Assembly: GCA_020073345.1 (NCBI GenBank)
Contig: JAIQFI010000020.1
Span: 1-64,000 of the forward strand
Length of the DNA stretch: 64,000 bases
Reading direction: 5' to 3'
Source of the DNA: Terriglobia bacterium
GTDB lineage: Bacteria > Acidobacteriota > Terriglobia > Bryobacterales > Bryobacteraceae
Shown: one piece after another, positions 1-64,000 of the stretch
How the letters are laid out: each line of letters begins with the position of its first letter
Position numbering within the stretch: position 1 is the stretch's first letter
The notes under the pieces: generated by a model
Database searches by the model: none
Told to the model about the DNA's origin: nothing
Seen by the model: the letters and a program-made list of their open reading frames with translations, nothing else
Program-made: the position numbers and the translations under genes

Positions 1-2018
1 GAATTGGAGATGTTCAGGTACATGCCGCTATAGCCCATCACCGCGAAATTCGCGATCACCGCCAGCAGCAGCGGCAGCAGCACCATCAGCCCCGCCAGCA
101 CCGAGCGGAACACCAGCGAGGAGATGATGAACACCACCGCGCCGATTTGCACGATGTTGAGGATCTTGCCGTGCACCATGGTCTCGTTCAGGGCGGTCGC
201 CTGTGGCACGCTGCCGCCGATATTGAGCTCCGCACGGTCGCCCAGCCGCTCCTTGGCAAAAGCCTTGAGCTTGGGCAGCAGGGTTTCGATGAACGCGCTG
301 CTGTCCGTCTTCAGGTAGGCCGTCATGTTCGCCAGGCGGTAGTCGTTGTCCACGTAGGAGTCAAAGTCGCCCGGTTCGCCCGACATGGAATACAGCAGCA
401 AGTACTGTGACACCAGGTTTCCATCGTCGGGGATGCGATAGAACGCCGGGTCGTCGCCATGCATGGCCTGGTTCATGCGCTTGATGAAATCGGCCATGGA
501 CACGGTCTTGCCGACCACGGGCTTGCCGTCCAGGGTCTGCTGCTCCAGGAAGTGCTGGATATCCTCCATGGCCTGCAGCACCTTGGGATCCTTGATCGCG
601 TCGTCGTTCTTGCCTTCAATCAGCAGGGCCAGGGTGTTGGTGCCGCCGATATGCTCGTTCAGGAAGCGGTCTTCCGCCTGGAACGGAAAATCGGGGGAAA
701 AATAGGTCTTGGTGGAATTGTTGGTGACGACCAGCGTCATGCCGAACAGGCCGACGAGGGCCAGCACGAGGACGCCAAAATAGATCTTGGGGCGGTGATG
801 CAGCGTGCCATGGGCCACCGCAGCTTCGATGCGGTCCCAGATGCGCACGCGTTGCTCGATGCGGCGTTCCTTGCCGCCGGGCGGGCGTATCAGGGAGCGC
901 AATGCCGGGATGAAGGTCATTTCGAGCACGAGCGCGGCGACGATGCCTATGCCGGTGAAGATGCCAAAGGTGCGCACCGTGGTAATCTCGAACACCACCA
1001 GCGAGAAGAACCCCAGGGCTGCCACCAGGCCGGCGACGATCATGACCGGGCCGGAGCGGACCACGGATTCGACCACGGCCAGCCGGTTCGCTTCCTGCGG
1101 CGCGACGCCGCCATCCAGGATGCGGTAATACTCTTCGTAATAGCGCTTCAGCAGCTGCACCGCGTGGCCCGCCGACACGGCCAGGATGAGTATCGGCGTG
1201 GTGGCGTTGAAGGCATCCATCGGTATTCCGGCCGCACCCATGGTGCCCACGCCCCAGGCCACGGCCAGCATGGCAGTGACCAGCGGCAGGATCATGCCCT
1301 GGAAGGTGCGGAACGCCTCGAACAGGATCAGGCCCACCAGCAGGATGGCGATGGGCAACAGGAAGGCCATGCGCTCGGAATAGATTTCGATGCGCGACAG
1401 GAAGCTGGGCATGCCCCCGATGGCAAACTCCACCACGGCCGGGTCGCGCTCCTTGTCCACGATGCGATTGGTGTCTTCCATCATGCGGCGAAACCCGCCC
1501 GGCGTATCGCGGAATTCGGCAACGACCGTTGCGGTCTTTTCGTCCTGCGAAACGATGGAATTCAGGTAGGCGGTGTTCCTGTGCAGCGCGGCCTTGAGTT
1601 CGGCGAACTGCTCAGGCGTTTGCGGCACTTCCCGCATCAGCGGCTTGACTTCCATGCCTTCAGCGTTGCCCGCTATATCCTTGGCGCGGCGCGCCGACAG
1701 ACTGAGGAGGTTTTCCTTGACCACCCCCGGGGTCTGCATCAGGGCGGCGGTGATACGCTGTATCCTGCCCAATACCGCAGGCTGGTATATGTCACCGCTC
1801 TTTGGGGTAACGCCGATCACGACGATGTATTTGGAGCCGAATATCTTCTCGACCTTCAGCGTCGTCGCCACGTAGGGATGCGACTGCGGCAGCATCGTGT
1901 TGGGGTCGATCACGATGCGCAGGTTGCGCGCCTGGGAAACAGCCAGGGCAGTGATTAGAACTGTCAGTGCGATCACCGCCCAGCGGTAACGCAACACCCT
2001 TTCGATATATCCGCGCAT
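1..2018 (-). CDS. RND/MMPL family exporter, C-terminus beyond window
   Basis: This is an inner-membrane RND-superfamily transporter of the MMPL/predicted-exporter type. The frame opens with ATG at 2018, preceded by an AAGGGGG ribosome site, and runs uninterrupted off the left edge, giving 672 codons. Residues about 12-30 form the first membrane helix. A periplasmic loop of about 180 residues follows, then a helix cluster starting near residue 216 and a second repeat with its own large loop. The last visible residues include FAVMGYSGMYLNIS, typical of the second helix cluster. The substrate cannot be read from the sequence; relatives export lipids, hydrophobic compounds or drugs. It lies 64 bp downstream of a tetR gene on the same strand, and the gap carries a perfect dyad, so repression by that TetR is likely. 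Family call is firm; substrate unknown. Confidence 0.85.
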   Translation of the reverse strand, partial: MRGYIERVLRYRWAVIALTVLITALAVSQARNLRIVIDPNTMLPQSHPYVATTLKVEKIFGSKYIVVIGVTPKSGDIYQPAVLGRIQRITAALMQTPGVVKENLLSLSARRAKDIAGNAEGMEVKPLMREVPQTPEQFAELKAALHRNTAYLNSIVSQDEKTATVVAEFRDTPGGFRRMMEDTNRIVDKERDPAVVEFAIGGMPSFLSRIEIYSERMAFLLPIAILLVGLILFEAFRTFQGMILPLVTAMLAVAWGVGTMGAAGIPMDAFNATTPILILAVSAGHAVQLLKRYYEEYYRILDGGVAPQEANRLAVVESVVRSGPVMIVAGLVAALGFFSLVVFEITTVRTFGIFTGIGIVAALVLEMTFIPALRSLIRPPGGKERRIEQRVRIWDRIEAAVAHGTLHHRPKIYFGVLVLALVGLFGMTLVVTNNSTKTYFSPDFPFQAEDRFLNEHIGGTNTLALLIEGKNDDAIKDPKVLQAMEDIQHFLEQQTLDGKPVVGKTVSMADFIKRMNQAMHGDDPAFYRIPDDGNLVSQYLLLYSMSGEPGDFDSYVDNDYRLANMTAYLKTDSSAFIETLLPKLKAFAKERLGDRAELNIGGSVPQATALNETMVHGKILNIVQIGAVVFIISSLVFRSVLAGLMVLLPLLLAVIANFAVMGYSGMYLNISN

Positions 2019-2038
2019 GCAAGCCCCCTTGATTGATG

Positions 2039-2065
2039 TGTGAATAATGTAACCGTATATTCACA
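2039..2065. promoter_or_regulatory. TetR operator copy 1 (exporter promoter)
   Basis: A 27-bp element with perfect 8-bp arms TGTGAATA and TATTCACA separated by 11 bp. It lies 20 bp upstream of the exporter start codon. It matches a second element upstream of tetR at 19 of 27 positions, with the same arm spacing. Binding by the neighbouring TetR is inferred. Confidence 0.65.
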
Positions 2066-2082
2066 TCCGCGCAAGCACAAAA

Positions 2083-2685
2083 TTACCGGCACGCGAGCCC
2101 TTGCACCAACAGGTGCGCGGTCGCACGGGCGCGCCGCTCAAATTCTGGCAAGGGATATAAATGCATGAAAAGGGGGTTGAAAAAAATAGCTAATGCAGCC
2201 AATACGGTTTCCGCTGTCGTAACTACGTTTTCTACGGCAAATTCTTTTTGCGCGTTCCCCTGCGCCAGAATTTCCGCAATCATGGACTGGGTGCTGGACA
2301 CCACGTAATAAAACACCTCTGGGCGCGAGGCGATCACCACCTCGATCACCTGATTCATTTTCTGCCTTTTCTGCGTATCCTCATAGGTATAGCGTAGCAA
2401 AGCGAGGGTAAATTCCTCCAAGCGCTCGGTGGCGTTTAGCCGCTTCTTCTCCAGCACTTCGCGCAACGCTTGGTTTTTCTTTTCCAGACGACGGTAACAG
2501 CAACCCGCAGCTATGTCTTCCTTGTTCTCAAAGTGCCGGTACAGGTTGGCCGGCGACATGCCTGCCACCCTGGCAATATCGGCCACGGTGGTGTCGCGAT
2601 ACCCCCGCTCAGCAAAGAGCTCCTCGGCGGCGTCGAGAATGGCGACCTTGCTGGAGGAGGCAGGCTTGCTTGGCGCGGGATTCAT
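2083..2685 (-). CDS. TetR/AcrR family transcriptional regulator
   Basis: A 200-residue one-component repressor. Residues about 12-60 are the DNA-binding domain, with the helix-turn-helix around VADIARVAGMSPANLYRHF. The rest is a helical ligand-binding and dimerisation domain with no strong similarity that I can name. The ATG at 2685 fits the usual short N-terminus of the family. The gene precedes the MMPL exporter on the same strand. Near-identical dyads lie before both genes, so it probably controls itself and the exporter in response to an exported or membrane-active compound. Its base composition looks lower in GC than the genes after 2.9 kb. Confidence 0.88.
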   Translation of the reverse strand: MNPAPSKPASSSKVAILDAAEELFAERGYRDTTVADIARVAGMSPANLYRHFENKEDIAAGCCYRRLEKKNQALREVLEKKRLNATERLEEFTLALLRYTYEDTQKRQKMNQVIEVVIASRPEVFYYVVSSTQSMIAEILAQGNAQKEFAVENVVTTAETVLAALAIFFNPLFMHLYPLPEFERRARATAHLLVQGLACR

Positions 2686-2699
2686 GTCGGGCGAAAATA

Positions 2700-2726
2700 T
2701 GTAAATAGCATAACGAAATATTCATA
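2700..2726. promoter_or_regulatory. TetR operator copy 2 (tetR promoter)
   Basis: A 27-bp element with imperfect arms TGTAAATA and TATTCATA (6 of 8 pairs) and an 11-bp centre. It aligns without gaps to the element at 2039-2065 with 19 identities. It ends 15 bp before the tetR start codon, which suggests autoregulation. Confidence 0.6.
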
Positions 2727-2816
2727 CGGCATACCGCATAGGTGGTAAGTATACGCGCCACCGCACTCCCGAATCGAGGGGTAACTGTAATGCCGGATAT
2801 ATCGCAATAACCGGTG

Positions 2817-2844
2817 GATTGCGGCGCAGCCCGGCCCCGCAATC
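2817..2844 (-). terminator. Possible hairpin downstream of pntB
   Basis: Arms GATTGCGG and CCGCAATC form an 8-bp perfect stem with a 12-nt GC-rich loop, 45 bp past the pntB stop. No T-tract follows on the minus strand, so an intrinsic terminator is only a weak call. The whole 2727-2888 gap contains nothing else I recognise. Confidence 0.25.
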
Positions 2845-2888
2845 TCAGTCGCGGAACAGGCCAGGGCACCGCACCGCCGGCAGGCCGA

Positions 2889-4256
2889 TTAATGCAGGGC
2901 CTTGATGATGTCCTCGACCACTTTCTTGGCGTCGCCGAAGATCATCATGGTCTTGTCGAGGTAGAACAGGTCGTTATCCAGGCCCGCGTAGCCGGCGGCC
3001 ATGGAGCGCTTGACCACCAGCACGGTGCGCGCCTTGTGCGCCTCGAGGATGGGCATGCCGAAGATCGGGCTGGAGTGATCGGTACGCGCAGCGGGATTGG
3101 TCACGTCGTTCGCGCCGATGATCAGGGCAACGTCGGTCTGGGGAAAGTCGCCGTTAATCTCGTCCATTTCAATAAGGCGGTCATAAGGAATATCGGCTTC
3201 GGCCAGCAGCACGTTCATGTGGCCGGGCATGCGTCCCGCCACCGGATGAATCGCGAACCGGACGTCGATCCCGCGCTTGCTCAAGGCATCGTACAGCTCG
3301 CGGATTTTGTGCTGCGCCTGCGCCACGGCCATTCCGTAACCGGGAATGACGATGACGGTGCGAGCCGAATCGAGAATCGACGCGGCCTCGTCCGGGGTCG
3401 CCGACCGGACCGGTCTTTGGGCCGCGGTTCCGGCTACCGCAGTCGCCAATTGCCCGAACGCCCCGAACAGCACGTTGGTGAACGAGCGGTTCATGGCCTT
3501 GCACATGATGATCGACAGGATCAAACCAGCCGATCCGTTGAGCGCGCCGGCGATGATGAGCAGCCGGTTGTTGAGTACGAAACCCATCGCCGCAGCCGCC
3601 ACACCCGCATAAGAGTTAAGGAGCGCGATCACGGTGGGCATGTCCGCCCCGCCGATCGGGATCACCAGCATGATCCCGAATCCCATGGAGAGGGCGATAA
3701 ATGCCGGGAACGCCCAAGTAGGCGCGGGCGCGGCCACCATCCAGCCGCCGATTACGATCGCCGCGGTCAACATGCTGAGGCTGACTACGTTCTGGCCCTT
3801 ATAAGTCATCGGACGCGTGGGCATCAGCTCCTGCAACTTCGCGAAAGCGATGATACTGGCTGTGGTGGTCAGAAATCCCAGGAGCGATTCGAGCACCAGG
3901 GCTCCCATGGGGAAACCGAGCGGGATCTCGCCCTTGTAAAACTCCGCAGTGCCGATCAAGGCCGACGCCAGCGCGCCGAACGCGTGGGACAGCGCCGTGA
4001 GCTGCGGAACCGCCGTCATCGGCATCAGGTAGGCCAGCGGCGCGCCGATTGCTGAACCTATTGCCAGTCCAACTAAGATCCACCTATACTCGACGACCTC
4101 GGGCCGCAGCAGCGTCCCGATTACCGCCAGTAGCATGCCGATCTCGCCAATAATGACACCGCGGCGCGCGGTGGCCGGGTTGTTCATCCACTTGACCGCT
4201 AGAATGAAGCCGACCGAGGCGAGCAGGTAAATCGCCGGAAGAACGTTCTCGATCAT
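2889..4256 (-). CDS. pntB: NAD(P) transhydrogenase subunit beta
   Basis: Membrane and NADP(H)-binding subunit of the proton-translocating transhydrogenase, which uses the proton gradient to reduce NADP+ with NADH. The protein is 455 residues. About nine helices fill residues 1-260. The dIII NADP domain follows with PGYGMAVAQAQ, the HPVAGRMPGHMN segment, GANDVTNPAA and KRSMAAGYAG, all diagnostic. The open frame extends upstream, but the ATG at 4256 is chosen because it overlaps the stop of the preceding subunit gene as ATGA and begins the normal N-terminus. It is the last gene of a three-gene operon in the split-alpha arrangement known from Rhodospirillum rubrum. Confidence 0.96.
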   Translation of the reverse strand: MIENVLPAIYLLASVGFILAVKWMNNPATARRGVIIGEIGMLLAVIGTLLRPEVVEYRWILVGLAIGSAIGAPLAYLMPMTAVPQLTALSHAFGALASALIGTAEFYKGEIPLGFPMGALVLESLLGFLTTTASIIAFAKLQELMPTRPMTYKGQNVVSLSMLTAAIVIGGWMVAAPAPTWAFPAFIALSMGFGIMLVIPIGGADMPTVIALLNSYAGVAAAAMGFVLNNRLLIIAGALNGSAGLILSIIMCKAMNRSFTNVLFGAFGQLATAVAGTAAQRPVRSATPDEAASILDSARTVIVIPGYGMAVAQAQHKIRELYDALSKRGIDVRFAIHPVAGRMPGHMNVLLAEADIPYDRLIEMDEINGDFPQTDVALIIGANDVTNPAARTDHSSPIFGMPILEAHKARTVLVVKRSMAAGYAGLDNDLFYLDKTMMIFGDAKKVVEDIIKALH

Positions 4257-4549
4257 TTCTTTTCCGGCTCCCGCTTGCGGAACATCTTGAGCATGCGGTC
4301 CGTGATCAGGTAGCCCGCGACCACGTTGAGCGTGGCGCACACCACCGCGATAAATCCAAGGATCCGCTGAAGCGTACTGGCGTCTTTCTCGCCGGAAATA
4401 AGGATCGCACCGACCACGGCGATGGCCGAGATCGCGTTCGAAAGCGACATCAGCGGCGTGTGCAGCAGCGGAGAAACGCGTTTCACCAGCTCGAATCCGA
4501 GGAACGCGGCGAGCATGAAGACGTACAACCCAAATTCGTAGGACTGCAT
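4253..4549 (-). CDS. pntAB: NAD(P) transhydrogenase subunit alpha part 2 (membrane)
   Basis: A 98-residue protein holding the three or four membrane helices that are fused to the C-terminus of PntA in E. coli but separate in split-alpha enzymes. The visible helices are at residues about 7-20, 38-52 and 62-82, followed by a basic tail. It contributes to the proton channel together with PntB. It starts 5 bp after the NAD-binding subunit gene and overlaps pntB by four bases, so translation is probably coupled. Confidence 0.93.
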   Translation of the reverse strand: MQSYEFGLYVFMLAAFLGFELVKRVSPLLHTPLMSLSNAISAIAVVGAILISGEKDASTLQRILGFIAVVCATLNVVAGYLITDRMLKMFRKREPEKK

Positions 4550-4554
4550 TATGT

Positions 4555-5745
4555 TTAGGAAACCTTCCCGGAAGAAACGGGCTCGGCGGCGGGCAATCCG
4601 AGCGCCTCGCGGACCCGCGAATTGGTCACCTCACCGCCGTGCGTCACCAGAGTGTCGACCACGATGTCGTCGGTCACATCGGTCGAGAGAGGCAGAAACC
4701 CAAGCAGGTGCTTCAGAAACGTGATCGCGTTGGCCGAAAACATCTGGCTGGCATGGTAGGGAGCCATGGAAGCGAAGTTGGTCGGGCCCAGAATCGTGAC
4801 GCCGTTGTGGATCACCGTTTCGCCGGGGCGAGTAAGCTCGCAGTTGCCACCGCGCACCGCGGCGATATCCATGATCACCGACCCGGGCGCCATGGCTTCC
4901 ACCATTTCCCTGGTGATCAGCACGGGAGCTTTCTTGCCCGGCACGGCCGCGGTCGAGATCACCACGTCCTGTTCGCGGACTACCTCCATCATCAGCTCAC
5001 GCTGGCGGCGGTAGAACGATTCATCCATGACCTTGGCGTAGCCGCCCTTGTCCTCGGCGGCCGTGGCCTCCACGTCCAGGCTGATGAATTTCGCGCCCAC
5101 GCTGACGATCTGGTCCTTCACCGCGGGGCGGACGTCATAGGCGCTAACCACCGAACCCAGGCGGCGAGCCGTGGCGATGGCCTGCAACCCGGCGACGCCC
5201 GCGCCGATGACGAACACTTTCGCAGGCGTGATGGTTCCGGCGGCCGTCATCAGCATCGGGAAGATCTTCGGAAGCGCCTTGGCGGCCAGCAGTACGGCTT
5301 CGTAGCCGGAAATGGTCGCAAGCGAGGACAGCACGTCCATGCTCTGCGCGCGCGTGGTTCGCGGAATCAATTCGAGCGCGAAAAACGACACGCCCGCGGC
5401 CGCCAAATCCGCCGCTTCGCGAACCGCCGTCAGCGGCTCGCCCAGCCCCATCACGATCTGGCCCGGGCGGAAGGAACGAAGATCGGCGCGGCCGGCTTCG
5501 GGATTCGCTCCCAGGCTGCGGAACTGGATCAGGATGTCGGCTTGGGCGAAAATCTCTTCGCGGCTCGCCGTGCGCGCGCCCTTGGAGATGTACTGGTCAT
5601 CCGTGTATCCGGCTTCGGCGCCGGCCGACGGTTCCAGCATCACCGTTATTTCTGATTTTTTGAGAGCTTCCACCGAGCGCGGGACAATTGCCACACACCG
5701 CTCACCGGGGAAGGTCTCTTTCAGGACCCCAACTGTTCTTGCCAC
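4555..5745 (-). CDS. pntAA: NAD(P) transhydrogenase subunit alpha part 1 (NAD-binding)
   Basis: Soluble NAD(H)-binding dI subunit, 396 residues, with the alanine dehydrogenase/PntA fold. It begins RTVGVLKETFPGERCVAIVP and has the Rossmann glycine motif VIGAGVAGLQAIATARRLG in the middle, followed by the conserved SYDVRPAVKDQ segment. The start is GTG at 5745; no clear Shine-Dalgarno site is seen and an AT-rich TATATACT lies directly upstream. Together with the two following genes it forms a complete enzyme that supplies NADPH from the proton gradient, which fits the NADPH-linked flavoprotein encoded 1 kb away. Confidence 0.96.
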   Translation of the reverse strand: MARTVGVLKETFPGERCVAIVPRSVEALKKSEITVMLEPSAGAEAGYTDDQYISKGARTASREEIFAQADILIQFRSLGANPEAGRADLRSFRPGQIVMGLGEPLTAVREAADLAAAGVSFFALELIPRTTRAQSMDVLSSLATISGYEAVLLAAKALPKIFPMLMTAAGTITPAKVFVIGAGVAGLQAIATARRLGSVVSAYDVRPAVKDQIVSVGAKFISLDVEATAAEDKGGYAKVMDESFYRRQRELMMEVVREQDVVISTAAVPGKKAPVLITREMVEAMAPGSVIMDIAAVRGGNCELTRPGETVIHNGVTILGPTNFASMAPYHASQMFSANAITFLKHLLGFLPLSTDVTDDIVVDTLVTHGGEVTNSRVREALGLPAAEPVSSGKVS

Positions 5746-5820
5746 TTAGTATATATTCCGTTCACTCCAGGGGAAAACACAATGATAGCGTCCCGATCGG
5801 GGGTGTGCGCAAGTGCGCCC

Positions 5821-6552
5821 CTACGTAAGCGGCCGCTCCAGCCACGCCCGCATCGCCGCAGTCACCTCGTCCGGACGCTCCATGGTCGACATGTGCCCGC
5901 ATTTCGGAATCAGCACCAGCTCGCTCTTGGGGATCAACTGAGCCATGTCCAGGTGACGCGCGGGCGTGCTCCAGCCGTCGTCGCGGCCCGTCAGGACCAG
6001 CGCCGGGCAGTGGATCACGGCAAGTAAGGGAGTCGCATTCGGGCGGCCAAGTAGCGCCAGCATCTGGATCTCGAACAGATCCGGCGACTTGCGCTCGAAC
6101 ATCCCGATGATTTCCTCCACCAGCGCGGTATCGTCTTGACGGTAGGCAGGCAGCATGCCCTTCAGCCACTCGACGGTCATGGCCCGCATGCCTTGCGATC
6201 GGGCGATCGCCAGCAGCCGGCGGCGGCCTCGTTCTTCCGCTTCCCCGGCTTCACCCGAAGGACGAGCGTCGGAACCCGTGTTCAACAGGGCAACTCTCGT
6301 CACTCGTTCCGGCGCGAGGCGCAAGATCTGGAACGCCACGCGCCCGCCCATCGAATGCCCGGCGAGCGCAAAGCTCGGCGGCGCCCATCGCAGCACTGCC
6401 TCGGCCATCGCGAGGATGGAATCATGCTCGCGGCCCCATTCCATACATGCCGCTTCGGCAATGTCGGCTAACGCCGCTATCTGTTGTTTCCAGACAGTTT
6501 GATCGCAGAGAAATCCCGGCAGAAGCACCAACGATGGTTTGGTAGATACCAC
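5821..6552 (-). CDS. Alpha/beta hydrolase
   Basis: A 243-residue single-domain alpha/beta hydrolase, probably cytoplasmic. The nucleophile elbow is GHSMGG (Ser near residue 67 from this start). A TGRDDGWS segment supplies the acid region and KCGHMSTMERP the catalytic histidine near the C-terminus. These features resemble carboxylesterases and 2-hydroxy-6-ketonona-type hydrolases; the substrate is not predictable. The frame could start at TTG 6600, overlapping the divergent flavoprotein gene, but GTG 6552 directly precedes the first beta strand and is preferred. No partner gene suggests a pathway. Confidence 0.85.
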   Translation of the reverse strand: MVSTKPSLVLLPGFLCDQTVWKQQIAALADIAEAACMEWGREHDSILAMAEAVLRWAPPSFALAGHSMGGRVAFQILRLAPERVTRVALLNTGSDARPSGEAGEAEERGRRRLLAIARSQGMRAMTVEWLKGMLPAYRQDDTALVEEIIGMFERKSPDLFEIQMLALLGRPNATPLLAVIHCPALVLTGRDDGWSTPARHLDMAQLIPKSELVLIPKCGHMSTMERPDEVTAAMRAWLERPLT

Positions 6553-6572
6553 GAGTCTCGCGAAACTGCCGA

Positions 6573-8402
6573 TTGTACGCCCAAGTTGTTGTAAAATCAA
6601 ATCTCAGGGGAAAGACTCTGAAGACCAGCGACGTTCGCAACCCTGATTACTTCCACCAAGTAGTCGATTGTCAGTGGGCTTGCCCTGCGCACACCAACGT
6701 GCCGCAGTACATCCGTCTTATCGCACAGGGTAAGTACACCGAAGCCTACATGGTTAACCGGGAATCCAATGTATTCCCGGCGATCCTCGGCCGTACCTGC
6801 GATCGACCATGCGAGCCCGCCTGCCGCCGCGGCCGTCTGGACGGAGCCCCGGTCGCGATCTGCAGACTGAAGCGCGTGGCCGCCGATCTTCGCGGGGATA
6901 TTGCGCATCTGCTCCCGAAAATTCCCAAAGAGTCCAACGGCAAGCGAGTGGCGCTGATCGGAGCCGGTCCGGCATCTCTTACGGTAGCTAATGATTTGAG
7001 GCCGCTCGGTTACGAAGTCACCGTTTTCGAGAAACAGAACAAGCCGGGTGGGCTGATGCGGACGAATATCCCGTCCTTCCGGCTGCCGGAGAAAGTTCTG
7101 GACGACGAGGTCGGCATGATTCTCGACATGGGCGTCGAGATCCGCTACAACTCGCCCGTCACCAGCCTGCAAGGGCTGCTGAAGGATGGCTATGACGCGG
7201 TTTTCGTCGGCACGGGCGCGCCGCGCGGTAAGGAACTCGATCTTCCGGGCCGCAAGGACACGGACCGCATCCACATTGGTATCGATTGGCTGGAGTCGGT
7301 CGCGTTCGGCCACATCGACAAAATCGGCGAACGGGTTCTGATCATCGGCGTCGGGAATACGGCCATGGATTGCTGCCGGTCATCTCGGCGACTTGGTGGC
7401 AAGGATATTAAAGTCATGGCACGCCGCCCGCGCGGATTCTTCAAAGCGTCGCCGTGGGAGCTGGAGGATGCCGAGGAAGAAGGCATCCATATCACCATCA
7501 ATCACGCACCGAAGCGATTCGTTGTCGAGAATGGCGTGCTCAAGGGCATGGAGTTCGAACGGCTGGAATGGGATGCCGAGGCGAAGAAATCGCGCGTGAT
7601 CGACGAAGTGTTCCTGCCCGCGGACGACGTGATCCTGGCGATCGGCCAGGAAAATGCGTTCCCCTGGATCGAGCGCGACCTGGGGATCGAGTTCGATAAG
7701 TGGGGCATGCCCACGGTGGACCAGACCACTTTCCAATCGACCTGCGCCGGAGTTTTCTTCGGCGGCGATGCAGCCTGGGGACCTAAGAACATCATCTGGG
7801 CGGTCGCGCATGGGCATCAAGCGGCCATTTCGATTCACAATCATTGCCAGGGCGTACCGGTGACCGACCGCCCGCCGCAAGGCTCCAACCTGATCAGCCA
7901 GAAAATGGGGATCAGTGAGTGGAGCTACCACAACGACTACAATCCGTCGAAGCGCCAGAAGATGCAGCACGTGGAGCTGACCAAGCGCTTCCAGCAGCTC
8001 AACATTGAAGTGGAGCTGGGGTTCGACCCGGAGCAGACTGCGCGCGAAGTGCAGCGATGTCTCAACTGCGATATCGAAACAACCTTCGTCGAGAATCGCT
8101 GCATCGAGTGCGACGCCTGCGTGGATATCTGCCCGGTGCAGTGCCTGACCATCACACGGGATGGCGAGGAATCGGAACTGCGAACGCGGCTTTCCGCGCC
8201 GGCTGTCAACCTGGACCAGGCGATTTACGCTTCCAATCCGCTGCCGCAAACCGGACGCGCCATGGTGAAAGACGAAGACGTTTGCGTGCACTGCGGCCTG
8301 TGCGCGGAGCGTTGTCCGACGGCGGCGTGGGACATGCAGAAGTTCGACTTAATCATTCCTTACGCAGGAGCAGCATGCACGACGTCCTCCGTACTCGCGT
8401 AA
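6573..8402 (+). CDS. GltD-like FAD/NAD(P) oxidoreductase fused to 2[4Fe-4S] ferredoxin domain
   Basis: A 609-residue electron-transfer subunit. The N-terminal helical domain has the GltD-type cysteines (CQWACPAHT, CDRPCEPAC). An FAD-binding GAGPAS motif lies near residue 129 and an NAD(P)-binding GVGNTAMDC near 258. The C-terminus carries two [4Fe-4S] motifs, at C510/513/516/520 and C571/574/577/581. By homology to glutamate synthase small subunit and NfnB it moves electrons between NAD(P)H and ferredoxin-type centres. The next gene overlaps it by 28 bp and encodes the catalytic part of a 2-oxoacid oxidoreductase, so this is probably its electron-accepting subunit. TTG 6573 is the only conventional start; a CTG at 6618 is preceded by a good AGGGGAAAG site and may be the true start. 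Confidence 0.88.
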   Translation: MYAQVVVKSNLRGKTLKTSDVRNPDYFHQVVDCQWACPAHTNVPQYIRLIAQGKYTEAYMVNRESNVFPAILGRTCDRPCEPACRRGRLDGAPVAICRLKRVAADLRGDIAHLLPKIPKESNGKRVALIGAGPASLTVANDLRPLGYEVTVFEKQNKPGGLMRTNIPSFRLPEKVLDDEVGMILDMGVEIRYNSPVTSLQGLLKDGYDAVFVGTGAPRGKELDLPGRKDTDRIHIGIDWLESVAFGHIDKIGERVLIIGVGNTAMDCCRSSRRLGGKDIKVMARRPRGFFKASPWELEDAEEEGIHITINHAPKRFVVENGVLKGMEFERLEWDAEAKKSRVIDEVFLPADDVILAIGQENAFPWIERDLGIEFDKWGMPTVDQTTFQSTCAGVFFGGDAAWGPKNIIWAVAHGHQAAISIHNHCQGVPVTDRPPQGSNLISQKMGISEWSYHNDYNPSKRQKMQHVELTKRFQQLNIEVELGFDPEQTAREVQRCLNCDIETTFVENRCIECDACVDICPVQCLTITRDGEESELRTRLSAPAVNLDQAIYASNPLPQTGRAMVKDEDVCVHCGLCAERCPTAAWDMQKFDLIIPYAGAACTTSSVLA

Positions 8403-10177
8403 ACGATTTCGCGGTCAAGCTCGCCAACGTCAACGGGACGGGATCGGCCAGCGCCAACGGGCTGCTGATGCAGGCCATCTTCCGCATGGGCATTCCGGTG
8501 TGCGGCAAGAATCTGTTTCCGTCCAACATTCAGGGTCTGCCTACCTGGTATGAGATCCGCGTGAACAAGGACGGCTACTCCGCACGGGCGCTCGATTACG
8601 ACCTGATGGTTGCGATGAACTCGCAGACCTACGATCGCGATATCAAGGAAGTCCGGCCGGGCGGGTACTTGCTGTACGATTCCTCCTGGCCTTTGGATCC
8701 CGACTTGCACCGCGAAGACATCACGTTCCTGGGCGTGCCGCTGGCCGAACTGTGCAACAAGAATTTCGAAGATCCCCGCACGCGGATTCTGATGAAGAAC
8801 ATCGCGTACGCCGGCGCGATGGTGGCGACGCTCGATATCGACATGGACGTGGTCAACGCGCTGCTGGACGAGAAATTCGCGGGCAAGAAAGCGCTGCGCG
8901 AGTCCAACCACAAGGCGCTGCAGCTCGGCTATCAATACGCCAAAGAACACTTCGACTGTCCGCTGCCGTTTCGACTCGAAAAGATGGAGGCGAACGGCGA
9001 CAAGATCCTGATCGACGGGAACACCGCCACGGCGCTGGGAGCGATCTATGCGGGATGCACGGTAGCAGCCTGGTATCCGATCACGCCTGCTACGTCGGTG
9101 ATGGATGCGTTCAAAGGATTCTGCGAGCAATACCGGAAAGATCCTGAAACCAAAAAGAACAATTATCTGATCCTGCAGGCCGAAGATGAGCTGGCAGCCA
9201 TCGGAATGGTTCTGGGCGCGTCCTGGAACGGCGCGCGTGCGTTCACCTCGACCGCGGGTCCGGGGCTTTCGCTGATGAATGAGCTACTGGGCTTCGGTTA
9301 CTATGCCGAGATCCCCGCCGTGGTGGTCGATGTCCAGCGCGTGGGCCCGTCCACGGGAATGCCGACGCGCACGCAGCAATCCGATCTGATGATGGCCGCT
9401 TATGCGTCGCACGGCGACACGCGTCACATTCTGCTGTTCCCGGCGAATCCGCACGAGTGTTTCCATTTCGCAGTCAAAGCGTTCGATCTGGCCGAGCGCT
9501 TCCAGACGCCGGTGATCATGTTGTCGGATCTCGATATCGGAATGAATGACTGGGTGGTGCCGAGGCTGAGCTGGGACGATACATATAAGCCGGACCGCGG
9601 ACGTGTACTGGACGCCGAGGATCTGGAAAAGAAGATCGGTAAGTTCCAGCGTTATAACCAGGAGGACGAGAACTTCGTCGCGGCGCGCACGCTACCGGGC
9701 GTAAGCGAAAAAGGCGCGTACTTCACCCGCGGATCGGGACACAACAAGTTCGGCGGCTATACCGAAATTCCCGACGAGTATCAGGAAGTGATGGATCGCC
9801 TCAAGAAGAAGCATGCCGCCGCGGCGAAGTTCATCCCAGCGCCGGAGCTTGTCCCGCGCGAAGGTGCCAAGTTCGGCGTGATCGCCATGGGCGGCTGCGA
9901 TCCGGCTGTCCGCGAGGCGCTGGACCAACTGGATCGCCAGGGCGCTCCCGCCGATTATCTGCGTGTGCGCGGATTTCCGTTTGGCGAAGTGGTGGAGCGA
10001 TTTCTGGCCAAGCACGACTTCTGCTTCGTGGTGGAGCAGAGCCGCGACGCGCAGCTTCGCTCGCTGCTGACTCTTGAAACTGCCGTACCAAAAGAAAAGT
10101 TACGAAGCGTTCTGGTGTACGGCGGATTTCCGCTCAGCAGCCGCCATGTTGTTCAGGGGATTTTGAGTCAACTTTAG
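8375..10177 (+). CDS. korA: 2-oxoacid:ferredoxin oxidoreductase, fused gamma-alpha subunit
   Basis: A 600-residue subunit in which a pyruvate-ferredoxin-oxidoreductase gamma domain (residues about 10-185) precedes the alpha domain. The alpha domain begins near residue 200 and shows YPITPATS around 234 and the AEDELAAIGMVLGASWNGARAFT stretch around 270-295. This gamma-alpha fusion is the pattern of the KorA family of 2-oxoglutarate oxidoreductases, though 2-oxoacid specificity cannot be proved by eye. The ATG at 8375 has a GCAGGAG ribosome site. The reading frame also extends upstream inside the GltD-like gene, which is a shadow. It works with KorB to decarboxylate a 2-oxoacid to acyl-CoA. Confidence 0.93.
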   Translation: MHDVLRTRVNDFAVKLANVNGTGSASANGLLMQAIFRMGIPVCGKNLFPSNIQGLPTWYEIRVNKDGYSARALDYDLMVAMNSQTYDRDIKEVRPGGYLLYDSSWPLDPDLHREDITFLGVPLAELCNKNFEDPRTRILMKNIAYAGAMVATLDIDMDVVNALLDEKFAGKKALRESNHKALQLGYQYAKEHFDCPLPFRLEKMEANGDKILIDGNTATALGAIYAGCTVAAWYPITPATSVMDAFKGFCEQYRKDPETKKNNYLILQAEDELAAIGMVLGASWNGARAFTSTAGPGLSLMNELLGFGYYAEIPAVVVDVQRVGPSTGMPTRTQQSDLMMAAYASHGDTRHILLFPANPHECFHFAVKAFDLAERFQTPVIMLSDLDIGMNDWVVPRLSWDDTYKPDRGRVLDAEDLEKKIGKFQRYNQEDENFVAARTLPGVSEKGAYFTRGSGHNKFGGYTEIPDEYQEVMDRLKKKHAAAAKFIPAPELVPREGAKFGVIAMGGCDPAVREALDQLDRQGAPADYLRVRGFPFGEVVERFLAKHDFCFVVEQSRDAQLRSLLTLETAVPKEKLRSVLVYGGFPLSSRHVVQGILSQL

Positions 10178-10199
10178 GAAGCGAGTTTAAGACACGACC

Positions 10200-11252
10200 A
10201 TGCCGTCGATCGCAAAGCCCATCGCTACGCACCCCACGTTGCAGCGCAATTCCCTGGGGCTGACCATCCGTGATTATGAAGGGTCCATGTCCACGCTGTG
10301 CGCGGGCTGCGGGCACGATTCCATCACCGCCGCTATCATTCGCGCGCTGTGGGAGCTGGATACCGAGCCTCACATGGTGGCCAAACTAAGCGGCATCGGC
10401 TGCTCTTCGAAGACTCCGACGTATTTTGTCAGCGGGGCGCACGGTTTCAACTCGGCTCACGGGCGCATGCCCGCGATCGCAACCGGAGCGGCCGCGGCCA
10501 ACCGCGACCTCTTGTATGTTGGCGTTTCCGGAGACGGCGATTCGCTTTCGATCGGTCTGGGGCAGATGTGCCACGCGATCCGGCGCAATATTCGCATGGC
10601 GTACATCCTCGAAAATAACGGCGTGTACGGGCTCACCAAAGGCCAGTTTTCGGCTTCGTCCGACATCGGGTCGAAGAGCAAGCGTGGCGAGCCCAATCGG
10701 ATGGCTCCCATCGATCCAGTGCGCCTGGCGCTGTCGCTGGGAGCGACCTTCATCGCGCGCAGTTTTTCGGGCGACAAGGAACAGCTTGTCCCGATTCTCA
10801 AGGCCGCGTTCACGCATCGCGGATTCGCATTAGTGGACGTGGTGTCGCCCTGCGTGACCTTCAACGATCACGAGGGATCGACCAAGAGCTACAAGCACAC
10901 GCGCAAGAACACGCTGCGGGCGACGCAGGCCGACTGGGTGCCGCCGCAGAGCGAGATTCTGGCTCAGATCAGCAAGTCGGGCACGACCTCGGTGGCCATG
11001 CACGACGGCAGCGTGGTCAACTTCAGCGCGGTTCCGAAAGACTACGATCCCACCGATCGCAGGAAAGTAGCCGCGTATCTCGACGATCAGCCGGCAAATG
11101 CGGTGGTCACGGGGCTGCTGTACATCGATCCGAGCGCGCCGGATATGCACGAGCTGGGCCAGTCTTCACCCACGCCGCTGCGCGATCTGGCGTATGAGAA
11201 GCTGTGTCCGGGATCGGCGGAGCTGGAGCGGATGCAGGAAGAGTTTCGGTAG
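10200..11252 (+). CDS. korB: 2-oxoacid:ferredoxin oxidoreductase beta subunit
   Basis: A 350-residue thiamine pyrophosphate-binding subunit. It has the CAGCGHDSI segment near residue 38 and the TPP/Mg motif GDGDSLSIG at 111-119, followed by YILENNGVYGLTKGQ. Conserved cysteines that could bind the proximal [4Fe-4S] cluster are at CAGC and GIGCSS, with another in SPCVTF. It lies 22 bp after korA on the same strand and completes the enzyme. The length matches KorB rather than the longer pyruvate oxidoreductases. The first 25 residues are an extension compared with typical KorB. Confidence 0.94.
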   Translation: MPSIAKPIATHPTLQRNSLGLTIRDYEGSMSTLCAGCGHDSITAAIIRALWELDTEPHMVAKLSGIGCSSKTPTYFVSGAHGFNSAHGRMPAIATGAAAANRDLLYVGVSGDGDSLSIGLGQMCHAIRRNIRMAYILENNGVYGLTKGQFSASSDIGSKSKRGEPNRMAPIDPVRLALSLGATFIARSFSGDKEQLVPILKAAFTHRGFALVDVVSPCVTFNDHEGSTKSYKHTRKNTLRATQADWVPPQSEILAQISKSGTTSVAMHDGSVVNFSAVPKDYDPTDRRKVAAYLDDQPANAVVTGLLYIDPSAPDMHELGQSSPTPLRDLAYEKLCPGSAELERMQEEFR

Positions 11253-11263
11253 TGGCCGGCGTT

Positions 11264-11283
11264 GGGCGAGGCATGCCTCGCCC
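11264..11283. repeat. 20-bp perfect palindrome at the korB/alkD junction
   Basis: The arm GGGCGAGGCA and its exact reverse complement meet without a spacer, followed by CTACC. It spans the proposed alkD start codon, whose ATG is in the centre. The form (GC-rich palindrome ending CGCCCCTAC) resembles dispersed intergenic REP-like elements. A related imperfect version ending GCGCCCCTACG lies at 5800-5825. Confidence 0.55.
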
Positions 11284-11977
11284 CTACCGTGACCTCAAGA
11301 AAGAACTCGCCGCCGCGGCCGATCCGGAACGCGCACGCAATCTGGCCTGGTTCTTCAAGACCGGCAAAGGCCAATACGGCCATGGCGACCGATTCATCGG
11401 GCTGACCGTTCCCACCGCGAGGCGGATTGCCCATCGCTATCTCCATTTGCCTCTGACTGACGTTGCAACATTGCTCGCCTCACCCATACACGAGCATCGG
11501 TTCGCGGCGCTGGAGATTCTGGTCGCGCAGTACGAACGGGAGAAGAGCAAAGCGATTTTCGACTTTTATCTGAAACACACCAGGTTCGTGAACAACTGGG
11601 ATCTTGTAGATACGTCGGCTCCCTACATTGTCGGCCAGCATCTGTTGACGCGCCCACGTAAGATTCTGTACCGCCTGGCGAAGTCGCGCAATCTTTGGGA
11701 ACGCCGCATTGCGATTGTCTCCACCATGATGTTCATCCGCGCCGGCGAGATCGAGGATACATTCGCTATCGCCAGGCTGTTGCTTCGGGATGACCACGAT
11801 CTGATTCACAAGGCGGTCGGCTGGATGCTGCGCGAAGCGGGCAAGCAATCCGCTCCCGCACTGGTGCGGTTTCTGAGGCGGAACTACGCCGCACTGCCCC
11901 GCACCACGCTGCGCTATGCTATCGAGCGATTCCCGACGACAAAGCGCAAGCGAATCCTTTCCGGAGATATTGCATGA
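11273..11977 (+). CDS. DNA alkylation repair protein (AlkD-like)
   Basis: A 234-residue all-helical protein of the AlkD/HEAT-like DNA glycosylase family. It contains the KGQYGHGDRFIGLTVP entry segment, NNWDLVDTSAP (the conserved Trp and Asp of the active-site cleft) and RRIAIVST. Relatives excise positively charged alkylated bases such as 3- and 7-alkylpurines. ATG 11273 lies inside a perfect palindrome. The frame also extends back to an ATG inside korB at 11204, but that segment (MSGIGGAGADAG...) is not family-like. It overlaps the next gene by four bases (ATGA). Confidence 0.88.
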   Translation: MPRPYRDLKKELAAAADPERARNLAWFFKTGKGQYGHGDRFIGLTVPTARRIAHRYLHLPLTDVATLLASPIHEHRFAALEILVAQYEREKSKAIFDFYLKHTRFVNNWDLVDTSAPYIVGQHLLTRPRKILYRLAKSRNLWERRIAIVSTMMFIRAGEIEDTFAIARLLLRDDHDLIHKAVGWMLREAGKQSAPALVRFLRRNYAALPRTTLRYAIERFPTTKRKRILSGDIA

Positions 11978-12348
11978 ACTGGCAACGGGTTCACTGGATC
12001 ACAGGCACCGCAACACTGCTGGTCTTTCTACTGACTGGCGCCTACATGCGATGGATCCGCGTGCCTCCCGTTCCGCAGTTAGACGACGTGACCCGCGCTG
12101 TCTACCGTTCGCGCCACTTGTTTATATTGCTCTCCGCAGTGCTGAATCTGGCGCTTGCCTTGGCTCCGTCGGCAAAGCAGCGCATCCGGCAGATTGTTTC
12201 CGTCTTAGTGCTGGTAGCACCGGCGCTATTTCTGGCTGCATTCGTCGTCGAACCCGCGCAGGGAATCCATGGAGCGCCTTTTTCTCAGATCGCGCTCTAC
12301 CTATTGTTCGCCGCGGCCGTCATCCTGGTCCGCGTCGCAAGGAACTAG
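11974..12348 (+). CDS. Small integral membrane protein, function unknown
   Basis: A 124-residue protein with four predicted membrane helices (residues about 6-24, 48-64, 72-92 and 102-120) and few polar loops. I do not recognise a named family. It starts within the stop codon of the AlkD-like gene (ATGA), so the two are co-translated. It is convergent with the DUF4159 gene, whose stop codon it touches. Nothing indicates a role in DNA repair. Confidence 0.7.
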   Translation: MNWQRVHWITGTATLLVFLLTGAYMRWIRVPPVPQLDDVTRAVYRSRHLFILLSAVLNLALALAPSAKQRIRQIVSVLVLVAPALFLAAFVVEPAQGIHGAPFSQIALYLLFAAAVILVRVARN

Positions 12349-13172
12349 TGCGACATCGCGTAGACGACGTGATTCAGCATGATGCGGATACCCAATGCCG
12401 AGAACTTTTCCGGATACGAAGGGTCATCAGCCCATTCCCACGAATCGCCCGTATCGTTGTTGAACCACACCGCTATGGTCATGCGCCCCTTCTCGTCGAA
12501 GACCCCTTTGAAGTGGGGATCGTAAGAGACGCCGTCGAGCGGCCGCATCCCGTTGAACCTGGCCCACTGTCCGAGAATCTGGTAGCGTTTGTCGAGATCG
12601 AACAGCATGTGGAACGCCTGGGCATCGTCAGGCAACTCGACCAGCTCGCGCTTGGGATAGAGCTGGTGGACCGTGTCGGCAATCGCTTCCTGTTCGTTGC
12701 GTCCCCACATGTCGTCGGCGATGAAGAAGCCTCCGCGATCGAGGTATTCGCGCATCTTAACCGTCATCTCCCCGGTGAGGTCAATGCTGGTGGTGCGGGC
12801 GGCGTATAAAAACGGCCAGTTAAAGATGTCGTCCCCGTCCTCAAGATTGATTGGTTGTTCGATGGGCCGCCCGTTGATTCGCGTAAGCCGCCGCAGTGCG
12901 GTCATCAGGTGACGGTCCCCGGCCGGATAGTCGTTGGTCCAGTTGGTGCGGCCGCCCTGGCGCCAGTCCCGGCCGAAAAAACGGCCTCCTCCCCCTCCGG
13001 AAGGGTACATCAGGCGTCCAAAAACGAACTCGGAAGGAGTAAGCTGGTCCGGCGTCACGGGCCCCATCGCGTCTTCGCCGGGGAAGTCGCGGAACTCGCG
13101 CTGGAAGGCGTACGCGGCGCTTACGCAGATAGCAAAACCCGCCACCGCCAAAAGCGCCCTCGGCCAATTCAC
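12345..13172 (-). CDS. DUF4159 domain secreted protein
   Basis: A 275-residue protein with an N-terminal signal sequence (hydrophobic residues 5-22, ending AYA). The remainder matches the DUF4159 pattern: FVFGRLMYPSG, a TDYPAGDRHL-like stretch, LYAARTTSIDLT, LRDYLDRGGFFIADD-type text and a C-terminal FSALGIRIMLNHVVYAMSH. Proteins of this type are common in Acidobacteriota and the fold is related to glutamine-amidotransferase-like domains; activity is unknown. The start is GTG 13172, with a TATCCT box 6 nt before it and no ribosome site. It is divergent from citrate synthase. Confidence 0.8.
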   Translation of the reverse strand: MNWPRALLAVAGFAICVSAAYAFQREFRDFPGEDAMGPVTPDQLTPSEFVFGRLMYPSGGGGGRFFGRDWRQGGRTNWTNDYPAGDRHLMTALRRLTRINGRPIEQPINLEDGDDIFNWPFLYAARTTSIDLTGEMTVKMREYLDRGGFFIADDMWGRNEQEAIADTVHQLYPKRELVELPDDAQAFHMLFDLDKRYQILGQWARFNGMRPLDGVSYDPHFKGVFDEKGRMTIAVWFNNDTGDSWEWADDPSYPEKFSALGIRIMLNHVVYAMSH

Positions 13173-13178
13173 ACCCCG

Positions 13179-13184
13179 AGGATA
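13179..13184 (-). promoter_or_regulatory. Candidate -10 box (TATCCT), leaderless DUF4159 gene
   Basis: TATCCT on the minus strand lies exactly 6 nt before the GTG start at 13172. At that spacing the transcript would begin at or next to the start codon. No Shine-Dalgarno sequence is present. Confidence 0.4.
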
Positions 13185-13200
13185 CCACCGGGCACCTTGA

Positions 13201-13206
13201 TAGAAT
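13201..13206 (+). promoter_or_regulatory. Candidate -10 box (TAGAAT), citrate synthase
   Basis: TAGAAT lies 8 nt before the ATG at 13215, with only TGTGTTGG between. This is too short for a normal leader and suggests a leaderless or near-leaderless mRNA. Confidence 0.4.
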
Positions 13207-13214
13207 TGTGTTGG

Positions 13215-14339
13215 ATGCCAGTCACAGGCGCGGGATTAGAAGGAATTGTCGCGACCGAATCGCGGCTGTGTTTCATCGACGGCGACGCGGGGCTGCTCAG
13301 CTACCAGGGCTTCCGCATCGAGACGCTGGCCGAGCACGCCACGTTCGAGGAAGTGATCTGGCTGCTGTGGCACGGCCGGCTGCCCAGGCAATCCGAACTC
13401 GATACGCTGAAGGCCGCGCTGGTGGCGAATCGCCCAATTCCTGCCGAGGTCGAAGCGTTCCTGAAGAGTGTTCCGAAAGCCTCGCCGATGCATGTCCTGC
13501 GCACGGCCGTCTCGATGCTGGCGCTGTCGGATCCCGATCCAAACAATGTCCAATCCGAAGCCGCCGCGCAAAAGGCCGTCAAGCTGATGGCCCAGACGGC
13601 GACCATCGTGACCACCTTCGATCGCTTGCGCAAGGGTCAACCGGTGGTGGCGGGCGATCCGAAACTCGATTTCGCCGCGAATTTTCTCTACACGCTCGCC
13701 GGACAGAAGCCCGATGACGTGATGACGCGGGCGTTCGATATCGCCATGATCCTGCACGCCGAGCACGAGCTGAACGCGTCGACATTCGCCGCGCGGGTCA
13801 CCGCGGCGACGCTTTCCGACATCTACTCGGCCGTCACGGCGGCCATCGGCGCGCTGCGGGGTCCGCTGCACGGCGGGGCGAATGAAGACGCGATCAAGTT
13901 ACTCCTTCCTTTAGAAACGCCCGAACAGGGTATCGAAGTGGTTAAGAAAATGTTGGCCGAGAAGAAGAAGGTGCCCGCGTTCGGCCACCGCGTGTATCAC
14001 ACTACAGATCCTCGTGCGGCTAGTTTGAAGGGACTGTCTGCAGCACTCGCAAAGAGCACCGGGCACGAGAAGCTTTTCGAAATTTCCAAGGCGGTCGAGG
14101 GATACGTCAAAGAGGCCAAGAATCTAAACGCCAACGTGGACTTCTACTCGGCTTCCACGTACTACTCGCTGGGGATTCCGATGGATCTGTTCACGCCGAT
14201 TTTCGCGGTGAGCCGCATGTCGGGCTGGACGGCGCACATTCTGGAGCAATACGCCAACAACCGGCTGATCCGGCCGCGGGCCGAGTACTTGGGACCAGCA
14301 GTCGGCCAGAAGTGGGTAGATCTGGCGGCCCGCGGCTAA
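13215..14339 (+). CDS. gltA: Citrate synthase
   Basis: A 374-residue enzyme that condenses acetyl-CoA and oxaloacetate to citrate. The three catalytic regions are visible: GPLHGGANE (His near residue 220), FGHRVYHTTDPRA (His near 257) and NVDFYSA (Asp near 309). RMSGWTAHILEQ follows. The length matches the short Gram-positive/archaeal-type synthases rather than the 427-residue NADH-inhibited E. coli type. The open frame extends 120 codons upstream antisense to the DUF4159 gene; ATG 13215 is chosen because the family N-terminus begins there. It sits 2 kb from the KorAB genes, another TCA-level step. Confidence 0.95.
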   Translation: MPVTGAGLEGIVATESRLCFIDGDAGLLSYQGFRIETLAEHATFEEVIWLLWHGRLPRQSELDTLKAALVANRPIPAEVEAFLKSVPKASPMHVLRTAVSMLALSDPDPNNVQSEAAAQKAVKLMAQTATIVTTFDRLRKGQPVVAGDPKLDFAANFLYTLAGQKPDDVMTRAFDIAMILHAEHELNASTFAARVTAATLSDIYSAVTAAIGALRGPLHGGANEDAIKLLLPLETPEQGIEVVKKMLAEKKKVPAFGHRVYHTTDPRAASLKGLSAALAKSTGHEKLFEISKAVEGYVKEAKNLNANVDFYSASTYYSLGIPMDLFTPIFAVSRMSGWTAHILEQYANNRLIRPRAEYLGPAVGQKWVDLAARG

Positions 14340-14365
14340 GAATACTGTCTGTAAGCTATTGAAAG

Positions 14366-14393
14366 TTGACCAAAAGCCTTCCACTGTGATAAC
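14366..14393 (+). promoter_or_regulatory. Candidate sigma-70 promoter of the ATP synthase operon
   Basis: TTGACC at 14366-14371 and GATAAC at 14388-14393 are separated by 16 bp, with a TGn extended -10 (TGTGATAAC). The first ATP synthase gene begins 64 bp downstream. The 14340-14457 gap has no other recognisable feature. Confidence 0.45.
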
Positions 14394-14457
14394 TTCATCA
14401 GTTTAAGAACAGTCTGCTCGTTTCTTAAGCTCCTGGTTCCCTGCAAAAGTTTTCTAG

Positions 14458-14907
14458 ATGCAAGAAACGCTACAAGCCCTAGGTGGGATACTGCTGAAAG
14501 CTATCCCCACCGTCATTCTTCTGATCATCCTGCATTTCTATTTGAAGGCCGTGCTGTTCGGGCCCTTGGATCGCGTGATGCAGAAGCGCCGCGAGCTGAC
14601 TGAAGGTGCCCGCAAGATCGCTGAAGACAGCTTGGCGGCCGCCACTCGCAAGGCCGACGAATACGAGGCGAAACTTCGCGATGCACGGGCGGCGGTTTAC
14701 AAACAACAGGAAGAGATCCGGAAGCGCTGGCTGGATGAGCAGGCTCAGCAGCTGGCGGAAGCGCGAGGTCGCAGTGAAACGACAGTAAAAGCAGCTCGCG
14801 AGGCGATCGCCCTGGACGCGGCTGCGGCGCGAAAGTCCCTGCAGGACACCAGCGCGGCTGTGGCGGATCAGATCGTCGCGACCGTCTTAGGCAGGAGGGC
14901 TGCGTGA
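14458..14907 (+). CDS. atpF: F0F1 ATP synthase subunit b
   Basis: A 149-residue peripheral-stalk subunit. One membrane helix spans residues about 13-32. A long charged helix containing FGPLDRVMQKRRELTEGARK follows and reaches the C-terminus. It belongs to an operon encoding b, b', delta, alpha, gamma, beta and epsilon; the a and c subunit genes are not here. The gene overlaps the next one by four bases (GTGA). ATG 14458 has no strong ribosome site. Which of the two b-type genes is b and which b' is a naming choice. Confidence 0.9.
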   Translation: MQETLQALGGILLKAIPTVILLIILHFYLKAVLFGPLDRVMQKRRELTEGARKIAEDSLAAATRKADEYEAKLRDARAAVYKQQEEIRKRWLDEQAQQLAEARGRSETTVKAAREAIALDAAAARKSLQDTSAAVADQIVATVLGRRAA

Positions 14908-15500
14908 AGCGTCTGCTGCTGATTCCGGTCTTCGCCATCGCGACTCTGGTCGCTCAGGAACCAGCCGAACATAAAACGGGCGAGACGACGGAAAAGTCCG
15001 GGGAAGTTTCGCCGATTTGGAAATGGGCGAATTTCGCGATTCTGGCGGTGGGCCTCGGGTATCTGATGGCCAAGAACCTGCCCGGTCTTTTTTCCGCGCG
15101 TACTAAAGAAATCCAGAGCGGCATCTCAGAAGCGCAGCAGATGAAACAGGACGCCGAACGCCGCTCCGCCGAAATGGATGCGCGCCTGAACTCGCTGGGC
15201 GCCGACATCGAGAAATTCCGGACACAGTCGGCCGCCGAGATGCAGCAGGAAGGCGACCGCATCAGCCGCGAGACCGCCGCCCAGGTCAAGAAAATCGAAC
15301 AGCAGGCCGCGGTGGAGATCGAATCCGTGGGGAAGACCGCGCGCCGCCAACTCAAGGAATACGCTGCTGAGCTCGCCTTGGGCTTGGCGGAAGAACGTCT
15401 TCGTAGCCGCATAGACGGCGCCGCGGAGTCGGCGCTGGTGGACGATTTCGTGCGCGACCTGGAGCGCCAGGGCTCTCAGAATACGGGGTCTAAGAACTAA
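14904..15500 (+). CDS. F0F1 ATP synthase subunit b' (second stalk subunit)
   Basis: A 198-residue b-type subunit starting at GTG 14904, with a GGAGGG ribosome site. The first about 17 residues look like a cleavable signal or an extra hydrophobic segment ending at VAQE. A membrane helix at about 38-55 (WANFAILAVGLGYLMAK) follows, then a long coiled-coil rich in Glu, Lys, Arg and Gln. With atpF it would form a heterodimeric peripheral stalk. The extra N-terminal hydrophobic stretch is unusual for a b subunit and may be processed. Confidence 0.88.
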   Translation: MKRLLLIPVFAIATLVAQEPAEHKTGETTEKSGEVSPIWKWANFAILAVGLGYLMAKNLPGLFSARTKEIQSGISEAQQMKQDAERRSAEMDARLNSLGADIEKFRTQSAAEMQQEGDRISRETAAQVKKIEQQAAVEIESVGKTARRQLKEYAAELALGLAEERLRSRIDGAAESALVDDFVRDLERQGSQNTGSKN

Positions 15501-15502
15501 CG

Positions 15503-16051
15503 ATGCTTTCGGTCGTCTCGGCACGGTACGCGCGGGCCCTGGTAGACGTCGTCACCGAACCCGGATCGAAGACCGATCCGGCCCAGGTGCTTTCCCAGTT
15601 GCGCGCCGTGCAGGCACTGATCCATGGGTCGGCCACGCTGCAGAACGCATTGAATTCGCCGGCGGTAGCGCCGTCCCGTAAACGCTCCGTGATGCGGAGG
15701 CTGATGGAGCCGATGGGAGTGCTGGATAAAGTCCGCAACTTCGTGTACGTCGTGATCGACCATCGCCGCGCCCACGAGTTCGCTTCCATCGTGGATGGAT
15801 TCGAGACCCTGCTCGACGAGCGCCTGGGGTTTGTCGCGGCGGAGGTTCGCAGCGCGATGCCGCTCACTGATGCGCAACGCGCCAAATTGGAGACGCAGGT
15901 ATCGCGCCTGGCGGGCAAGAAAGCCAAGCTCAAATTTTCGAGCGATCCCACGCTGATCGGCGGCGTGGTCGCTCACGTAGGCTCTACGGTCTACGACGGC
16001 AGCGTGCGGGGGCAACTGGAAAGGTTACGAACAAGGCTGGGAGCCGGGTAA
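15503..16051 (+). CDS. atpH: F0F1 ATP synthase subunit delta
   Basis: A 182-residue subunit (OSCP homologue) that joins the peripheral stalk to the alpha3beta3 head. It has the typical N-terminal six-helix domain starting SARYARALVDVV and a C-terminal DPTLIGGVVAHVGSTVYDGSVRGQL segment that is diagnostic of the family. It begins 2 bp after the b' stop codon. The length is normal. Confidence 0.94.
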   Translation: MLSVVSARYARALVDVVTEPGSKTDPAQVLSQLRAVQALIHGSATLQNALNSPAVAPSRKRSVMRRLMEPMGVLDKVRNFVYVVIDHRRAHEFASIVDGFETLLDERLGFVAAEVRSAMPLTDAQRAKLETQVSRLAGKKAKLKFSSDPTLIGGVVAHVGSTVYDGSVRGQLERLRTRLGAG

Positions 16052-16072
16052 GCTCCCCGAAGTGAAATTTAT

Positions 16073-17599
16073 ATGGCTCAAATTCGGGCAGATGAAATCT
16101 CGCGCCTGTTGCGCGAGGAAATCGACAACTACGAACGCGCGGTCAATGTAGCGGAAACCGGCTCGGTGATCTCGGTGGGCGACGGCATCGCCCGCGTGTA
16201 CGGCCTGGAAAACGTCATGGCCGGCGAGCTGATCGAGTTCAAGGGCGGCGTTTCCGGAATCGCGCTGAACCTGGAAGAAGACCAGGTGGGCGCCGTACTG
16301 CTGGGCGAATTCTCCGGCATCAAAGAGGGCGACGAGGTTCGCCGCACCGGCCGCATCATGTCGGTGCCGGTGGGCGAGGCCATGGTGGGCCGCGTGGTCA
16401 ATGCGCTCGGTCAGCCGATCGATGGCAAGGGGCCGATCGAGACCACGCAGTTCAATGCGATCGAGCGCCTGGCGCCAGGCGTCGTCGACCGCCAGCCGGT
16501 GCGCGAACCCCTGCAAACCGGGATCAAAGCCATCGACGCCATGATTCCGATCGGCCGCGGCCAGCGCGAACTGGTCATCGGCGATCGTCAGACCGGAAAG
16601 ACCACGGTGGCGATCGACACCATCATCAACCAGAAGGACAGCGGCGTGATCTGTATCTACGTCGCCATCGGCCAGAAGCGTTCGACCGTCGCGCAGGTAG
16701 TCAAGACGCTCGAAACCTACGGCGCCATGGAGTACACCATCGTGGTGGCCGCCACGGCGTCTGATCCGGCGCCCATGCAGTACATCGCGCCTTATTCGGG
16801 CAGCGCGATGGGCGAATACTTCCGCGATACCAAGCGCCACGCGCTGTGCATCTACGACGATCTTTCGAAGCACGCCGCGGCGTATCGCGAAATCTCCCTG
16901 CTCCTGCGGCGCCCGCCGGGACGTGAAGCGTTCCCTGGCGACGTGTTCTATCTACACAGCCGCTTGCTGGAGCGCGCCGCGAAGCTCAACGACGAACTCG
17001 GCGGCGGATCGCTGACTGCCCTGCCCTTCATCGAAACCCAGGCCGGCGACGTTTCCGCGTACATTCCGACCAACGTGATTTCGATCACGGACGGCCAGAT
17101 CTACCTGATCACCGATCTGTTCAACTCCAACGTACGACCCGCCATCGACGTCGGCATTTCGGTCAGCCGCGTCGGCGGCAACGCGCAGATCAAAGCGATG
17201 CGCCAGGTGGCCGGAGGCTTGCGATTGAGTCTGGCGCAGTATCGCGCGCTGGCGGCCTTCGCCCAGATGGGCTCGGAACTCGACAAGGCTTCGATGGCGC
17301 AGTTGACGCGCGGCGCACGCATGGTCGAAATCCTCAAGCAGGGCCAATACTCGCCGATCCCGGTCGAAAAGCAGATCGCGATCATTTACGCGGGCACCAA
17401 CGGCATGCTGGATGACCTTCCGCTCGACCAGATCAAAGCGTTCGAGCAGGAGCTATACAGGTTCCTGGAGAACGCCCACCCGGCCATCCTCACCACGATC
17501 AAAGAAAAGAAAACCATCGACGACGATCTGAAGGGCAAACTGAACTCGGCGATTCAGGAATTCAAGTCGCGGTTCGTTCAGGATCACGCGCGCAAGTAA
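16073..17599 (+). CDS. atpA: F0F1 ATP synthase subunit alpha
   Basis: The 508-residue non-catalytic nucleotide-binding subunit of F1. It carries the Walker A motif GDRQTGKT at residues 170-177 and the [14 protein letters not shown] signature near residue 360. Length and domain order (beta barrel, nucleotide domain, helical domain) are standard. It lies 21 bp downstream of atpH and 0 bp upstream of atpG. Confidence 0.98.
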
Positions 17600-19909
<2,310 letters not shown>

Positions 19910-19992
19910 TTTCTTGATCGCGCACAACGGAACGCGGCGGCAGAGTCTTTCACTGACGGGTGGGGCCGCCGCGGCCTGTGCGCTCTAACCAT

Positions 19993-20247
19993 ATGGCGGA
20001 TACTCTTCACATCGAGATCGCGACGCCGGAGAAGCTGGTGGTCGATCAGCAGGCCGACTACGCCGAAATCCCCGGCAAGGACGGCTACATGGGCATCCTG
20101 CCGGGCCACGCCGCTTTGCTCAGCGAGCTGGCTCACGGGAAGCTGACGCTCACCACTGGCGGTAAGACAGAGAGCTTCACCGTTACCGGCGGATACGTCG
20201 AAGTCCGCGACAACCACGTCCGCGTTCTGGCCGACGGCGTGGAATAG
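19993..20247 (+). CDS. atpC: F0F1 ATP synthase subunit epsilon, short form
   Basis: An 84-residue epsilon subunit. It has the N-terminal beta-sandwich (HIEIATPEKLVVDQQADYAEIPGKDG, GILPGHAALLSEL, GGYVEVRDNHVRVLAD) but stops where the C-terminal helical hairpin would begin. Typical epsilon subunits have about 130-140 residues. The hairpin inhibits ATP hydrolysis, so this enzyme probably lacks that mode of control. ATG 19993 begins the family N-terminus; an in-frame GTG at 19960 gives an unlikely Pro/Arg-rich extension. The gap to atpD is 83 bp, wider than elsewhere in the operon. Confidence 0.88.
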   Translation: MADTLHIEIATPEKLVVDQQADYAEIPGKDGYMGILPGHAALLSELAHGKLTLTTGGKTESFTVTGGYVEVRDNHVRVLADGVE

Positions 20248-20303
20248 CGCTCTTTCCGATTCGCGTTCATTCGCCGGCATTCTTTGTTCCGTTCGTTCGC
20301 GGC

Positions 20304-20309
20304 TATAAT
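20304..20309 (+). promoter_or_regulatory. Consensus -10 box (TATAAT) before modB
   Basis: A perfect TATAAT ends 10 nt before the ATG at 20320. No clear -35 hexamer and no ribosome site are seen. The mRNA would have a leader of only a few bases. Confidence 0.4.
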
Positions 20310-20319
20310 TGAAGCTTCC

Positions 20320-20976
20320 ATGCAGATTGACTGGTTCCCGCTGTGGCTCAGCTTGCGTGTAGCATTCCTTTCCACGGCGGTAGCCTTGGCCGTCGGCCTG
20401 TGGCTCGCCTACATCCTGGCCAACCGCGAGTTCCGCGGAAAAGAAGTGCTGGATGCGGCCGTGACGCTGCCGCTGGTTCTGCCTCCCACCGTGCTCGGAT
20501 ACTATTTGCTGGTGCTGTTGGCCGGCAACAGTCCGCTCGGCAGGCTGTGGGAAAACATCTTCGGTTCGCCCCTGGTCTTCACCTGGAAAGCCGCGGTGGT
20601 AGCCGCGTTGCTGCACGCGCTTCCGCTGCTGGTGAAGTCGGCTCGGGCCGCGCTCGAAAGCGTCGATCGGAGTTTCGAACGCGCCGCGCGCAACCTGGGC
20701 GCATCGGAATGGCGATTGTTCTGGCGCGTCACGCTGCCGCTGGCGCGCCGTTCGATCCTGGCCGCGGTGGCGCTGGCATTCGCGCGGTCGCTGGGAGATT
20801 TCGGAGTCACGCTCATGGTGGCGGGCAATATTCCGGGACGCACGCAGACCGTGGCCGTCGCCATTTACGACGCCGTGGAGGCGGGCAACACCACGCTGGC
20901 GCGCACACTGGTGCTGGTGATCTCGGCCGTAGCGCTGTTGATCCTGACGCTGGCCAATCGCCTGAATCCGCGGTAA
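20320..20976 (+). CDS. modB: Molybdate ABC transporter permease
   Basis: A 218-residue inner-membrane permease of the CysTW/ModB type, with five or six helices. The EAA loop is visible as FERAARNLGASEWRLFWRVTLPLARRSI, followed by ARSLGDFGVTLMVAGNIPGRTQT, which is characteristic of ModB. ATG 20320 starts just before the first helix; the frame extends to TTG 20284. The partner ATPase gene follows 10 bp later. No periplasmic binding protein (ModA) gene is adjacent, so the transporter must borrow one encoded elsewhere. Tungstate is an alternative substrate. Confidence 0.9.
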   Translation: MQIDWFPLWLSLRVAFLSTAVALAVGLWLAYILANREFRGKEVLDAAVTLPLVLPPTVLGYYLLVLLAGNSPLGRLWENIFGSPLVFTWKAAVVAALLHALPLLVKSARAALESVDRSFERAARNLGASEWRLFWRVTLPLARRSILAAVALAFARSLGDFGVTLMVAGNIPGRTQTVAVAIYDAVEAGNTTLARTLVLVISAVALLILTLANRLNPR

Positions 20977-20986
20977 TGGTACATAA

Positions 20987-22057
20987 GTGATCAGCGCCCG
21001 GCTCCGCAAAACCTTTCCCGAGCGGCCGGATTCGGCTCCGTTCTCGCTGGAGCTCGAATTTCAGGCAGCCGCCGGTGTAACGGTCCTCTTCGGACCCAGC
21101 GGATCGGGAAAAACGCTGACGCTCGACTTGATCGCGGGCTTCGTGCACCCCGACGACGGCCGCATCCTGCTCGACGACGACATCCTCTTTGACGGTGCGG
21201 CGGGCGTTAGCCTGCCTCCGCAAGCCCGCAATTGCGGATACGTATTCCAGAATTACGCCTTGTTCCCGCACATGACGCTGCGGCAGAACCTGGAGTTCGC
21301 CGTCGAGCGCAGGCCGCGCCTGGAGCGCCACCGCCGCGTGAACGAAATGCTCGAGCGCTTCCGGCTGGGCGACGCCGCGGGCCGGCGTCCGCACGAAGTA
21401 TCCGGGGGACAACGCCAGCGCTGCTCTATCGCGCGCGCACTGATCGGTGCGCCCAAACTGCTGCTGTTCGACGAACCAGCGCAGGGATTAGACGCGCAAC
21501 TGCGGTCGGAATTCTACGAAGTCTTGCGCCAGGTTCGCGCCGATTTCAAAACTCCCATGCTTCTCGTCACGCACGACCTGGACGAATGCTTCGAGCTGGG
21601 CGAGGAAATGCTCGTGCTGCGCGAGGGCCGGCTGGCGCAGAGCGGCACGCCGGCCACGATCCTGGATCAGCCGGCGAATGTCGATGTCGCGCGCCTTCTG
21701 GGCGTTTTCAATCTTATTCCCGCCGAGATCCGGGCTCTCGACCCGGGCCGCAACACCAGCAAAGTGCAGATGGGCGATCACGAGCTGGACGGTCCGTATT
21801 TTCCGGGTCATTTCAAGGGCGACCGTGTCACCGTGTGCGTGCGGCCGGAGCGCTTGTCCGCCCTCGAGCGCAATGGCCGCCCCGGCGCCAACCAGATTCC
21901 CGCGCAGCTCGAGCGTGCCGTCGAAAAGCCCCAATGGATGCGGCTCGAATTTGCCGGCGGCATCGCCGTCGACCTGGCGCGTCCCGACTACGAGCGAGTT
22001 CGCGATACCAAGGACTGGGTGATCGAGTTCCCGCGCGAGTCGCTACGGGTTCTTTGA
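20987..22057 (+). CDS. modC: Molybdate ABC transporter ATP-binding protein
   Basis: A 356-residue ATPase. Walker A GPSGSGKT is at 36-43, the Q-loop is in YVFQNYALFPHM, the signature is VSGGQRQR near 140, Walker B is LLLFDEPAQGLDA and the switch His is in LLVTHDLDE. Residues from about 230 form a regulatory region that includes a TOBE-like domain, the usual oxyanion-binding site of ModC. Start is GTG 20987. The 3' end overlaps the convergent porin gene by 15 bp. The pairing with modB makes molybdate import likely. Confidence 0.9.
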   Translation: MISARLRKTFPERPDSAPFSLELEFQAAAGVTVLFGPSGSGKTLTLDLIAGFVHPDDGRILLDDDILFDGAAGVSLPPQARNCGYVFQNYALFPHMTLRQNLEFAVERRPRLERHRRVNEMLERFRLGDAAGRRPHEVSGGQRQRCSIARALIGAPKLLLFDEPAQGLDAQLRSEFYEVLRQVRADFKTPMLLVTHDLDECFELGEEMLVLREGRLAQSGTPATILDQPANVDVARLLGVFNLIPAEIRALDPGRNTSKVQMGDHELDGPYFPGHFKGDRVTVCVRPERLSALERNGRPGANQIPAQLERAVEKPQWMRLEFAGGIAVDLARPDYERVRDTKDWVIEFPRESLRVL

Positions 22058-23398
22058 ACCGCCGTGCAAGCGGACTTCGAGGTGCACGCGCGCACTGGGG
22101 ATCCACACCGGTCCGCGATCCTGGTTATACGCCGGATTGGCGATGTGCTGGAGGTCGATGGTCGCGAAGAGACCGGCAAACAAGCGCGCACTGTAGTAGC
22201 TCTCCCAGACGTACTCAGGACCGTAACGCAGCGCACCATCGCCGATCAGAAAGTCCTGGCCGCCGCGCGCTAAATAGGACGCGTGCACGCCGGAAAGGCC
22301 GCTGACTGTGAGGGCCGTAGCCGCGACATCGTCCGGGCGCTTCCAGCGCGGACCGGCCATCGATACTCCGCCGGTTGCCAACCGGTCGATGGCGGTGAAC
22401 GCGAAGCTTTCCGTTTTCCCATCGTTCCAGCCCAGACGCGCGAACACGCCCAGGTCTTTGGTGATCTGCTGCTCGATGTTCATGCCGGTTCCGTACTTCA
22501 CCGTGCCGTTGCGGCGCACAGCGGTGATGTCCGGAACCGATCCAGCCTGCTGGCCGAGGCGCAAGGCTTCGGCATAGTCGCCGGAATTCGTGTGCAGCGC
22601 GAAACCGAGCAGCCGAAGCGTGCCGGGGTGCTCGCCTTGGCTATACCGAATTTCCCCCTCGAACATGTCGCCGCGATTGATGAACAACCGCCGGTCGAAC
22701 CGTAGTCCATTGGCGACTCGGGGTTCCGCCGCGCTGGCATAGCGCACGGTCCAGCGGCGGGTGTGGAACTCGTGCATCCAACCCCAGGTATAACCGCGGA
22801 CGTCGGCAGGATAGTCCCACGCGCCGTTGTACATGATGCCCCAGCCCATGAATTGCGTCCGAGGATCGTGGGTATAGCGGTTGTTGTCGAAGAAGTCGGT
22901 GACCGTGAATCGCCCGGCAGTGATGCTGTAGCGGGTCATCGGCCGCGAGCCCGCAAGCTGGTTCGCGGCACTCGAAAACTCTTCGCGCTCGCTTCCGAAT
23001 CCGAAGTCGTGCGTGATGTAGGCTCGAGCGAGATACGGCTTGGGAGTCGCCGTGGCAACTCGCGGCAGCTCGCCATTGGGAGCGTTGGCGACGCCGTTGA
23101 CCCCACTGAATCCGCGGCCGCCCGCCAGTTCGGGATCGATATAGATCTGCGTGTTTCCCGGTAAGCGGAACCCCAGATACAGCGTGCTGGTTAAGGAGAC
23201 ATCGCGCTCCCAGGTGTTCTGGAGACTATGCGCGCCGTTGTAAAGCGCCGGAAAGTTCCCGTGATAGTCGCCGATCGAAGTGGCTTGGAAGTAGAGATTC
23301 CAGCGCTCGGAACGATCGTCAGGCTCGGCCGAATTCTGCGCCGCAGCCGTCCCGATCGCCAACAATGCCAAAACAGCCGGAAGAGTTTTCACGCGCAA
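22043..23398 (-). CDS. Outer-membrane porin, carbohydrate porin-like
   Basis: A 451-residue beta-barrel protein with a signal peptide (residues 1-20, ending TAAAQ). The mature part has the aromatic-rich, alternating strands of an outer-membrane barrel: WNLYFQATSIGDYHGNFPALYNG, TSTLYLGFRLPGNTQIYIDPEL, RYSITAGRFTVTDFFDNNRYTHDPRTQFM and GPEYVWESYYSARLF. The pattern fits the OprB-like carbohydrate-selective porins found in Acidobacteriota; the solute is unknown. TTG 23398 is used as start, with GTG 23392 as an equally good choice; a TACACC box lies 6 nt before the TTG. Its 3' end overlaps modC. Confidence 0.7.
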   Translation of the reverse strand: MRVKTLPAVLALLAIGTAAAQNSAEPDDRSERWNLYFQATSIGDYHGNFPALYNGAHSLQNTWERDVSLTSTLYLGFRLPGNTQIYIDPELAGGRGFSGVNGVANAPNGELPRVATATPKPYLARAYITHDFGFGSEREEFSSAANQLAGSRPMTRYSITAGRFTVTDFFDNNRYTHDPRTQFMGWGIMYNGAWDYPADVRGYTWGWMHEFHTRRWTVRYASAAEPRVANGLRFDRRLFINRGDMFEGEIRYSQGEHPGTLRLLGFALHTNSGDYAEALRLGQQAGSVPDITAVRRNGTVKYGTGMNIEQQITKDLGVFARLGWNDGKTESFAFTAIDRLATGGVSMAGPRWKRPDDVAATALTVSGLSGVHASYLARGGQDFLIGDGALRYGPEYVWESYYSARLFAGLFATIDLQHIANPAYNQDRGPVWIPSARVHLEVRLHGGSKNP

Positions 23399-23455
23399 TA
23401 CTCAGGTGTAGCATGACCAATCCGTAACATTCCTGAAACAACTTGAAGTGTGCGG

Positions 23456-25813
23456 TTAGCGCGAGCCGACGCAGGCCGCCAGCAGCTCGGATTTCAGCTC
23501 GGACTGCAGCTGATCGGCCAGCTTGTGTCCCTGGTGCGTGACGTAGAACACATCCAGCGCCTTGTGGGCCTCGGTGTCGATCATCACCACTTCAATATTG
23601 CAGCCGGCCAGCGAAATGGCGTTGGCCAGATCGTACAGCAGACCGGGCCGGTCCTCGGCCACGATCTCGATGAGCGTGGCTCCGTCGGAGGCGTCGTCCT
23701 TGAAGGTGACCCGCGGCCGGATCTTCATGCGCGACGACAGAAACGGTTTGGGCCGTCCCCGCAGCAGCTTGTCGGCCTCCTGTTTGCCTTCCACCACTTT
23801 TCGGACCACGCCGCGCAACCGGTCGACCTCGGGCGGATTCAGCTCCAAAGTCCGGTGCGGATCGGCGAACGTAAAGGTGTCCAGCACCACACCCGCCGCG
23901 TTCGAAAACGCCTCGGCTTTCAGAATATTCAGGCCGAAGCTGGAAATCGCGCCGGCCACCGACGCAAACAGCGCCGGGCGGTCTTTGGTCAACAGCGTGA
24001 GTTTGTAAAAACCGCGTTCGTGATGGATCTCGACCGCCACCGGGCGCGACGCCAGTTGTTGCGCGAGCGCGAAATGCGCGTCGATCTCCTCCGGAGTGTG
24101 GGTGCGCAAATAGCGCGTCGGCAGGCCCTCCAGAAACCGGGCCCGTTCGGCCGGCATCCCGGCGGCGTCGTGGATGCGCTCGGTCACCAGCTCGCGGGTC
24201 AGCTCTTCATGCGCCATCAGGTAGACGCGCCAGAGCTGTTCCATACGCCAGGGCGTCATGGCCTGTGGGTTCACGGCGCTGATATCGGCGTAGGTCAGCA
24301 TCGTCAGCTGCTTCAGGCGCTCCAGCGTGCCGACGCGGTCGGCCAGCGCGCGCGCCGTGGAACCGTCGTACAAATCGCGGGAGCTCATGACGCTCGAAAG
24401 GTCCAGGTGCCGCAGCACCAGGAACTCGATCGTCTCGCGATCCGTTTCCGGCGCGCCCAGACGGTCCATCACCGCGCGGGCAATATCGAGCGAGGCCAAG
24501 GCGTGATCGCGGCCCGAGCCCTTGCCGGTGTCGTGCATCAGGAGCGCGAAGCGCACCAGCCAGGGATCTTCGATTTCGCTCATCAAATCCGTGAACCGCC
24601 CATCGGTAACCGCTTCGAGCGATCCGATAGCCACCAGCGTGTGCTCATCCACGGTGTAGCGATGGTAGAAATCCCGCACCACCAGACATTCGATGTTGCG
24701 CCACTCCGGGAGTGCATTCGGCAGGACTCCCGCTTCCTGCATGGCTCGCAACCCCGCAGAAGCTTTGGGCAGGGACAGCAGCCGTTTCCAGTCGTCCCAT
24801 TTGGCTACCGGCGCGAATCCTTGCAATCGCTCGATGGTATCCGGCGCCAGCCGCAACCCGTGGCGCGCCACGAACTCGAATAGGCTCAGATCCTGCGGCG
24901 GCTTGTGCGCACGCAGCAACACGCGGTCTCGCGACACCGTGAAATCGCTGGTGGAAAGGCGCGACCGCCATTCGTGGAAGCGGCCCAGGAGCGTGCCTGC
25001 CTTCTCGGTGGAAGCCTCGATGGCTTGCCTCACTGCCTGGTCCACGATGCGAGCCTGACGGTAATAATCCCGCATTAATGCCGCCGGATGCTCGCTCAGC
25101 GACTCCTGGGCGTCGAAGCTCAGCGCGTTCTGGTCGCGTCCGGCCAGTTCATGCAGCCGGAGCCGGACGCCGGAAAGGAAACTGAATGCCGCCGATAAAT
25201 CAGGCGTCCCTTCGCGTGGTTCCAGCATCAGCAGCCAGCGCGTCGTCTGTACATCGCGCAGACCGCCGGGCGTCTCCTTGACGTTCGGCTCCAGATGATA
25301 AATCGTGTTCTGATACTTGGCCCGCCGTCCTTCCGCCAGGCCCGCGATGTGGCGAGCCAGCGAAACGCCCCGTCTGGCCTGGAACTGCCGGAACTTGTCT
25401 TCCAGAGTCTGATACAGCGCCGCGTCCCCGGCCAGAAACCGCCGGTCCAGCAGGCTGATGGTGAACTCGGCGTTATCCTCGTGTTCCACCACGCAATCCG
25501 CCACCGAATGCACGGAATGACTGGGCCGCAGCCCGGAGTCCCACAATCCTTGCAAGAACGCAGAAATGCACTCGCGAGGAGGCAGGTTCTTGTCCGATTC
25601 CGCCAGCAATAGCAGATCGATATCGGAATGGGGGAACAGCTCGCTCCGCCCGAAACCTCCGACCGCCACCACCGCCAGACCCGTGCCGAATAACGGCTCT
25701 AATGTCTTCGCGTACGCCTGGCGCACGCGTTCTTCCACTTCTGCCGTGCGGCCAGCGAGCGTCTGCCGGACTTCCTCCGGACTGGGCGGCGGATGTACCG
25801 CCACTTCCTTCAC
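23456..25813 (-). CDS. glnD: [Protein-PII] uridylyltransferase/uridylyl-removing enzyme
   Basis: A 785-residue bifunctional nitrogen sensor that uridylylates PII when glutamine is low and removes UMP when it is high. The nucleotidyltransferase motif GGFGRSELFPHSDID is at residues 52-66, with Asp64 and Asp66 as metal ligands. An HD domain with HDTGKG lies near 430. Two ACT domains (about 620-690 and 705-775, the second with EDRPGLLYDLANAIS) bind glutamine. Start is GTG 25813, overlapping the glnB stop codon (GTGA). It is the third gene of amtB-glnB-glnD. Confidence 0.96.
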   Translation of the reverse strand: MKEVAVHPPPSPEEVRQTLAGRTAEVEERVRQAYAKTLEPLFGTGLAVVAVGGFGRSELFPHSDIDLLLLAESDKNLPPRECISAFLQGLWDSGLRPSHSVHSVADCVVEHEDNAEFTISLLDRRFLAGDAALYQTLEDKFRQFQARRGVSLARHIAGLAEGRRAKYQNTIYHLEPNVKETPGGLRDVQTTRWLLMLEPREGTPDLSAAFSFLSGVRLRLHELAGRDQNALSFDAQESLSEHPAALMRDYYRQARIVDQAVRQAIEASTEKAGTLLGRFHEWRSRLSTSDFTVSRDRVLLRAHKPPQDLSLFEFVARHGLRLAPDTIERLQGFAPVAKWDDWKRLLSLPKASAGLRAMQEAGVLPNALPEWRNIECLVVRDFYHRYTVDEHTLVAIGSLEAVTDGRFTDLMSEIEDPWLVRFALLMHDTGKGSGRDHALASLDIARAVMDRLGAPETDRETIEFLVLRHLDLSSVMSSRDLYDGSTARALADRVGTLERLKQLTMLTYADISAVNPQAMTPWRMEQLWRVYLMAHEELTRELVTERIHDAAGMPAERARFLEGLPTRYLRTHTPEEIDAHFALAQQLASRPVAVEIHHERGFYKLTLLTKDRPALFASVAGAISSFGLNILKAEAFSNAAGVVLDTFTFADPHRTLELNPPEVDRLRGVVRKVVEGKQEADKLLRGRPKPFLSSRMKIRPRVTFKDDASDGATLIEIVAEDRPGLLYDLANAISLAGCNIEVVMIDTEAHKALDVFYVTHQGHKLADQLQSELKSELLAACVGSR

Positions 25814-26148
25814 AATGCTGCGTCTCCTCGATCGTCGTTGCGGATTCGAACCGCGTCGGCTACTGCGTACACAAAAATCTTCCCGTCGCCGATCTTGCCG
25901 GTGCGTGCGGCGGCGGCCAGGGTCCGGATCACTTCATCGGCGCGCTGGTCCGATACCACCAGTTCCAGCTTCACCTTCGGCAGCAGGTCCACTTTGTATT
26001 CCATCCCGCGATAGACCTCGGTGTGACCCTTCTGCCGGCCGTGGCCGCGAACTTCGGTGATGGTCATCCCGTCGACGCCGATGTTCTTCAGGGCTTCTTT
26101 TGCGTCTTCCAGTTTGTGCGGCTGGATAATTGCTTCGATTTTTTTCAC
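25810..26148 (-). CDS. glnB: Nitrogen regulatory protein PII
   Basis: A 112-residue PII signal protein. The T-loop contains Tyr51 in RGMEY, the uridylylation site. The B-loop TGKIGDGKIFV and the N-terminal KKIEAIIQPHKLEDAKEAL are intact. The GTG at 26148 is preceded by AGGAGATCTGAC, an excellent ribosome site, which rejects the longer frame to 26283. It lies between the ammonium channel gene and glnD, so it probably blocks AmtB and is modified by the adjacent GlnD. Whether it is GlnB or GlnK cannot be settled; linkage to amtB favours GlnK. Confidence 0.96.
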   Translation of the reverse strand: MKKIEAIIQPHKLEDAKEALKNIGVDGMTITEVRGHGRQKGHTEVYRGMEYKVDLLPKVKLELVVSDQRADEVIRTLAAAARTGKIGDGKIFVYAVADAVRIRNDDRGDAAL

Positions 26149-26195
26149 GTCAGATCTCCTTTGCGCAAGTGTACTTCGGCATGCGGCTACCTCGC

Positions 26196-27572
26196 TTACG
26201 ATTCGAGATTGTAGCCCTCTTCGCCGTGCATGCTCAGATCCAGGCCCTCGGTCTCCTGTTCCTTGCTCACGCGCACGCCACATACGACGTCGCAGATTTT
26301 GAGGATCACCAACGTTCCCACAATTGCCAGGCCCCAGGCGATCAACACCGCGATGAGCTGGTTCATCATCTGCCCGGCGTCGCCGTCCGCCCAGCCCATG
26401 GGTTTGCCCATCCGAAGATCATTGACCTCCTTGGTGGCAAAAACGCCGGTTAGCAGCGCGCCCAGCGTCCCGCCGATTCCGTGCACGCCGAAGGCATCCA
26501 AGGCGTCGTCGTAGCCGAACATCTTTTTGACTTTGGCGACCATCAGGTAACACACCACACCCGCCGCCAGACCAATCAAAATCGAGGGCATCGGTTTGAC
26601 GAAACCCGAAGCCGGCGTAATCGCCACCAGCCCGGCCACCGCTCCGGAAATCGCGCCCAGGACGCTGGGCTTTCCGGCCATCATCCACTCGATCACCATC
26701 CATCCCAGGACCGCGGCAGCCGTGGCGAAGTGCGTGGCGATAAATGCGCTCGACGCCAGGGATCCTGCCGCCACCGCGCTGCCCGCGTTAAATCCGAACC
26801 AGCCCACCCACAGCAGGCAGGCGCCGATCACGCTCAACACCACGCTGTGCGGCCGCATGGATTCGTCCGGATAGTTGTCCCGTTTGCCCAGGTACAGCGC
26901 GCAGACCAGCGCCGAAACTCCCGAAGTGATGTGCACCACCGTTCCGCCGGCGAAGTCGAAGGCCGGGAATTTGCCGCCCAGCGCCGCATTCAGCAGTCCG
27001 CCTTTGCCCCACACCATGTGCGCCATCGGAAAGTACACTACCAGCGACCACAGCGTCATGAACAGCAGCATGGCCGAGAACTTCATCCGCTCGGCGAATG
27101 CGCCCGAGATCAGAGCCGGGGTAATAATGGCGAACATCAGCTGGTACACCATGTAGGTCTGATGCGGGATGGTGGCGCCATAATCGGCGTTGGGATCGGC
27201 GCCCACCCCGTGCAGAAACACATATCGAAAGTCCCCGATGAACGGTGAGCCTTCGGCGAACGCCAGGCTGTAGCCGACCAGCGCCCATAGAATGGAAACC
27301 GTGGCCATCAGGATGAAGCTGTGCATCATGGTGCCCAGCACGTTCTTCTTGCGCACCAGGCCGCCGTAGAACAGCGCCAGTCCCGGACCGGTCATCATCA
27401 GCACCAGAGCCGAGCTGGTCAGCATCCAGGCGTTGTCGCCGGCCATCTGGGCGCTCTTGGTGGCCTTGTCGAGATCGTCCAGCTTCTTGGCGATGTCCGG
27501 CGGGATGGACTGCGCCAGCGTAACTCCCGCTGTCAGCACCAAGAGCATTAGAAACTGTAGGCGTCGTGTCAT
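26196..27572 (-). CDS. amtB: Ammonium transporter
   Basis: A 458-residue Amt channel. A signal peptide (residues 1-20, ending TLAQ) and a periplasmic linker precede the eleven-helix pore domain, which begins at AWMLTSSALVLMMTGPGLALFYGG. Further family landmarks are WALVGYSLAF, FAGGTVVHITSG, WFGFNAGS and FGVHGIGGTLGALLTG, with the pore histidines in HITSG and GVHGIGG. ATG 27572 is chosen because the signal peptide begins there; the frame runs to 27686 without family similarity. The glnB gene follows 47 bp later. Confidence 0.96.
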   Translation of the reverse strand: MTRRLQFLMLLVLTAGVTLAQSIPPDIAKKLDDLDKATKSAQMAGDNAWMLTSSALVLMMTGPGLALFYGGLVRKKNVLGTMMHSFILMATVSILWALVGYSLAFAEGSPFIGDFRYVFLHGVGADPNADYGATIPHQTYMVYQLMFAIITPALISGAFAERMKFSAMLLFMTLWSLVVYFPMAHMVWGKGGLLNAALGGKFPAFDFAGGTVVHITSGVSALVCALYLGKRDNYPDESMRPHSVVLSVIGACLLWVGWFGFNAGSAVAAGSLASSAFIATHFATAAAVLGWMVIEWMMAGKPSVLGAISGAVAGLVAITPASGFVKPMPSILIGLAAGVVCYLMVAKVKKMFGYDDALDAFGVHGIGGTLGALLTGVFATKEVNDLRMGKPMGWADGDAGQMMNQLIAVLIAWGLAIVGTLVILKICDVVCGVRVSKEQETEGLDLSMHGEEGYNLES

Positions 27573-27704
27573 GTTCGTAAATGTGTGAGGCCGGCGGGCG
27601 CCTCCGAATGAATCACCCACTGAATCAGCAGACCTTGCTGGCGCGCTACCAAAAGCGCGAAGCCTGGGGAAAGACGAGTTCCTCATAGGCGCTCCTTTGC
27701 GTCC

Positions 27705-27722
27705 TTACGCACCGTGGCGTAA
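27705..27722 (-). other. Perfect hairpin in the amtB leader
   Basis: TTACGC and GCGTAA pair perfectly around a 6-nt loop, about 133 bp upstream of the amtB start. The 27573-27801 gap holds this hairpin and no gene. It could be an operator dyad or a leader structure; nothing identifies the ligand. A sigma-54 -24/-12 element was looked for and not found. Confidence 0.35.
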
Positions 27723-27801
27723 ACCTCAACAGTATAGTAACTTCCAGACCCGTCGTGCGTTCGATTCTTTTGATGGGACTGATTGGAAATTTCTATGAGC
27801 T

Positions 27802-28119
27802 CTAAGGCGTCTGGCGCAGCGCGTCCAGCAACTGCTGGCGAACCTTCTGGGTCAGCTCCAGCCCGATCACATAACCGATGCCGCCCCTTCGTACGTAACG
27901 CACACGCGCCGAGCCGGCCACGTCCACCTTCTCCACGCGCACGTTCACGTAGCTCTGCGCCGGGATCGTCTCACTGGTCTCGATCCGCAGTCCGTCCGGC
28001 GAGATATCCCGGCATTTGCCGCGACCATACCGGTCTGCCCCGTCCGCGCCGGCCCAGGCCAGTCGAACCGGCAAGGTGCAGGGTGTGCGTTTGGCGCGGC
28101 GAAGGTCCCGGTCGGTCAT
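27802..28119 (-). CDS. PilZ domain protein
   Basis: A 105-residue single PilZ domain, a cyclic di-GMP receptor. The RxxxR motif is RRAKR at residues 7-11, followed by the DISPDGLRI element (D/NxSxxG) near residue 39. Stand-alone PilZ proteins act as adaptors; no partner is evident. Its start lies 42 bp from the divergent gamma-glutamyltransferase start, and a TAGAAT box is 7 nt before the ATG. Confidence 0.85.
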   Translation of the reverse strand: MTDRDLRRAKRTPCTLPVRLAWAGADGADRYGRGKCRDISPDGLRIETSETIPAQSYVNVRVEKVDVAGSARVRYVRRGGIGYVIGLELTQKVRQQLLDALRQTP

Positions 28120-28126
28120 ATCCTCG

Positions 28127-28132
28127 ATTCTA
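28127..28132 (-). promoter_or_regulatory. Candidate -10 box (TAGAAT), PilZ gene
   Basis: TAGAAT on the minus strand is separated from the PilZ ATG by CGAGGAT. The same hexamer serves the divergent gene. GAGG could alternatively act as a ribosome site if transcription starts further upstream. Confidence 0.4.
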
Positions 28133-28149
28133 GCCTTTCGCTAATTCGC

Positions 28150-28155
28150 TAGAAT
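28150..28155 (+). promoter_or_regulatory. Candidate -10 box (TAGAAT), gamma-glutamyltransferase
   Basis: TAGAAT lies exactly 6 nt before the ATG at 28162 with no ribosome site between. It implies a leaderless mRNA. Confidence 0.45.
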
Positions 28156-28161
28156 CGGTGC

Positions 28162-29844
28162 ATGCGGTGGCTGCTGGTCGCTGTGGTCGCGCTGGGAGGC
28201 TTGGGAGGATCGCCCCCCTCCGCGGACGCGCGTGAACCCGTTCGTGCCCGTCACGCCATGGTGGGTGCGCAGGAGCCTCTGGCGACCGACGTAGGTCTCC
28301 AGATCCTCAAAGACGGCGGGAACGCCGTGGACGCCGCCATCGCCGTCGGATTCGCCCTGGCCGTGACCCATCCCTACGCCGGCAACCTGGGAGGCGGCGG
28401 ATTCATGCTGATCCGCTTCGCCGATGGCCGGTCGACCTTTGTCGATTTCCGCGAGCGCGCCCCCGAGAAAGCCTCCCGCAACAGGTATCTGGACGCTTCC
28501 GGAAAGCCCACCCGCAAAAGCCTCGATGGCTGGAAGTCCGCCGGCGTCCCCGGCACGGTGCGCGGATTTGAGCTGGCCCACCGCAAATACGGCAGCCGCA
28601 AATGGGCCGGGCTCATTGAGCCGGCTATCGCCTTAGCGGAGCGTGGATTTCCTGTAAGCTATGCGCTAGCGGAATCGCTGAAGAGCGCCCGCAACTTATC
28701 GCAAAACCCGGACTCCCAGCGCATCTTCCATAAGAACGGAGCCTACTGGGAAGCAGGCGAAACTCTGAAACAACCCGAGTTGGAGCGCACGCTCACGCGC
28801 ATCGCCCAAAGCGGAGCGAACGAATTCTACCAAGGCGAGACCGCCCAAAAACTTGCCGGCGCAATGTCCCGCAACGGCGGCCTGATCACGCTGTCCGATC
28901 TGAAGAACTATGCCGCGGTCGAGCGCGCGCCGCTGACCGGCTCCTATCGCGGCTACGGGATCATCGCAGCGCCCCCGCCCAGTTCCGGCGGCATCGGGAT
29001 TCTGCAAATGCTGGGGATGCTGGAGGGTTCCGGGTATCAGAAACCGGGATTCGGCTCCGCAGCAGAGATTCAATACCTGGCCGAAGTGATGCGGCGCTAC
29101 TATGCCGATCGCAGCCAGTACTTGGGCGATCCCGACTTCGGCCAGCTGCGTTTAAGCGCGCTGCTGGATCCCGCCTATATCAAGCGCCGCCGCGACAGCA
29201 TCGACCCCAACCACGCTACTCCAAGCGCGCAGATCCTGCCCGGCTTACCGGCCGGCCGCGACGGCGGCGAGACCACGCACTATAACGTCGTCGACGCGCA
29301 GGGCAACGCCGTGAGCGTGACCTATACGCTCAACGAAGGCTACGGCAACGGCATCACCGTACCCGGTCTCGGTTTCCTGTTGAACGACGAAATGGACGAT
29401 TTCGCCTCCAAGCCTGGCTCGCCCAACGCGTTCGGGCTGATCCAGGGCGAACTGAATGCCATCCAGCCCGGTAAACGGCCGCTCTCTTCCATGACGCCGA
29501 CCATCCTGACTCGCGATGGCAAATTCTTTATGGCGGTGGGGGCTCCCGGCGGCTCCCGGATCATCTCCTCCGTGCTGCAAGTGATCCTCAACGTCGTCGA
29601 TTTCGGCATGAACGCACAGGACGCGGTGGACGCGCCCCGCATTCATCACCAATGGCAGCCCGACAAACTATACCTGGAACCGGGGATCTCTCCCGATACA
29701 ACCGCGCTGCTCAAATCGCGCGGCTATGACGTCGACCGCTCGCCCGGTTTGGCGCTGGCGCGCGTTGAGGCGATCGTCAACAGCGGGGGCTGGCTCCAGG
29801 GCGGCTCGGATGGACGCGCGTCGGGGAAAGCCGCCGGATACTAA
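28162..29844 (+). CDS. ggt: Gamma-glutamyltransferase
   Basis: A 560-residue N-terminal nucleophile hydrolase, exported by a signal peptide (residues 1-24, ending ADA). It hydrolyses or transfers the gamma-glutamyl group of glutathione and similar compounds in the periplasm. The self-cleavage and nucleophile Thr is in GGETTHYNVVDAQGNAVS near residue 373. Landmarks YTLNEGYGNGITVPGLGFLLNDEMDDF and PLSSMTPTI are intact, and GAPGGSRI lies near the end. The precursor length is typical. An isomerase-like gene follows 4 bp later and AsnRS after that, probably one transcript. Confidence 0.95.
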   Translation: MRWLLVAVVALGGLGGSPPSADAREPVRARHAMVGAQEPLATDVGLQILKDGGNAVDAAIAVGFALAVTHPYAGNLGGGGFMLIRFADGRSTFVDFRERAPEKASRNRYLDASGKPTRKSLDGWKSAGVPGTVRGFELAHRKYGSRKWAGLIEPAIALAERGFPVSYALAESLKSARNLSQNPDSQRIFHKNGAYWEAGETLKQPELERTLTRIAQSGANEFYQGETAQKLAGAMSRNGGLITLSDLKNYAAVERAPLTGSYRGYGIIAAPPPSSGGIGILQMLGMLEGSGYQKPGFGSAAEIQYLAEVMRRYYADRSQYLGDPDFGQLRLSALLDPAYIKRRRDSIDPNHATPSAQILPGLPAGRDGGETTHYNVVDAQGNAVSVTYTLNEGYGNGITVPGLGFLLNDEMDDFASKPGSPNAFGLIQGELNAIQPGKRPLSSMTPTILTRDGKFFMAVGAPGGSRIISSVLQVILNVVDFGMNAQDAVDAPRIHHQWQPDKLYLEPGISPDTTALLKSRGYDVDRSPGLALARVEAIVNSGGWLQGGSDGRASGKAAGY

Positions 29845-29848
29845 AAGG

Positions 29849-30700
29849 ATGCAGCGCGCCCTTTCGACGCACCTCTTCGCGAATCACCGCCTGACCACCG
29901 TGTGGCTGGAGCGAATCTGGAATGCGGGCATCCCGCTAGTCGAGATCTTCTGCGCCCGCCAGCATCTGGACTATCGCGATAAGGCGCAAATTACCGAGTT
30001 GGGCCACTGGTTCCGGGACGCCGAGCTTAAACTTCACTCCCTGCACTCACCCATGTACACCGACGACGTGTGGGGCCGGACCGGACCGAATTCCATCATC
30101 ACCATCACGGAGCCGGTGAAATCCAAGCGGCTCGACACCGTGGACGAAATCAAGCGAGCTCTGGAAATCGCCGAGACGGTGCCTTTCCGCTACTTGATCC
30201 AGCACCTGGGCGTCGCCTGGGAAGAGTATGACGAGCGTAAAATCGACTACGCGTTTTCAGCGCTCGAGGAGATCAATTTGTTCGCCCGCCAGCGCGGCGT
30301 GGAGGTGCTGCTCGAAAATACGCCCAACGAGCTGGCCACCGCCGAAAGGCTGTCGATGTTCCTGGACGTAACCCACTTGAATGTGAATGTATGCTTCGAC
30401 GTGGGCCACGCCCACATGCGCGGCAGCATCGAGAACGAGTACAGTCTGCTGAAGCCGCGTATCCGCTCCACGCACGTGCACGACAACAACGGCGCCGACG
30501 ATTCGCATCTGTTCCCGAATAGCGGCGGCACGGTGGATTGGCGCCGCACCATGGACCTGCTCCGCCTGGGATCCGGCCAGTATCCCTTGCTTCTGGAACT
30601 GCGCGAGGTCGCCGACATGCAACACCCGGTCGAATCGGCACGGGCGACTTTTGAATACCTGGAAGGACTGAGATCTCTCGATGAGAATCACGATCGCTGA
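29849..30700 (+). CDS. Sugar phosphate isomerase/epimerase-like TIM-barrel protein
   Basis: A 283-residue protein of the xylose-isomerase-like TIM barrel (AP endonuclease family 2) group. Visible elements are the VEIFCARQH strand, [22 protein letters not shown] (metal-ligand Glu), CFDVGHAHM and [25 protein letters not shown], with His/Asp/Glu ligands in the expected order. Substrate cannot be assigned. ATG 29849 has an AAAAGG site and lies 4 bp after ggt; the longer frame to 29726 is inside ggt. The 3' end overlaps asnS by 20 bp. Confidence 0.87.
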
Positions 30701-31982
30701 GGCCGGGCGCCACACTGGAGAGGCCGTTGAAATCGCCGGCTGGCTCTACAACCTTCGCAGCGGCGGCAAAATCTGTTTCCCGCAAGTGCGCGATGGTTCG
30801 GGGATCATTCAATGCGTCGCCGTCAAATCGGCGCTGCCCGAAGAATTATTCGAATCGCTCAAGCACCTGACCCAGGAATCGTCCTTGATCGTCCGAGGCA
30901 AGATTCGCGCGGAAGCGCGCGCCCCCGGCGGCTACGAGATGGATGTGGAAAGCGCGCAAATCATCCAGCGCGTGCCCGAATCCGATCCGTATCCCATCAC
31001 TCCTAAAGAGCACGGTATCGATTTCCTGATGGACCATCGCCATCTCTGGCTGCGCAGCCGCCGCCAGCACGCGGCCCTGCTCGTCCGCCATGAGGTGATC
31101 AAAGCCATTCGCGATTACTTCGATTCGCACGGCTTCATCCTGGTGGACACGCCCATCTTCACGCCCGCCGCCTGCGAAGGCACCACCACGCTGTTCGAGG
31201 TGGACTACTTCGAGGACGAAAAAGTCTATCTGGCGCAGTCCGGCCAGCTTTACGGCGAAGCCACCGCCGCGGCTTTCGGCAAAACCTACTGCTTCGGCCC
31301 GGTGTTTCGCGCCGAAAAGTCTAAGACTCGCCGCCACCTGACCGAGTTCTGGATGGTGGAGCCGGAGATGTCCTATGCGGATCTCGAGGACGTCAAACAC
31401 GTCGGCGAAGAACTCATCCTGCACGTCATCGGGCGCGTTCTCGACCATCGCCGCGAGGACTTGAAGGTTCTGGAGCGCGACATCTCGAAGCTCGAAGCCG
31501 TGAAGGCTCCCTTCCATCGGATGACCTACGATCAGGCCGTCGAAAAGCTCAAATCCAAGGGAAGCGAGATCGAGTGGGGCAGCGATTTAGGCAATACGGA
31601 TGAAACCCTCATCACCGAGGACCTCGACCGCCCGGTGATGATCGACCGCTATCCCGCCGCGGTGAAGGCATTCTATTTCGCGCTGGCTCCGGATCGATCC
31701 GACGTGGCCCTGGGAGTCGACTTCATCGCGCCTGAGGGTTACGGCGAGATCATTGGCGGCGGCCAACGCATCCATGATCTCGACCTCTTGTTGAGGCGCT
31801 TAAACGAGCACAACCTGCCGCGCGAGGCCTTCGAATGGTACCTCGATCTGCGCAAGTACGGCAGCGTACCGCACGCCGGCTTCGGCATGGGTGTCGAGCG
31901 TTTCGTGGCCTGGATGTGCGGCCTGGAGCACGTCCGCGAGACGACCGCCTTTCCGCGGATGTTGTATCGCACGAAGCCCTGA
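30681..31982 (+). CDS. asnS: Asparaginyl-tRNA synthetase
   Basis: A 433-residue class II aminoacyl-tRNA synthetase. An N-terminal OB-fold anticodon-binding domain ([26 protein letters not shown]) is followed by the catalytic core: motif 2 [21 protein letters not shown] and motif 3 [27 protein letters not shown]. The core resembles AsnRS rather than AspRS, including [12 protein letters not shown] complete synthetase on its own indicates direct Asn-tRNA charging. The AUG lies inside the end of the preceding gene. Confidence 0.95.
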
Positions 31983-32031
31983 CGAGAGATGAGCGCGCGC
32001 GAGTGGAGGAGCGCTATCCTTTATCGAAGTC

Positions 32032-32328
32032 ATGCACTTCCTCCTGCTCTATGACGTGGTAGACGATTACGTGGAGCGGCGCGGCCCGTTTCGCGCCGAG
32101 CATCTTGCGCTGATCCAAAAAGCCCACGAACGCGGCGAGCTGGTGATGGCCGGAGCCTTGGCCGATCCGTCCGACGGAGCCGTGCTGGTGTTCCGCGGCC
32201 CATCGCCGCATGCTGCTGAATCGTTCGCCCAAGCCGACCCGTACGTGCGAAACGGCTTGGTGAAAAATTGGCGTGTGCGCGCGTGGAACACCGTGGTCGG
32301 CGACGGGGCCCAGCTACCCGTTCTGTAA
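32032..32328 (+). CDS. YciI family protein
   Basis: A 98-residue ferredoxin-like dimeric barrel protein. It starts MHFLLLYDVV and has the family histidine in RAEHLALIQKAHERGELVMAGAL, then SPHAAESFAQADPYVRNGLV. YciI proteins are small enzymes of mostly unknown function; some act on halogenated or peroxidised compounds. It is followed by the OYE gene with a 1-bp gap between stop and ATG, so the two are likely co-expressed. Confidence 0.85.
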   Translation: MHFLLLYDVVDDYVERRGPFRAEHLALIQKAHERGELVMAGALADPSDGAVLVFRGPSPHAAESFAQADPYVRNGLVKNWRVRAWNTVVGDGAQLPVL

Positions 32329-32329
32329 A

Positions 32330-33412
32330 ATGGCCCATTCACCTCAGGCACTCTTCGCGCCCTTCTCGATCAAAGGCGTCCAGCTCCCCAATCGCATCGT
32401 GATGGCCCCCATGACGCGATCCCTATCGCCCGGCGGCGTGCCCGGCGAGGACGTGGCCGCTTACTACCGGCGCCGCGCCGAAGGTGGAGTCGGGTTGATC
32501 GTCACCGAAGGAACCTATCCGCCGCATCCCTCCGCCGGGTTCGATCCCAAGGTGCCGCGTCTCTACGGCGAGCAAGCTCTCAATGGTTGGCGTCACGTAG
32601 TCGATCAGGTGAATGCCGCGGGTGGGCACATTTTTTCGCAGCTCTGGCACCTCGGCTTGCAGGTCTCGAGCGGGCCTCCGCCGCCGGAGGGCGCGCTTCC
32701 GGTGGGCCCGTCCGGCGAATACGCCATGACTCAGGACGACATCGACGCCGCCATCCAAGCCTATGCGCAGGCGGCGCGATCGGCCCAGGAAATCGGCTTC
32801 GACGGCGTCGAATTGCACGGAGCTCACGGATACCTGATCGACCAGTTCTTCTGGGAGCAAACCAACCAGCGAACCGACCGCTACGGCGGCGATCTGGTCG
32901 CCCGCACGCGCTTCGCCGTGGAAGCAATCCGCGAGGTGCGGAAACGGGTCGGGCCGGAGTTCCCCGTGGTGCTGCGATTCTCGCAGTGGAAAATCGGCGC
33001 CTTCGACGCGAAGCTGGCGAAAACTCCGCGCGAGCTGGAGCAATTCCTGCGGCCGCTGGTCGACGCCGGCGTGGATGTCTTCCACTGCTCGACCCGCCGC
33101 TTCTGGGAACCGGAATTCGAGGGCAGCGATCTGAACCTGGCCGGATGGGCCAAGAAACTGACCGGCAAGCCCACCATTACCGTCGGATCCGTGACGCTCG
33201 GCGCGGACGTGATGGCGTCGTTCGGGTCGCCCGATAGCGTCTCCGTCACCGGTATCGATGAACTGCTCGAACGCCTCGAGCGCGGCGAGTTCGACCTGGT
33301 CGCCGTGGGCCGCGCACTCATTGCGAATCCGGAGTGGGCGGTGAAGGTGAAAGCGGGAGCGCTCGGAGAACTGCGTCCTTTCGACCGCAGCATCCTGACT
33401 TCCCTGCTCTGA
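32330..33412 (+). CDS. Old Yellow Enzyme family NADH:flavin oxidoreductase/alkene reductase
   Basis: A 360-residue FMN-dependent TIM-barrel enzyme that reduces activated C=C bonds. Landmarks are NRIVMAPMTRS, the FSQLWHLG strand (with Trp/His near residue 100), GFDGVELHGAHGYLIDQFFWEQTNQRTDRYGG and AVGRALIANPEWAVK. The order and length fit the classical OYE/xenobiotic reductase A group. The native substrate is unknown. ATG 32330 begins the family N-terminus; the frame reaches back into the YciI gene. It ends directly against the convergent ADOP permease gene. Confidence 0.93.
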   Translation: MAHSPQALFAPFSIKGVQLPNRIVMAPMTRSLSPGGVPGEDVAAYYRRRAEGGVGLIVTEGTYPPHPSAGFDPKVPRLYGEQALNGWRHVVDQVNAAGGHIFSQLWHLGLQVSSGPPPPEGALPVGPSGEYAMTQDDIDAAIQAYAQAARSAQEIGFDGVELHGAHGYLIDQFFWEQTNQRTDRYGGDLVARTRFAVEAIREVRKRVGPEFPVVLRFSQWKIGAFDAKLAKTPRELEQFLRPLVDAGVDVFHCSTRRFWEPEFEGSDLNLAGWAKKLTGKPTITVGSVTLGADVMASFGSPDSVSVTGIDELLERLERGEFDLVAVGRALIANPEWAVKVKAGALGELRPFDRSILTSLL

Positions 33413-35803
33413 TTACTCGTCTCTCAGGACCTGCATCGGCTCCACGAGGGCGGCCCGAATCGCCGGAATGAGCGAAGCAATCGCCGCTACCGCCAGCGTG
33501 AGCAAAACCACCGCCGTCAGGGTGTACGGATCCCGCGGGGTTACGCCGTACAGCATTCCGGCCAGCAACTGCGTGAAAACCAGCGAGAGCCCCAGCCCCG
33601 CTAGCGCGGCCAGCGCGGCAACACCCAGCCCCTGACCCAGAAACTTCTGCACAATCTGTCCTCGAAGCGCTCCCAACGCCAGGCGCAAGCCCACTTCGCG
33701 CCGACGCGCACTCACCATATAGCTGAGTGTGCCGTACAGGCCAACGCACGCCAGCGAAATCGCTGTAAATGCGAAGAACGACAACAGAACGGTCCGCAAA
33801 CGGTTCTCGGCGAATGCATCGCTCAGATGTTCCTCCAGTGGAGTAATATCGAACACTGAGCGCGTCGGTTCGATTTCGTGAATCTTCCGCCGCAGCGTCT
33901 CCCCCATCGACGCCGGGTTTCCTCGAGTGCGGATCAGAAAAAACGTGCCGGGCTGGGCTGTTCCCCCGCAAAAGTAGACGGCAGGAGCGGGTGCCTTGTT
34001 CAGCCCCCGTTCGCGAGAATCGGCCACAATACCGCTGATTTCGGCGGGCTGTGCCCGCGGGTTACCGGTGACCAGGTGGTGTCCAATCGCTTCCGATCCG
34101 GCAAAATAGCTGTTCACAAAGCTGCGGTTCACAATAACCTGCGGCGTGCCCCGATCATGGCACAACTCGCCTGCCATCAATGGGATTTGCATAGTCGCGA
34201 AGTAGCGGTTGGAAATGAATAGGCTGTCGGCGAGAATCTTGGGATCGGTCTCCGCCCGGCCTTCCGCGACCGTCAGTTCCACCTGATATCCGTTCGGCAC
34301 GCCCGGCAGTGCTATCGATGTAGCCGCGGATTCCACTCCCGGCACAGCGTTCAAGAAGTCCAAAATCCGATCGGTCCACTTCTGAAGCGCCGGCCAGTCA
34401 CCTGTTTCTCCCCAATTCGTGGCGATGTGGAGTGTCAGAACATGACTCGATTCGAAGCCCGGTGAGACCCGTCCCAGCTCGCGAAAGCTACGCAGCAGCA
34501 GTCCTGCGCCGCTCAGCAGCGTCACCGCGAGCGCCACTTGGACTCCTACCAGCAGCCACTGGACCGGATTCCGCGACGACACCAGCGCGCGACCGCTGTG
34601 ACTCAGCGAACCGGACAAACTTCGGCGCGTCGCTCGAATCGCGGGAATCAGTCCGCATAACAGCGTCACCGCGACAGCCGAAGCCAGAGTGTAGAGGACG
34701 ATCCGCCCATCCAGCCTGATTTCCTCCAGACGCGGCAGGCTCTTCGCGAGCGCTCGAAACACACCCGACGCTCCCGCGGCGACCAACAATCCCAGGACGG
34801 CTCCGCCCAGCGCCAGAACGAATGTTTCGGTGAGGAGTTGAGCCGCCACGGATGCCCGCGACGCGCCCAGCGAATAGCGGATAGAGATCTCCTGTTGCCG
34901 TTGCGTGGCGCGCGACAGCAGCAGGGCCGCGATGTTCGTACAGGCGATCAAAAGCAGTAAAGAGACCGACCCGAACAGGATCCAGAGTGACTCTCTGATC
35001 CCGCCCACGGCTACCTCTTTGAGTGGCCGGATGTCTACGCTCAACTCGCCGTCCGTCTTGGGGAACTGCCTGCCTAGATTCATCTGCACGGCGGACATGT
35101 TCTCCCGCGCCTGCGCTATTGTTACGCCCGGCTTCAGACGCCCGATCACCGTGAACCAGGTATAATCCCTGCCCTGCGCATAGGGCGCGTCCATCGGATT
35201 TGAAAACCAGAGATCCACATCCCGGTCCGGGAATCGGAATGAGGCTGGCATTACGCCGACAATCGCGCAAGAATACTGCCCCAGCCGTAACCTTTGGTTC
35301 AGGACACTCGGATCGGCGTTGAACCGGCGCCGCCAGAACCGGTCGCTGATGAGCACCGCATTCGCTCCGCCAAAGTGTTCCTCCTCCGGCCGGAAGTCGC
35401 GCCCCAGCGCGGGAGAAACTCCCAACACTTCAAGGAAACGCGGAGCTACCAACGCCCGCTTTACCTTCTCAGGCAGTTCGCCCGATAACTCGGACGTGTC
35501 TTCGCCGTAATAGCCACTGATGGCCTGGAAACTGGAATTCAGCTTGGCCCAATCCATCAGCCGCACCAGCGCGACAGAAGTGTTCTGCGGCACTTTGGGG
35601 TGCTTCTGATCCAGGCGCATCAGCTGATCGCCGTCCGGGAACGGCAGCGGGCGCAGCAGCACCGCGTCGATCGCTGAGAAAACCGCACTATTCGCCCCGA
35701 TACCGAGCGCCAGGGTCAACACCACCGTTGCCGCGAACCCAGGCGTTTTGACGAGGTAGCGTAATGCCAGCCTCAAGTTCCGCGGAATCCCGTCCAGCTC
35801 CAT
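33413..35803 (-). CDS. Orphan FtsX-type ABC permease, duplicated (ADOP family)
   Basis: A 796-residue membrane protein with two MacB-like periplasmic core domains and two FtsX permease domains in tandem. The first half has the hydrophobic segment TPGFAATVVLTLALGIGANSAVFSAIDAVLLRPLPF and SISYSLGASR-like text at the EI(S/G)IRY motif. The second half repeats this with RRREVGLRLALGALRG near the end. No ATPase gene is adjacent. Such duplicated orphan permeases are strongly expanded in Acidobacteriota. Export or mechanotransmission is inferred from MacB; the cargo is unknown. Confidence 0.92.
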   Translation of the reverse strand: MELDGIPRNLRLALRYLVKTPGFAATVVLTLALGIGANSAVFSAIDAVLLRPLPFPDGDQLMRLDQKHPKVPQNTSVALVRLMDWAKLNSSFQAISGYYGEDTSELSGELPEKVKRALVAPRFLEVLGVSPALGRDFRPEEEHFGGANAVLISDRFWRRRFNADPSVLNQRLRLGQYSCAIVGVMPASFRFPDRDVDLWFSNPMDAPYAQGRDYTWFTVIGRLKPGVTIAQARENMSAVQMNLGRQFPKTDGELSVDIRPLKEVAVGGIRESLWILFGSVSLLLLIACTNIAALLLSRATQRQQEISIRYSLGASRASVAAQLLTETFVLALGGAVLGLLVAAGASGVFRALAKSLPRLEEIRLDGRIVLYTLASAVAVTLLCGLIPAIRATRRSLSGSLSHSGRALVSSRNPVQWLLVGVQVALAVTLLSGAGLLLRSFRELGRVSPGFESSHVLTLHIATNWGETGDWPALQKWTDRILDFLNAVPGVESAATSIALPGVPNGYQVELTVAEGRAETDPKILADSLFISNRYFATMQIPLMAGELCHDRGTPQVIVNRSFVNSYFAGSEAIGHHLVTGNPRAQPAEISGIVADSRERGLNKAPAPAVYFCGGTAQPGTFFLIRTRGNPASMGETLRRKIHEIEPTRSVFDITPLEEHLSDAFAENRLRTVLLSFFAFTAISLACVGLYGTLSYMVSARRREVGLRLALGALRGQIVQKFLGQGLGVAALAALAGLGLSLVFTQLLAGMLYGVTPRDPYTLTAVVLLTLAVAAIASLIPAIRAALVEPMQVLRDE

Positions 35804-35850
35804 ACACGGGAATACTGAGCCGCGTAATTTTGGTTACGCAAAGATTTTGG

Positions 35851-37221
35851 CTAGTGCGCCGCGACCTCGGTCTTCGCATCCGCCGTAGCGCCGGGCATTC
35901 CGACACGGCGCCAAACCAGCATGGCCGCGGCGACAATCAGCGGCGGCACCGCAGCTGCGTAGAACAACTCGCGCGCCGACCAGCCCAGGCCCAGCAGCAC
36001 GCTCGCCAGCGTTGGTCCGATGATCGCGCCCAGGCGGCCCACGCCCAGTCCCGCGCCGATTCCGGTGGAACGCAGCTCGGTGGGATAAAACGTGGCCGCT
36101 AAAGCATTGATGGCAGCCTGCCCGCCCGTTACGCACACGCCCGCCACGAACACCACCGCAGTCAGCATCGCCAGCGGGATCCACGGCTGTCCGATGGCTG
36201 CGATGTTGATGCTCGCCAGCACGCCGAGGGTGGTGAGAACCGGCACAAAACCCCACTTGTGAACAAACCAGCCTAGAGTAAATGCCCCGACGGTTCCGCC
36301 TACCTGCACCATGGACGCCACCAGCGCCGCCGTGCTCTGCGGGTATCCGGCATCGGTGACCACGGTGGTCAGCCAGCCCTGCAGGAAATACAGGTTCAGC
36401 AGGTTCATGAAGTTGACCGTCCACAGCAGCAGCGTGCCCGCCGCGCGGCCGTCATACAACAGCCGGATGAAGGTGATCCCACCCTTCTTGCGATCCGCAT
36501 CCGGCAGAATCAACTCTGCTCCGGTCACATCGATCGATGGACGGATTCGCTTTAACCAGCGGCCCACCTGCTCCAGCCTCCTGCGCTGCAGCACCAGGAA
36601 CTGCAGCGATTCCGGAAGCATCAGGATCATCACGATCCCGATCACCAGGGGAACCGCCGCTCCAAAGTAGAACACCGATCGCCAGCCAAACCGCGGCAGC
36701 AGCCACGCCGCGATGAATCCGCCCAGTGCCGCCCCCGCCGTAAACCCGTTCGAGACCACCATCATGATGGTGACGCGCGAGCGCTGCGGGCTATATTCAC
36801 CCACCAGCGCCATGGCGTTGGGCATGATCGCCCCCATGCCGAGGCCGCCGATGACGCGCACGATCCGCAGCTCCTCGAGCGATCCCGCGCGCGCCGTCAG
36901 CCATGTCAGCACCGCATAGAACAGCGTGGAGGCGATCAACACCGGACGCCGTCCGATCTTGTCCGCCAGCATGCTGCACAGGATCGACCCGATCAGCACA
37001 CCCAGGGGCGCCGCGCTCAACACCGGTCCCAGTTGCACGCGCGAGATGTGCAGCTCAGCGCTGAGCGCGGGCGCGACGTAGCCCAGCGACTGCACGTCGA
37101 ATCCGTCCATCAGCAGGCACGCGAAACACAGCAGGTAGATGCTGATCTGGAATGCGCCGATCCGGCTCTCGTCGATGACGCTAGTGACGTTGATCTTCAA
37201 ACCGGGGCCTCTTCGCGCCAT
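35851..37221 (-). CDS. MFS transporter, aromatic acid:H+ symporter type
   Basis: A 12-helix major facilitator of about 456 residues. The first helix contains the MDGFDVQSLGYVAPAL signature of the aromatic acid:H+ symporter family, and a DKIGRRP loop follows helix 2. It is the last gene of a gentisate operon and probably imports gentisate or a related benzoate. The start is uncertain: ATG 37221 overlaps the dioxygenase gene by 25 bp, while TTG 37200 overlaps its stop codon as TTGA. The region upstream of 37221 in the same frame is not family-like. Confidence 0.88.
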   Translation of the reverse strand: MARRGPGLKINVTSVIDESRIGAFQISIYLLCFACLLMDGFDVQSLGYVAPALSAELHISRVQLGPVLSAAPLGVLIGSILCSMLADKIGRRPVLIASTLFYAVLTWLTARAGSLEELRIVRVIGGLGMGAIMPNAMALVGEYSPQRSRVTIMMVVSNGFTAGAALGGFIAAWLLPRFGWRSVFYFGAAVPLVIGIVMILMLPESLQFLVLQRRRLEQVGRWLKRIRPSIDVTGAELILPDADRKKGGITFIRLLYDGRAAGTLLLWTVNFMNLLNLYFLQGWLTTVVTDAGYPQSTAALVASMVQVGGTVGAFTLGWFVHKWGFVPVLTTLGVLASINIAAIGQPWIPLAMLTAVVFVAGVCVTGGQAAINALAATFYPTELRSTGIGAGLGVGRLGAIIGPTLASVLLGLGWSARELFYAAAVPPLIVAAAMLVWRRVGMPGATADAKTEVAAH

Positions 37222-38252
37222 AGCCCCAGCGCCTTCTGCACCGGACGATCCGAGAAACTGAACAGTACCGCCTCGCCTTCCGCCTGGTGCGACACCGGAC
37301 ACCACGACGGCACCACGAACACGTCATTCTTCCGCCAGTCGAAATCGGCATCGCCAATCTTGCTGCGACCTGAACCCTCGGCGACGCAATACACCGCTGC
37401 GTCGGTCGAGCGATAGGCCGCGCCGCGGAACCCCGACGGCAGCAGTTGCAGGAACGCGCCTATCGTCGGCATGGGATATCCGCCCGTCGCCGGATTCGCG
37501 TACTGCATCTTGATCCCGTGGCATTCATCCAGCGGTCCGTTGCGATACAGCCGGTCCAGCGCCTCCCGACTGCGCGCATAGGTGTAGTTGAACACTGGAC
37601 TCGCCAGACGGCTCGACGTATAGTCGAGCGGAAGAAGTCCCTCGCTATACCGAGCCTCGGCGTCCCCTTCCTTCCTGGTGACCGGCTGGAATTCTCCTGA
37701 ATAACGTTCCGCGAAGCTCGTGCCCAGCAGATTCACGATCGGAATATCCAGACCGTCCAGCCAGATCACCGGCGTGTCGCCCGGATTGCCGTGATCGTGA
37801 TAGGTCCACGACGGCGTCAGCACGAAATCGCCGGGATGCATGGTGGTCCGCTCGCCGTCCACCGCCGTGTAGCCCTTCTCGCATTCGATCACGAAGCGGA
37901 TCGCGGACGTGACGTGGCGGTGCGTCGGCGTGGTCTCTCCGGGATCCACCAGTTGTAGACCCGCGTACACGCTCTGCGTGATCAGCGAAGTTCCGGGCAT
38001 CGCCGGATTTTCGAGGATCAACACCCGCCGCTCGGCTTCCTGAGGAGTAATCAGCTTGCCCGCTTCCAGCAACAGGGCTCGCATTTCCTGGTAGCGCCAC
38101 AGTGCGGGGCTTGCCGTCGGACGAGGCTGTGCCGGAATCAGATCGCCCAGCACTTCCCACAGGGGGGCCGCGTGCTTCTGTTGCAGCCGCTGATAATACT
38201 CGCGCCGCTCAGCGGAGGTTTCCGGCTTTATGTGAAACGTTGTGCTCGCCAT
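37197..38252 (-). CDS. Gentisate 1,2-dioxygenase
   Basis: A 351-residue bicupin that cleaves gentisate to maleylpyruvate using Fe(II). The first cupin has the metal motif THRHVTSAIRF near residue 138, then MHPGDFVLTPSWTYHDHGN with a further histidine pair. The second cupin ends with NDVFVVPSWCPVSHQA. The N-terminal LWEVLGDLIPAQPRP is typical. It lies between a fumarylacetoacetase-family gene and an aromatic acid transporter, which supports the assignment; salicylate or 1-hydroxy-2-naphthoate dioxygenases are the main alternatives. It overlaps the upstream gene by 44 bp. Confidence 0.9.
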   Translation of the reverse strand: MASTTFHIKPETSAERREYYQRLQQKHAAPLWEVLGDLIPAQPRPTASPALWRYQEMRALLLEAGKLITPQEAERRVLILENPAMPGTSLITQSVYAGLQLVDPGETTPTHRHVTSAIRFVIECEKGYTAVDGERTTMHPGDFVLTPSWTYHDHGNPGDTPVIWLDGLDIPIVNLLGTSFAERYSGEFQPVTRKEGDAEARYSEGLLPLDYTSSRLASPVFNYTYARSREALDRLYRNGPLDECHGIKMQYANPATGGYPMPTIGAFLQLLPSGFRGAAYRSTDAAVYCVAEGSGRSKIGDADFDWRKNDVFVVPSWCPVSHQAEGEAVLFSFSDRPVQKALGLWREEAPV

Positions 38253-39132
38253 GACGCCCTCCTATGGTCTCCGCCGCGCGAACCTTCACTTCCATGCTGC
38301 CGATCTTTTCGATCGTCGCGACGATGACATCGCCCGGCACGATCGGGCTCACGCCTTCCGGCGTACCGGTGCTAATGATATCGCCTGGGTGCAGCGTGTA
38401 GAAGGACGAGGCCATCTCGATCAACTCCGCCACGCCCAGCGTCATGTACTTGGTGTTCGAGCTTTGCTTTGTCTCACCATTCAACCTGATGGAGAGGTCC
38501 AATTGCCCCGGATCGGGGATTTCATCCGGCGTCACCAGCCATGGCCCCAGCACCGTATAGCTGTCGGGCGATTTGCGAAAACTGCGATCTTCCTGGCCGC
38601 GGATCGATATGTCCAGCCCGATGCTGTAGCCCGCGACGTATTGGAGCGCATCCTTGCGGCTCACGTTATTCGCGCGCTTGCCGATCACCACCGCCAGTTC
38701 CACTTCGTGATCGTTGCGGCGCTCCAAGTGCCACAGCGCGATCCCTTCGCCAGGCCCCACCAGCGAGCTGTTGGCTTTCAGAAATAGTCCAGCTTTGTGA
38801 ATCGTGACGAGATGACCAGGATTGCCGGCGTTCAATTGCGAATCGCTCGCAACTTCGCTCAAGTGCGCGGCGTAATTGACCGGAGCGGCGATGATCTTAC
38901 CCGGATTCGCTACCGGGCTGAGAAGCCTCAGCCCCTCCAGCGCCAAGACCGGCGAACTCGCGGCGATCTGGCCGATGCGATCGATCACATCCTCCAGGCT
39001 CGCGATCAGTGGATCGTAGCCGGGCAGAGGATATCGGTACGCAGGCAACACATCCAGCGCCGCCGTGACGTCTCGGACCTTTGAGCCCTCGACCAGTCCT
39101 AATCGCGAGTCCCCAAACCGGCACAGACGCAT
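38209..39132 (-). CDS. Fumarylacetoacetate hydrolase family protein, probable fumarylpyruvate hydrolase
   Basis: A 307-residue member of the FAH family. The N-terminal FGDSRLGLVEG strand leads to the catalytic fold with KIIAAPVNYAAHLSE, ALWHLERRNDHEVELAVVIGK (metal-ligand Glu), GYSIGLDISIRG, and HPGDIISTGTPEGVSP. In this operon it most likely hydrolyses maleylpyruvate or fumarylpyruvate to pyruvate and malate/fumarate. It is the first gene of the operon; a TATGAT box lies 6 nt before the ATG. No maleylpyruvate isomerase gene is nearby. Confidence 0.87.
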   Translation of the reverse strand: MRLCRFGDSRLGLVEGSKVRDVTAALDVLPAYRYPLPGYDPLIASLEDVIDRIGQIAASSPVLALEGLRLLSPVANPGKIIAAPVNYAAHLSEVASDSQLNAGNPGHLVTIHKAGLFLKANSSLVGPGEGIALWHLERRNDHEVELAVVIGKRANNVSRKDALQYVAGYSIGLDISIRGQEDRSFRKSPDSYTVLGPWLVTPDEIPDPGQLDLSIRLNGETKQSSNTKYMTLGVAELIEMASSFYTLHPGDIISTGTPEGVSPIVPGDVIVATIEKIGSMEVKVRAAETIGGRHGEHNVSHKAGNLR

Positions 39133-39138
39133 GGAGAC

Positions 39139-39144
39139 ATCATA
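39139..39144 (-). promoter_or_regulatory. Candidate -10 box (TATGAT), gentisate operon
   Basis: TATGAT on the minus strand is separated from the ATG at 39132 by GTCTCC only. This is a good -10 match at leaderless spacing before the first gene of the operon. Confidence 0.45.
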
Positions 39145-39154
39145 ACAACCGGAA

Positions 39155-39595
39155 CTATTGCTTCTTGTCGCCCGCCGGTGTCGCTCCGCCCATCATCATC
39201 CCGCGCATGTGCTCCATCATTTGCGACTGTCCCTGAAGCTTCGCTTGCAACTCTTTCAGGAGCTTTCCATGCTCGGCCAGCTTTGCTTTCAGCGCCGTCG
39301 CGTCCTTTTCGTTCTCGATGGCAGCAAAATCGTTCACCAGTTGGTCAGTGAGCTTGGCGACCTCACCGCGGGTCGTCATCATTTGCCCCATCTGTCCCAT
39401 CATTTGGCCGGTCATCTGGTTCATCTGTCCCATCATTTGGCCCATCTGTCCCATCATCTGGCCCATGGGCATCCCCGCCGATTTGTCCGCTGGCGGCGCA
39501 GTTTGGCCCGCATGATGTTCCTCGTGCTGCGCGATCGCCCCGGTGACAAACAGCGTCCCGACGGCGAGTACAGAAAACAGAAGTATGTTTCTCAT
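39155..39595 (-). CDS. Secreted methionine-rich protein, function unknown
   Basis: A 146-residue protein with a signal peptide (residues 1-22, ending GAIA). The mature N-terminus has HEEHH. Residues about 42-70 are a run of MGQM/MxQM units in which every second or third residue is Met. A charged helical region (KLTDQLVNDFAAIENEKDATALKAKL) follows, and the tail is again Met-rich (MMEHMRGMMMGG). His/Met-rich periplasmic proteins often bind Cu(I) or Ag(I), but no known family was recognised. ATG 39595 is chosen for the signal peptide; the frame extends to 39670. Divergent from the UspA-like gene. Confidence 0.75.
   Translation of the reverse strand: MRNILLFSVLAVGTLFVTGAIAQHEEHHAGQTAPPADKSAGMPMGQMMGQMGQMMGQMNQMTGQMMGQMGQMMTTRGEVAKLTDQLVNDFAAIENEKDATALKAKLAEHGKLLKELQAKLQGQSQMMEHMRGMMMGGATPAGDKKQ
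39375..39468 (-). repeat. Short tandem repeats encoding MGQM units
   Basis: CCCATCTGTCCCATCAT(T/C)TGG-type units recur with small changes, in frame, inside the Met-rich gene. They explain the peptide periodicity and could change copy number by slippage. Confidence 0.6.
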
Positions 39596-39762
39596 GACTT
39601 TATGTCGGTGCAGCTTGCGTGCCACCTCTAAGCCCTTGCGAATCCGCAGCTTTCCCCGCGCCTGCGCCAAACCACGCTATCGGGCTTGGTCTTTTAACAC
39701 TTTCTTGATACGTCTGGCGGCGATTTTGACGCGGCCTTAAGACCCGCGTTTCTAGCCTGGAG

Positions 39763-40215
39763 TTGGTGTCACAGGAACCGGTTCGCCTCAAGTATGGGTA
39801 TCTCTCCGCGGAGCCTGATGCTCCCAATCACGATCGCCAGCTCGATCTCAAGGTCATCTTCACGGATCTGCCCAAGACTGCTGCTGCCCTCGCAACCGCC
39901 CGCACCATGGCCCGCGGCCTGAGTGCCCACATCACGCTGATGGCCGCCGAGGTGGTCCCGTATCCGCTGCCCCTGGCCGCTCCGGATGTCCCCGTGGAGT
40001 TCACCGAGCGCATGCTTAAGTCCATCGCTGTCGAAGACACCGCCGTCGAAATCTATCTTTGCCGCGACCGGAACGAAACTATTCGCCGCGCTCTGCCACC
40101 TGACTCGGTTGTGATCGTCGGTACGCGAAAGTGGCGCTGGCTGCCTTCATGGGAGAGACAGTTGACTAGGCTCTTGCGGCAAGACGGACGCCGCGTACTG
40201 GTGGTCACCGTATGA
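39763..40215 (+). CDS. UspA-like protein
   Basis: A 150-residue cytoplasmic protein resembling the universal stress protein fold. It has a DLKVIFTDLPKTAAALATARTMARGLSAHITLMAAEVV start, a central helix-strand portion (AVEIYLCRDRNETIRRAL) and a C-terminal VVIVGTRKW...VLVVTV. The usual ATP motif GxxG(9x)GS is not obvious. Start is TTG 39763 or GTG 39766. It overlaps the APC transporter gene by four bases (ATGA) and heads a four-gene operon. The 39596-39762 intergenic region holds an ACGCGG/CCGCGT hairpin at 39729-39749 and presumably both divergent promoters. Confidence 0.72.
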   Translation: MVSQEPVRLKYGYLSAEPDAPNHDRQLDLKVIFTDLPKTAAALATARTMARGLSAHITLMAAEVVPYPLPLAAPDVPVEFTERMLKSIAVEDTAVEIYLCRDRNETIRRALPPDSVVIVGTRKWRWLPSWERQLTRLLRQDGRRVLVVTV

Positions 40216-42485
40216 ATCCGACCTCGGCTTCCCAGGACACCAACGGATCGGCGCCCGGCCTCGGAAACGCATCGAACACCACAAAAGTAGTGGTCGCCAC
40301 AACTGTCGCGCTTACATTCATTTCGGTCTGGCAAGCGGCCGCCGTGGTGTTGAACGACATGGCCTCCACCATGTATTACATCGGAGGCATCGCCGAGCAG
40401 GCCATCGGCAAATCCGCGCCCTGGATGGTGCTGGCGGTGATGCTGTTCAGCTACCTGGTCCGCTCCGTGTACATGGAAAGCTCCAGCATGTTTGTGCGCG
40501 GCGGCGTGTATGTCGTCGTGCGCGACAGCATGGGACCCACCGTCGCCAAGCTCTCCGTCTCCGCTCTGGTAGTGGACTACATCCTCACCGGCCCCATCAG
40601 CGTCGTCAGCGCCGGACAGTATCTGGGCCGCCTGCTGAATGAACTCAGTGCAGCCGTGCACCAAACCTGGCGGACGGATCCCAATTCTTTTGCCGTCTTC
40701 TTCAGCGTCATCGTGACCGGGTACTTCTGGTGGTCGAACATCAAAGGCGTCCCCGAGTCGAGCACCAAGGCTCTGCGTATCATGCAGGTCACGACCGTCA
40801 TGGTGGTGATCCTCCTGATCTGGTGCCCGCTGACGATGGTGATGCGAGGCAACACAACTTTGCCGCCACTGCCCACACCCGCGAATGTCCACCTGACTAA
40901 CGAATCACTGGGCTGGCTCAATGGGACCTTCTGGGCCCAGATTTCCTTTGTCGTGTTCATCGTGGCATTCGGTCACTCCATCCTCGCCATGAGCGGATTC
41001 GAGACGCTGGCGCAGGTCTATCGCGAGATCGCCGCACCCAAGCTCAAGAACCTGCGCCTCACCGCCAACGTCGTCTGTACCTATTGCTTGATCTGCACCG
41101 GCGTGATCTCCGTTTTCGCGGTGATGATTATTCCCGATGCGGTGCGCAGCAACTATTACGACAACCTGATCGGCGGCCTGGTGGACAACTTCGTCGGACC
41201 CGCGGTCGTCAAGCTCGCGTTTCACGTTTTTGTGGTGATCGTCGGCGTGCTGATTCTGGCCGGGGCCGTGAATACGTCCCTGATCGGCGTGAACGGCGTG
41301 ATGAACCGCGTGGCTGAGGATGGCGTGCTGCTGGACTGGTTCCGCAGACCCCATACCCGGTTTGGGACCACCTACCGGATTCTGAACACCATGGCCCTGC
41401 TCCAGATCGCGACCATCATCGCCAGCCGGGGCGATGTCCTCCTGCTGGGCGAAGCCTACGCGTTCGGCGTGGTCTGGAGTTTCGCGCTCAAAGCGCTGGG
41501 CGTGCTGGTGCTCCGCTACCAGCGTCACGACCAGGAGTATAAATTCCCGGGAAACATTACTCTGGGCCGCGTGGAAATTCCCATCGGACTGGCGGCCACC
41601 ACTTCGATTCTCTTCCTGGTGGCAATTGCGAACCTATTCACCAAGCGGATCGCAACCATTTACGGCGTCTCCTTCACCATCGTCCTGTACGCTCTGTTCC
41701 TGGTCTCCGAACACGTCAATGCCCGCAAGAAAAAAGAGCATCGCGCCGATCTGGAGAAATTCAACCTGGATCACCAGCCCGATATCAACACCCGGACTCT
41801 GCATGCGCGCCCCGGCAGCATCCTGGTGGCTGTCCGCGATTCCCGCCGTCTGTGGCACCTGAACAAGACGCTCGAGAGAACCAATATGCGCCGCCACGAC
41901 ATCGTGGTGATGACCGTCCGCCAGCTTTCCGCTGGTGCCGCCGAATACGATCTTCGCGATGAGCAATTGTTCGCCCACGACGAACAGGAGCTATTCTCCC
42001 ACGTGGTATCGGTGGCCGAGAAGGAAGGGAAGAGTGTCGAACTCCTGGTGGTGCCAGCCATCGATCCTTTCGATGGCATGGTGCAAACCGCCGCACAACT
42101 TCAGGTATCCAAGCTCGTCGTCGGCGTCTCCGCCCGCATGGCCTCGGAGGAACTGGCCAGCCGCATTGGTCTCGCCTGGGAACGTCTCGCCGAGCCGCGC
42201 CACGCATTTTCGCTCGAAATCACCAATCCGGATCGCCCCTCGATCTACGTGAACCTCGGCCCTCATCCTCCACGGCTGTGGCCCGAGGATGTCGATCGCC
42301 TGCATCGCATCTGGCTGCGGCTGTGCACGAACTCTGGCGTCGGGTCCCGGCTCCATCACCGCGACGTCGTCGGCGTGGCGCTGCGCCGACTGGAGCATGA
42401 CCTGGAGGATGAGCTGGAGAGCGGTCGTCACGGCGATATTCTGAACTCCCTGGAGCACGAGATCCATAAACCCCACGAGACTTGA
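40212..42485 (+). CDS. APC superfamily transporter with cytosolic C-terminal domain (KimA-like candidate)
   Basis: A 757-residue protein. Residues about 25-500 hold roughly 12 helices of the amino acid-polyamine-organocation fold, including TTVALTFISVWQAAAVVLNDMASTMYYIGGIA and AGAVNTSLIGVNGVMNRVAEDG. Residues about 530-757 are soluble and start with a UspA-like strand (PGSILVAVRDSRRLWHL) and KLVVGVSARMASEELASRIGLAWERL. APC transporters with a C-terminal stress-protein-like domain include the K+ importer KimA. The gene is followed directly by KdpD- and KdpE-like genes, whose classical job is K+ control. K+ as substrate is therefore inferred, not shown; an amino acid substrate remains possible. 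Confidence 0.8.
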   Translation: MNPTSASQDTNGSAPGLGNASNTTKVVVATTVALTFISVWQAAAVVLNDMASTMYYIGGIAEQAIGKSAPWMVLAVMLFSYLVRSVYMESSSMFVRGGVYVVVRDSMGPTVAKLSVSALVVDYILTGPISVVSAGQYLGRLLNELSAAVHQTWRTDPNSFAVFFSVIVTGYFWWSNIKGVPESSTKALRIMQVTTVMVVILLIWCPLTMVMRGNTTLPPLPTPANVHLTNESLGWLNGTFWAQISFVVFIVAFGHSILAMSGFETLAQVYREIAAPKLKNLRLTANVVCTYCLICTGVISVFAVMIIPDAVRSNYYDNLIGGLVDNFVGPAVVKLAFHVFVVIVGVLILAGAVNTSLIGVNGVMNRVAEDGVLLDWFRRPHTRFGTTYRILNTMALLQIATIIASRGDVLLLGEAYAFGVVWSFALKALGVLVLRYQRHDQEYKFPGNITLGRVEIPIGLAATTSILFLVAIANLFTKRIATIYGVSFTIVLYALFLVSEHVNARKKKEHRADLEKFNLDHQPDINTRTLHARPGSILVAVRDSRRLWHLNKTLERTNMRRHDIVVMTVRQLSAGAAEYDLRDEQLFAHDEQELFSHVVSVAEKEGKSVELLVVPAIDPFDGMVQTAAQLQVSKLVVGVSARMASEELASRIGLAWERLAEPRHAFSLEITNPDRPSIYVNLGPHPPRLWPEDVDRLHRIWLRLCTNSGVGSRLHHRDVVGVALRRLEHDLEDELESGRHGDILNSLEHEIHKPHET

Positions 42486-42497
42486 TAACGTTGACCC

Positions 42498-43988
42498 TTG
42501 AGGTCCATACGAGAAGCGCTTCTGGCGGCCGCCATTGTCGCGTTCGCCACTTTTGTCTCCGTACTCTTGCGCGACGCCCTGGCTCCCACCAATCTCGCCA
42601 TGATCTACCTGGGCGGGGTCGTGGCCATCGCCGCGCGCTCCAGCCGCTGGATCTCCGTAGCAGCGTCGTTCCTGAGCGTAGCCGCCTTCGACTTCTTTTG
42701 TGTACCGCCGTACCTGACGTTCGCCGTTTCCGATTATCAGTACGTGTTTACGTTTGCCGGCATGCTTGTCGTCGCGCTTGTTATCAGTACCCAAACCGCG
42801 AGGCTTAGAGACCACGCGGCCCATGCTGCCGTGCGCGAGGCTCGTACCGAAGCGTTGTACCGCCTTTCGAGCCGCCTCGCCGGAGAGACCCGGGTCTTTG
42901 AGGCTGCCCGAGCCGCCGCCACGCTCGCTGAGGAAGTCTTCGGCGCCCGTGTCGTGATGTTTCTGCCGGAGGACGGAAAACTTTCATTCCGCCGCCGCAC
43001 TTCCGATCTGCTGCCCGTGCCGCCTTCCGAGGAATCCATCGCGCAGTGGGTCTTCGATCATGGCCACAAGGCTGGATTGCGCACCGACGCGCATCCCGAT
43101 GCCAGCGCGCTTTATCTTCCGCTCCGCGGCGCACGCAACACCTTCGGTGTGTTGGCCGTTCTGCCTGATCCCCAGAATCGCATCTTTCTACCGGAACAGC
43201 AGCAGTTGCTCGAAGTCTTCGCCGGTCAGACTGCGCTCGCCATCGAGCGAACTCTAAGCCAGAGGTCCGCCGAGGAAACCCGTGTCCACATGCAGACCGA
43301 GCAGATGCGCAGTTCCCTGCTGAGCGCCATGTCGCACGACCTGCGCACTCCCCTCGCCTCCATCACCGGCGCCGCTTCGACGCTGCGTTCGCAGAGCGAC
43401 CGTCTACCCTTGGAAACCAAGCAGGAGCTGCTCGACAGCATCTCCGACGAATCCGACCGCCTCAGCCGCCTGGTCGGCAATCTGCTCGACATGACGAAGT
43501 TCGAATCGGGGGGCGTCGAGCTTCGCCGCGACCTCTATCCGCTGGAGGAAATTGTCGGAACCGTGCTCCAGCGCATGGAGCCGCAGCTCGAAGGCCGCGC
43601 GGTTTCGACCGACTTGGCCGACAATCTCCCGATGGTGTTCGTGGACGACGTGCTGCTGGGGCAGGTACTGTGGAATTTGCTCGAGAACGCAGCCAAATAC
43701 ACGCCACCCGGCACACCTCTCGAGCTCGCCGCCTCTGAACAGGCAGGCTCTGTGATCATTGAGGTCCGGGACCGGGGCCCCGGCGTTCCCGCCGGTGAAG
43801 AAGAGCGCATCTTCGAGAAGTTTTACCGTGGGAAATCTGACGGCGTACGCGGGGCTGGACTTGGGCTGCCCATCTGCCGCGCCATCGTCGAAGCCCATCG
43901 CGGCACCATTCAAGCTCTGGCGCGCGAAGACGGCGGGACCACGTTTCGGATCAGCCTTCCCTCCGAATCAAAAATGGCGTCCGCATGA
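42498..43988 (+). CDS. KdpD-like sensor histidine kinase lacking the N-terminal KdpD/Usp domains
   Basis: A 496-residue membrane kinase. Residues about 5-100 form the four-helix DUF4118 domain of KdpD, and a GAF-like domain spans about 125-255. The HisKA box is MSHDLRTPLASITGA with phospho-His280. The HATPase domain has NLLENAAKYTPPG, DRGPGVP and GLGLPICRAIVEAHRG. Full KdpD has about 900 residues with a cytosolic ATP/Usp region before the helices; that part is absent. The start is probably TTG 42498, 13 bp after the transporter gene. It overlaps the regulator gene by four bases. Confidence 0.87.
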   Translation: MRSIREALLAAAIVAFATFVSVLLRDALAPTNLAMIYLGGVVAIAARSSRWISVAASFLSVAAFDFFCVPPYLTFAVSDYQYVFTFAGMLVVALVISTQTARLRDHAAHAAVREARTEALYRLSSRLAGETRVFEAARAAATLAEEVFGARVVMFLPEDGKLSFRRRTSDLLPVPPSEESIAQWVFDHGHKAGLRTDAHPDASALYLPLRGARNTFGVLAVLPDPQNRIFLPEQQQLLEVFAGQTALAIERTLSQRSAEETRVHMQTEQMRSSLLSAMSHDLRTPLASITGAASTLRSQSDRLPLETKQELLDSISDESDRLSRLVGNLLDMTKFESGGVELRRDLYPLEEIVGTVLQRMEPQLEGRAVSTDLADNLPMVFVDDVLLGQVLWNLLENAAKYTPPGTPLELAASEQAGSVIIEVRDRGPGVPAGEEERIFEKFYRGKSDGVRGAGLGLPICRAIVEAHRGTIQALAREDGGTTFRISLPSESKMASA

Positions 43989-44674
43989 AGCCTCTCATTC
44001 TCCTGATCGAGGACGATGCACAGATCCGCCGCTTCCTTCGCGCGGCGCTCGCAGCCGAGGATTATCGACTGCAGGAAGCGATCACCGCGGAGGACGGCTT
44101 GGCGCAGGCTGCCTCGCGCCAGCCGGATCTGATTCTGCTCGATCTCGGTCTGCCGGACCGCGACGGCCTGGAGGTGATTGAGAAGGTCCGCGAGTGGGGC
44201 AAGATCCCCATCCTGGTGCTTTCCGCCCGCGGCCAGGAGAAAGACAAGATCGCCGCGCTCGACCTGGGCGCCGACGACTACGTCGCCAAGCCATTCGCGG
44301 TGGGCGAGCTGCTAGCCCGGATTCGCGCTGCTTTGCGCCGCTCCACCGCGCGTGTGGATGGGGCCGGCTCGTTGGTGCGATTCGGCCCGGTCGAGGTCGA
44401 TCTCGAAAAGCGCGTCGTGCGCGTCGACGCTCAGGAAGTCCACTTGACGCCCAACGAATACAAGCTGCTGCAAGTCCTGATCCAGCATGCAGGAAAGGTC
44501 CTGACGCAGCGGCAGTTGTTAAATGAAGTTTGGGGACCCCAGCACACCGAACAGGCTCAATATCTCCGCGTCTATATCGCCCAGTTACGCCGCAAGCTGG
44601 AGCGTAACCCCGCGCGTCCCAAGTACTTGCAGACCGAGCCCGGCGTGGGATACCGCCTGGTTACAGAAGAGTAA
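43985..44674 (+). CDS. KdpE-like OmpR-family response regulator
   Basis: A 229-residue regulator. The receiver domain has the acidic pocket E9-D10-D11, phosphoacceptor Asp53 (LILLDLGLPDRDG) and Lys near 103 (YVAKPF). The C-terminal winged helix (EVHLTPNEYKLLQVLIQHAGKVLTQRQLLNEVWGP and LRVYIAQLRRKLE) matches KdpE closely. Its gene overlaps the kinase gene as ATGA, so they form a cognate pair. Its targets probably include the operon itself; no kdpFABC genes are in the window. Confidence 0.92.
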   Translation: MKPLILLIEDDAQIRRFLRAALAAEDYRLQEAITAEDGLAQAASRQPDLILLDLGLPDRDGLEVIEKVREWGKIPILVLSARGQEKDKIAALDLGADDYVAKPFAVGELLARIRAALRRSTARVDGAGSLVRFGPVEVDLEKRVVRVDAQEVHLTPNEYKLLQVLIQHAGKVLTQRQLLNEVWGPQHTEQAQYLRVYIAQLRRKLERNPARPKYLQTEPGVGYRLVTEE

Positions 44675-44690
44675 AAGGAACTCCGCTACA

Positions 44691-45728
44691 ATGGAGTTTC
44701 TGATGACGTCCGTACCTAGCCTTCCTCGTCCGCAGGCCTCTTTCTCGTTCGAGCCTCCTGTGTTGCAACTTCCCGAGCGTAATCGCGAAGCTTGGACTCT
44801 CGATGCGTCCGCACTGTCCTACCCCGACTATCACGATCTGAACGCCTGGAACGCGTTTCGCGACGCCTCTGTTCATCTGGCCCTGCGGCACTTACCCGAG
44901 CACTTCGCCGAGGCGCTGGATGAGTTCTTCTCGCCCGTCGGCATTCCGGCTCTCATGTTCGAAAACCTGCCGGTTGATCCCGAACTCCCTCCTAATCCGT
45001 CCGATGGCCTGCGCCCCCGCAACAAGCAAGCAGTTTCCGAGGCCGTCATCTGCGGCATCGTCGGCATGCATGGCGAGATTCTTTCCTATCTGAACGAAAA
45101 GTTCGGCGCACCCATTCAGGAAGTCGCGCCCATCCGGGGCATGGAGCGGATTCAGTCCAACGCCGGACGGGTTCAGTTCGGCTTCCATAGCGACAACGCT
45201 TTCCTGCCGCGGCGCTTTCGCCAGAAGGGGATCTTGCTCTACGGTCTCCGCAATCAGGATGCGGCCACGCTGGTTCTTACGGCCGGCCAGATCATGGAAG
45301 CCGCACCGCCCGATCTTGCCGCCTCGCTCGCTAAACCGATTTTCCGCCACGCGTGTCCCGCTAGCTTTTCGTTGCCCGGGACGCCCGCGTTATCCGCCCC
45401 GTGTTCCATCCTGTGGCGCGATGAGCTCGGCTTAGCGCGGGTATCCGCCGCCAGTTCGTCCATCGAGCCCCTGACGCCCGGAGCCGCCGAGGCGCTCGAC
45501 CGCTTCCGCACGCTGCTGATGTCTTTGGAACCCGCTCGCGTCGTGGTGCAGCCGGGAACGGCGCTCCTGTTCAAGGACGATCGCGTGCTCCACGGTCGCG
45601 ACTCCTTCGCCGGATCGCGCTGGTTGCAGCGGGCCTATTTCACCGATTCCCTGGATCCGCTGCGCAAGGCCACGCGGTCCGACCCGCAGGCTTTTGCCTT
45701 CGACGCCGGCGCTCTGCTCTGCGCCTGA
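44691..45728 (+). CDS. Fe(II)/2-oxoglutarate-dependent oxygenase, clavaminate synthase/AsnO-like
   Basis: A 345-residue member of the TauD/clavaminate-synthase-like superfamily. The metal triad is visible as His166 and Asp168 in FHSDNAF and His301 in VLHGRDSF. Arg314 in WLQRAYF is the expected 2-oxoglutarate anchor 13 residues later. The arrangement resembles free amino acid hydroxylases such as asparagine and arginine oxygenases, but no biosynthetic cluster is adjacent, so the substrate is open. ATG 44691 has an AAGGAA site; ATG 44703 is an alternative, with a TACAAT box 10 nt before it. A decayed copy of its 3' end lies at 50858-50923. Confidence 0.85.
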   Translation: MEFLMTSVPSLPRPQASFSFEPPVLQLPERNREAWTLDASALSYPDYHDLNAWNAFRDASVHLALRHLPEHFAEALDEFFSPVGIPALMFENLPVDPELPPNPSDGLRPRNKQAVSEAVICGIVGMHGEILSYLNEKFGAPIQEVAPIRGMERIQSNAGRVQFGFHSDNAFLPRRFRQKGILLYGLRNQDAATLVLTAGQIMEAAPPDLAASLAKPIFRHACPASFSLPGTPALSAPCSILWRDELGLARVSAASSSIEPLTPGAAEALDRFRTLLMSLEPARVVVQPGTALLFKDDRVLHGRDSFAGSRWLQRAYFTDSLDPLRKATRSDPQAFAFDAGALLCA

Positions 45729-45845
45729 GTCGGGAGACCTTACGAACAAGAAGGCTGAAGCGCCTGTGCCTAAAGGTTGGTAGGCCGTCATCAACTTGTC
45801 GGACTTGACGTTCGCCAGGGCCCTGTGCGAGCACTCCCCAACCCA

Positions 45846-47966
45846 TTAGCGAATGCTTACCTGGACCGTGTTGGCGATCTTGCCGTCGAACGTCAGTTCG
45901 ATGCCAACTTCGCCACGTCCCGCGAGCGAACGAGGCAGGGGTCCGATCTTCACCACATCCTCGCCCTGGTAAACTCCGACCGCCGCGAAGACCGCTGGAA
46001 CGGTCATGCCTCCCACGGTGGCCGTCCCTTGTGTCGCACCACGGAAACCAGTGCCATATAGCGACAGAAATACTTGGTCCGTCGATGCACCGAGATCGAC
46101 TGGGACGGGGACGCGGCTCCCCGCCGGTTGCGCCGGACCAAAGAGGAAATCGTAGGTCTGCGCTCCGTCAGCAGCCACGCGAATCCAGAATCCCGCCGGA
46201 ACACCTGATCCGTTGCCGTTTGCCGTGAACAGGCCGGGCGACACGCGATCAACCGTGAACGTGCCGGGGATAGTGGCTCCCGTCGAGGTAGTCAGTTTCC
46301 CGGTAGCCGGGCCGAGTGCCGTCCCTGGCGGAATCAGATAGCACACTGCGTTCGTCGTGACGTAGTAGAGAGGCGCTAAGCGCTTCTGGCCCTGACTGTC
46401 GGTAATCTCCAGGGTTACTCCGCCTAGCGTGGTCGGCAACGAGTTGCCCGGTGCCACGTAGAGCGCGGACGCGATGCCCGGCGCCTCACTGTAGGTGATT
46501 TCATCAGGTGCGAGGGGAGCGAACCCTAAGCTCGCCGAGTTCTCGGTTGCAAGTGGGGCTTGCGCGGTGAACCAACCAGGGTCTTTCAGCGCGACCTCGC
46601 ATTCGCTGGTTACCTGATGGGGGCGATAGCTGAACCAGGAGTCGTCGGGCACGGCCGCGGAACAAGTTTCGTTATCGAAGAACTGCACCACCGGCGTGTG
46701 GGTGAGCGCGTAGTCTGGAGTGAGAATCGAGCTGTCTGTGTTGGTGTGGCCAAGATAGGTGTTCAGAAAGGCGATCATGTACTTCGTCACCACTTGGTGC
46801 GCGTCGGCCGCGGAAATCGTCGCAGGGTCAGGACCGAGGTTAGTGCAGTGCGAAGAACTCATGTAAGCCTTCAAGTCATCGGACGAAATCAAGCCGAGGT
46901 TGAACTGAACTTGGAAACCGTCGCAAGAATTATTGAAGGAAGAGTGAATGGAACCGTTAACATCCACCCGATAGGAATCGTGACGGCTGATGGCGGCATG
47001 CGGACGTGCAATCCAATCCCTATCTTGCGGGCCGCCGTTGAGGAACTGGGAATTCTCCACTGTCTCGCCCATAATCAAGCTGGGCATCGATATCCGGGCC
47101 ATTTCGCGGTAGCGGAGAAGCTCCGACGTCCCATCCAGGGATATCATCGCCTTGATGCGAAGATCCGGATATATTGGTACACACGTGCTTGCGCTGTTGC
47201 TGGGAGGCGCCAGTAAGACGTCACATACTGAGTCGTCCCCACCTGCGAGAGCATAGGTAGCGTATCCACCAAGCGAATTTCCACTCATGGCGATTCTTTG
47301 GGGATCGATGGTGCGATAGAGCAGGTCTCCCGTGGTCGTGCTCTTGCCAAGCAGTTCCGTTATGGCAAACGAGACATCCTGCGTACGGTTGACGACTGAG
47401 GTCACAGGATCATCCTTGGGGCTCCACTTCCACTGACCGTCGGCATAGTGGTCGATCACTGCCACGACATATCCGTGACTGGCCAATCGGGTTCCAATGA
47501 AGATATAGGCCCAACTCCCGCCGCCATCGCCGCCGCCCCTAGCAACTGAAACCATGATCAGTGGAAATGGCCCGCCGTTCGAGGGCGCTGGCCCTTCATA
47601 GGCGCGATCGTAACCGAGTTTCTCCCAGTCGGCCGAAGTAGTAACGGGCAGATTGTTTGAATACGGGTCTAGAGGATACCGGGCCGGAGAAGAATTAACG
47701 CCATTGGCATCGACCGGGTACCAAACGCTGATGGCCACCGGTCGACCCCCGGCGTCTTGGTCGGCCAATAGATAATTGGTGTGCCCAATTGCGTAGTGAC
47801 CAATTTTGCCTGGGTCATCCAGGCCGTTCGTAGCCTGCTGGGCACTGGCGGCAAGAGTGCAGCCAAATAATAGGCCCAATAATCCGACACCAGCACAAAT
47901 CAAGAATATCTTGAGCTCTCTCACTTTTTGTAACGTCCCGAAGTGAACACCGGAGCACTCGGCCAT
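45846..47966 (-). CDS. Secreted alpha/beta hydrolase with C-terminal TIGR03437 domain
   Basis: A 706-residue exported protein. A hydrophobic signal (residues about 19-43, ending ASAQQ) precedes an alpha/beta hydrolase domain like platelet-activating-factor acetylhydrolase/dienelactone hydrolase. The nucleophile elbow is SGNSLGGYA near residue 230 and the likely catalytic His is in SIHSSFNNSCDG. Residues about 480-706 are a TIGR03437 domain (LAPLYYVTTNAV, GLFTANGNGSG, LYGTGFRG, LPRSLAGRGEV). That domain is typical of Solibacter-type exoproteins and has no known function. ATG 47966 is used; GTG 47924 would place the signal peptide at the very N-terminus and may be the real start. Confidence 0.82.
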   Translation of the reverse strand: MAECSGVHFGTLQKVRELKIFLICAGVGLLGLLFGCTLAASAQQATNGLDDPGKIGHYAIGHTNYLLADQDAGGRPVAISVWYPVDANGVNSSPARYPLDPYSNNLPVTTSADWEKLGYDRAYEGPAPSNGGPFPLIMVSVARGGGDGGGSWAYIFIGTRLASHGYVVAVIDHYADGQWKWSPKDDPVTSVVNRTQDVSFAITELLGKSTTTGDLLYRTIDPQRIAMSGNSLGGYATYALAGGDDSVCDVLLAPPSNSASTCVPIYPDLRIKAMISLDGTSELLRYREMARISMPSLIMGETVENSQFLNGGPQDRDWIARPHAAISRHDSYRVDVNGSIHSSFNNSCDGFQVQFNLGLISSDDLKAYMSSSHCTNLGPDPATISAADAHQVVTKYMIAFLNTYLGHTNTDSSILTPDYALTHTPVVQFFDNETCSAAVPDDSWFSYRPHQVTSECEVALKDPGWFTAQAPLATENSASLGFAPLAPDEITYSEAPGIASALYVAPGNSLPTTLGGVTLEITDSQGQKRLAPLYYVTTNAVCYLIPPGTALGPATGKLTTSTGATIPGTFTVDRVSPGLFTANGNGSGVPAGFWIRVAADGAQTYDFLFGPAQPAGSRVPVPVDLGASTDQVFLSLYGTGFRGATQGTATVGGMTVPAVFAAVGVYQGEDVVKIGPLPRSLAGRGEVGIELTFDGKIANTVQVSIR

Positions 47967-48180
47967 CCATAAGGTCCCGGTTTCGAGAAGTTGCTGAAAA
48001 CTAGCGTGTTGCCGGATATCCGCGAGCGTGGCGGCGCTCAGCGAGCACTTCTTTGTGGGTGAGATCGCTCAAGTGGGGCCAACCGTCGCCATCGGCTAGA
48101 GAGCGTCGACGCAAAGCGACACTGCCATGGCTGCGGCACGCAACTGATCTTGCGACGCCAGAGCAGGTGACTTATGATGT

Positions 48181-50781
48181 TCAGCGGACGTTGATTGTCA
48201 TCGTGTTAGAAGTTAGCCCATCCACTGTTAAGACGACATCAACGCTGCCCCGTCTGGCCAGACTCCGCGGCAACGCTACGTTCACCTGGTCGAGTCCCGC
48301 CAGTTCGTTCTGGGGACCAGCATAACCGACCGGATTGTTCACTCCTCCAATCGTGACTCCCACTCCACCCAGCGAACTGCGCCCACGGATTCCCGTACCA
48401 TAGAGAACCAGCACGAGCTGGTCGGTATCTGGACCGAGGTCAATTGGATCGTTACTGACGATCTCGTAGCTCTGCGATCCGTCCGCCTTGACGCGCACAA
48501 CCTGGGCGGCCGCCAAACCGCTGCCGCTTCCGTCCGCGGAGAACAGGCTTGGGGCGGCCGCAAAAACCGGCGCGGAGCCAAGTGAGACAGTTCCGTCAGT
48601 ATTGCTGATGGTGATCAGGGCGACGCCGCCGGCAGTGTCGGGCGGAATCTGAAAGGTTACCTGCGTTGGCGATACGTAATACAGAGGTGCGAGATGGTCC
48701 GCGTTCGCTCCATCGGTAATGGTGACTGTGGTGCCGACCAGAGAAGTGGGCAAACCAGCGGGGCTCGCTCCGGCAATGCTCGTCCCGAGCTTAGAGCCGA
48801 AGGCCACAGCGATGGAGCCGGGCGCCAAAGCCCAGTTATAACTGGCCGCCGAGACGACTGTGGCGATGGGCTGGGCGCCTCCGGCTTTCCACGGTGGCAG
48901 GCCATGATCGTACGCGCCGATATCCGGCGCTTTACCGGAAAAGCCGTCGGTGTAGGGTGAGATTGCCACACCGGCTCCAATAGCCGGCGAGGTCGGCTTT
49001 AATTGAAAATTGCCGTGCGTGGGATCAACGAATTGCGGGTCCATCCCTGCGAGGATGTTATTCTGCAAGACTGCGCCGCTAGTCGCTCCAAACGGAGCGG
49101 TGAAGATGTTGTTCTTCAGTTCGCTTTCTGGCAGCTGGAGTGATCGGAACGGGGTAATGCTGAGGGCGCCCTGGCTGCTGACAAGGGTATTGTTATAGAA
49201 CTTGCAGTTTGTGGCGCCCTTACTGAGGTCCACGGCGGTAGGGACGTTCCAAACTATGTTGTGATGAACGATGAAATTGCGGCAGGCGGAGTCATAGTTT
49301 ATTCCCATCGAGGCAAGCGCCGGAGTGTCGTGACACAGGTTGTAGGCAATCTCCGTCCCCTGTCCGTCGGCTTGCCATGTATAGGTACAACCCACGCCGG
49401 CTCCTTGGAGCCCGTAATTGTAGATATCGTTGTGCAGAATCCTGCCGTTGCCGGATTTCGGACTAAACAGGCCATGGTAGATGCCTTGATGTCCGGAATT
49501 GTAGAGCGTGTTCCACGCAAGGATGAAACGGTCTACCGCAGGCTCGTAGAAACTGAGTGCAATGGGCGATGCCTCACTCCCCGCATAATCGACGTCGTGA
49601 ATCACATTATTGAAGATCCGCGGGGAATCGCCCATGGCCAGCACACCATTTCCAGCACTGAAGGCGATGGTGCTATTCCGAAGCACGTTGTTGCTGCCCA
49701 CCAGAAGAATGCCGGAACCCAAGCCCACAATACCTGTATAGGCCGCTTGCGTGCCCTTTAGCAAGGAATAATGAGACACGTACCGGACGTTTAACCCGTC
49801 AAGCACCAGATATTCGCTCTTGGTATTGGAGGTGATGCTGGCAGCGAAGATATTGAATCCCTGGATGGTGATAAAGGAGCGGTTGCTGAGATCGAAAGCG
49901 AACTGACGGCGCTTAGCCTCCACCAGATGTCGCGCTGGACTGTCATCATCGGGGGTCCAGAAATACAGTCTCGATGAGGCGCTATCCAGGAACCACTCTC
50001 CGGCGGAATCCAACTCACTCAGTTTCCCCGTGAGGTAATACGGATTCTCAGGTCCGGGCGTGTTGGGTTGAGGCGGGTATTGCCAGTCCGTGTAAAGTGC
50101 AGCCGTCCATGTGAAGGAGAGTTGGCTCCCTGCTGACCCGACGACAACACCAGTTTGCCAGAGGTATCCCGCTCCGCGAAGATTAGGATCAAATCCCGAG
50201 GCGTTCAAGGGGCTAAAGTGAATCGTTGTCCCCTTCCAATAGTCTGCGGGCTTCGAAGGCAGCGCCGGATCGTTGATCGTGCCCGTGTAATCGGGCGTGC
50301 CCTCAACGTACGATCCGCCCGCCCAATGGGCCACGGCTGGATGGGAGACGTCCAGCGTGGTGTTCGGCCAGCTCGCTTCGATCATCATCTTGCCGTCGAG
50401 AAAGACTTGGTTGTTCCCTTCGCCCAGGTCCCAGGAGACATTCGCCTGCCAGATGTTGCCGCTCGAGAGAGTCCACGCGCTAGCTGGAATGAGATCAGCG
50501 CCACTAATGGCGACAGATTCGCCGGTGTACGGCTGAAACGTGATCGGCGCCATTTGAGTTCCAGATCGAGCTGGAGTTACCGTCTCGCGGTACGTGCCCG
50601 CGCGGACGTAAACTGCATCTCCGGCAACCACCACGGAAGCCGCCTTCTGGATGGTCTGGAAAGGCTGGTCGAGCGTGCCGGGATTGCCATCCGACCCGTT
50701 CGTTGCGACGTAGTAATCCCGGGCGATTGCCTCTGAACTCCACAGTAGCAGGGCGGCAGTGGCGAATGCGAAGGACCGCAT
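48181..50781 (-). CDS. Secreted right-handed parallel beta-helix protein with C-terminal TIGR03437 domain
   Basis: An 866-residue exoprotein. Residues 1-20 are a signal peptide. Residues 22-70 match the DUF1565-type start of pectate-lyase-like helices (YYVATNGSDGNPGTLDQPF...VRAGTYRETV). A parallel beta-helix spans about 290-620, with recurring RNSTIAFSAGNGVLAMG and NNVIHDVDYAG-type rungs. Residues 630-866 are TIGR03437 (LAPLYYVSPTQVTFQIP, GLDQVNVALPRSLARRG). It probably binds or cleaves a polysaccharide; no catalytic residues can be assigned. It is transcribed toward the hydrolase gene with a 214-bp gap (47967-48180) in which I see no gene. Confidence 0.85.
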   Translation of the reverse strand: MRSFAFATAALLLWSSEAIARDYYVATNGSDGNPGTLDQPFQTIQKAASVVVAGDAVYVRAGTYRETVTPARSGTQMAPITFQPYTGESVAISGADLIPASAWTLSSGNIWQANVSWDLGEGNNQVFLDGKMMIEASWPNTTLDVSHPAVAHWAGGSYVEGTPDYTGTINDPALPSKPADYWKGTTIHFSPLNASGFDPNLRGAGYLWQTGVVVGSAGSQLSFTWTAALYTDWQYPPQPNTPGPENPYYLTGKLSELDSAGEWFLDSASSRLYFWTPDDDSPARHLVEAKRRQFAFDLSNRSFITIQGFNIFAASITSNTKSEYLVLDGLNVRYVSHYSLLKGTQAAYTGIVGLGSGILLVGSNNVLRNSTIAFSAGNGVLAMGDSPRIFNNVIHDVDYAGSEASPIALSFYEPAVDRFILAWNTLYNSGHQGIYHGLFSPKSGNGRILHNDIYNYGLQGAGVGCTYTWQADGQGTEIAYNLCHDTPALASMGINYDSACRNFIVHHNIVWNVPTAVDLSKGATNCKFYNNTLVSSQGALSITPFRSLQLPESELKNNIFTAPFGATSGAVLQNNILAGMDPQFVDPTHGNFQLKPTSPAIGAGVAISPYTDGFSGKAPDIGAYDHGLPPWKAGGAQPIATVVSAASYNWALAPGSIAVAFGSKLGTSIAGASPAGLPTSLVGTTVTITDGANADHLAPLYYVSPTQVTFQIPPDTAGGVALITISNTDGTVSLGSAPVFAAAPSLFSADGSGSGLAAAQVVRVKADGSQSYEIVSNDPIDLGPDTDQLVLVLYGTGIRGRSSLGGVGVTIGGVNNPVGYAGPQNELAGLDQVNVALPRSLARRGSVDVVLTVDGLTSNTMTINVR

Positions 50782-50857
50782 AGGTTCGAGCTATCTGCGA
50801 TAACGAAGAGTAGTGTCTATGGTAGTCTACGGCCACCTTGCCGTGCAATGCAGGCGG

Positions 50858-50923
50858 GGAATTTTGCTCTACGGTCTCCGCAACCAGGATGTGGCCGACG
50901 CCGGCGCTCTGCTCTGCGCCTGA
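50858..50923 (+). pseudogene. Decayed fragment of the Fe(II)/2-oxoglutarate oxygenase gene
   Basis: Twenty-two codons reproduce two separate parts of the oxygenase at 44691-45728. The first, GILLYGLRNQDVA, corresponds to 45228-45266. The second, DAGALLCA plus the stop codon, corresponds to 45702-45728 and is identical at the DNA level. The intervening 435 bp are missing in frame. Differences in the first part are mostly synonymous (GGG/GGA, ATC/ATT, AAT/AAC) with one Ala-to-Val change. No start codon or upstream homology remains, so it is non-coding. Confidence 0.8.
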
Positions 50924-50957
50924 CTTCGGACCTTGCCCCGAAACGCGACGTAATCCG

Positions 50958-51950
50958 CTATTTGCCGACCATGTGCCGAGCGTCGCGTTCGTTCTCGGCG
51001 CAAATAAACTCGTAGATATCGTAGCCTTGCGCCAGATCCGCCACGCGCTTGATGACGTATGGTTTCGCCAGCACACCCGGATCTTCTACGGTAATTTCCG
51101 ATTCCAGATGTCCCAGATCGGGCCGGCGGTAGCGCTCTACGACGTGGAGCTTCGGCGAGTGCGGATGCGCGCCCTGATCGAGCCAGATACGCTCGTCGAA
51201 CGCGACACGATCGACAACCAGGGTATCGCCGTCCCATCGGCCCGTGTTATGGCCATACCATGCGGGATTAGGGTCTTCCGGGTGACGGCCGTTCAGGTAC
51301 ACCTGATGAAAGCCAGGGCTCTCGTCGTCATTGATGATCACCAGATAGTTCTCGCTCTGGACCATCTCGAAAAGAGGTCCGAAGCGGAGCACGGCTCCCG
51401 GCAGACAGCGGACTTGCGGATTGTCTTTGGTGTTGGCCTCGCGACGGTCGCGGGCCACAGCGTCCGCAGCGGGTAAGAATTGGGGACCGCCTCCATCCAC
51501 ATCCGTGGGGCGCCACCACACGCCAGACAAATCTGGCTTACCGTCCTTGGTACGGGGCGCCGGACCGGATGGCGGTTTATGCCGGCGGGCGTCGGCGGCG
51601 AGGTTCACGCGATCCTCGCCCAGCGTGCCGAGCTGAGTATTGAAGTCCATGCGAATCTCGAGTACCGCAGGCTTCGAGTCGATCGCCACGTTCTTACGTT
51701 CGAAATTAGACATGGCCGGAACGCCCGTAATCGAGACGTCGTAGGCTCCTGGGGTGAGATTTCCCAGGGTGTACTTGCCGTCGCGCGCAGTCACGGCGGC
51801 AGATGTGGCTCCCGTTTGCGTGTTGCGAGCCCGAACCGTGGCGGCTTCCACCGCGACGCCGCCCGCATCGAGAACGGAGCCCGAAAGCGAGGAGTTCGTT
51901 TGTCCGCAAACCGAGAAGGTCACTAACGAGCCAATGAGAAACAATCGCAT
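50958..51950 (-). CDS. Secreted protein with carboxypeptidase-regulatory-like N-terminal domain
   Basis: A 330-residue exported protein. Signal peptide residues 1-16 precede a beta-sandwich of the carboxypeptidase-regulatory/CNA-B type at about 20-100 (LSGSVLDAGGVAVEAATVRARNT...YTLGNLTPGAYDVSITG). The remaining 220 residues contain KPDLSGVWWRP, LPGAVLRFGPLFEMVQSENYLVIIND, HNTGRWDGDTLVVDRV and HVVERYRRPD. That block recurs in many acidobacterial secreted proteins and has no assigned activity. It is not part of an obvious operon. The gap upstream (51951-51985) is short. Confidence 0.78.
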   Translation of the reverse strand: MRLFLIGSLVTFSVCGQTNSSLSGSVLDAGGVAVEAATVRARNTQTGATSAAVTARDGKYTLGNLTPGAYDVSITGVPAMSNFERKNVAIDSKPAVLEIRMDFNTQLGTLGEDRVNLAADARRHKPPSGPAPRTKDGKPDLSGVWWRPTDVDGGGPQFLPAADAVARDRREANTKDNPQVRCLPGAVLRFGPLFEMVQSENYLVIINDDESPGFHQVYLNGRHPEDPNPAWYGHNTGRWDGDTLVVDRVAFDERIWLDQGAHPHSPKLHVVERYRRPDLGHLESEITVEDPGVLAKPYVIKRVADLAQGYDIYEFICAENERDARHMVGK

Positions 51951-51985
51951 AAGGTTTATCGCCTCAACGTCAGTGTACTGAGAAC

Positions 51986-52249
51986 CTAGAATTTATCCCG
52001 GCACGCCGCTGAACAGAAGTAATACGTCTCTCCGCCCTTGGTTTTCTGCATGGCAGTGGCCATTGATACGAAGGTTCCGCACACCGGGTCCTTCTTGAGT
52101 GACTGCGGCGCCTGACCGCCTGGAGCACTGGAAGACGGCGGGGCTGGGGATGGCGATCCGCCCGAAAAAGCCTTGCCGACCGCCTCGAATACGGATCGCA
52201 GCAGGGTCAGAATAATGACCCCGACGACCACGTAGAAGATCAGCCGCAT
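51986..52249 (-). CDS. Small membrane-anchored YHS-like protein
   Basis: An 87-residue protein with an N-terminal membrane helix (residues 3-24), a Ser/Pro/Gly linker and a C-terminal YHS/TRASH-like domain (DPVCGTFVSM ... YYFCSAACRDKF). Cys residues in DPVCG and FCSAAC are the expected metal ligands of this fold, which binds copper or other soft metals in relatives. It starts 9 bp after the stop of the TPR gene on the same strand, suggesting co-transcription. Confidence 0.78.
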   Translation of the reverse strand: MRLIFYVVVGVIILTLLRSVFEAVGKAFSGGSPSPAPPSSSAPGGQAPQSLKKDPVCGTFVSMATAMQKTKGGETYYFCSAACRDKF

Positions 52250-52258
52250 GACTGCGCG

Positions 52259-53407
52259 CTACTTCGATTTCTTCTGGTTCGCTGGCTGTTTGGCAGCCTT
52301 CGGGGCGCCCGGACGCTCAAAGCTGGTTTGCACCGAGGCGCCCAGTTGTTCGAGGAGGGCCTTGGCGCCTTCCGCATTAGCGCCGTCCGGTCTCATCGCC
52401 AGATACTTCTGAAGCGCGTCCGCGGTTCCCGCGGGAGCCGCCATTTTCTGGTCCGCGCCCACCGTAGCCCGGCCTATCAGAACCAAGCCGAGCTGGTAGT
52501 ACGCATCGGCGTAATTTGGATCCAGCTCAATGGCTTTCTTGAAGGCCGTTTCCGCCGCTTCGCTTTGGTTGGTGTTGACGTACACCGCGCCGAGGTTGTA
52601 GTAATACTTGCCGGCCTGCGGCGGATCCAGTTGCGCGGCCCTGGTCAGCTCCGCCTGGGCTAGATCCAGCTTTTTGCCCTTCGCCAGCGCCAGCGCATAG
52701 TTGTTGTGGTAGTTGGGATCCTCGCTCTTAAGCTCAACGGCCTTGGCGTACGCTGCAATACCCTTGTCGATGTTCCCCTGTTGTTCGGCGCCGCTCTTGC
52801 TATCGGCCAGCCCCATGTAGGATTCCCCCAGCTGCGCCCACACCACGTGCTGGGTCGGGGCCATCGTGCTGGCTTTCTCCAGATTCTCGACGGCCACGGG
52901 GAAGTTCTTGGCGTTCTTGGCTTCCATGCCGGCGTTGAAGGCATCCTGCAATGCCTTGTCCTTGGCCATGGCTGCTTCCTGTTCCTTCAACTTCCTCTCA
53001 TACTCGGCCCGCTGCTCCTTGGTCATCGCCGTATCTTCTTTGGCCGGCGCGGCTCCCGGGGCGCCAGCCGCTGCCACGGGCTCGGGCGGTTTGGAAAGAT
53101 CGAACGCCAGCGGGGGGTTATCGCCCGGACGCGGACGCACACCGGCCATCTGGCTCACTTCCTTCCCGTCCACGATCAGCGTGACGTTATACACGCCGGT
53201 CGGCAGATTCGCATAGAGGAAGTGTCCTTTTTTGTCGGTCTTGACATTGAAGCTCTGTTTGATGTCGGTACGGTCCAGCTTGATCTGCGCGCCCTGGAGC
53301 GGCTTGCCGTCCGGCCCTTTCACATCTCCTTGGATGTTCGAAGTCTGCGCGAAGCCAACGGCTGCGAACACGAACACGGGAGCTAGTGCCAAAAGTTTAC
53401 GCGACAT
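52259..53407 (-). CDS. Exported TPR protein with regulatory-like beta-sandwich domain
   Basis: A 382-residue protein with a signal peptide (residues 1-21, ending GFAQT). A carboxypeptidase-regulatory-like domain (NIQGDVKGPDGKPLQGAQIKLDRTD ... YNVTLIVDG) comes first. A Glu/Lys-rich coiled segment around 140-160 follows, then several tetratricopeptide repeats (VWAQLGESYMGLADSKSGAEQ, PNYHNNYALALAKGKKLDLAQAEL, YYYNLGAVYVNTNQSEAAETAFKKAIELDPNYADAYYQLG). The basic C-terminus ends in KKSK. A scaffold role is likely; partners are unknown. ATG 53407 is set by the signal peptide. Confidence 0.85.
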   Translation of the reverse strand: MSRKLLALAPVFVFAAVGFAQTSNIQGDVKGPDGKPLQGAQIKLDRTDIKQSFNVKTDKKGHFLYANLPTGVYNVTLIVDGKEVSQMAGVRPRPGDNPPLAFDLSKPPEPVAAAGAPGAAPAKEDTAMTKEQRAEYERKLKEQEAAMAKDKALQDAFNAGMEAKNAKNFPVAVENLEKASTMAPTQHVVWAQLGESYMGLADSKSGAEQQGNIDKGIAAYAKAVELKSEDPNYHNNYALALAKGKKLDLAQAELTRAAQLDPPQAGKYYYNLGAVYVNTNQSEAAETAFKKAIELDPNYADAYYQLGLVLIGRATVGADQKMAAPAGTADALQKYLAMRPDGANAEGAKALLEQLGASVQTSFERPGAPKAAKQPANQKKSK

Positions 53408-53523
53408 AGCTTGGGCGAACATATGTTGAAGGACCTCCAGCAATCCAGTGGGAGAGTTTCCATGTCCAGCATACTACACGGCCCGGATGCGATCAAAAGC
53501 CGTGCACTGTGCTCATCTCGATC

Positions 53524-54333
53524 TCACTGGCCCGGCTCTCGCTCCAACTGGAGGCCGGTTTCGCGGTCCTTGCGTGCGCCGGCCAGGTCGCCGATCGCCT
53601 CGCGAGACTTCGCGCGCGTATAGTACCCCATCGGACTGGTCGGGTAAAAGGCGATCATCCGATCCAGATCCTCAATGGCCATCGCGTGTTCCCCCAGCAA
53701 CTGGTAGGTGGCGGCCCGCTGGAAATAGTTGTTCAGATCCGGCGAGAGTTCCACCGCGCGGTTGAAATCCTCCCGGGACTTTGAAAGGTTCCCCGTTTCT
53801 CGGAATGCCATTCCTCGCAGAGTGTACGCATAGGCGAGCTGGGGATCCCGGGCGATCGCTTCTCCGCAATCGGCGATAACCGCTCGGTAGTCCATCTGCG
53901 TGAGGCGGACCCCGGCTCGTTCCAGGAACGCCTCCGGACTGGCCGGCTGGAGCTGGATGACCTTGGTGAAGTCCTGGATCCCCGCATCCAGGTTGGTTAG
54001 CGCCAGCTGGGCGCGCCCTCTCAGCAGGTAGGCGTCCGCCAAGTCTCGTTTGAGCGAGATCGCACGATCCAATGAAAGAATGGCTTCTGTGTATCGAGTA
54101 GTTTTGAGGAAACGTTGGCCTGCATCCAGGGCTTGCTGCGCTTCGAGCGGGGCCGTCGAGATCCGGTAGATCCAGATCGCCGCAAGCACGGACAGGACTG
54201 CCGCCCCCGCGACGGCCACCACGATCCGGCGTTTCCGCCGCGCGAAATCTTCGGCCGACATGGGCTCAAGAGGCACCGGCCCTTCGCGCGAGACGGCTTC
54301 CCCAGGTTGGGGAGTTTCCTTCTCCACACCCAT
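53524..54333 (-). CDS. Membrane-anchored TPR protein
   Basis: A 269-residue protein. The cytoplasmic N-terminus is acidic. One membrane helix (IVVAVAGAAVLSVLAAIWIY) lies at about 35-54, and five or six tetratricopeptide repeats follow, e.g. RYTEAILSLDRAISLKRDLADAYLLRGRAQLAL and NLSKSREDFNRAVELSPDLNNYFQRA. The topology places the repeats outside the cytoplasm. ATG 54333 removes an unlikely Arg-rich extension. A 116-bp gap (53408-53523) separates it from the other TPR gene. Confidence 0.8.
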   Translation of the reverse strand: MGVEKETPQPGEAVSREGPVPLEPMSAEDFARRKRRIVVAVAGAAVLSVLAAIWIYRISTAPLEAQQALDAGQRFLKTTRYTEAILSLDRAISLKRDLADAYLLRGRAQLALTNLDAGIQDFTKVIQLQPASPEAFLERAGVRLTQMDYRAVIADCGEAIARDPQLAYAYTLRGMAFRETGNLSKSREDFNRAVELSPDLNNYFQRAATYQLLGEHAMAIEDLDRMIAFYPTSPMGYYTRAKSREAIGDLAGARKDRETGLQLEREPGQ

Positions 54334-54523
54334 ATCATAACGGCGAAACCGCCAGATGAGTCGGATTTGGCGGAAAAGCACGCCCGCTCATCACCATACG
54401 GGCTTATGCACGGGTTCTTTTATTCCCCCGGGATCCTCGGGTAAGGGGATTGGAGGACCCTTTTCCGTCATATTCCGTCATAGTACTGGTACTGATGACC
54501 GCAAAGAAGTGATCCAGAAAGTG

Positions 54524-54553
54524 ATTGCTCTGGTTTACAATAAGTCGGTACAC
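54524..54553 (+). promoter_or_regulatory. Weak candidate promoter for the PEP-CTERM gene
   Basis: TTGCTC at 54524 and TACACT about 18 bp later lie in the AT-richer part of the 54334-54618 gap, roughly 65 bp upstream of the gene. The match is imperfect. Nothing else is recognised in this 285-bp gap. Confidence 0.25.
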
Positions 54554-54618
54554 TGAGTTGAGAGAACACACTCTTACAAAGAAACAAGGTGAAGAGTGAT
54601 CGGCCGGAGGATGCGAAA

Positions 54619-55374
54619 GTGAGAGTCGCGGGTAGCGCACTGCTGTTACTGGGGCTCTGTCTTGGCCCCGCACCCACGCTGCGCGCCACTACAGTTTTTT
54701 CCGGAGCCGGTGGTAAAGGCACCATCGGAAATTCGCTCAGTTTCAACGGCAGTGACTTTTTGATCACGGCGTCCGCCTGGTCGCTGTCAAACTTAGACAC
54801 TTCAACCACTTTCGCGCAGGCAGCGCTGGGACAGTGGTCGGCCGGGTTAGCTGTGTGCGATTCCGGTGAATTTGCGAGCTGCAGTTCGCCGAACCACGCG
54901 GTCGATAACTCCGGGTACAAAGACTTTGTGTTGTTACAAACCAATCGGGCGCTCAGTTCCATTCAGTTGGTGCTGAGTCCCTTCGGCCAGGGTCGCGATA
55001 CGGACATCACCTATTTCGTTGGGAATTGCACTGGCACTTGTAGCCCGCTCGGGATGACCGCTGCGAATTTGCAAACGCTCTTTACTCCCGGACACTTTAT
55101 CGGACCGGTCAACTCTTTCGACGGCAGTGGGGCCAATAGCGCCACAGGCACGGTGAACCTCAATCTTGGTGTGACGGGCAGCAGCGTTAATTGGATCTTG
55201 ATTAGCGCCACCACCGCGAGCTACTTAGGCGATAGCAGGTATTCGCAGTATAACGACTACTTCAAAATCAACGGCGTCGGCACGCCCGAACCGGCGACTT
55301 TCGGATTGGCCGGCGCGGCCCTGCTGGCCATGGGATTGCTCGGAGTCCGAAAGAAGCGCTCCAGCACCAGCTAA
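54619..55374 (+). CDS. PEP-CTERM sorting domain protein
   Basis: A 251-residue exported protein. The signal peptide is short (residues 1-21, ending LRATT). A beta-rich body of about 190 residues with four Cys (CDSGEFASC, CTGTC) follows, resembling VPEID/PEP-CTERM exoproteins without a named domain. The C-terminal sorting tag has PEPATFG, a hydrophobic helix and a basic RKKR end. The tag is recognised by an exosortase, which is not encoded in this window. GTG 54619 is chosen because GGAGG lies 8 nt upstream; GTG 54589 is the longer alternative. A strong terminator follows. Confidence 0.88.
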   Translation: MRVAGSALLLLGLCLGPAPTLRATTVFSGAGGKGTIGNSLSFNGSDFLITASAWSLSNLDTSTTFAQAALGQWSAGLAVCDSGEFASCSSPNHAVDNSGYKDFVLLQTNRALSSIQLVLSPFGQGRDTDITYFVGNCTGTCSPLGMTAANLQTLFTPGHFIGPVNSFDGSGANSATGTVNLNLGVTGSSVNWILISATTASYLGDSRYSQYNDYFKINGVGTPEPATFGLAGAALLAMGLLGVRKKRSSTS

Positions 55375-55397
55375 TACAGGCTTATCTCGCTGCATAG

Positions 55398-55425
55398 AAA
55401 CCCGTCCGGAACTCTGGACGGGTTT
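55398..55425 (+). terminator. Rho-independent terminator after the PEP-CTERM gene
   Basis: AAACCCGTCC pairs perfectly with GGACGGGTTT around an 8-nt loop. The sequence continues TGCTTTTTG, giving a good T-tract. It lies 24 bp past the stop codon. Confidence 0.85.
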
Positions 55426-55509
55426 TGCTTTTTGCGGCCATAAGCTTGCATCCTGACAGCGGTGCCATGCGTCGAATCTGATATACAATATCGGACACAG
55501 GGTTGTGTG

Positions 55510-56370
55510 ATGCGGGGATTTCTATTCTATTTGTTCGCCTTCGTGGCGGCGGCCGAATCTGTATCGGCAAAAACACCCGAGTGGGACCGCGCGCACGAGC
55601 TTTATCAGCGCACCGAGTACGCCCAGGCTTTGGCGATACTCGACCGGATCCCCGAAAAGGACGTGGATACCCTGCAGCTCGCCGGCCAGTGCCATTTCAT
55701 GCGAGGCGACTATAAGCAGGCCAACGAAGCCTTCGAGAAGGCTTTGGCGTTGGCGCCCCGAAGCTCCGAGCTGCATCGGCTGATAGGCACGGTTTATGGG
55801 CGCCGCGCCGAAACCGGCAGCGTGTTTACGGCTCCCGGAAACGCCCGAAAAGCCCACCAGTACTTCGAAGAGGCGGTGGAGCTGGACCCCAACAATCGCG
55901 AGGCTGTCGCCAATCTGTTCGAATACTACCTGGAGGCGCCCGGCATCATGGGAGGCGGCATTGATAAGGCGGAGACTCTGGTCAAACATATCGCCAAGCT
56001 GAACCCGGCCGCGGCGTTTCACGCTCAAGCCCAATTGGAGAGCAAGCGAAAGCGCTATGACGTCGCCGAAGCCGAGTTGCGTCATGCCATTCAGGTAGCG
56101 CCTCAGGACGTCGGGCGCCTGATCGATCTGGCCAAGTTCCTGTCCGACCGCGGACGGATGAAGGAGAGCGACGAGAAGTTCGCGGAGGCCGCGCGCCTGG
56201 CGCCCAGCAGCCCTCAATTGCTGTTCGCCCGTGCCGAGACCTTCATCCAGCAAAAGCGCAATTTGAGCGACGCTCGCCAGTTGTTGGAGCGCTACCTGGC
56301 CAGTCCGCTGACGCCCGAAGATCCGCCGCGCGAGGACGCTCGCGCCCTGCTCAGCAAAGCAGGGGGCTGA
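55510..56370 (+). CDS. Exported tetratricopeptide repeat protein
   Basis: A 286-residue protein. Residues 1-20 are a signal peptide (ending SVSA). The mature chain is a series of TPR units such as YAQALAILDRIPEKDVDTLQLAGQCHFMRGDYKQANEAFEKALALAP and DVAEAELRHAIQVAPQDVGRLIDLAKFLSDRGRMKESDEKFAEAARLAP. It precedes a MacB-like permease gene by 12 bp on the same strand and may be its periplasmic partner. ATG 55510 is chosen for the signal peptide. Confidence 0.85.
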   Translation: MRGFLFYLFAFVAAAESVSAKTPEWDRAHELYQRTEYAQALAILDRIPEKDVDTLQLAGQCHFMRGDYKQANEAFEKALALAPRSSELHRLIGTVYGRRAETGSVFTAPGNARKAHQYFEEAVELDPNNREAVANLFEYYLEAPGIMGGGIDKAETLVKHIAKLNPAAAFHAQAQLESKRKRYDVAEAELRHAIQVAPQDVGRLIDLAKFLSDRGRMKESDEKFAEAARLAPSSPQLLFARAETFIQQKRNLSDARQLLERYLASPLTPEDPPREDARALLSKAGG

Positions 56371-56382
56371 TGTTCCACCCCC

Positions 56383-57591
56383 ATGTTTCATATTGAAGCG
56401 CTGCGCTCCAGCGTCCAGGCGCTGCGCGCGAATAAATTCCGCGCGTTCCTCACCGCCCTCGGCCTGGTGATCGGCAATGCCTCGGTCATCCTGGTGGTCA
56501 CCATTTCGCTTACCAGCCGCGACTACGTGCTGGATCAGATCCAGGCCATCGGGTCCAACATGATTTACGCGCAGTTCGATGGCGGGAACAATCCTGCCAT
56601 GGCTGTCGCAGACGCCGATTACCTCAAGGTCGCCGACGTGCAGGCCGTGCGCGATCAGCTTGGCTCGCGCATCGTCGCCGCCACCGGCGTCATGAATAAT
56701 TTTGACCGGATGCGCATTGAGGGACGCGAGGAAGACGTCTCCATCATCGGTGCCGACGAGTATTACCCCCAGGTGCGTAATCTCGCATTGCTGGCTGGAC
56801 GGTTTGTAGACGCCGGAGACATCGAGGGCCACAATCACGTCGTCATGCTGACCGAGCGTCTGGCCAAGCGGCTGTTTGGCGGCCAGTCTCAGGCGGTTGG
56901 CCAGACCATCAAGATTCACGGCCTGCAATTCGACGTCATCGGTACGTTTAAGGAACGGACCAGCACCCTGGGACAATCGGAAATCACGGGCGAAAACGTT
57001 CTCATTCCGACCACCGTTCTGAGAAACTTCACTTCCCTCGAACGCATCGACCCGCTGTATGTGCAGGCGCACACCACGGGCGACGTGGATGCGGTGACCC
57101 AACGGGTCCGGACGATTCTTGAAGGCCGGCACCGCGCGGGGGCGCGCTACAAGGTCGAGAATCTGTCGGAGATCCTGAACGCGGCCAAGAATATCGCGAA
57201 GATCATGACGGTGGTGCTCATCCTGGTCAGCGCGATCGCCCTGATCATCTCGGGAATCGGCATCATGAACATCATGCTGGTGACGGTTACCGAGCGGACG
57301 CGCGAGATCGGCCTGCGCATGGCGGTGGGCGCCGCCCGCCGCGATGTACTGGAGCAATTTCTCTCGGAAGCCGTGCTGATCAGCCTGGGCGGCGGCCTGG
57401 CCGGTATCGCGCTGGGCGTCGCGATTCCGCTGGCGGTGAATCACTACGTCGAAGGCGTCACGATCCCCATATCCGTGACTTCGATTGTGGTGGCTCTGGT
57501 CGTATCGATGTTGGTGGGGCTCGTGTTCGGGCTGCTGCCCGCTAATCGCGCAGCAAGACTCAATCCGACCGAAGCATTAAGATATGAATGA
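56383..57591 (+). CDS. MacB/FtsX-family ABC permease
   Basis: A 402-residue permease with one N-terminal helix (RAFLTALGLVIGNASVILVVTIS), a periplasmic MacB core domain at about 50-270 and three C-terminal helices. The FtsX signature is ISGIGIMNIMLVTVTERTREIGLRMAVGAARRDVLEQFLSEAVLIS, and it ends ARLNPTEALRYE, as in MacB-type permeases. No ATP-binding protein gene is adjacent. Likely role is export or mechanotransmission with an ATPase encoded elsewhere. Confidence 0.9.
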   Translation: MFHIEALRSSVQALRANKFRAFLTALGLVIGNASVILVVTISLTSRDYVLDQIQAIGSNMIYAQFDGGNNPAMAVADADYLKVADVQAVRDQLGSRIVAATGVMNNFDRMRIEGREEDVSIIGADEYYPQVRNLALLAGRFVDAGDIEGHNHVVMLTERLAKRLFGGQSQAVGQTIKIHGLQFDVIGTFKERTSTLGQSEITGENVLIPTTVLRNFTSLERIDPLYVQAHTTGDVDAVTQRVRTILEGRHRAGARYKVENLSEILNAAKNIAKIMTVVLILVSAIALIISGIGIMNIMLVTVTERTREIGLRMAVGAARRDVLEQFLSEAVLISLGGGLAGIALGVAIPLAVNHYVEGVTIPISVTSIVVALVVSMLVGLVFGLLPANRAARLNPTEALRYE

Positions 57592-57594
57592 CCT

Positions 57595-58278
57595 ATGGCG
57601 GTGAAGGTCCTAATTCCCGCTATCTTGCTTTTCTTGAGCTCGAGGGCCCCCGGCCAAGGTCTGCCCAAGTTCATGGGCCGCGAAGTCACGATCACGGAAC
57701 CTGCGCTAGATGCGGATGGTTTTTTCCCGAAAGGTCCCGCGTCCGTCTGCATTGAAGGGCCTCCGCAGCGGCAATGCTACACCGCGCCTAAAGACTTTGG
57801 GAGAGACCCACAAGTAACCCTGATCCAAGTAGAGAAAGACATGCCCGCTCTACTCTTCTCCGCGGCGAGCGGCGGAGTCAGCGGCTTTGGAATTAATTTT
57901 GCCTTACTGCGCCCTGGCAAGGGAAATAACTTGGAGAACCTCTTCTTATCAGACCTATCGGTTTCAAACCAAAGCCAGCACGCATTTTGGACCGAGTCCG
58001 CAATCTCCAATGCACCGATATTCCTGACGGCAGAGTACAGCTTTGGTCCTGACGAAGGCCACTACGGCGAGCATCGATTCGTGGTTTCAGCCTATATTCG
58101 GAAGCCGTCATCGATGATTGACGGCGTCTACTACTGGCTCGAAGATCAATACCTGACCATCCGCAAGTACGATCTGGATGCGAATGCGGATATTCTTGCT
58201 TCAGAAAAGCAAGAGATCCTCGCACGTCTCGCGCGAGTTAAGGCCGAGACCGAACGCCAGAAGCGAACGCCCCGTTAG
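57595..58278 (+). CDS. Secreted protein of unknown function
   Basis: A 227-residue protein with a signal peptide (residues 1-20, ending APGQG). The body is mixed alpha/beta with two Cys close together (SVCIEGPPQRQCYT near residues 49-60), a SGFGINFALLRPGKGNN stretch and a conserved-looking DEGHYGEHRFVVSAYI. The C-terminus is helical and basic (ARVKAETERQKRTPR). I do not recognise a family. It starts 3 bp after the permease gene and may be co-expressed. Base composition is lower in GC than its neighbours. Confidence 0.7.
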   Translation: MAVKVLIPAILLFLSSRAPGQGLPKFMGREVTITEPALDADGFFPKGPASVCIEGPPQRQCYTAPKDFGRDPQVTLIQVEKDMPALLFSAASGGVSGFGINFALLRPGKGNNLENLFLSDLSVSNQSQHAFWTESAISNAPIFLTAEYSFGPDEGHYGEHRFVVSAYIRKPSSMIDGVYYWLEDQYLTIRKYDLDANADILASEKQEILARLARVKAETERQKRTPR

Positions 58279-58345
58279 AGGGTGGTGCGCTAGATCACAC
58301 TTTTAGCGCACTGCCCGTTAGAGGACCGTCGGGAAAGCCATGTGG

Positions 58346-58351
58346 TAAAGT
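58346..58351 (+). promoter_or_regulatory. Candidate -10 box (TAAAGT), DUF433 gene
   Basis: TAAAGT lies exactly 6 nt before the ATG at 58358. The hexamer is a moderate -10 match at leaderless spacing. Confidence 0.3.
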
Positions 58352-58357
58352 TGCAGC

Positions 58358-58585
58358 ATGAAGTTCCCAGCACGCATCGAAGCCAAACCCTCGGTGATGA
58401 TGGGCAAGCCGTGCGTGAAGGGCACCCGCATCCCGGTCTATCTCCTGCTGGAAAAGATGGCGGCCGGAGAAACGTCTGAGCAACTGCTCGCTGCCTACCC
58501 CCAGCTTGCCATTGAGGATCTGCGGGCGTGTTTGGAATACGCCGCGGCGTTGGCCGCTGACGAAGTCATTCTTGCCGAAGCGTGA
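58358..58585 (+). CDS. DUF433 domain protein (antitoxin-like)
   Basis: A 75-residue DUF433 protein. It has the family text KPCVKGTRIPVYLLLEKMAAGETSEQLLAAYPQL and a second helix-turn-helix-like portion, IEDLRACLEYAA. DUF433 proteins usually act as antitoxins for PIN-like DUF5615 toxins encoded immediately downstream. Here the stop codon overlaps a GTG that would start MKLL..., as in such pairs, but that frame ends after 36 codons and has no toxin similarity. It appears to be an orphan. Confidence 0.85.
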   Translation: MKFPARIEAKPSVMMGKPCVKGTRIPVYLLLEKMAAGETSEQLLAAYPQLAIEDLRACLEYAAALAADEVILAEA

Positions 58586-58606
58586 AGCTCCTGCTGCTGG
58601 TCACGG

Positions 58607-58921
58607 TCAATCCCCCCGACCTTCCTCGATCTCCTGAGGGATTCGCAGCAATCGCTCTGCGAAGCGCTCCGTTGCCTGACGATCACCCGTGAGTCCCATG
58701 TGCTCGGTCTCTAGCCGCCAGAGATAGTCGTAAAGCTCGTGCCGGGGACGGCGAGTGATGAGCAACGTGTAGATATGGGGAGCATAAGAATCATACTCGT
58801 CCTGAGCCTCCGGAAAATGTTTAACGCCGATCGGGTCCCACTCGCTGAGAAGAGCTGTTTTGATGGACTTGAGATATCGTTCGGCTTCAGCCAATGTTGC
58901 TTTGCGGGATGAATCGCGCAC
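58607..58921 (-). CDS. Small conserved-looking protein, function unknown
   Basis: A 104-residue, highly charged, largely helical protein. Features are ALLSEWDPIGV, PEAQDEYDSYAPHIYTLL and a YLWRLETEHMGL segment. The sequence looks like a soluble single-domain protein and I cannot name the family with confidence; similar small proteins occur beside toxin or restriction genes. Start GTG 58921 is 5 bp downstream of the aceE stop codon on the same strand. It converges on the DUF433 gene. Confidence 0.65.
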   Translation of the reverse strand: MRDSSRKATLAEAERYLKSIKTALLSEWDPIGVKHFPEAQDEYDSYAPHIYTLLITRRPRHELYDYLWRLETEHMGLTGDRQATERFAERLLRIPQEIEEGRGD

Positions 58922-58926
58922 TGCGC

Positions 58927-61617
58927 TTATGTTCTCGCTGGATCTTTCCGCTCGGGATCGAAACCCATCTCAGCCACCGCCGCCGCGGCTCGACCGGCGT
59001 CGATCTTGCCTTCGCGCGCCAGGGCCGACAGAGTAGCCTGCACGATCGCTTCCGCCGAAATCTCAAAAAACCTCCGCAGATACTCGCGATTCTCGCTGCG
59101 CCCGAATCCGTCGGTTCCCAGCGAATGCAGCCTCCCCGGCAGCCATTGAGCAAGCTGATCCGGGATGATCTTCATGTAATCCGACGACGCGATGATTGGA
59201 CCGTTCGAGCCTTCGAGCGCCGTCACGATATACGGCGTTCGCCGGGGTTCCGCAGGATGCAAACGGTTCCAGCGCTCCGTCTCGAGTGCGTTCCGGCGCA
59301 GCTCGTTGTAGCTGGTCACCGACCACACGTCAGTGGCCAGCTGATACCGCTCGGCCAGAATCTGCTGGGCCTTGATCGCCTCATTCACCATCGGGCCGCT
59401 TCCGAATAACTGGGCAACCGCTCCACCATTCGCGGCAGGCTTGTACTTATACAGCCCGCGCAGAATCCCTTCGCGGATGTGCTCGCCTTCGGGCATCGGA
59501 GGCTGCACGTAGTTCTCGTTGTAGACGGTCAGGTAATAGAAGCGATCTTCCATTTCCTGATACATGCGACGGATGCCGTCCTGAACGATCACGGCCAATT
59601 CGTACGCGTAAGCCGGATCGTACGTAATGCACGTCGGCACGGTGCTGGCATGCACCGGACTATGCCCGTCCTGATGCTGCAATCCTTCGCCGAGCAGCGT
59701 CGTGCGCCCGGCTGTGCCGCCCATCAGGAATCCCTTGCCGCGCGAATCGGCGAACGCCCAGATCAGATCGCCCACGCGCTGGAATCCGAACATCGAATAG
59801 TAGATGAAGAACGGAATCATCGGCACGCCGTAGTTGGCGTACGCGGTGCCCGCGGCGATGCACGACGCCATCGATCCGGCTTCGGTGATGCCTTCCTCCA
59901 GAATCTGCCCGTCCTTGGCTTCCTTGTAATACAGCAGGACGTTCGAATCGACAGGCGTGTACTTCTGGCCCTGGCTGGCGTAGATGCCACGCTCGCGGAA
60001 CAGCGACTCCATGCCGAACGTGCGAGCCTCATCGGGGACGATGGGCACCACCAGCTTCCCGATGTCGGTCTTGAACAGCGCCTTCAAGATACTGACGAAT
60101 GCAGCAGTAGTAGAGGCCTCGCGGTCGCGCGAGCCGCCAATCGCATCGCTGAAGATTTCGAGCGGCGGCGCCTTGATCTCGATCGGCTTGACCTTGCGCT
60201 CGGGCAGGCTGCCGCCCTGAGCTTCCAGCCTCGCCCGCAGATACTTCATCTCCGGAGACTCTTCCGCCGGCCGGTGGAAATCGATATGCTCGCAGTTCTC
60301 GTCGGTCAGCGGCAGATCGAAGCGGTCCCGAATCTTCATCAGATCGGCGCCACTGAGCTTCTTTTGCTGGTGCGCCGTCATCCGGCCTTCGGCGACTTCA
60401 CCCAGCCCATAGCCCTTGACTGTCTTGGAGAGGATCACCGTGGGCTGGCCCTGGGTCATCATGGCGCGCCGGTAGGCGTTGAATACCTTTATCGGGTCGA
60501 GACCTCCGCGGCGGAGACTCCAGACCTCGTCGTCGCTCATGTGCTCCACCAGCTTGAGCAGTTCCGGATACTTGCCGAAAAATTCCTTCCTGACGTACGC
60601 GCCGTCATGCGCGCGGAAGCTCTGATACTCGCCGTCCACGCATTCATGCATCCGCTTGATGAGCAGGCCGCTCGAATCGCGGGCGAGAAGATCATCCCAG
60701 CCCGAGCCCCAGACCACCTTGATCACGTTCCATCCTGCGCCCAGGAACGCCGCTTCCAGCTCCTGAATGATGTGGCCATTGCCGCGCACCGGACCATCCA
60801 GGCGCTGCAGGTTGCAGTTGACCACGAAGATGAGATTGTCCAGCCGCTCGCGCGAAGCGAGCGTAGTCGCGCCCAGGCTTTCCGGCTCGTCGGTTTCGCC
60901 GTCGCCGAGGAACGCCCAAACTTTGCGGCCAGATTCAGGGATGATGCCGCGGTTCTCCAGATACCGCATGAAGCGCGCCTGATAGATCGCCGCGATCGGG
61001 CCGAGTCCCATCGACACCGTCGGGAACTGCCAGAAGTTCGGCATCAGCCAGGGATGCGGATACGACGACAACCCCGGATGATCGCGCAGTTCGTGACGGA
61101 AATTTTCCAGATGTTTTTCGCTGAGCCGGCCTTCCAGGTACGCACGTCCATACACACCCGGCGAAGCATGGCCCTGGAAGTACACAAAATCGCCCGGCAA
61201 CTTGGTCCCGTCCGGTCCCGGATATGAGCCCCGGAAGAAGTGGTTGTATCCAACCTCGAGCATCGTCGCCAGCGAAGCATACGTCGCCAGGTGGCCGCCG
61301 ATATTGGCGTCGTACTTGTTGGCGCGGACGACCATGGCGGTCGCGTTCCAACGGACCAGGCTCTTGATCCGCCGCTCGATGGCGCGATCACCCGGATAGG
61401 CGACCTCTTCCTCGGGAGGGATCGTGTTGATATATGGGGTATTCCAGCGCAGGGGGACTTGGACGCCCAGGTTTGCCGCGCGCTCCATCAACCGCTCGAG
61501 CAGGTAACTGGCCCGGTCAGGCCCCGCCTCGTCGATCATCTCGTCGAGGGCTTCCACCCACTCGCTGGTCTCCTGGGGATTCAGATCATCAGGAGCGTCT
61601 ACTTTAGCTTTCAACAT
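58927..61617 (-). CDS. aceE: Pyruvate dehydrogenase E1 component, homodimeric type
   Basis: An 896-residue thiamine pyrophosphate enzyme that decarboxylates pyruvate and acetylates lipoyl-E2. The TPP/Mg motif is GDGETDEPES near residue 240, continuing to NLIFVVNCNLQRLDGPVRGNG. Other landmarks are GHASPGVYGRAYLEGRL, FGMESLFRERGIY, RTTLLGEGLQHQDGHS and GTDGFGRSENREYLRRFFE. Length and domain order match E. coli AceE. E2 and E3 genes are not in the window. ATG 61617 lacks a ribosome site (preceded by a C-run) and a TATTTA lies 7 nt upstream. An oxygen-tolerant route from pyruvate would coexist with the KorAB system. Confidence 0.96.
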   Translation of the reverse strand: MLKAKVDAPDDLNPQETSEWVEALDEMIDEAGPDRASYLLERLMERAANLGVQVPLRWNTPYINTIPPEEEVAYPGDRAIERRIKSLVRWNATAMVVRANKYDANIGGHLATYASLATMLEVGYNHFFRGSYPGPDGTKLPGDFVYFQGHASPGVYGRAYLEGRLSEKHLENFRHELRDHPGLSSYPHPWLMPNFWQFPTVSMGLGPIAAIYQARFMRYLENRGIIPESGRKVWAFLGDGETDEPESLGATTLASRERLDNLIFVVNCNLQRLDGPVRGNGHIIQELEAAFLGAGWNVIKVVWGSGWDDLLARDSSGLLIKRMHECVDGEYQSFRAHDGAYVRKEFFGKYPELLKLVEHMSDDEVWSLRRGGLDPIKVFNAYRRAMMTQGQPTVILSKTVKGYGLGEVAEGRMTAHQQKKLSGADLMKIRDRFDLPLTDENCEHIDFHRPAEESPEMKYLRARLEAQGGSLPERKVKPIEIKAPPLEIFSDAIGGSRDREASTTAAFVSILKALFKTDIGKLVVPIVPDEARTFGMESLFRERGIYASQGQKYTPVDSNVLLYYKEAKDGQILEEGITEAGSMASCIAAGTAYANYGVPMIPFFIYYSMFGFQRVGDLIWAFADSRGKGFLMGGTAGRTTLLGEGLQHQDGHSPVHASTVPTCITYDPAYAYELAVIVQDGIRRMYQEMEDRFYYLTVYNENYVQPPMPEGEHIREGILRGLYKYKPAANGGAVAQLFGSGPMVNEAIKAQQILAERYQLATDVWSVTSYNELRRNALETERWNRLHPAEPRRTPYIVTALEGSNGPIIASSDYMKIIPDQLAQWLPGRLHSLGTDGFGRSENREYLRRFFEISAEAIVQATLSALAREGKIDAGRAAAAVAEMGFDPERKDPART

Positions 61618-61687
61618 GGGGGGTTAAATACCAAGGTACCACCCCTGATTGGTGGGTCGCGAGAGGAGAACCCTTAGAGACCTGGCA

Positions 61688-61693
61688 TACACT
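61688..61693 (+). promoter_or_regulatory. Candidate -10 box (TACACT), cytochrome c operon
   Basis: TACACT is separated from the ATG at 61700 by GGATAG. The spacing matches the leaderless pattern seen for other operon-first genes here. Confidence 0.4.
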
Positions 61694-61699
61694 GGATAG

Positions 61700-62113
61700 A
61701 TGCGCGCCCTTCAGATTGTTCTCGGTGTCGTGCTCGTCGTGGGTTTGGGCGCGACGATTTGGATCATGGTCACCTCGCCCACCAGCCAGGTGGCGGCTCC
61801 CAAAGCCGCGCCGGTCGAAACCACCCAGGCGCCGCTGCGGACCGACATTCCCCCGCCAGATACCATCGTTTTCGACAACAAGTACGGCAAGTCGACGTTC
61901 AATCATAAGCTGCACTACGACCGGGTCAAGGGCGATTGCACGGTCTGCCACACCAAAATCTTTCCGCAGTCGCGGGCGCCCATCAACTATGGCAAAGCCC
62001 TGCATCGGGCGGCCGAAGCGAATCAAACCGCCTGCGCGGCCTGCCATCGCGTGGGAGGCACCTCCTTTGCGGCCGACAGCAACTGTGTTAAGTGCCACGA
62101 AGTAAAGTACTAA
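61700..62113 (+). CDS. Membrane-anchored triheme cytochrome c (c7/c3 type)
   Basis: A 137-residue protein with an uncleaved-looking N-terminal helix (residues 4-25), a Pro/Ala/Thr linker and a C-terminal multiheme domain. Three CXXCH sites are at residues 80-84 (CTVCH), 112-116 (CAACH) and 129-133 (CVKCH). Histidines in FNHKLHYDRV and KALHRAAE are candidate distal ligands. The spacing resembles cytochrome c7/class III proteins, which shuttle electrons in the periplasm. It is followed 7 bp later by an ECF sigma factor gene and stands upstream of cytochrome c maturation genes. Confidence 0.9.
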   Translation: MRALQIVLGVVLVVGLGATIWIMVTSPTSQVAAPKAAPVETTQAPLRTDIPPPDTIVFDNKYGKSTFNHKLHYDRVKGDCTVCHTKIFPQSRAPINYGKALHRAAEANQTACAACHRVGGTSFAADSNCVKCHEVKY

Positions 62114-62120
62114 GGGCTCC

Positions 62121-62771
62121 ATGCCCCACACCGAAAAACAAGGGAAGAAAGCCCCGCCCTCAAACGTCTTACCGAATGAGTTGGGCATGGTCCTGGACGT
62201 GGGTCACCGCGACGTGAATCACATTGATGTGATACAGGCCTGTCAACGCGGCGACGAGGATGCGTTTCGTGTGCTCTTTGAAACCCATAAGGATCGGGTC
62301 TACTCGATCGCGCTGCGTTATGCGGGTGAATCGGCGGCCGCGATGGATATCGCCCAGGACACGTTCTTGAAGCTTTTGTCGAGCATCGGGCAGTTCCGTG
62401 GCGATGCCAGCTTCGAGTCCTGGCTGTACCGTCTGGTGGTGAACAGCTGCCTGGATTATCACCGGCGGCGGCGGCGGTTTTTGCCTCTCATGGACGAGGC
62501 GCTCGACATGTTCCGGACGCCGCGCGAGGGCGCTTTAGATGACCTGCTCCGTGAGGAGCAGGAGGAGCGTGTCCAGCAGGTAGTGGCCCATTTGCCGGAA
62601 GAACAGAGGATCGTGGTGGTGTTGCGCTATACGGAGGGCCTCTCGTATGAGGAAATCGCGGAACTGCTGGGTTGCCGCAGGGGCACCGTAGCGTCGCGTC
62701 TGAACCGCGCCCATAAGGCGCTGGAGCGGCGCTTATCGCATCTTAAGCAGGGAAAGGTACGACAGCAATGA
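62121..62771 (+). CDS. ECF-type RNA polymerase sigma factor
   Basis: A 216-residue sigma-70 family factor of the extracytoplasmic function group. Region 2 lies at about 40-120 (DEDAFRVLFETHKDRVYSIALRY, DIAQDTFLKLL, SFESWLYRLVVNSCLDYHRRRRR). Region 4 lies at about 155-205 (LPEEQRIVVVLRYTEGLSYEEIAELLGCRRGTVASRL). A 30-residue N-terminal extension precedes region 2. The stop codon overlaps the start of the next gene as ATGA, the usual arrangement of a sigma factor and its membrane anti-sigma factor. Confidence 0.95.
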   Translation: MPHTEKQGKKAPPSNVLPNELGMVLDVGHRDVNHIDVIQACQRGDEDAFRVLFETHKDRVYSIALRYAGESAAAMDIAQDTFLKLLSSIGQFRGDASFESWLYRLVVNSCLDYHRRRRRFLPLMDEALDMFRTPREGALDDLLREEQEERVQQVVAHLPEEQRIVVVLRYTEGLSYEEIAELLGCRRGTVASRLNRAHKALERRLSHLKQGKVRQQ

Positions 62772-63385
62772 AGAAAGACTGGAATGAGCCCGAACTGAGC
62801 CGGCACCTTGGCCCGGTCAAGGCGCCCGACGAGCTGTGGGATCGCGTGCATGGATCGCACGCCGCAATGCGGACGCGCACACCGTTTTTGCAGAGACCCT
62901 GGACCTGGGTCGCCGCCGCAGTGGCCGTCGCGGGACTGGCCCTGGTCATCAATATCCGGGCGAATCGCACGCTGAGCCTGGAAGAGCTGGCGGTGGCGGC
63001 ACTGGGACATAGTCCGAATCAGCTCAAGTTTCAGTCGCAAGAACCCGTCTCGGTGCGGGCCTGGATCAAGTCCGGAATAGGCCTGGATGTTCCCATGCCC
63101 CCCCAACTCTCGCCCGCGGTTCACCTTATGGGAGCGACCGTCGTTTCCTCCAAAGTTCCGACGGCTGAGGTGTCCTATCGCGTTGGCGATATGAACGTTA
63201 CGCTGGCGATCTCCAAGGCGGATCCGGCCGCCGACAGCAAACACACTTTCGTGCGTTCCGGCTCCTATCACGGGGCCAACTTCACGACCTGGAGTATGCG
63301 CGGCCAGATGTATACTGTGGCCGCCGCCGATGCCCGGGTCGGGTGCCTGCTGTGCCACAATGGCGGAGCGCCGTCCAGGTTGTAA
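62768..63385 (+). CDS. Membrane anti-sigma-like protein with C-terminal CXXCH motif
   Basis: A 205-residue single-pass protein. The cytoplasmic N-terminus has about 43 residues and lacks the zinc anti-sigma HxxxCxxC motif. The membrane helix (WVAAAVAVAGLALVINI) is at about 46-62. The outer domain has RAWIKSGIGLDVPMP, a VSYRVGDMNVTLAIS strand pair and FTTWSMRGQMYTVAAAD, resembling the outer domain of known membrane anti-sigma factors. It then ends in C193-L-L-C196-H197 plus eight residues. That is a canonical haem c attachment site on the periplasmic side. Its gene is translationally coupled to the sigma factor and is followed 57 bp later by ccmE. Confidence 0.8.
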   Translation: MKKDWNEPELSRHLGPVKAPDELWDRVHGSHAAMRTRTPFLQRPWTWVAAAVAVAGLALVINIRANRTLSLEELAVAALGHSPNQLKFQSQEPVSVRAWIKSGIGLDVPMPPQLSPAVHLMGATVVSSKVPTAEVSYRVGDMNVTLAISKADPAADSKHTFVRSGSYHGANFTTWSMRGQMYTVAAADARVGCLLCHNGGAPSRL

Positions 63386-63442
63386 TCGGAGTGGCGGCGG
63401 TATACTGGTATTGGTGAAATGTAGGCGCCGGGAGGAAGTCGC

Positions 63443-63871
63443 ATGAACAAGAACGTCAAGTTCGGGCTGATTATCGCGGTGATTCTGGGCACTTTGGGAT
63501 GGCTCGCGGCCGGAGGCATCAACCAGACCGCTAGCTACTACAAGGAAATCGCCGAACTGGAAAGACTCGGGCCGGATGGGGTCGATAAACGCCTGCGGGT
63601 GGGCGGAGACGTGGAGCTCAATTCGATTACCCGCGAAGGACGCGACGTGCATTTCGTGCTGGTACAGGAGAAAGACGGAGTGAAGCGCCGCCTGAACGTC
63701 ATCTACAACGGAATCGATCCGCTGCCCGATACGTTCAAGGACAACGCACCTTGCCAGGCGCTGGTGGACGGCAAGCTCGGCTCCGATCACGTGTTTCATG
63801 CCACCAAGCTCCAGGCTAAGTGCGCCTCCAAGTACGAAGCCAAGCCGGTGGCTCCGGTTACCCGCGGTTAA
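63443..63871 (+). CDS. ccmE: Cytochrome c maturation haem chaperone CcmE, Cys-type
   Basis: A 142-residue periplasmic haem chaperone anchored by one N-terminal helix (residues 6-24). The OB-fold region has LRVGGDVELNSITREGRDVHFVL, LNVIYNGIDPLPDTFKDN and ALVDGKLGSDHVFHATKLQAKC. The haem-binding site is C127-A-S-K-Y131 (CXXXY) rather than the HXXXY of E. coli. The Cys form is known in archaea and some Deltaproteobacteria. GGGAGGAAG 6 nt before ATG 63443 is a strong ribosome site. It precedes ccmF. Confidence 0.95.
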   Translation: MNKNVKFGLIIAVILGTLGWLAAGGINQTASYYKEIAELERLGPDGVDKRLRVGGDVELNSITREGRDVHFVLVQEKDGVKRRLNVIYNGIDPLPDTFKDNAPCQALVDGKLGSDHVFHATKLQAKCASKYEAKPVAPVTRG

Positions 63872-63890
63872 CTTTTCGGATTTCTAAACT

Positions 63891-64000
63891 ATGGAAAATA
63901 TCGGCGCGCTGGCTATTCTCCTCGCGTTCTGTTTCGCGGTGTACGCGATCATCGGATCGCTGGTGGGCAAATGGGCGCGGCGTCCGTTCCTCGCGCTCAG
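63891..64000 (+). CDS. ccmF: Cytochrome c biogenesis protein CcmF, N-terminal fragment
   Basis: The frame opens at ATG 63891 and runs off the right edge after 36 codons. It reads MENIGALAILLAFCFAVYAI and continues with a helix and WARRPFLAL. This matches the first helix and loop of CcmF, the membrane haem lyase. The position directly after ccmE supports the call. No ribosome site is clear (CTAAACT). Confidence 0.8.
   Translation, partial: MENIGALAILLAFCFAVYAIIGSLVGKWARRPFLAL

Follow-up and report, generated by a model that had tools for sequence, protein, structure and literature searches.

A candidate haem c-bearing anti-sigma factor encoded beside cytochrome c maturation genes in Acidobacteriota

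Gene order and candidate promoters at the locus

The window, that is, the whole stretch of DNA analysed, covers the initial 64 kb of a contig of 97 kb (JAIQFI010000020.1; G000:C59) from the 6.2-Mb genome of a Terriglobia bacterium. Its last part contains the following genes and candidate features.

61700..62113, + strand, trihaem c7-type cytochrome gene (TIGR04257, 44.4 bits)
62143..62168, + strand, predicted ECF promoter of the sigma and anti-sigma factor genes, consensus GGAAGAA-N15-CGTC (cross-locus pattern)
62187..62771, + strand, ECF sigma factor gene (Pfam Sigma70_r2 and r4_2)
62768..63385, + strand, gene of a probable single-pass anti-sigma factor of 205 aa with an RseB-like outer domain and a C-terminal CXXCH
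62897..62962, + strand, codons of the predicted transmembrane helix, residues 44-65 (AlphaFold2 helix, hydrophobic sequence)
63242..63244, + strand, codon of H159, a candidate distal haem ligand (alignment)
63344..63358, + strand, CXXCH motif C193-L-L-C196-H197 (invariant in 36 aligned proteins)
63443..63871, + strand, ccmE, Cys-type, CXXXY (PF03100, 68.6 bits; CASKY)
63891..64000, + strand, 5' end of ccmF, which runs to 65930 on the contig

The coupling of an ECF sigma factor gene to a gene for a single-pass protein, claimed in the original prediction, is borne out: the stop codon of the former (62771) is overlapped by the start of the latter (62768). Of 99 anti-sigma ORFs inspected, 94 adjoin a sigma factor ORF, while none was found for L041, L104, L165, L168 and the second ORF of L182. 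The location of ccmE and ccmF 3' of the pair on the same strand was also predicted correctly, ccmE being confirmed by its Pfam match. Past ccmF, the contig continues with ccmH, a gene for a 350-aa protein of unknown role, ccmA, ccmB and ccmC, where ccmH, ccmA, ccmB and ccmC were named by eye from their sequences. In the longer ccm loci compared, the gene between ccmH and ccmA (here at 66749-67801 of the contig, 9749-10801 of the fetched locus L051) encodes a conserved protein of approximately 330-380 aa. The Cys form of CcmE, CASKY (CXXXY), and not the His form, is observed in 24 of the 25 CcmE proteins from fetched loci (that of L048 is cut by the contig end). We take the Cys-type CcmE at 63443-63871 to belong to System I*.

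The sigma factor gene most likely starts at the ATG at 62187 (MVLDVG...) and not at 62121, since the conserved ECF promoter would fall inside the longer ORF that was assumed originally. Several homologous sigma factors start at or near MVL. Given this start, the trihaem cytochrome gene, ending at 62113, is 73 bp away with the promoter in between, and the distance of 7 bp reported earlier is a start-codon artefact. As a conserved partner of the pair, this cytochrome was rejected: a homologue occurs near the pair in only five of the 40 fetched loci, the window included.

The candidate promoter is found in most loci of the same type as that of the window (hereafter window-type loci). The pattern GGAA[GAT]-N17-[CT]GTC, looser than the consensus given above, occurs ahead of the sigma factor gene in 31 out of 36 such loci, the window included, with a mean of 0.33 and a maximum of 2 in shuffled controls. 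The same pattern was observed in 3/31 loci encoding zinc-finger anti-sigma factors with CXXCH (zinc-finger loci) and in 2/22 loci encoding canonical zinc-finger anti-sigma factors, which end without it. Because the promoter ahead of the sigma factor gene is conserved, sigma-driven transcription toward the ccm genes is likely. Read-through into these genes is likely as well, since the + strand between 61600 and 64000 contained no terminator-like site, and only 57 bp separate the anti-sigma factor gene from ccmE.

A broad cytochrome regulon derived from the promoter pattern was rejected, as the genome of the window contained ten matches compared to five for the reversed control, and six compared to ten when a longer -10 box was used, which is near the control level. 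In a single case, at L213 (G000:C79 near 76523), the pattern recurs in the same genome just upstream of a gene for a dihaem DUF1592/DUF1588 protein.

The probable anti-sigma protein and its terminal CXXCH

The 205-aa protein has one hydrophobic segment, at about residues 44-65, and its C-terminal end is ...VGCLLCHNGGAPSRL, with C193, C196 and H197 inside it. C193 and C196 are the only two cysteines of the protein. It is probably an anti-sigma factor holding the sigma factor. Its N-terminus weakly matches the NCBIfam antisigma family (E 0.0039), and no Pfam match to the zf-HC2 zinc finger was obtained for it. This finger is present in two of the 36 rows of alignment A1 and in 15 of the 17 rows of alignment A2, and the APxxLW segment of window-type proteins aligns with the segment that follows the zinc finger in the zf-HC2 relatives. 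In Foldseek, one of the relatives (L153) matches RsiW with probability 1.00 but with an E-value of 0.12. The protein resembles the RsiW-type zf-HC2 anti-sigma factors through its relatives, which carry zf-HC2 and one of whose models matches RsiW. However, the window protein itself is without zf-HC2, and the canonical members of this type that were inspected end without CXXCH. Judging by the pairing of the genes and by the anti-sigma fold seen in the relative, the N-terminus would keep the neighbouring ECF sigma factor bound to the membrane.

In its fold, the outer domain corresponds to the C-terminal domain of RseB/MucB. The match covers this domain only, and the window protein contains it as a single small domain within the anti-sigma factor. 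RseB/MucB proteins have two domains. RseB exists in the periplasm as a protein of its own, which binds the anti-sigma factor (PMC8103513, available part). The similarity to RseB/MucB with RseA/MucA, which control sigma-E, consists of the shared fold and of the bearing of both on sigma factor release, whereas the window domain is small, forms a part of the anti-sigma factor and carries CXXCH.

When the complete protein was searched against 257 genomes of the order, 40 homologous places were found in 38 of them, the window included, and 37 of these places end in CXXCH. The remaining three are L044, where only the N-terminal part matches and the outer domain is different, L049, which is a canonical zinc-finger anti-sigma factor, and L046. 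The latter (8399-8932, genome G042) has CRKCS with the His absent, in a genome that is 71% complete and in which no CcmE was found; it is possibly a natural loss of haem binding. In the alignment of 36 proteins (A1), from which L041, cut by the contig end, was left out, identity to the window protein ranges from 24 to 58%, and only P20, C193, C196 and H197 are invariant, the window protein included. Conservation of CXXCH in orthologues, on which the original prediction had been made to depend, is thus observed, and the motif is above chance, because 37 of the 40 places end in it and its three defining residues are invariant in 36 proteins. The two middle residues form 27 different pairs in 71 proteins. 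A tblastn scan of genome contigs with the whole protein detected no relatives.

The terminal motif is retained in the shortened or diverged members L045, L048 and L050. Short anti-sigma factors beside ccm were observed in L115 (8503-8913) and L116 (8194-8736). In both, the profile matches only the N-terminal part and the outer domain is no longer detected, while the terminal CQACH and CASCH, respectively, remain.

Profile searches were done in 399 genomes of the class and 396 genomes of the phylum, evenly drawn from the larger groups. Many zinc-finger anti-sigma factors share the outer domain. Where the match of an inspected zinc-finger protein reached the end of the profile, CXXCH was present. 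The controls, 23 ORFs from 22 loci, end without it (e.g. SDLNTKELGDF). As the 34 zinc-finger loci were selected by a profile match reaching the motif, or came from the whole-protein search (L043, L047), the presence of the motif in all 34 says nothing about its conservation. Two duplicate loci, L174 (of L120) and L184 (of L162), were removed before the counts.

Peptide patterns lying outside the motif retrieved 21 named records, 20 of them with CXXCH; seven of the 21 (L235, L237, L240, L241, L244, L248, L254) apparently repeat loci already in the set, so that approximately 14 are new. The one record without the motif, L254, apparently is the same as L168, where the motif is present. Among the records are Acidobacteriota MAGs, as well as L239, L245 and L247, whose titles name Deltaproteobacteria or Candidatus Binatia.

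Neighbouring genes and sigma factor lineages

The gene ccmE directly follows the pair in 24 of the 36 determinable window-type loci and does not do so in 12; one of the 37 window-type pairs (L039, at a contig edge) was left out of this count. No CcmE was found in the fetched stretches of the 34 zinc-finger loci. Hence the gene does not always adjoin ccm genes, which was one of the points to be checked according to the original prediction. A window-type pair without ccm genes (L031, 9835-11238) faces the gene of cytochrome bd oxidase subunit I (PF01654).

Co-occurrence with Ccm was rejected as evidence for haem, as it is uninformative within the order, where CcmE is present in 231 of the 257 genomes. 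Among 17 genomes of relatives tested, CytC_asm occurs in all and CcmE in 16, the exception being G130, whose ccmF sits at a contig start. In the phylum, 11 genomes with the CXXCH motif are not among the CcmE matches listed, and ResB is present in all 11 (weakly in G843). For one of these, G587, the lack of a CcmE match is recorded explicitly. The 11 genomes argue that the motif survives a change of the maturation system.

Another type of neighbour was found in the zinc-finger branch. By a phmmer scan, a divergent haem peroxidase gene lies within 2.5 kb in 14 of the 34 zinc-finger loci, compared to 0/23 for the canonical controls and 0/37 for the window-type pairs. As the three phmmer queries were themselves taken from zinc-finger loci, the scan may have overlooked remotely related peroxidases beside the controls. 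The Fisher test for 13/34 versus 0/22 gives p 0.0007; it ignores relatedness and predates the addition of L043. Eight of the 14 peroxidases are of the CCP type (seven pass Pfam CCP_MauG, and L043 rests on phmmer), four are MauG-like dihaem proteins (three have weak NCBIfam MauG matches, and L047 rests on phmmer), and two are catalase-peroxidases (KatG), both of which pass NCBIfam and have an N-terminal extension resembling a signal peptide. The claim is limited to the excess of peroxidases, since cytochrome genes of other kinds occur near controls too (L049, L181, L183, L184, L185).

The zinc-finger loci have a candidate promoter of their own, GGAAT-N15-17-TGTT, directed toward the sigma factor gene in 12/31 loci and in the opposite direction in 11/31, with 0/22 in the canonical controls in both directions. 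Each of the 11 divergent copies comes from one of the 14 peroxidase loci, where it faces the peroxidase, which suggests that in the zinc-finger branch the sigma factor directly controls the peroxidase genes.

In the tree of 91 sigma factors, rooted at the midpoint only, a long branch with full support divides two lineages. The lineage of the window contains 36 window-type sigma factors, three from zinc-finger loci with CXXCH and two from loci without the motif. The other lineage contains 28 from zinc-finger loci with CXXCH and 22 canonical ones. Therefore the CXXCH motif accompanies two sigma factor lineages.

One possibility suggested by the neighbourhood of ccm is that the apo form of the CXXCH tail competes as a substrate of Ccm, so that at low haem or Ccm capacity the sigma factor would be freed and expression of ccm raised. 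The frequent placement of ccmE directly downstream and the conserved promoter ahead of the sigma factor gene agree with this, and there is a precedent in TorC/TorS, where the apocytochrome is said to act as the signal. However, we consider this explanation unlikely: the same motif is found in the 34 zinc-finger loci, whose fetched stretches yielded no CcmE, 14 of these loci face peroxidases, two of which are KatG and hence not c-type proteins, and the motif persists in the genomes that have ResB and are absent from the CcmE matches listed. As KatG is not a c-type protein, which is against a pure gauge of maturation, peroxide or redox state is the simplest signal common to both branches. The original prediction had proposed that the protein reports haem supply, redox state or Ccm capacity. 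A sensor of redox state or peroxide fits better, considering that the genomes have either System I or ResB and that 14/34 zinc-finger loci face a peroxidase, and the specific reporting of Ccm capacity fits less well, though it could still apply in the branch that is linked to ccm.

Probable haem attachment and the proposed switch

The His after the second Cys belongs to the haem c motif, and a disulfide has no need for it. We regard covalent attachment of haem c at the CXXCH tail as quite probable. Attachment by System I requires little beyond CXXCH, even in 12-residue peptides, and cells that possess a cytochrome c maturation system should attach haem to a CXXCH that they export (both from the available part of PMC3601427). 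A His is found 33-34 residues before the first Cys in 68% of the 37 window-type and 79% of the 34 zinc-finger-type proteins. In the window protein this position is H159, which could be the second axial ligand of the haem; the assignment is based on the alignment.

The main chemical rival to haem is a thiol switch, in which periplasmic oxidants would convert the Cys pair into a disulfide and the resulting conformational change would free the sigma factor. The peroxidase genes as neighbours are consistent with it, and in Bradyrhizobium the response of the anti-sigma factor OsrA to H2O2 depends on its cysteine 179, for which exposure to the periplasm is predicted (PMC3420878, available part). However, the His that a disulfide would not need is invariant in 36/36 proteins, the XX pair varies widely, and haem is the expected fate of such a motif given a maturation system (PMC3601427, available part), all of which makes a haem-free switch quite unlikely. 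Still less can be said for a metal site formed by C193, C196 and H197, perhaps in a dimer. Cys and His are capable of binding zinc or copper, and a copper-responsive ECF factor, CorE, exists (PMC8999054, available part), but the outer domain has no fourth invariant ligand in either branch, and the genes that recur nearby, in a survey that was not systematic for metal transport, are those of ccm and of haem peroxidases. We consider such a site highly improbable.

The best reading is a periplasmic haem c-bearing anti-sigma sensor of redox state or peroxide, which controls cytochrome c maturation here and peroxidases elsewhere; we estimate its probability at about 0.6. The small periplasmic domain with the RseB/MucB C-terminal fold would bear covalent haem c on its last helix, while the N-terminus would tether the sigma factor to the membrane. 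Oxidation of the haem, its binding of peroxide or another ligand, or failure to receive haem would alter the outer domain, and the altered domain would release the sigma factor. The signal is most likely a periplasmic oxidant or the redox state of the haem. The free sigma factor would then read its own promoter at 62143, which is conserved, and presumably by read-through increase expression not only of the sigma and anti-sigma factors but also of the downstream ccm genes. In the zinc-finger branch, a switch of the same type would drive the divergent haem peroxidase gene.

More generally, these observations suggest a family of haem-based switches whose motif is kept in relatives from many soil bacteria, often near genes for making or using haem proteins. 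It is somewhat more probable than the opposite that the two branches represent one phylum-wide class of anti-sigma factors, with further members in genomes that bear the titles Deltaproteobacteria and Candidatus Binatia, which pairs with two ECF lineages and senses the periplasm through haem c and an RseB-like domain, one branch being wired to ccm and the other to peroxidases. To our knowledge, how the maturation of cytochromes c is matched to need in bacteria is poorly understood.

A close analogy is sCache_heme/DUF3365 (Tll0287; GSU0582 and GSU0935 of Geobacter), where a nearly invariant CXXCH on a short helix is attached to an older extracytoplasmic sensor fold, and where relatives without CXXCH exist as well (preprint PMC12889525, available part). 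That domain has the Cache fold and is found alone or in kinases, chemoreceptors and cyclic-di-GMP enzymes, through which the haem c sensors described there act (same source and part), whereas here an RseB-like fold stands at the end of an anti-sigma factor. Neither the window protein nor the families of alignments A1 and A2 match the DUF3365 profile (PF11845), and the words "anti-sigma" and "sigma factor" are absent from the main text of PMC12889525. OsrA-EcfF of Bradyrhizobium is similar in having a membrane anti-sigma factor with needed cysteines, a response to peroxide and an autoregulated sigma factor, and differs in that OsrA has six predicted membrane helices (PMC3420878, available part); the words "CXXC" and "heme" are absent from that paper. 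In the literature on haem and cytochromes in anti-sigma and sensor proteins, a search that did not extend to the NAR 2021 ECF re-classification, we found no haem c anti-sigma factor. Likewise, no anti-sigma factor with CXXCH is described in the available parts of PMC12889525, PMC3601427, PMC8999054, PMC3420878, PMC7406223 and PMC8103513. If the proposed reading is correct, this would be, as far as we know, the first haem c anti-sigma factor, and it would provide, after sCache_heme, a second instance in which a helix with CXXCH has been joined to a sensor fold of older origin. If haem is indeed present, periplasmic redox state or peroxide would be coupled to sigma factors in a new way, with the promoter and the probable targets already predicted.

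Several canonical controls (L117, L120, L171, L184) lie near genes that, by eye, encode small cupredoxin-like and twin-arginine-type proteins. This is a hint that the whole clade may serve electron-transfer functions.
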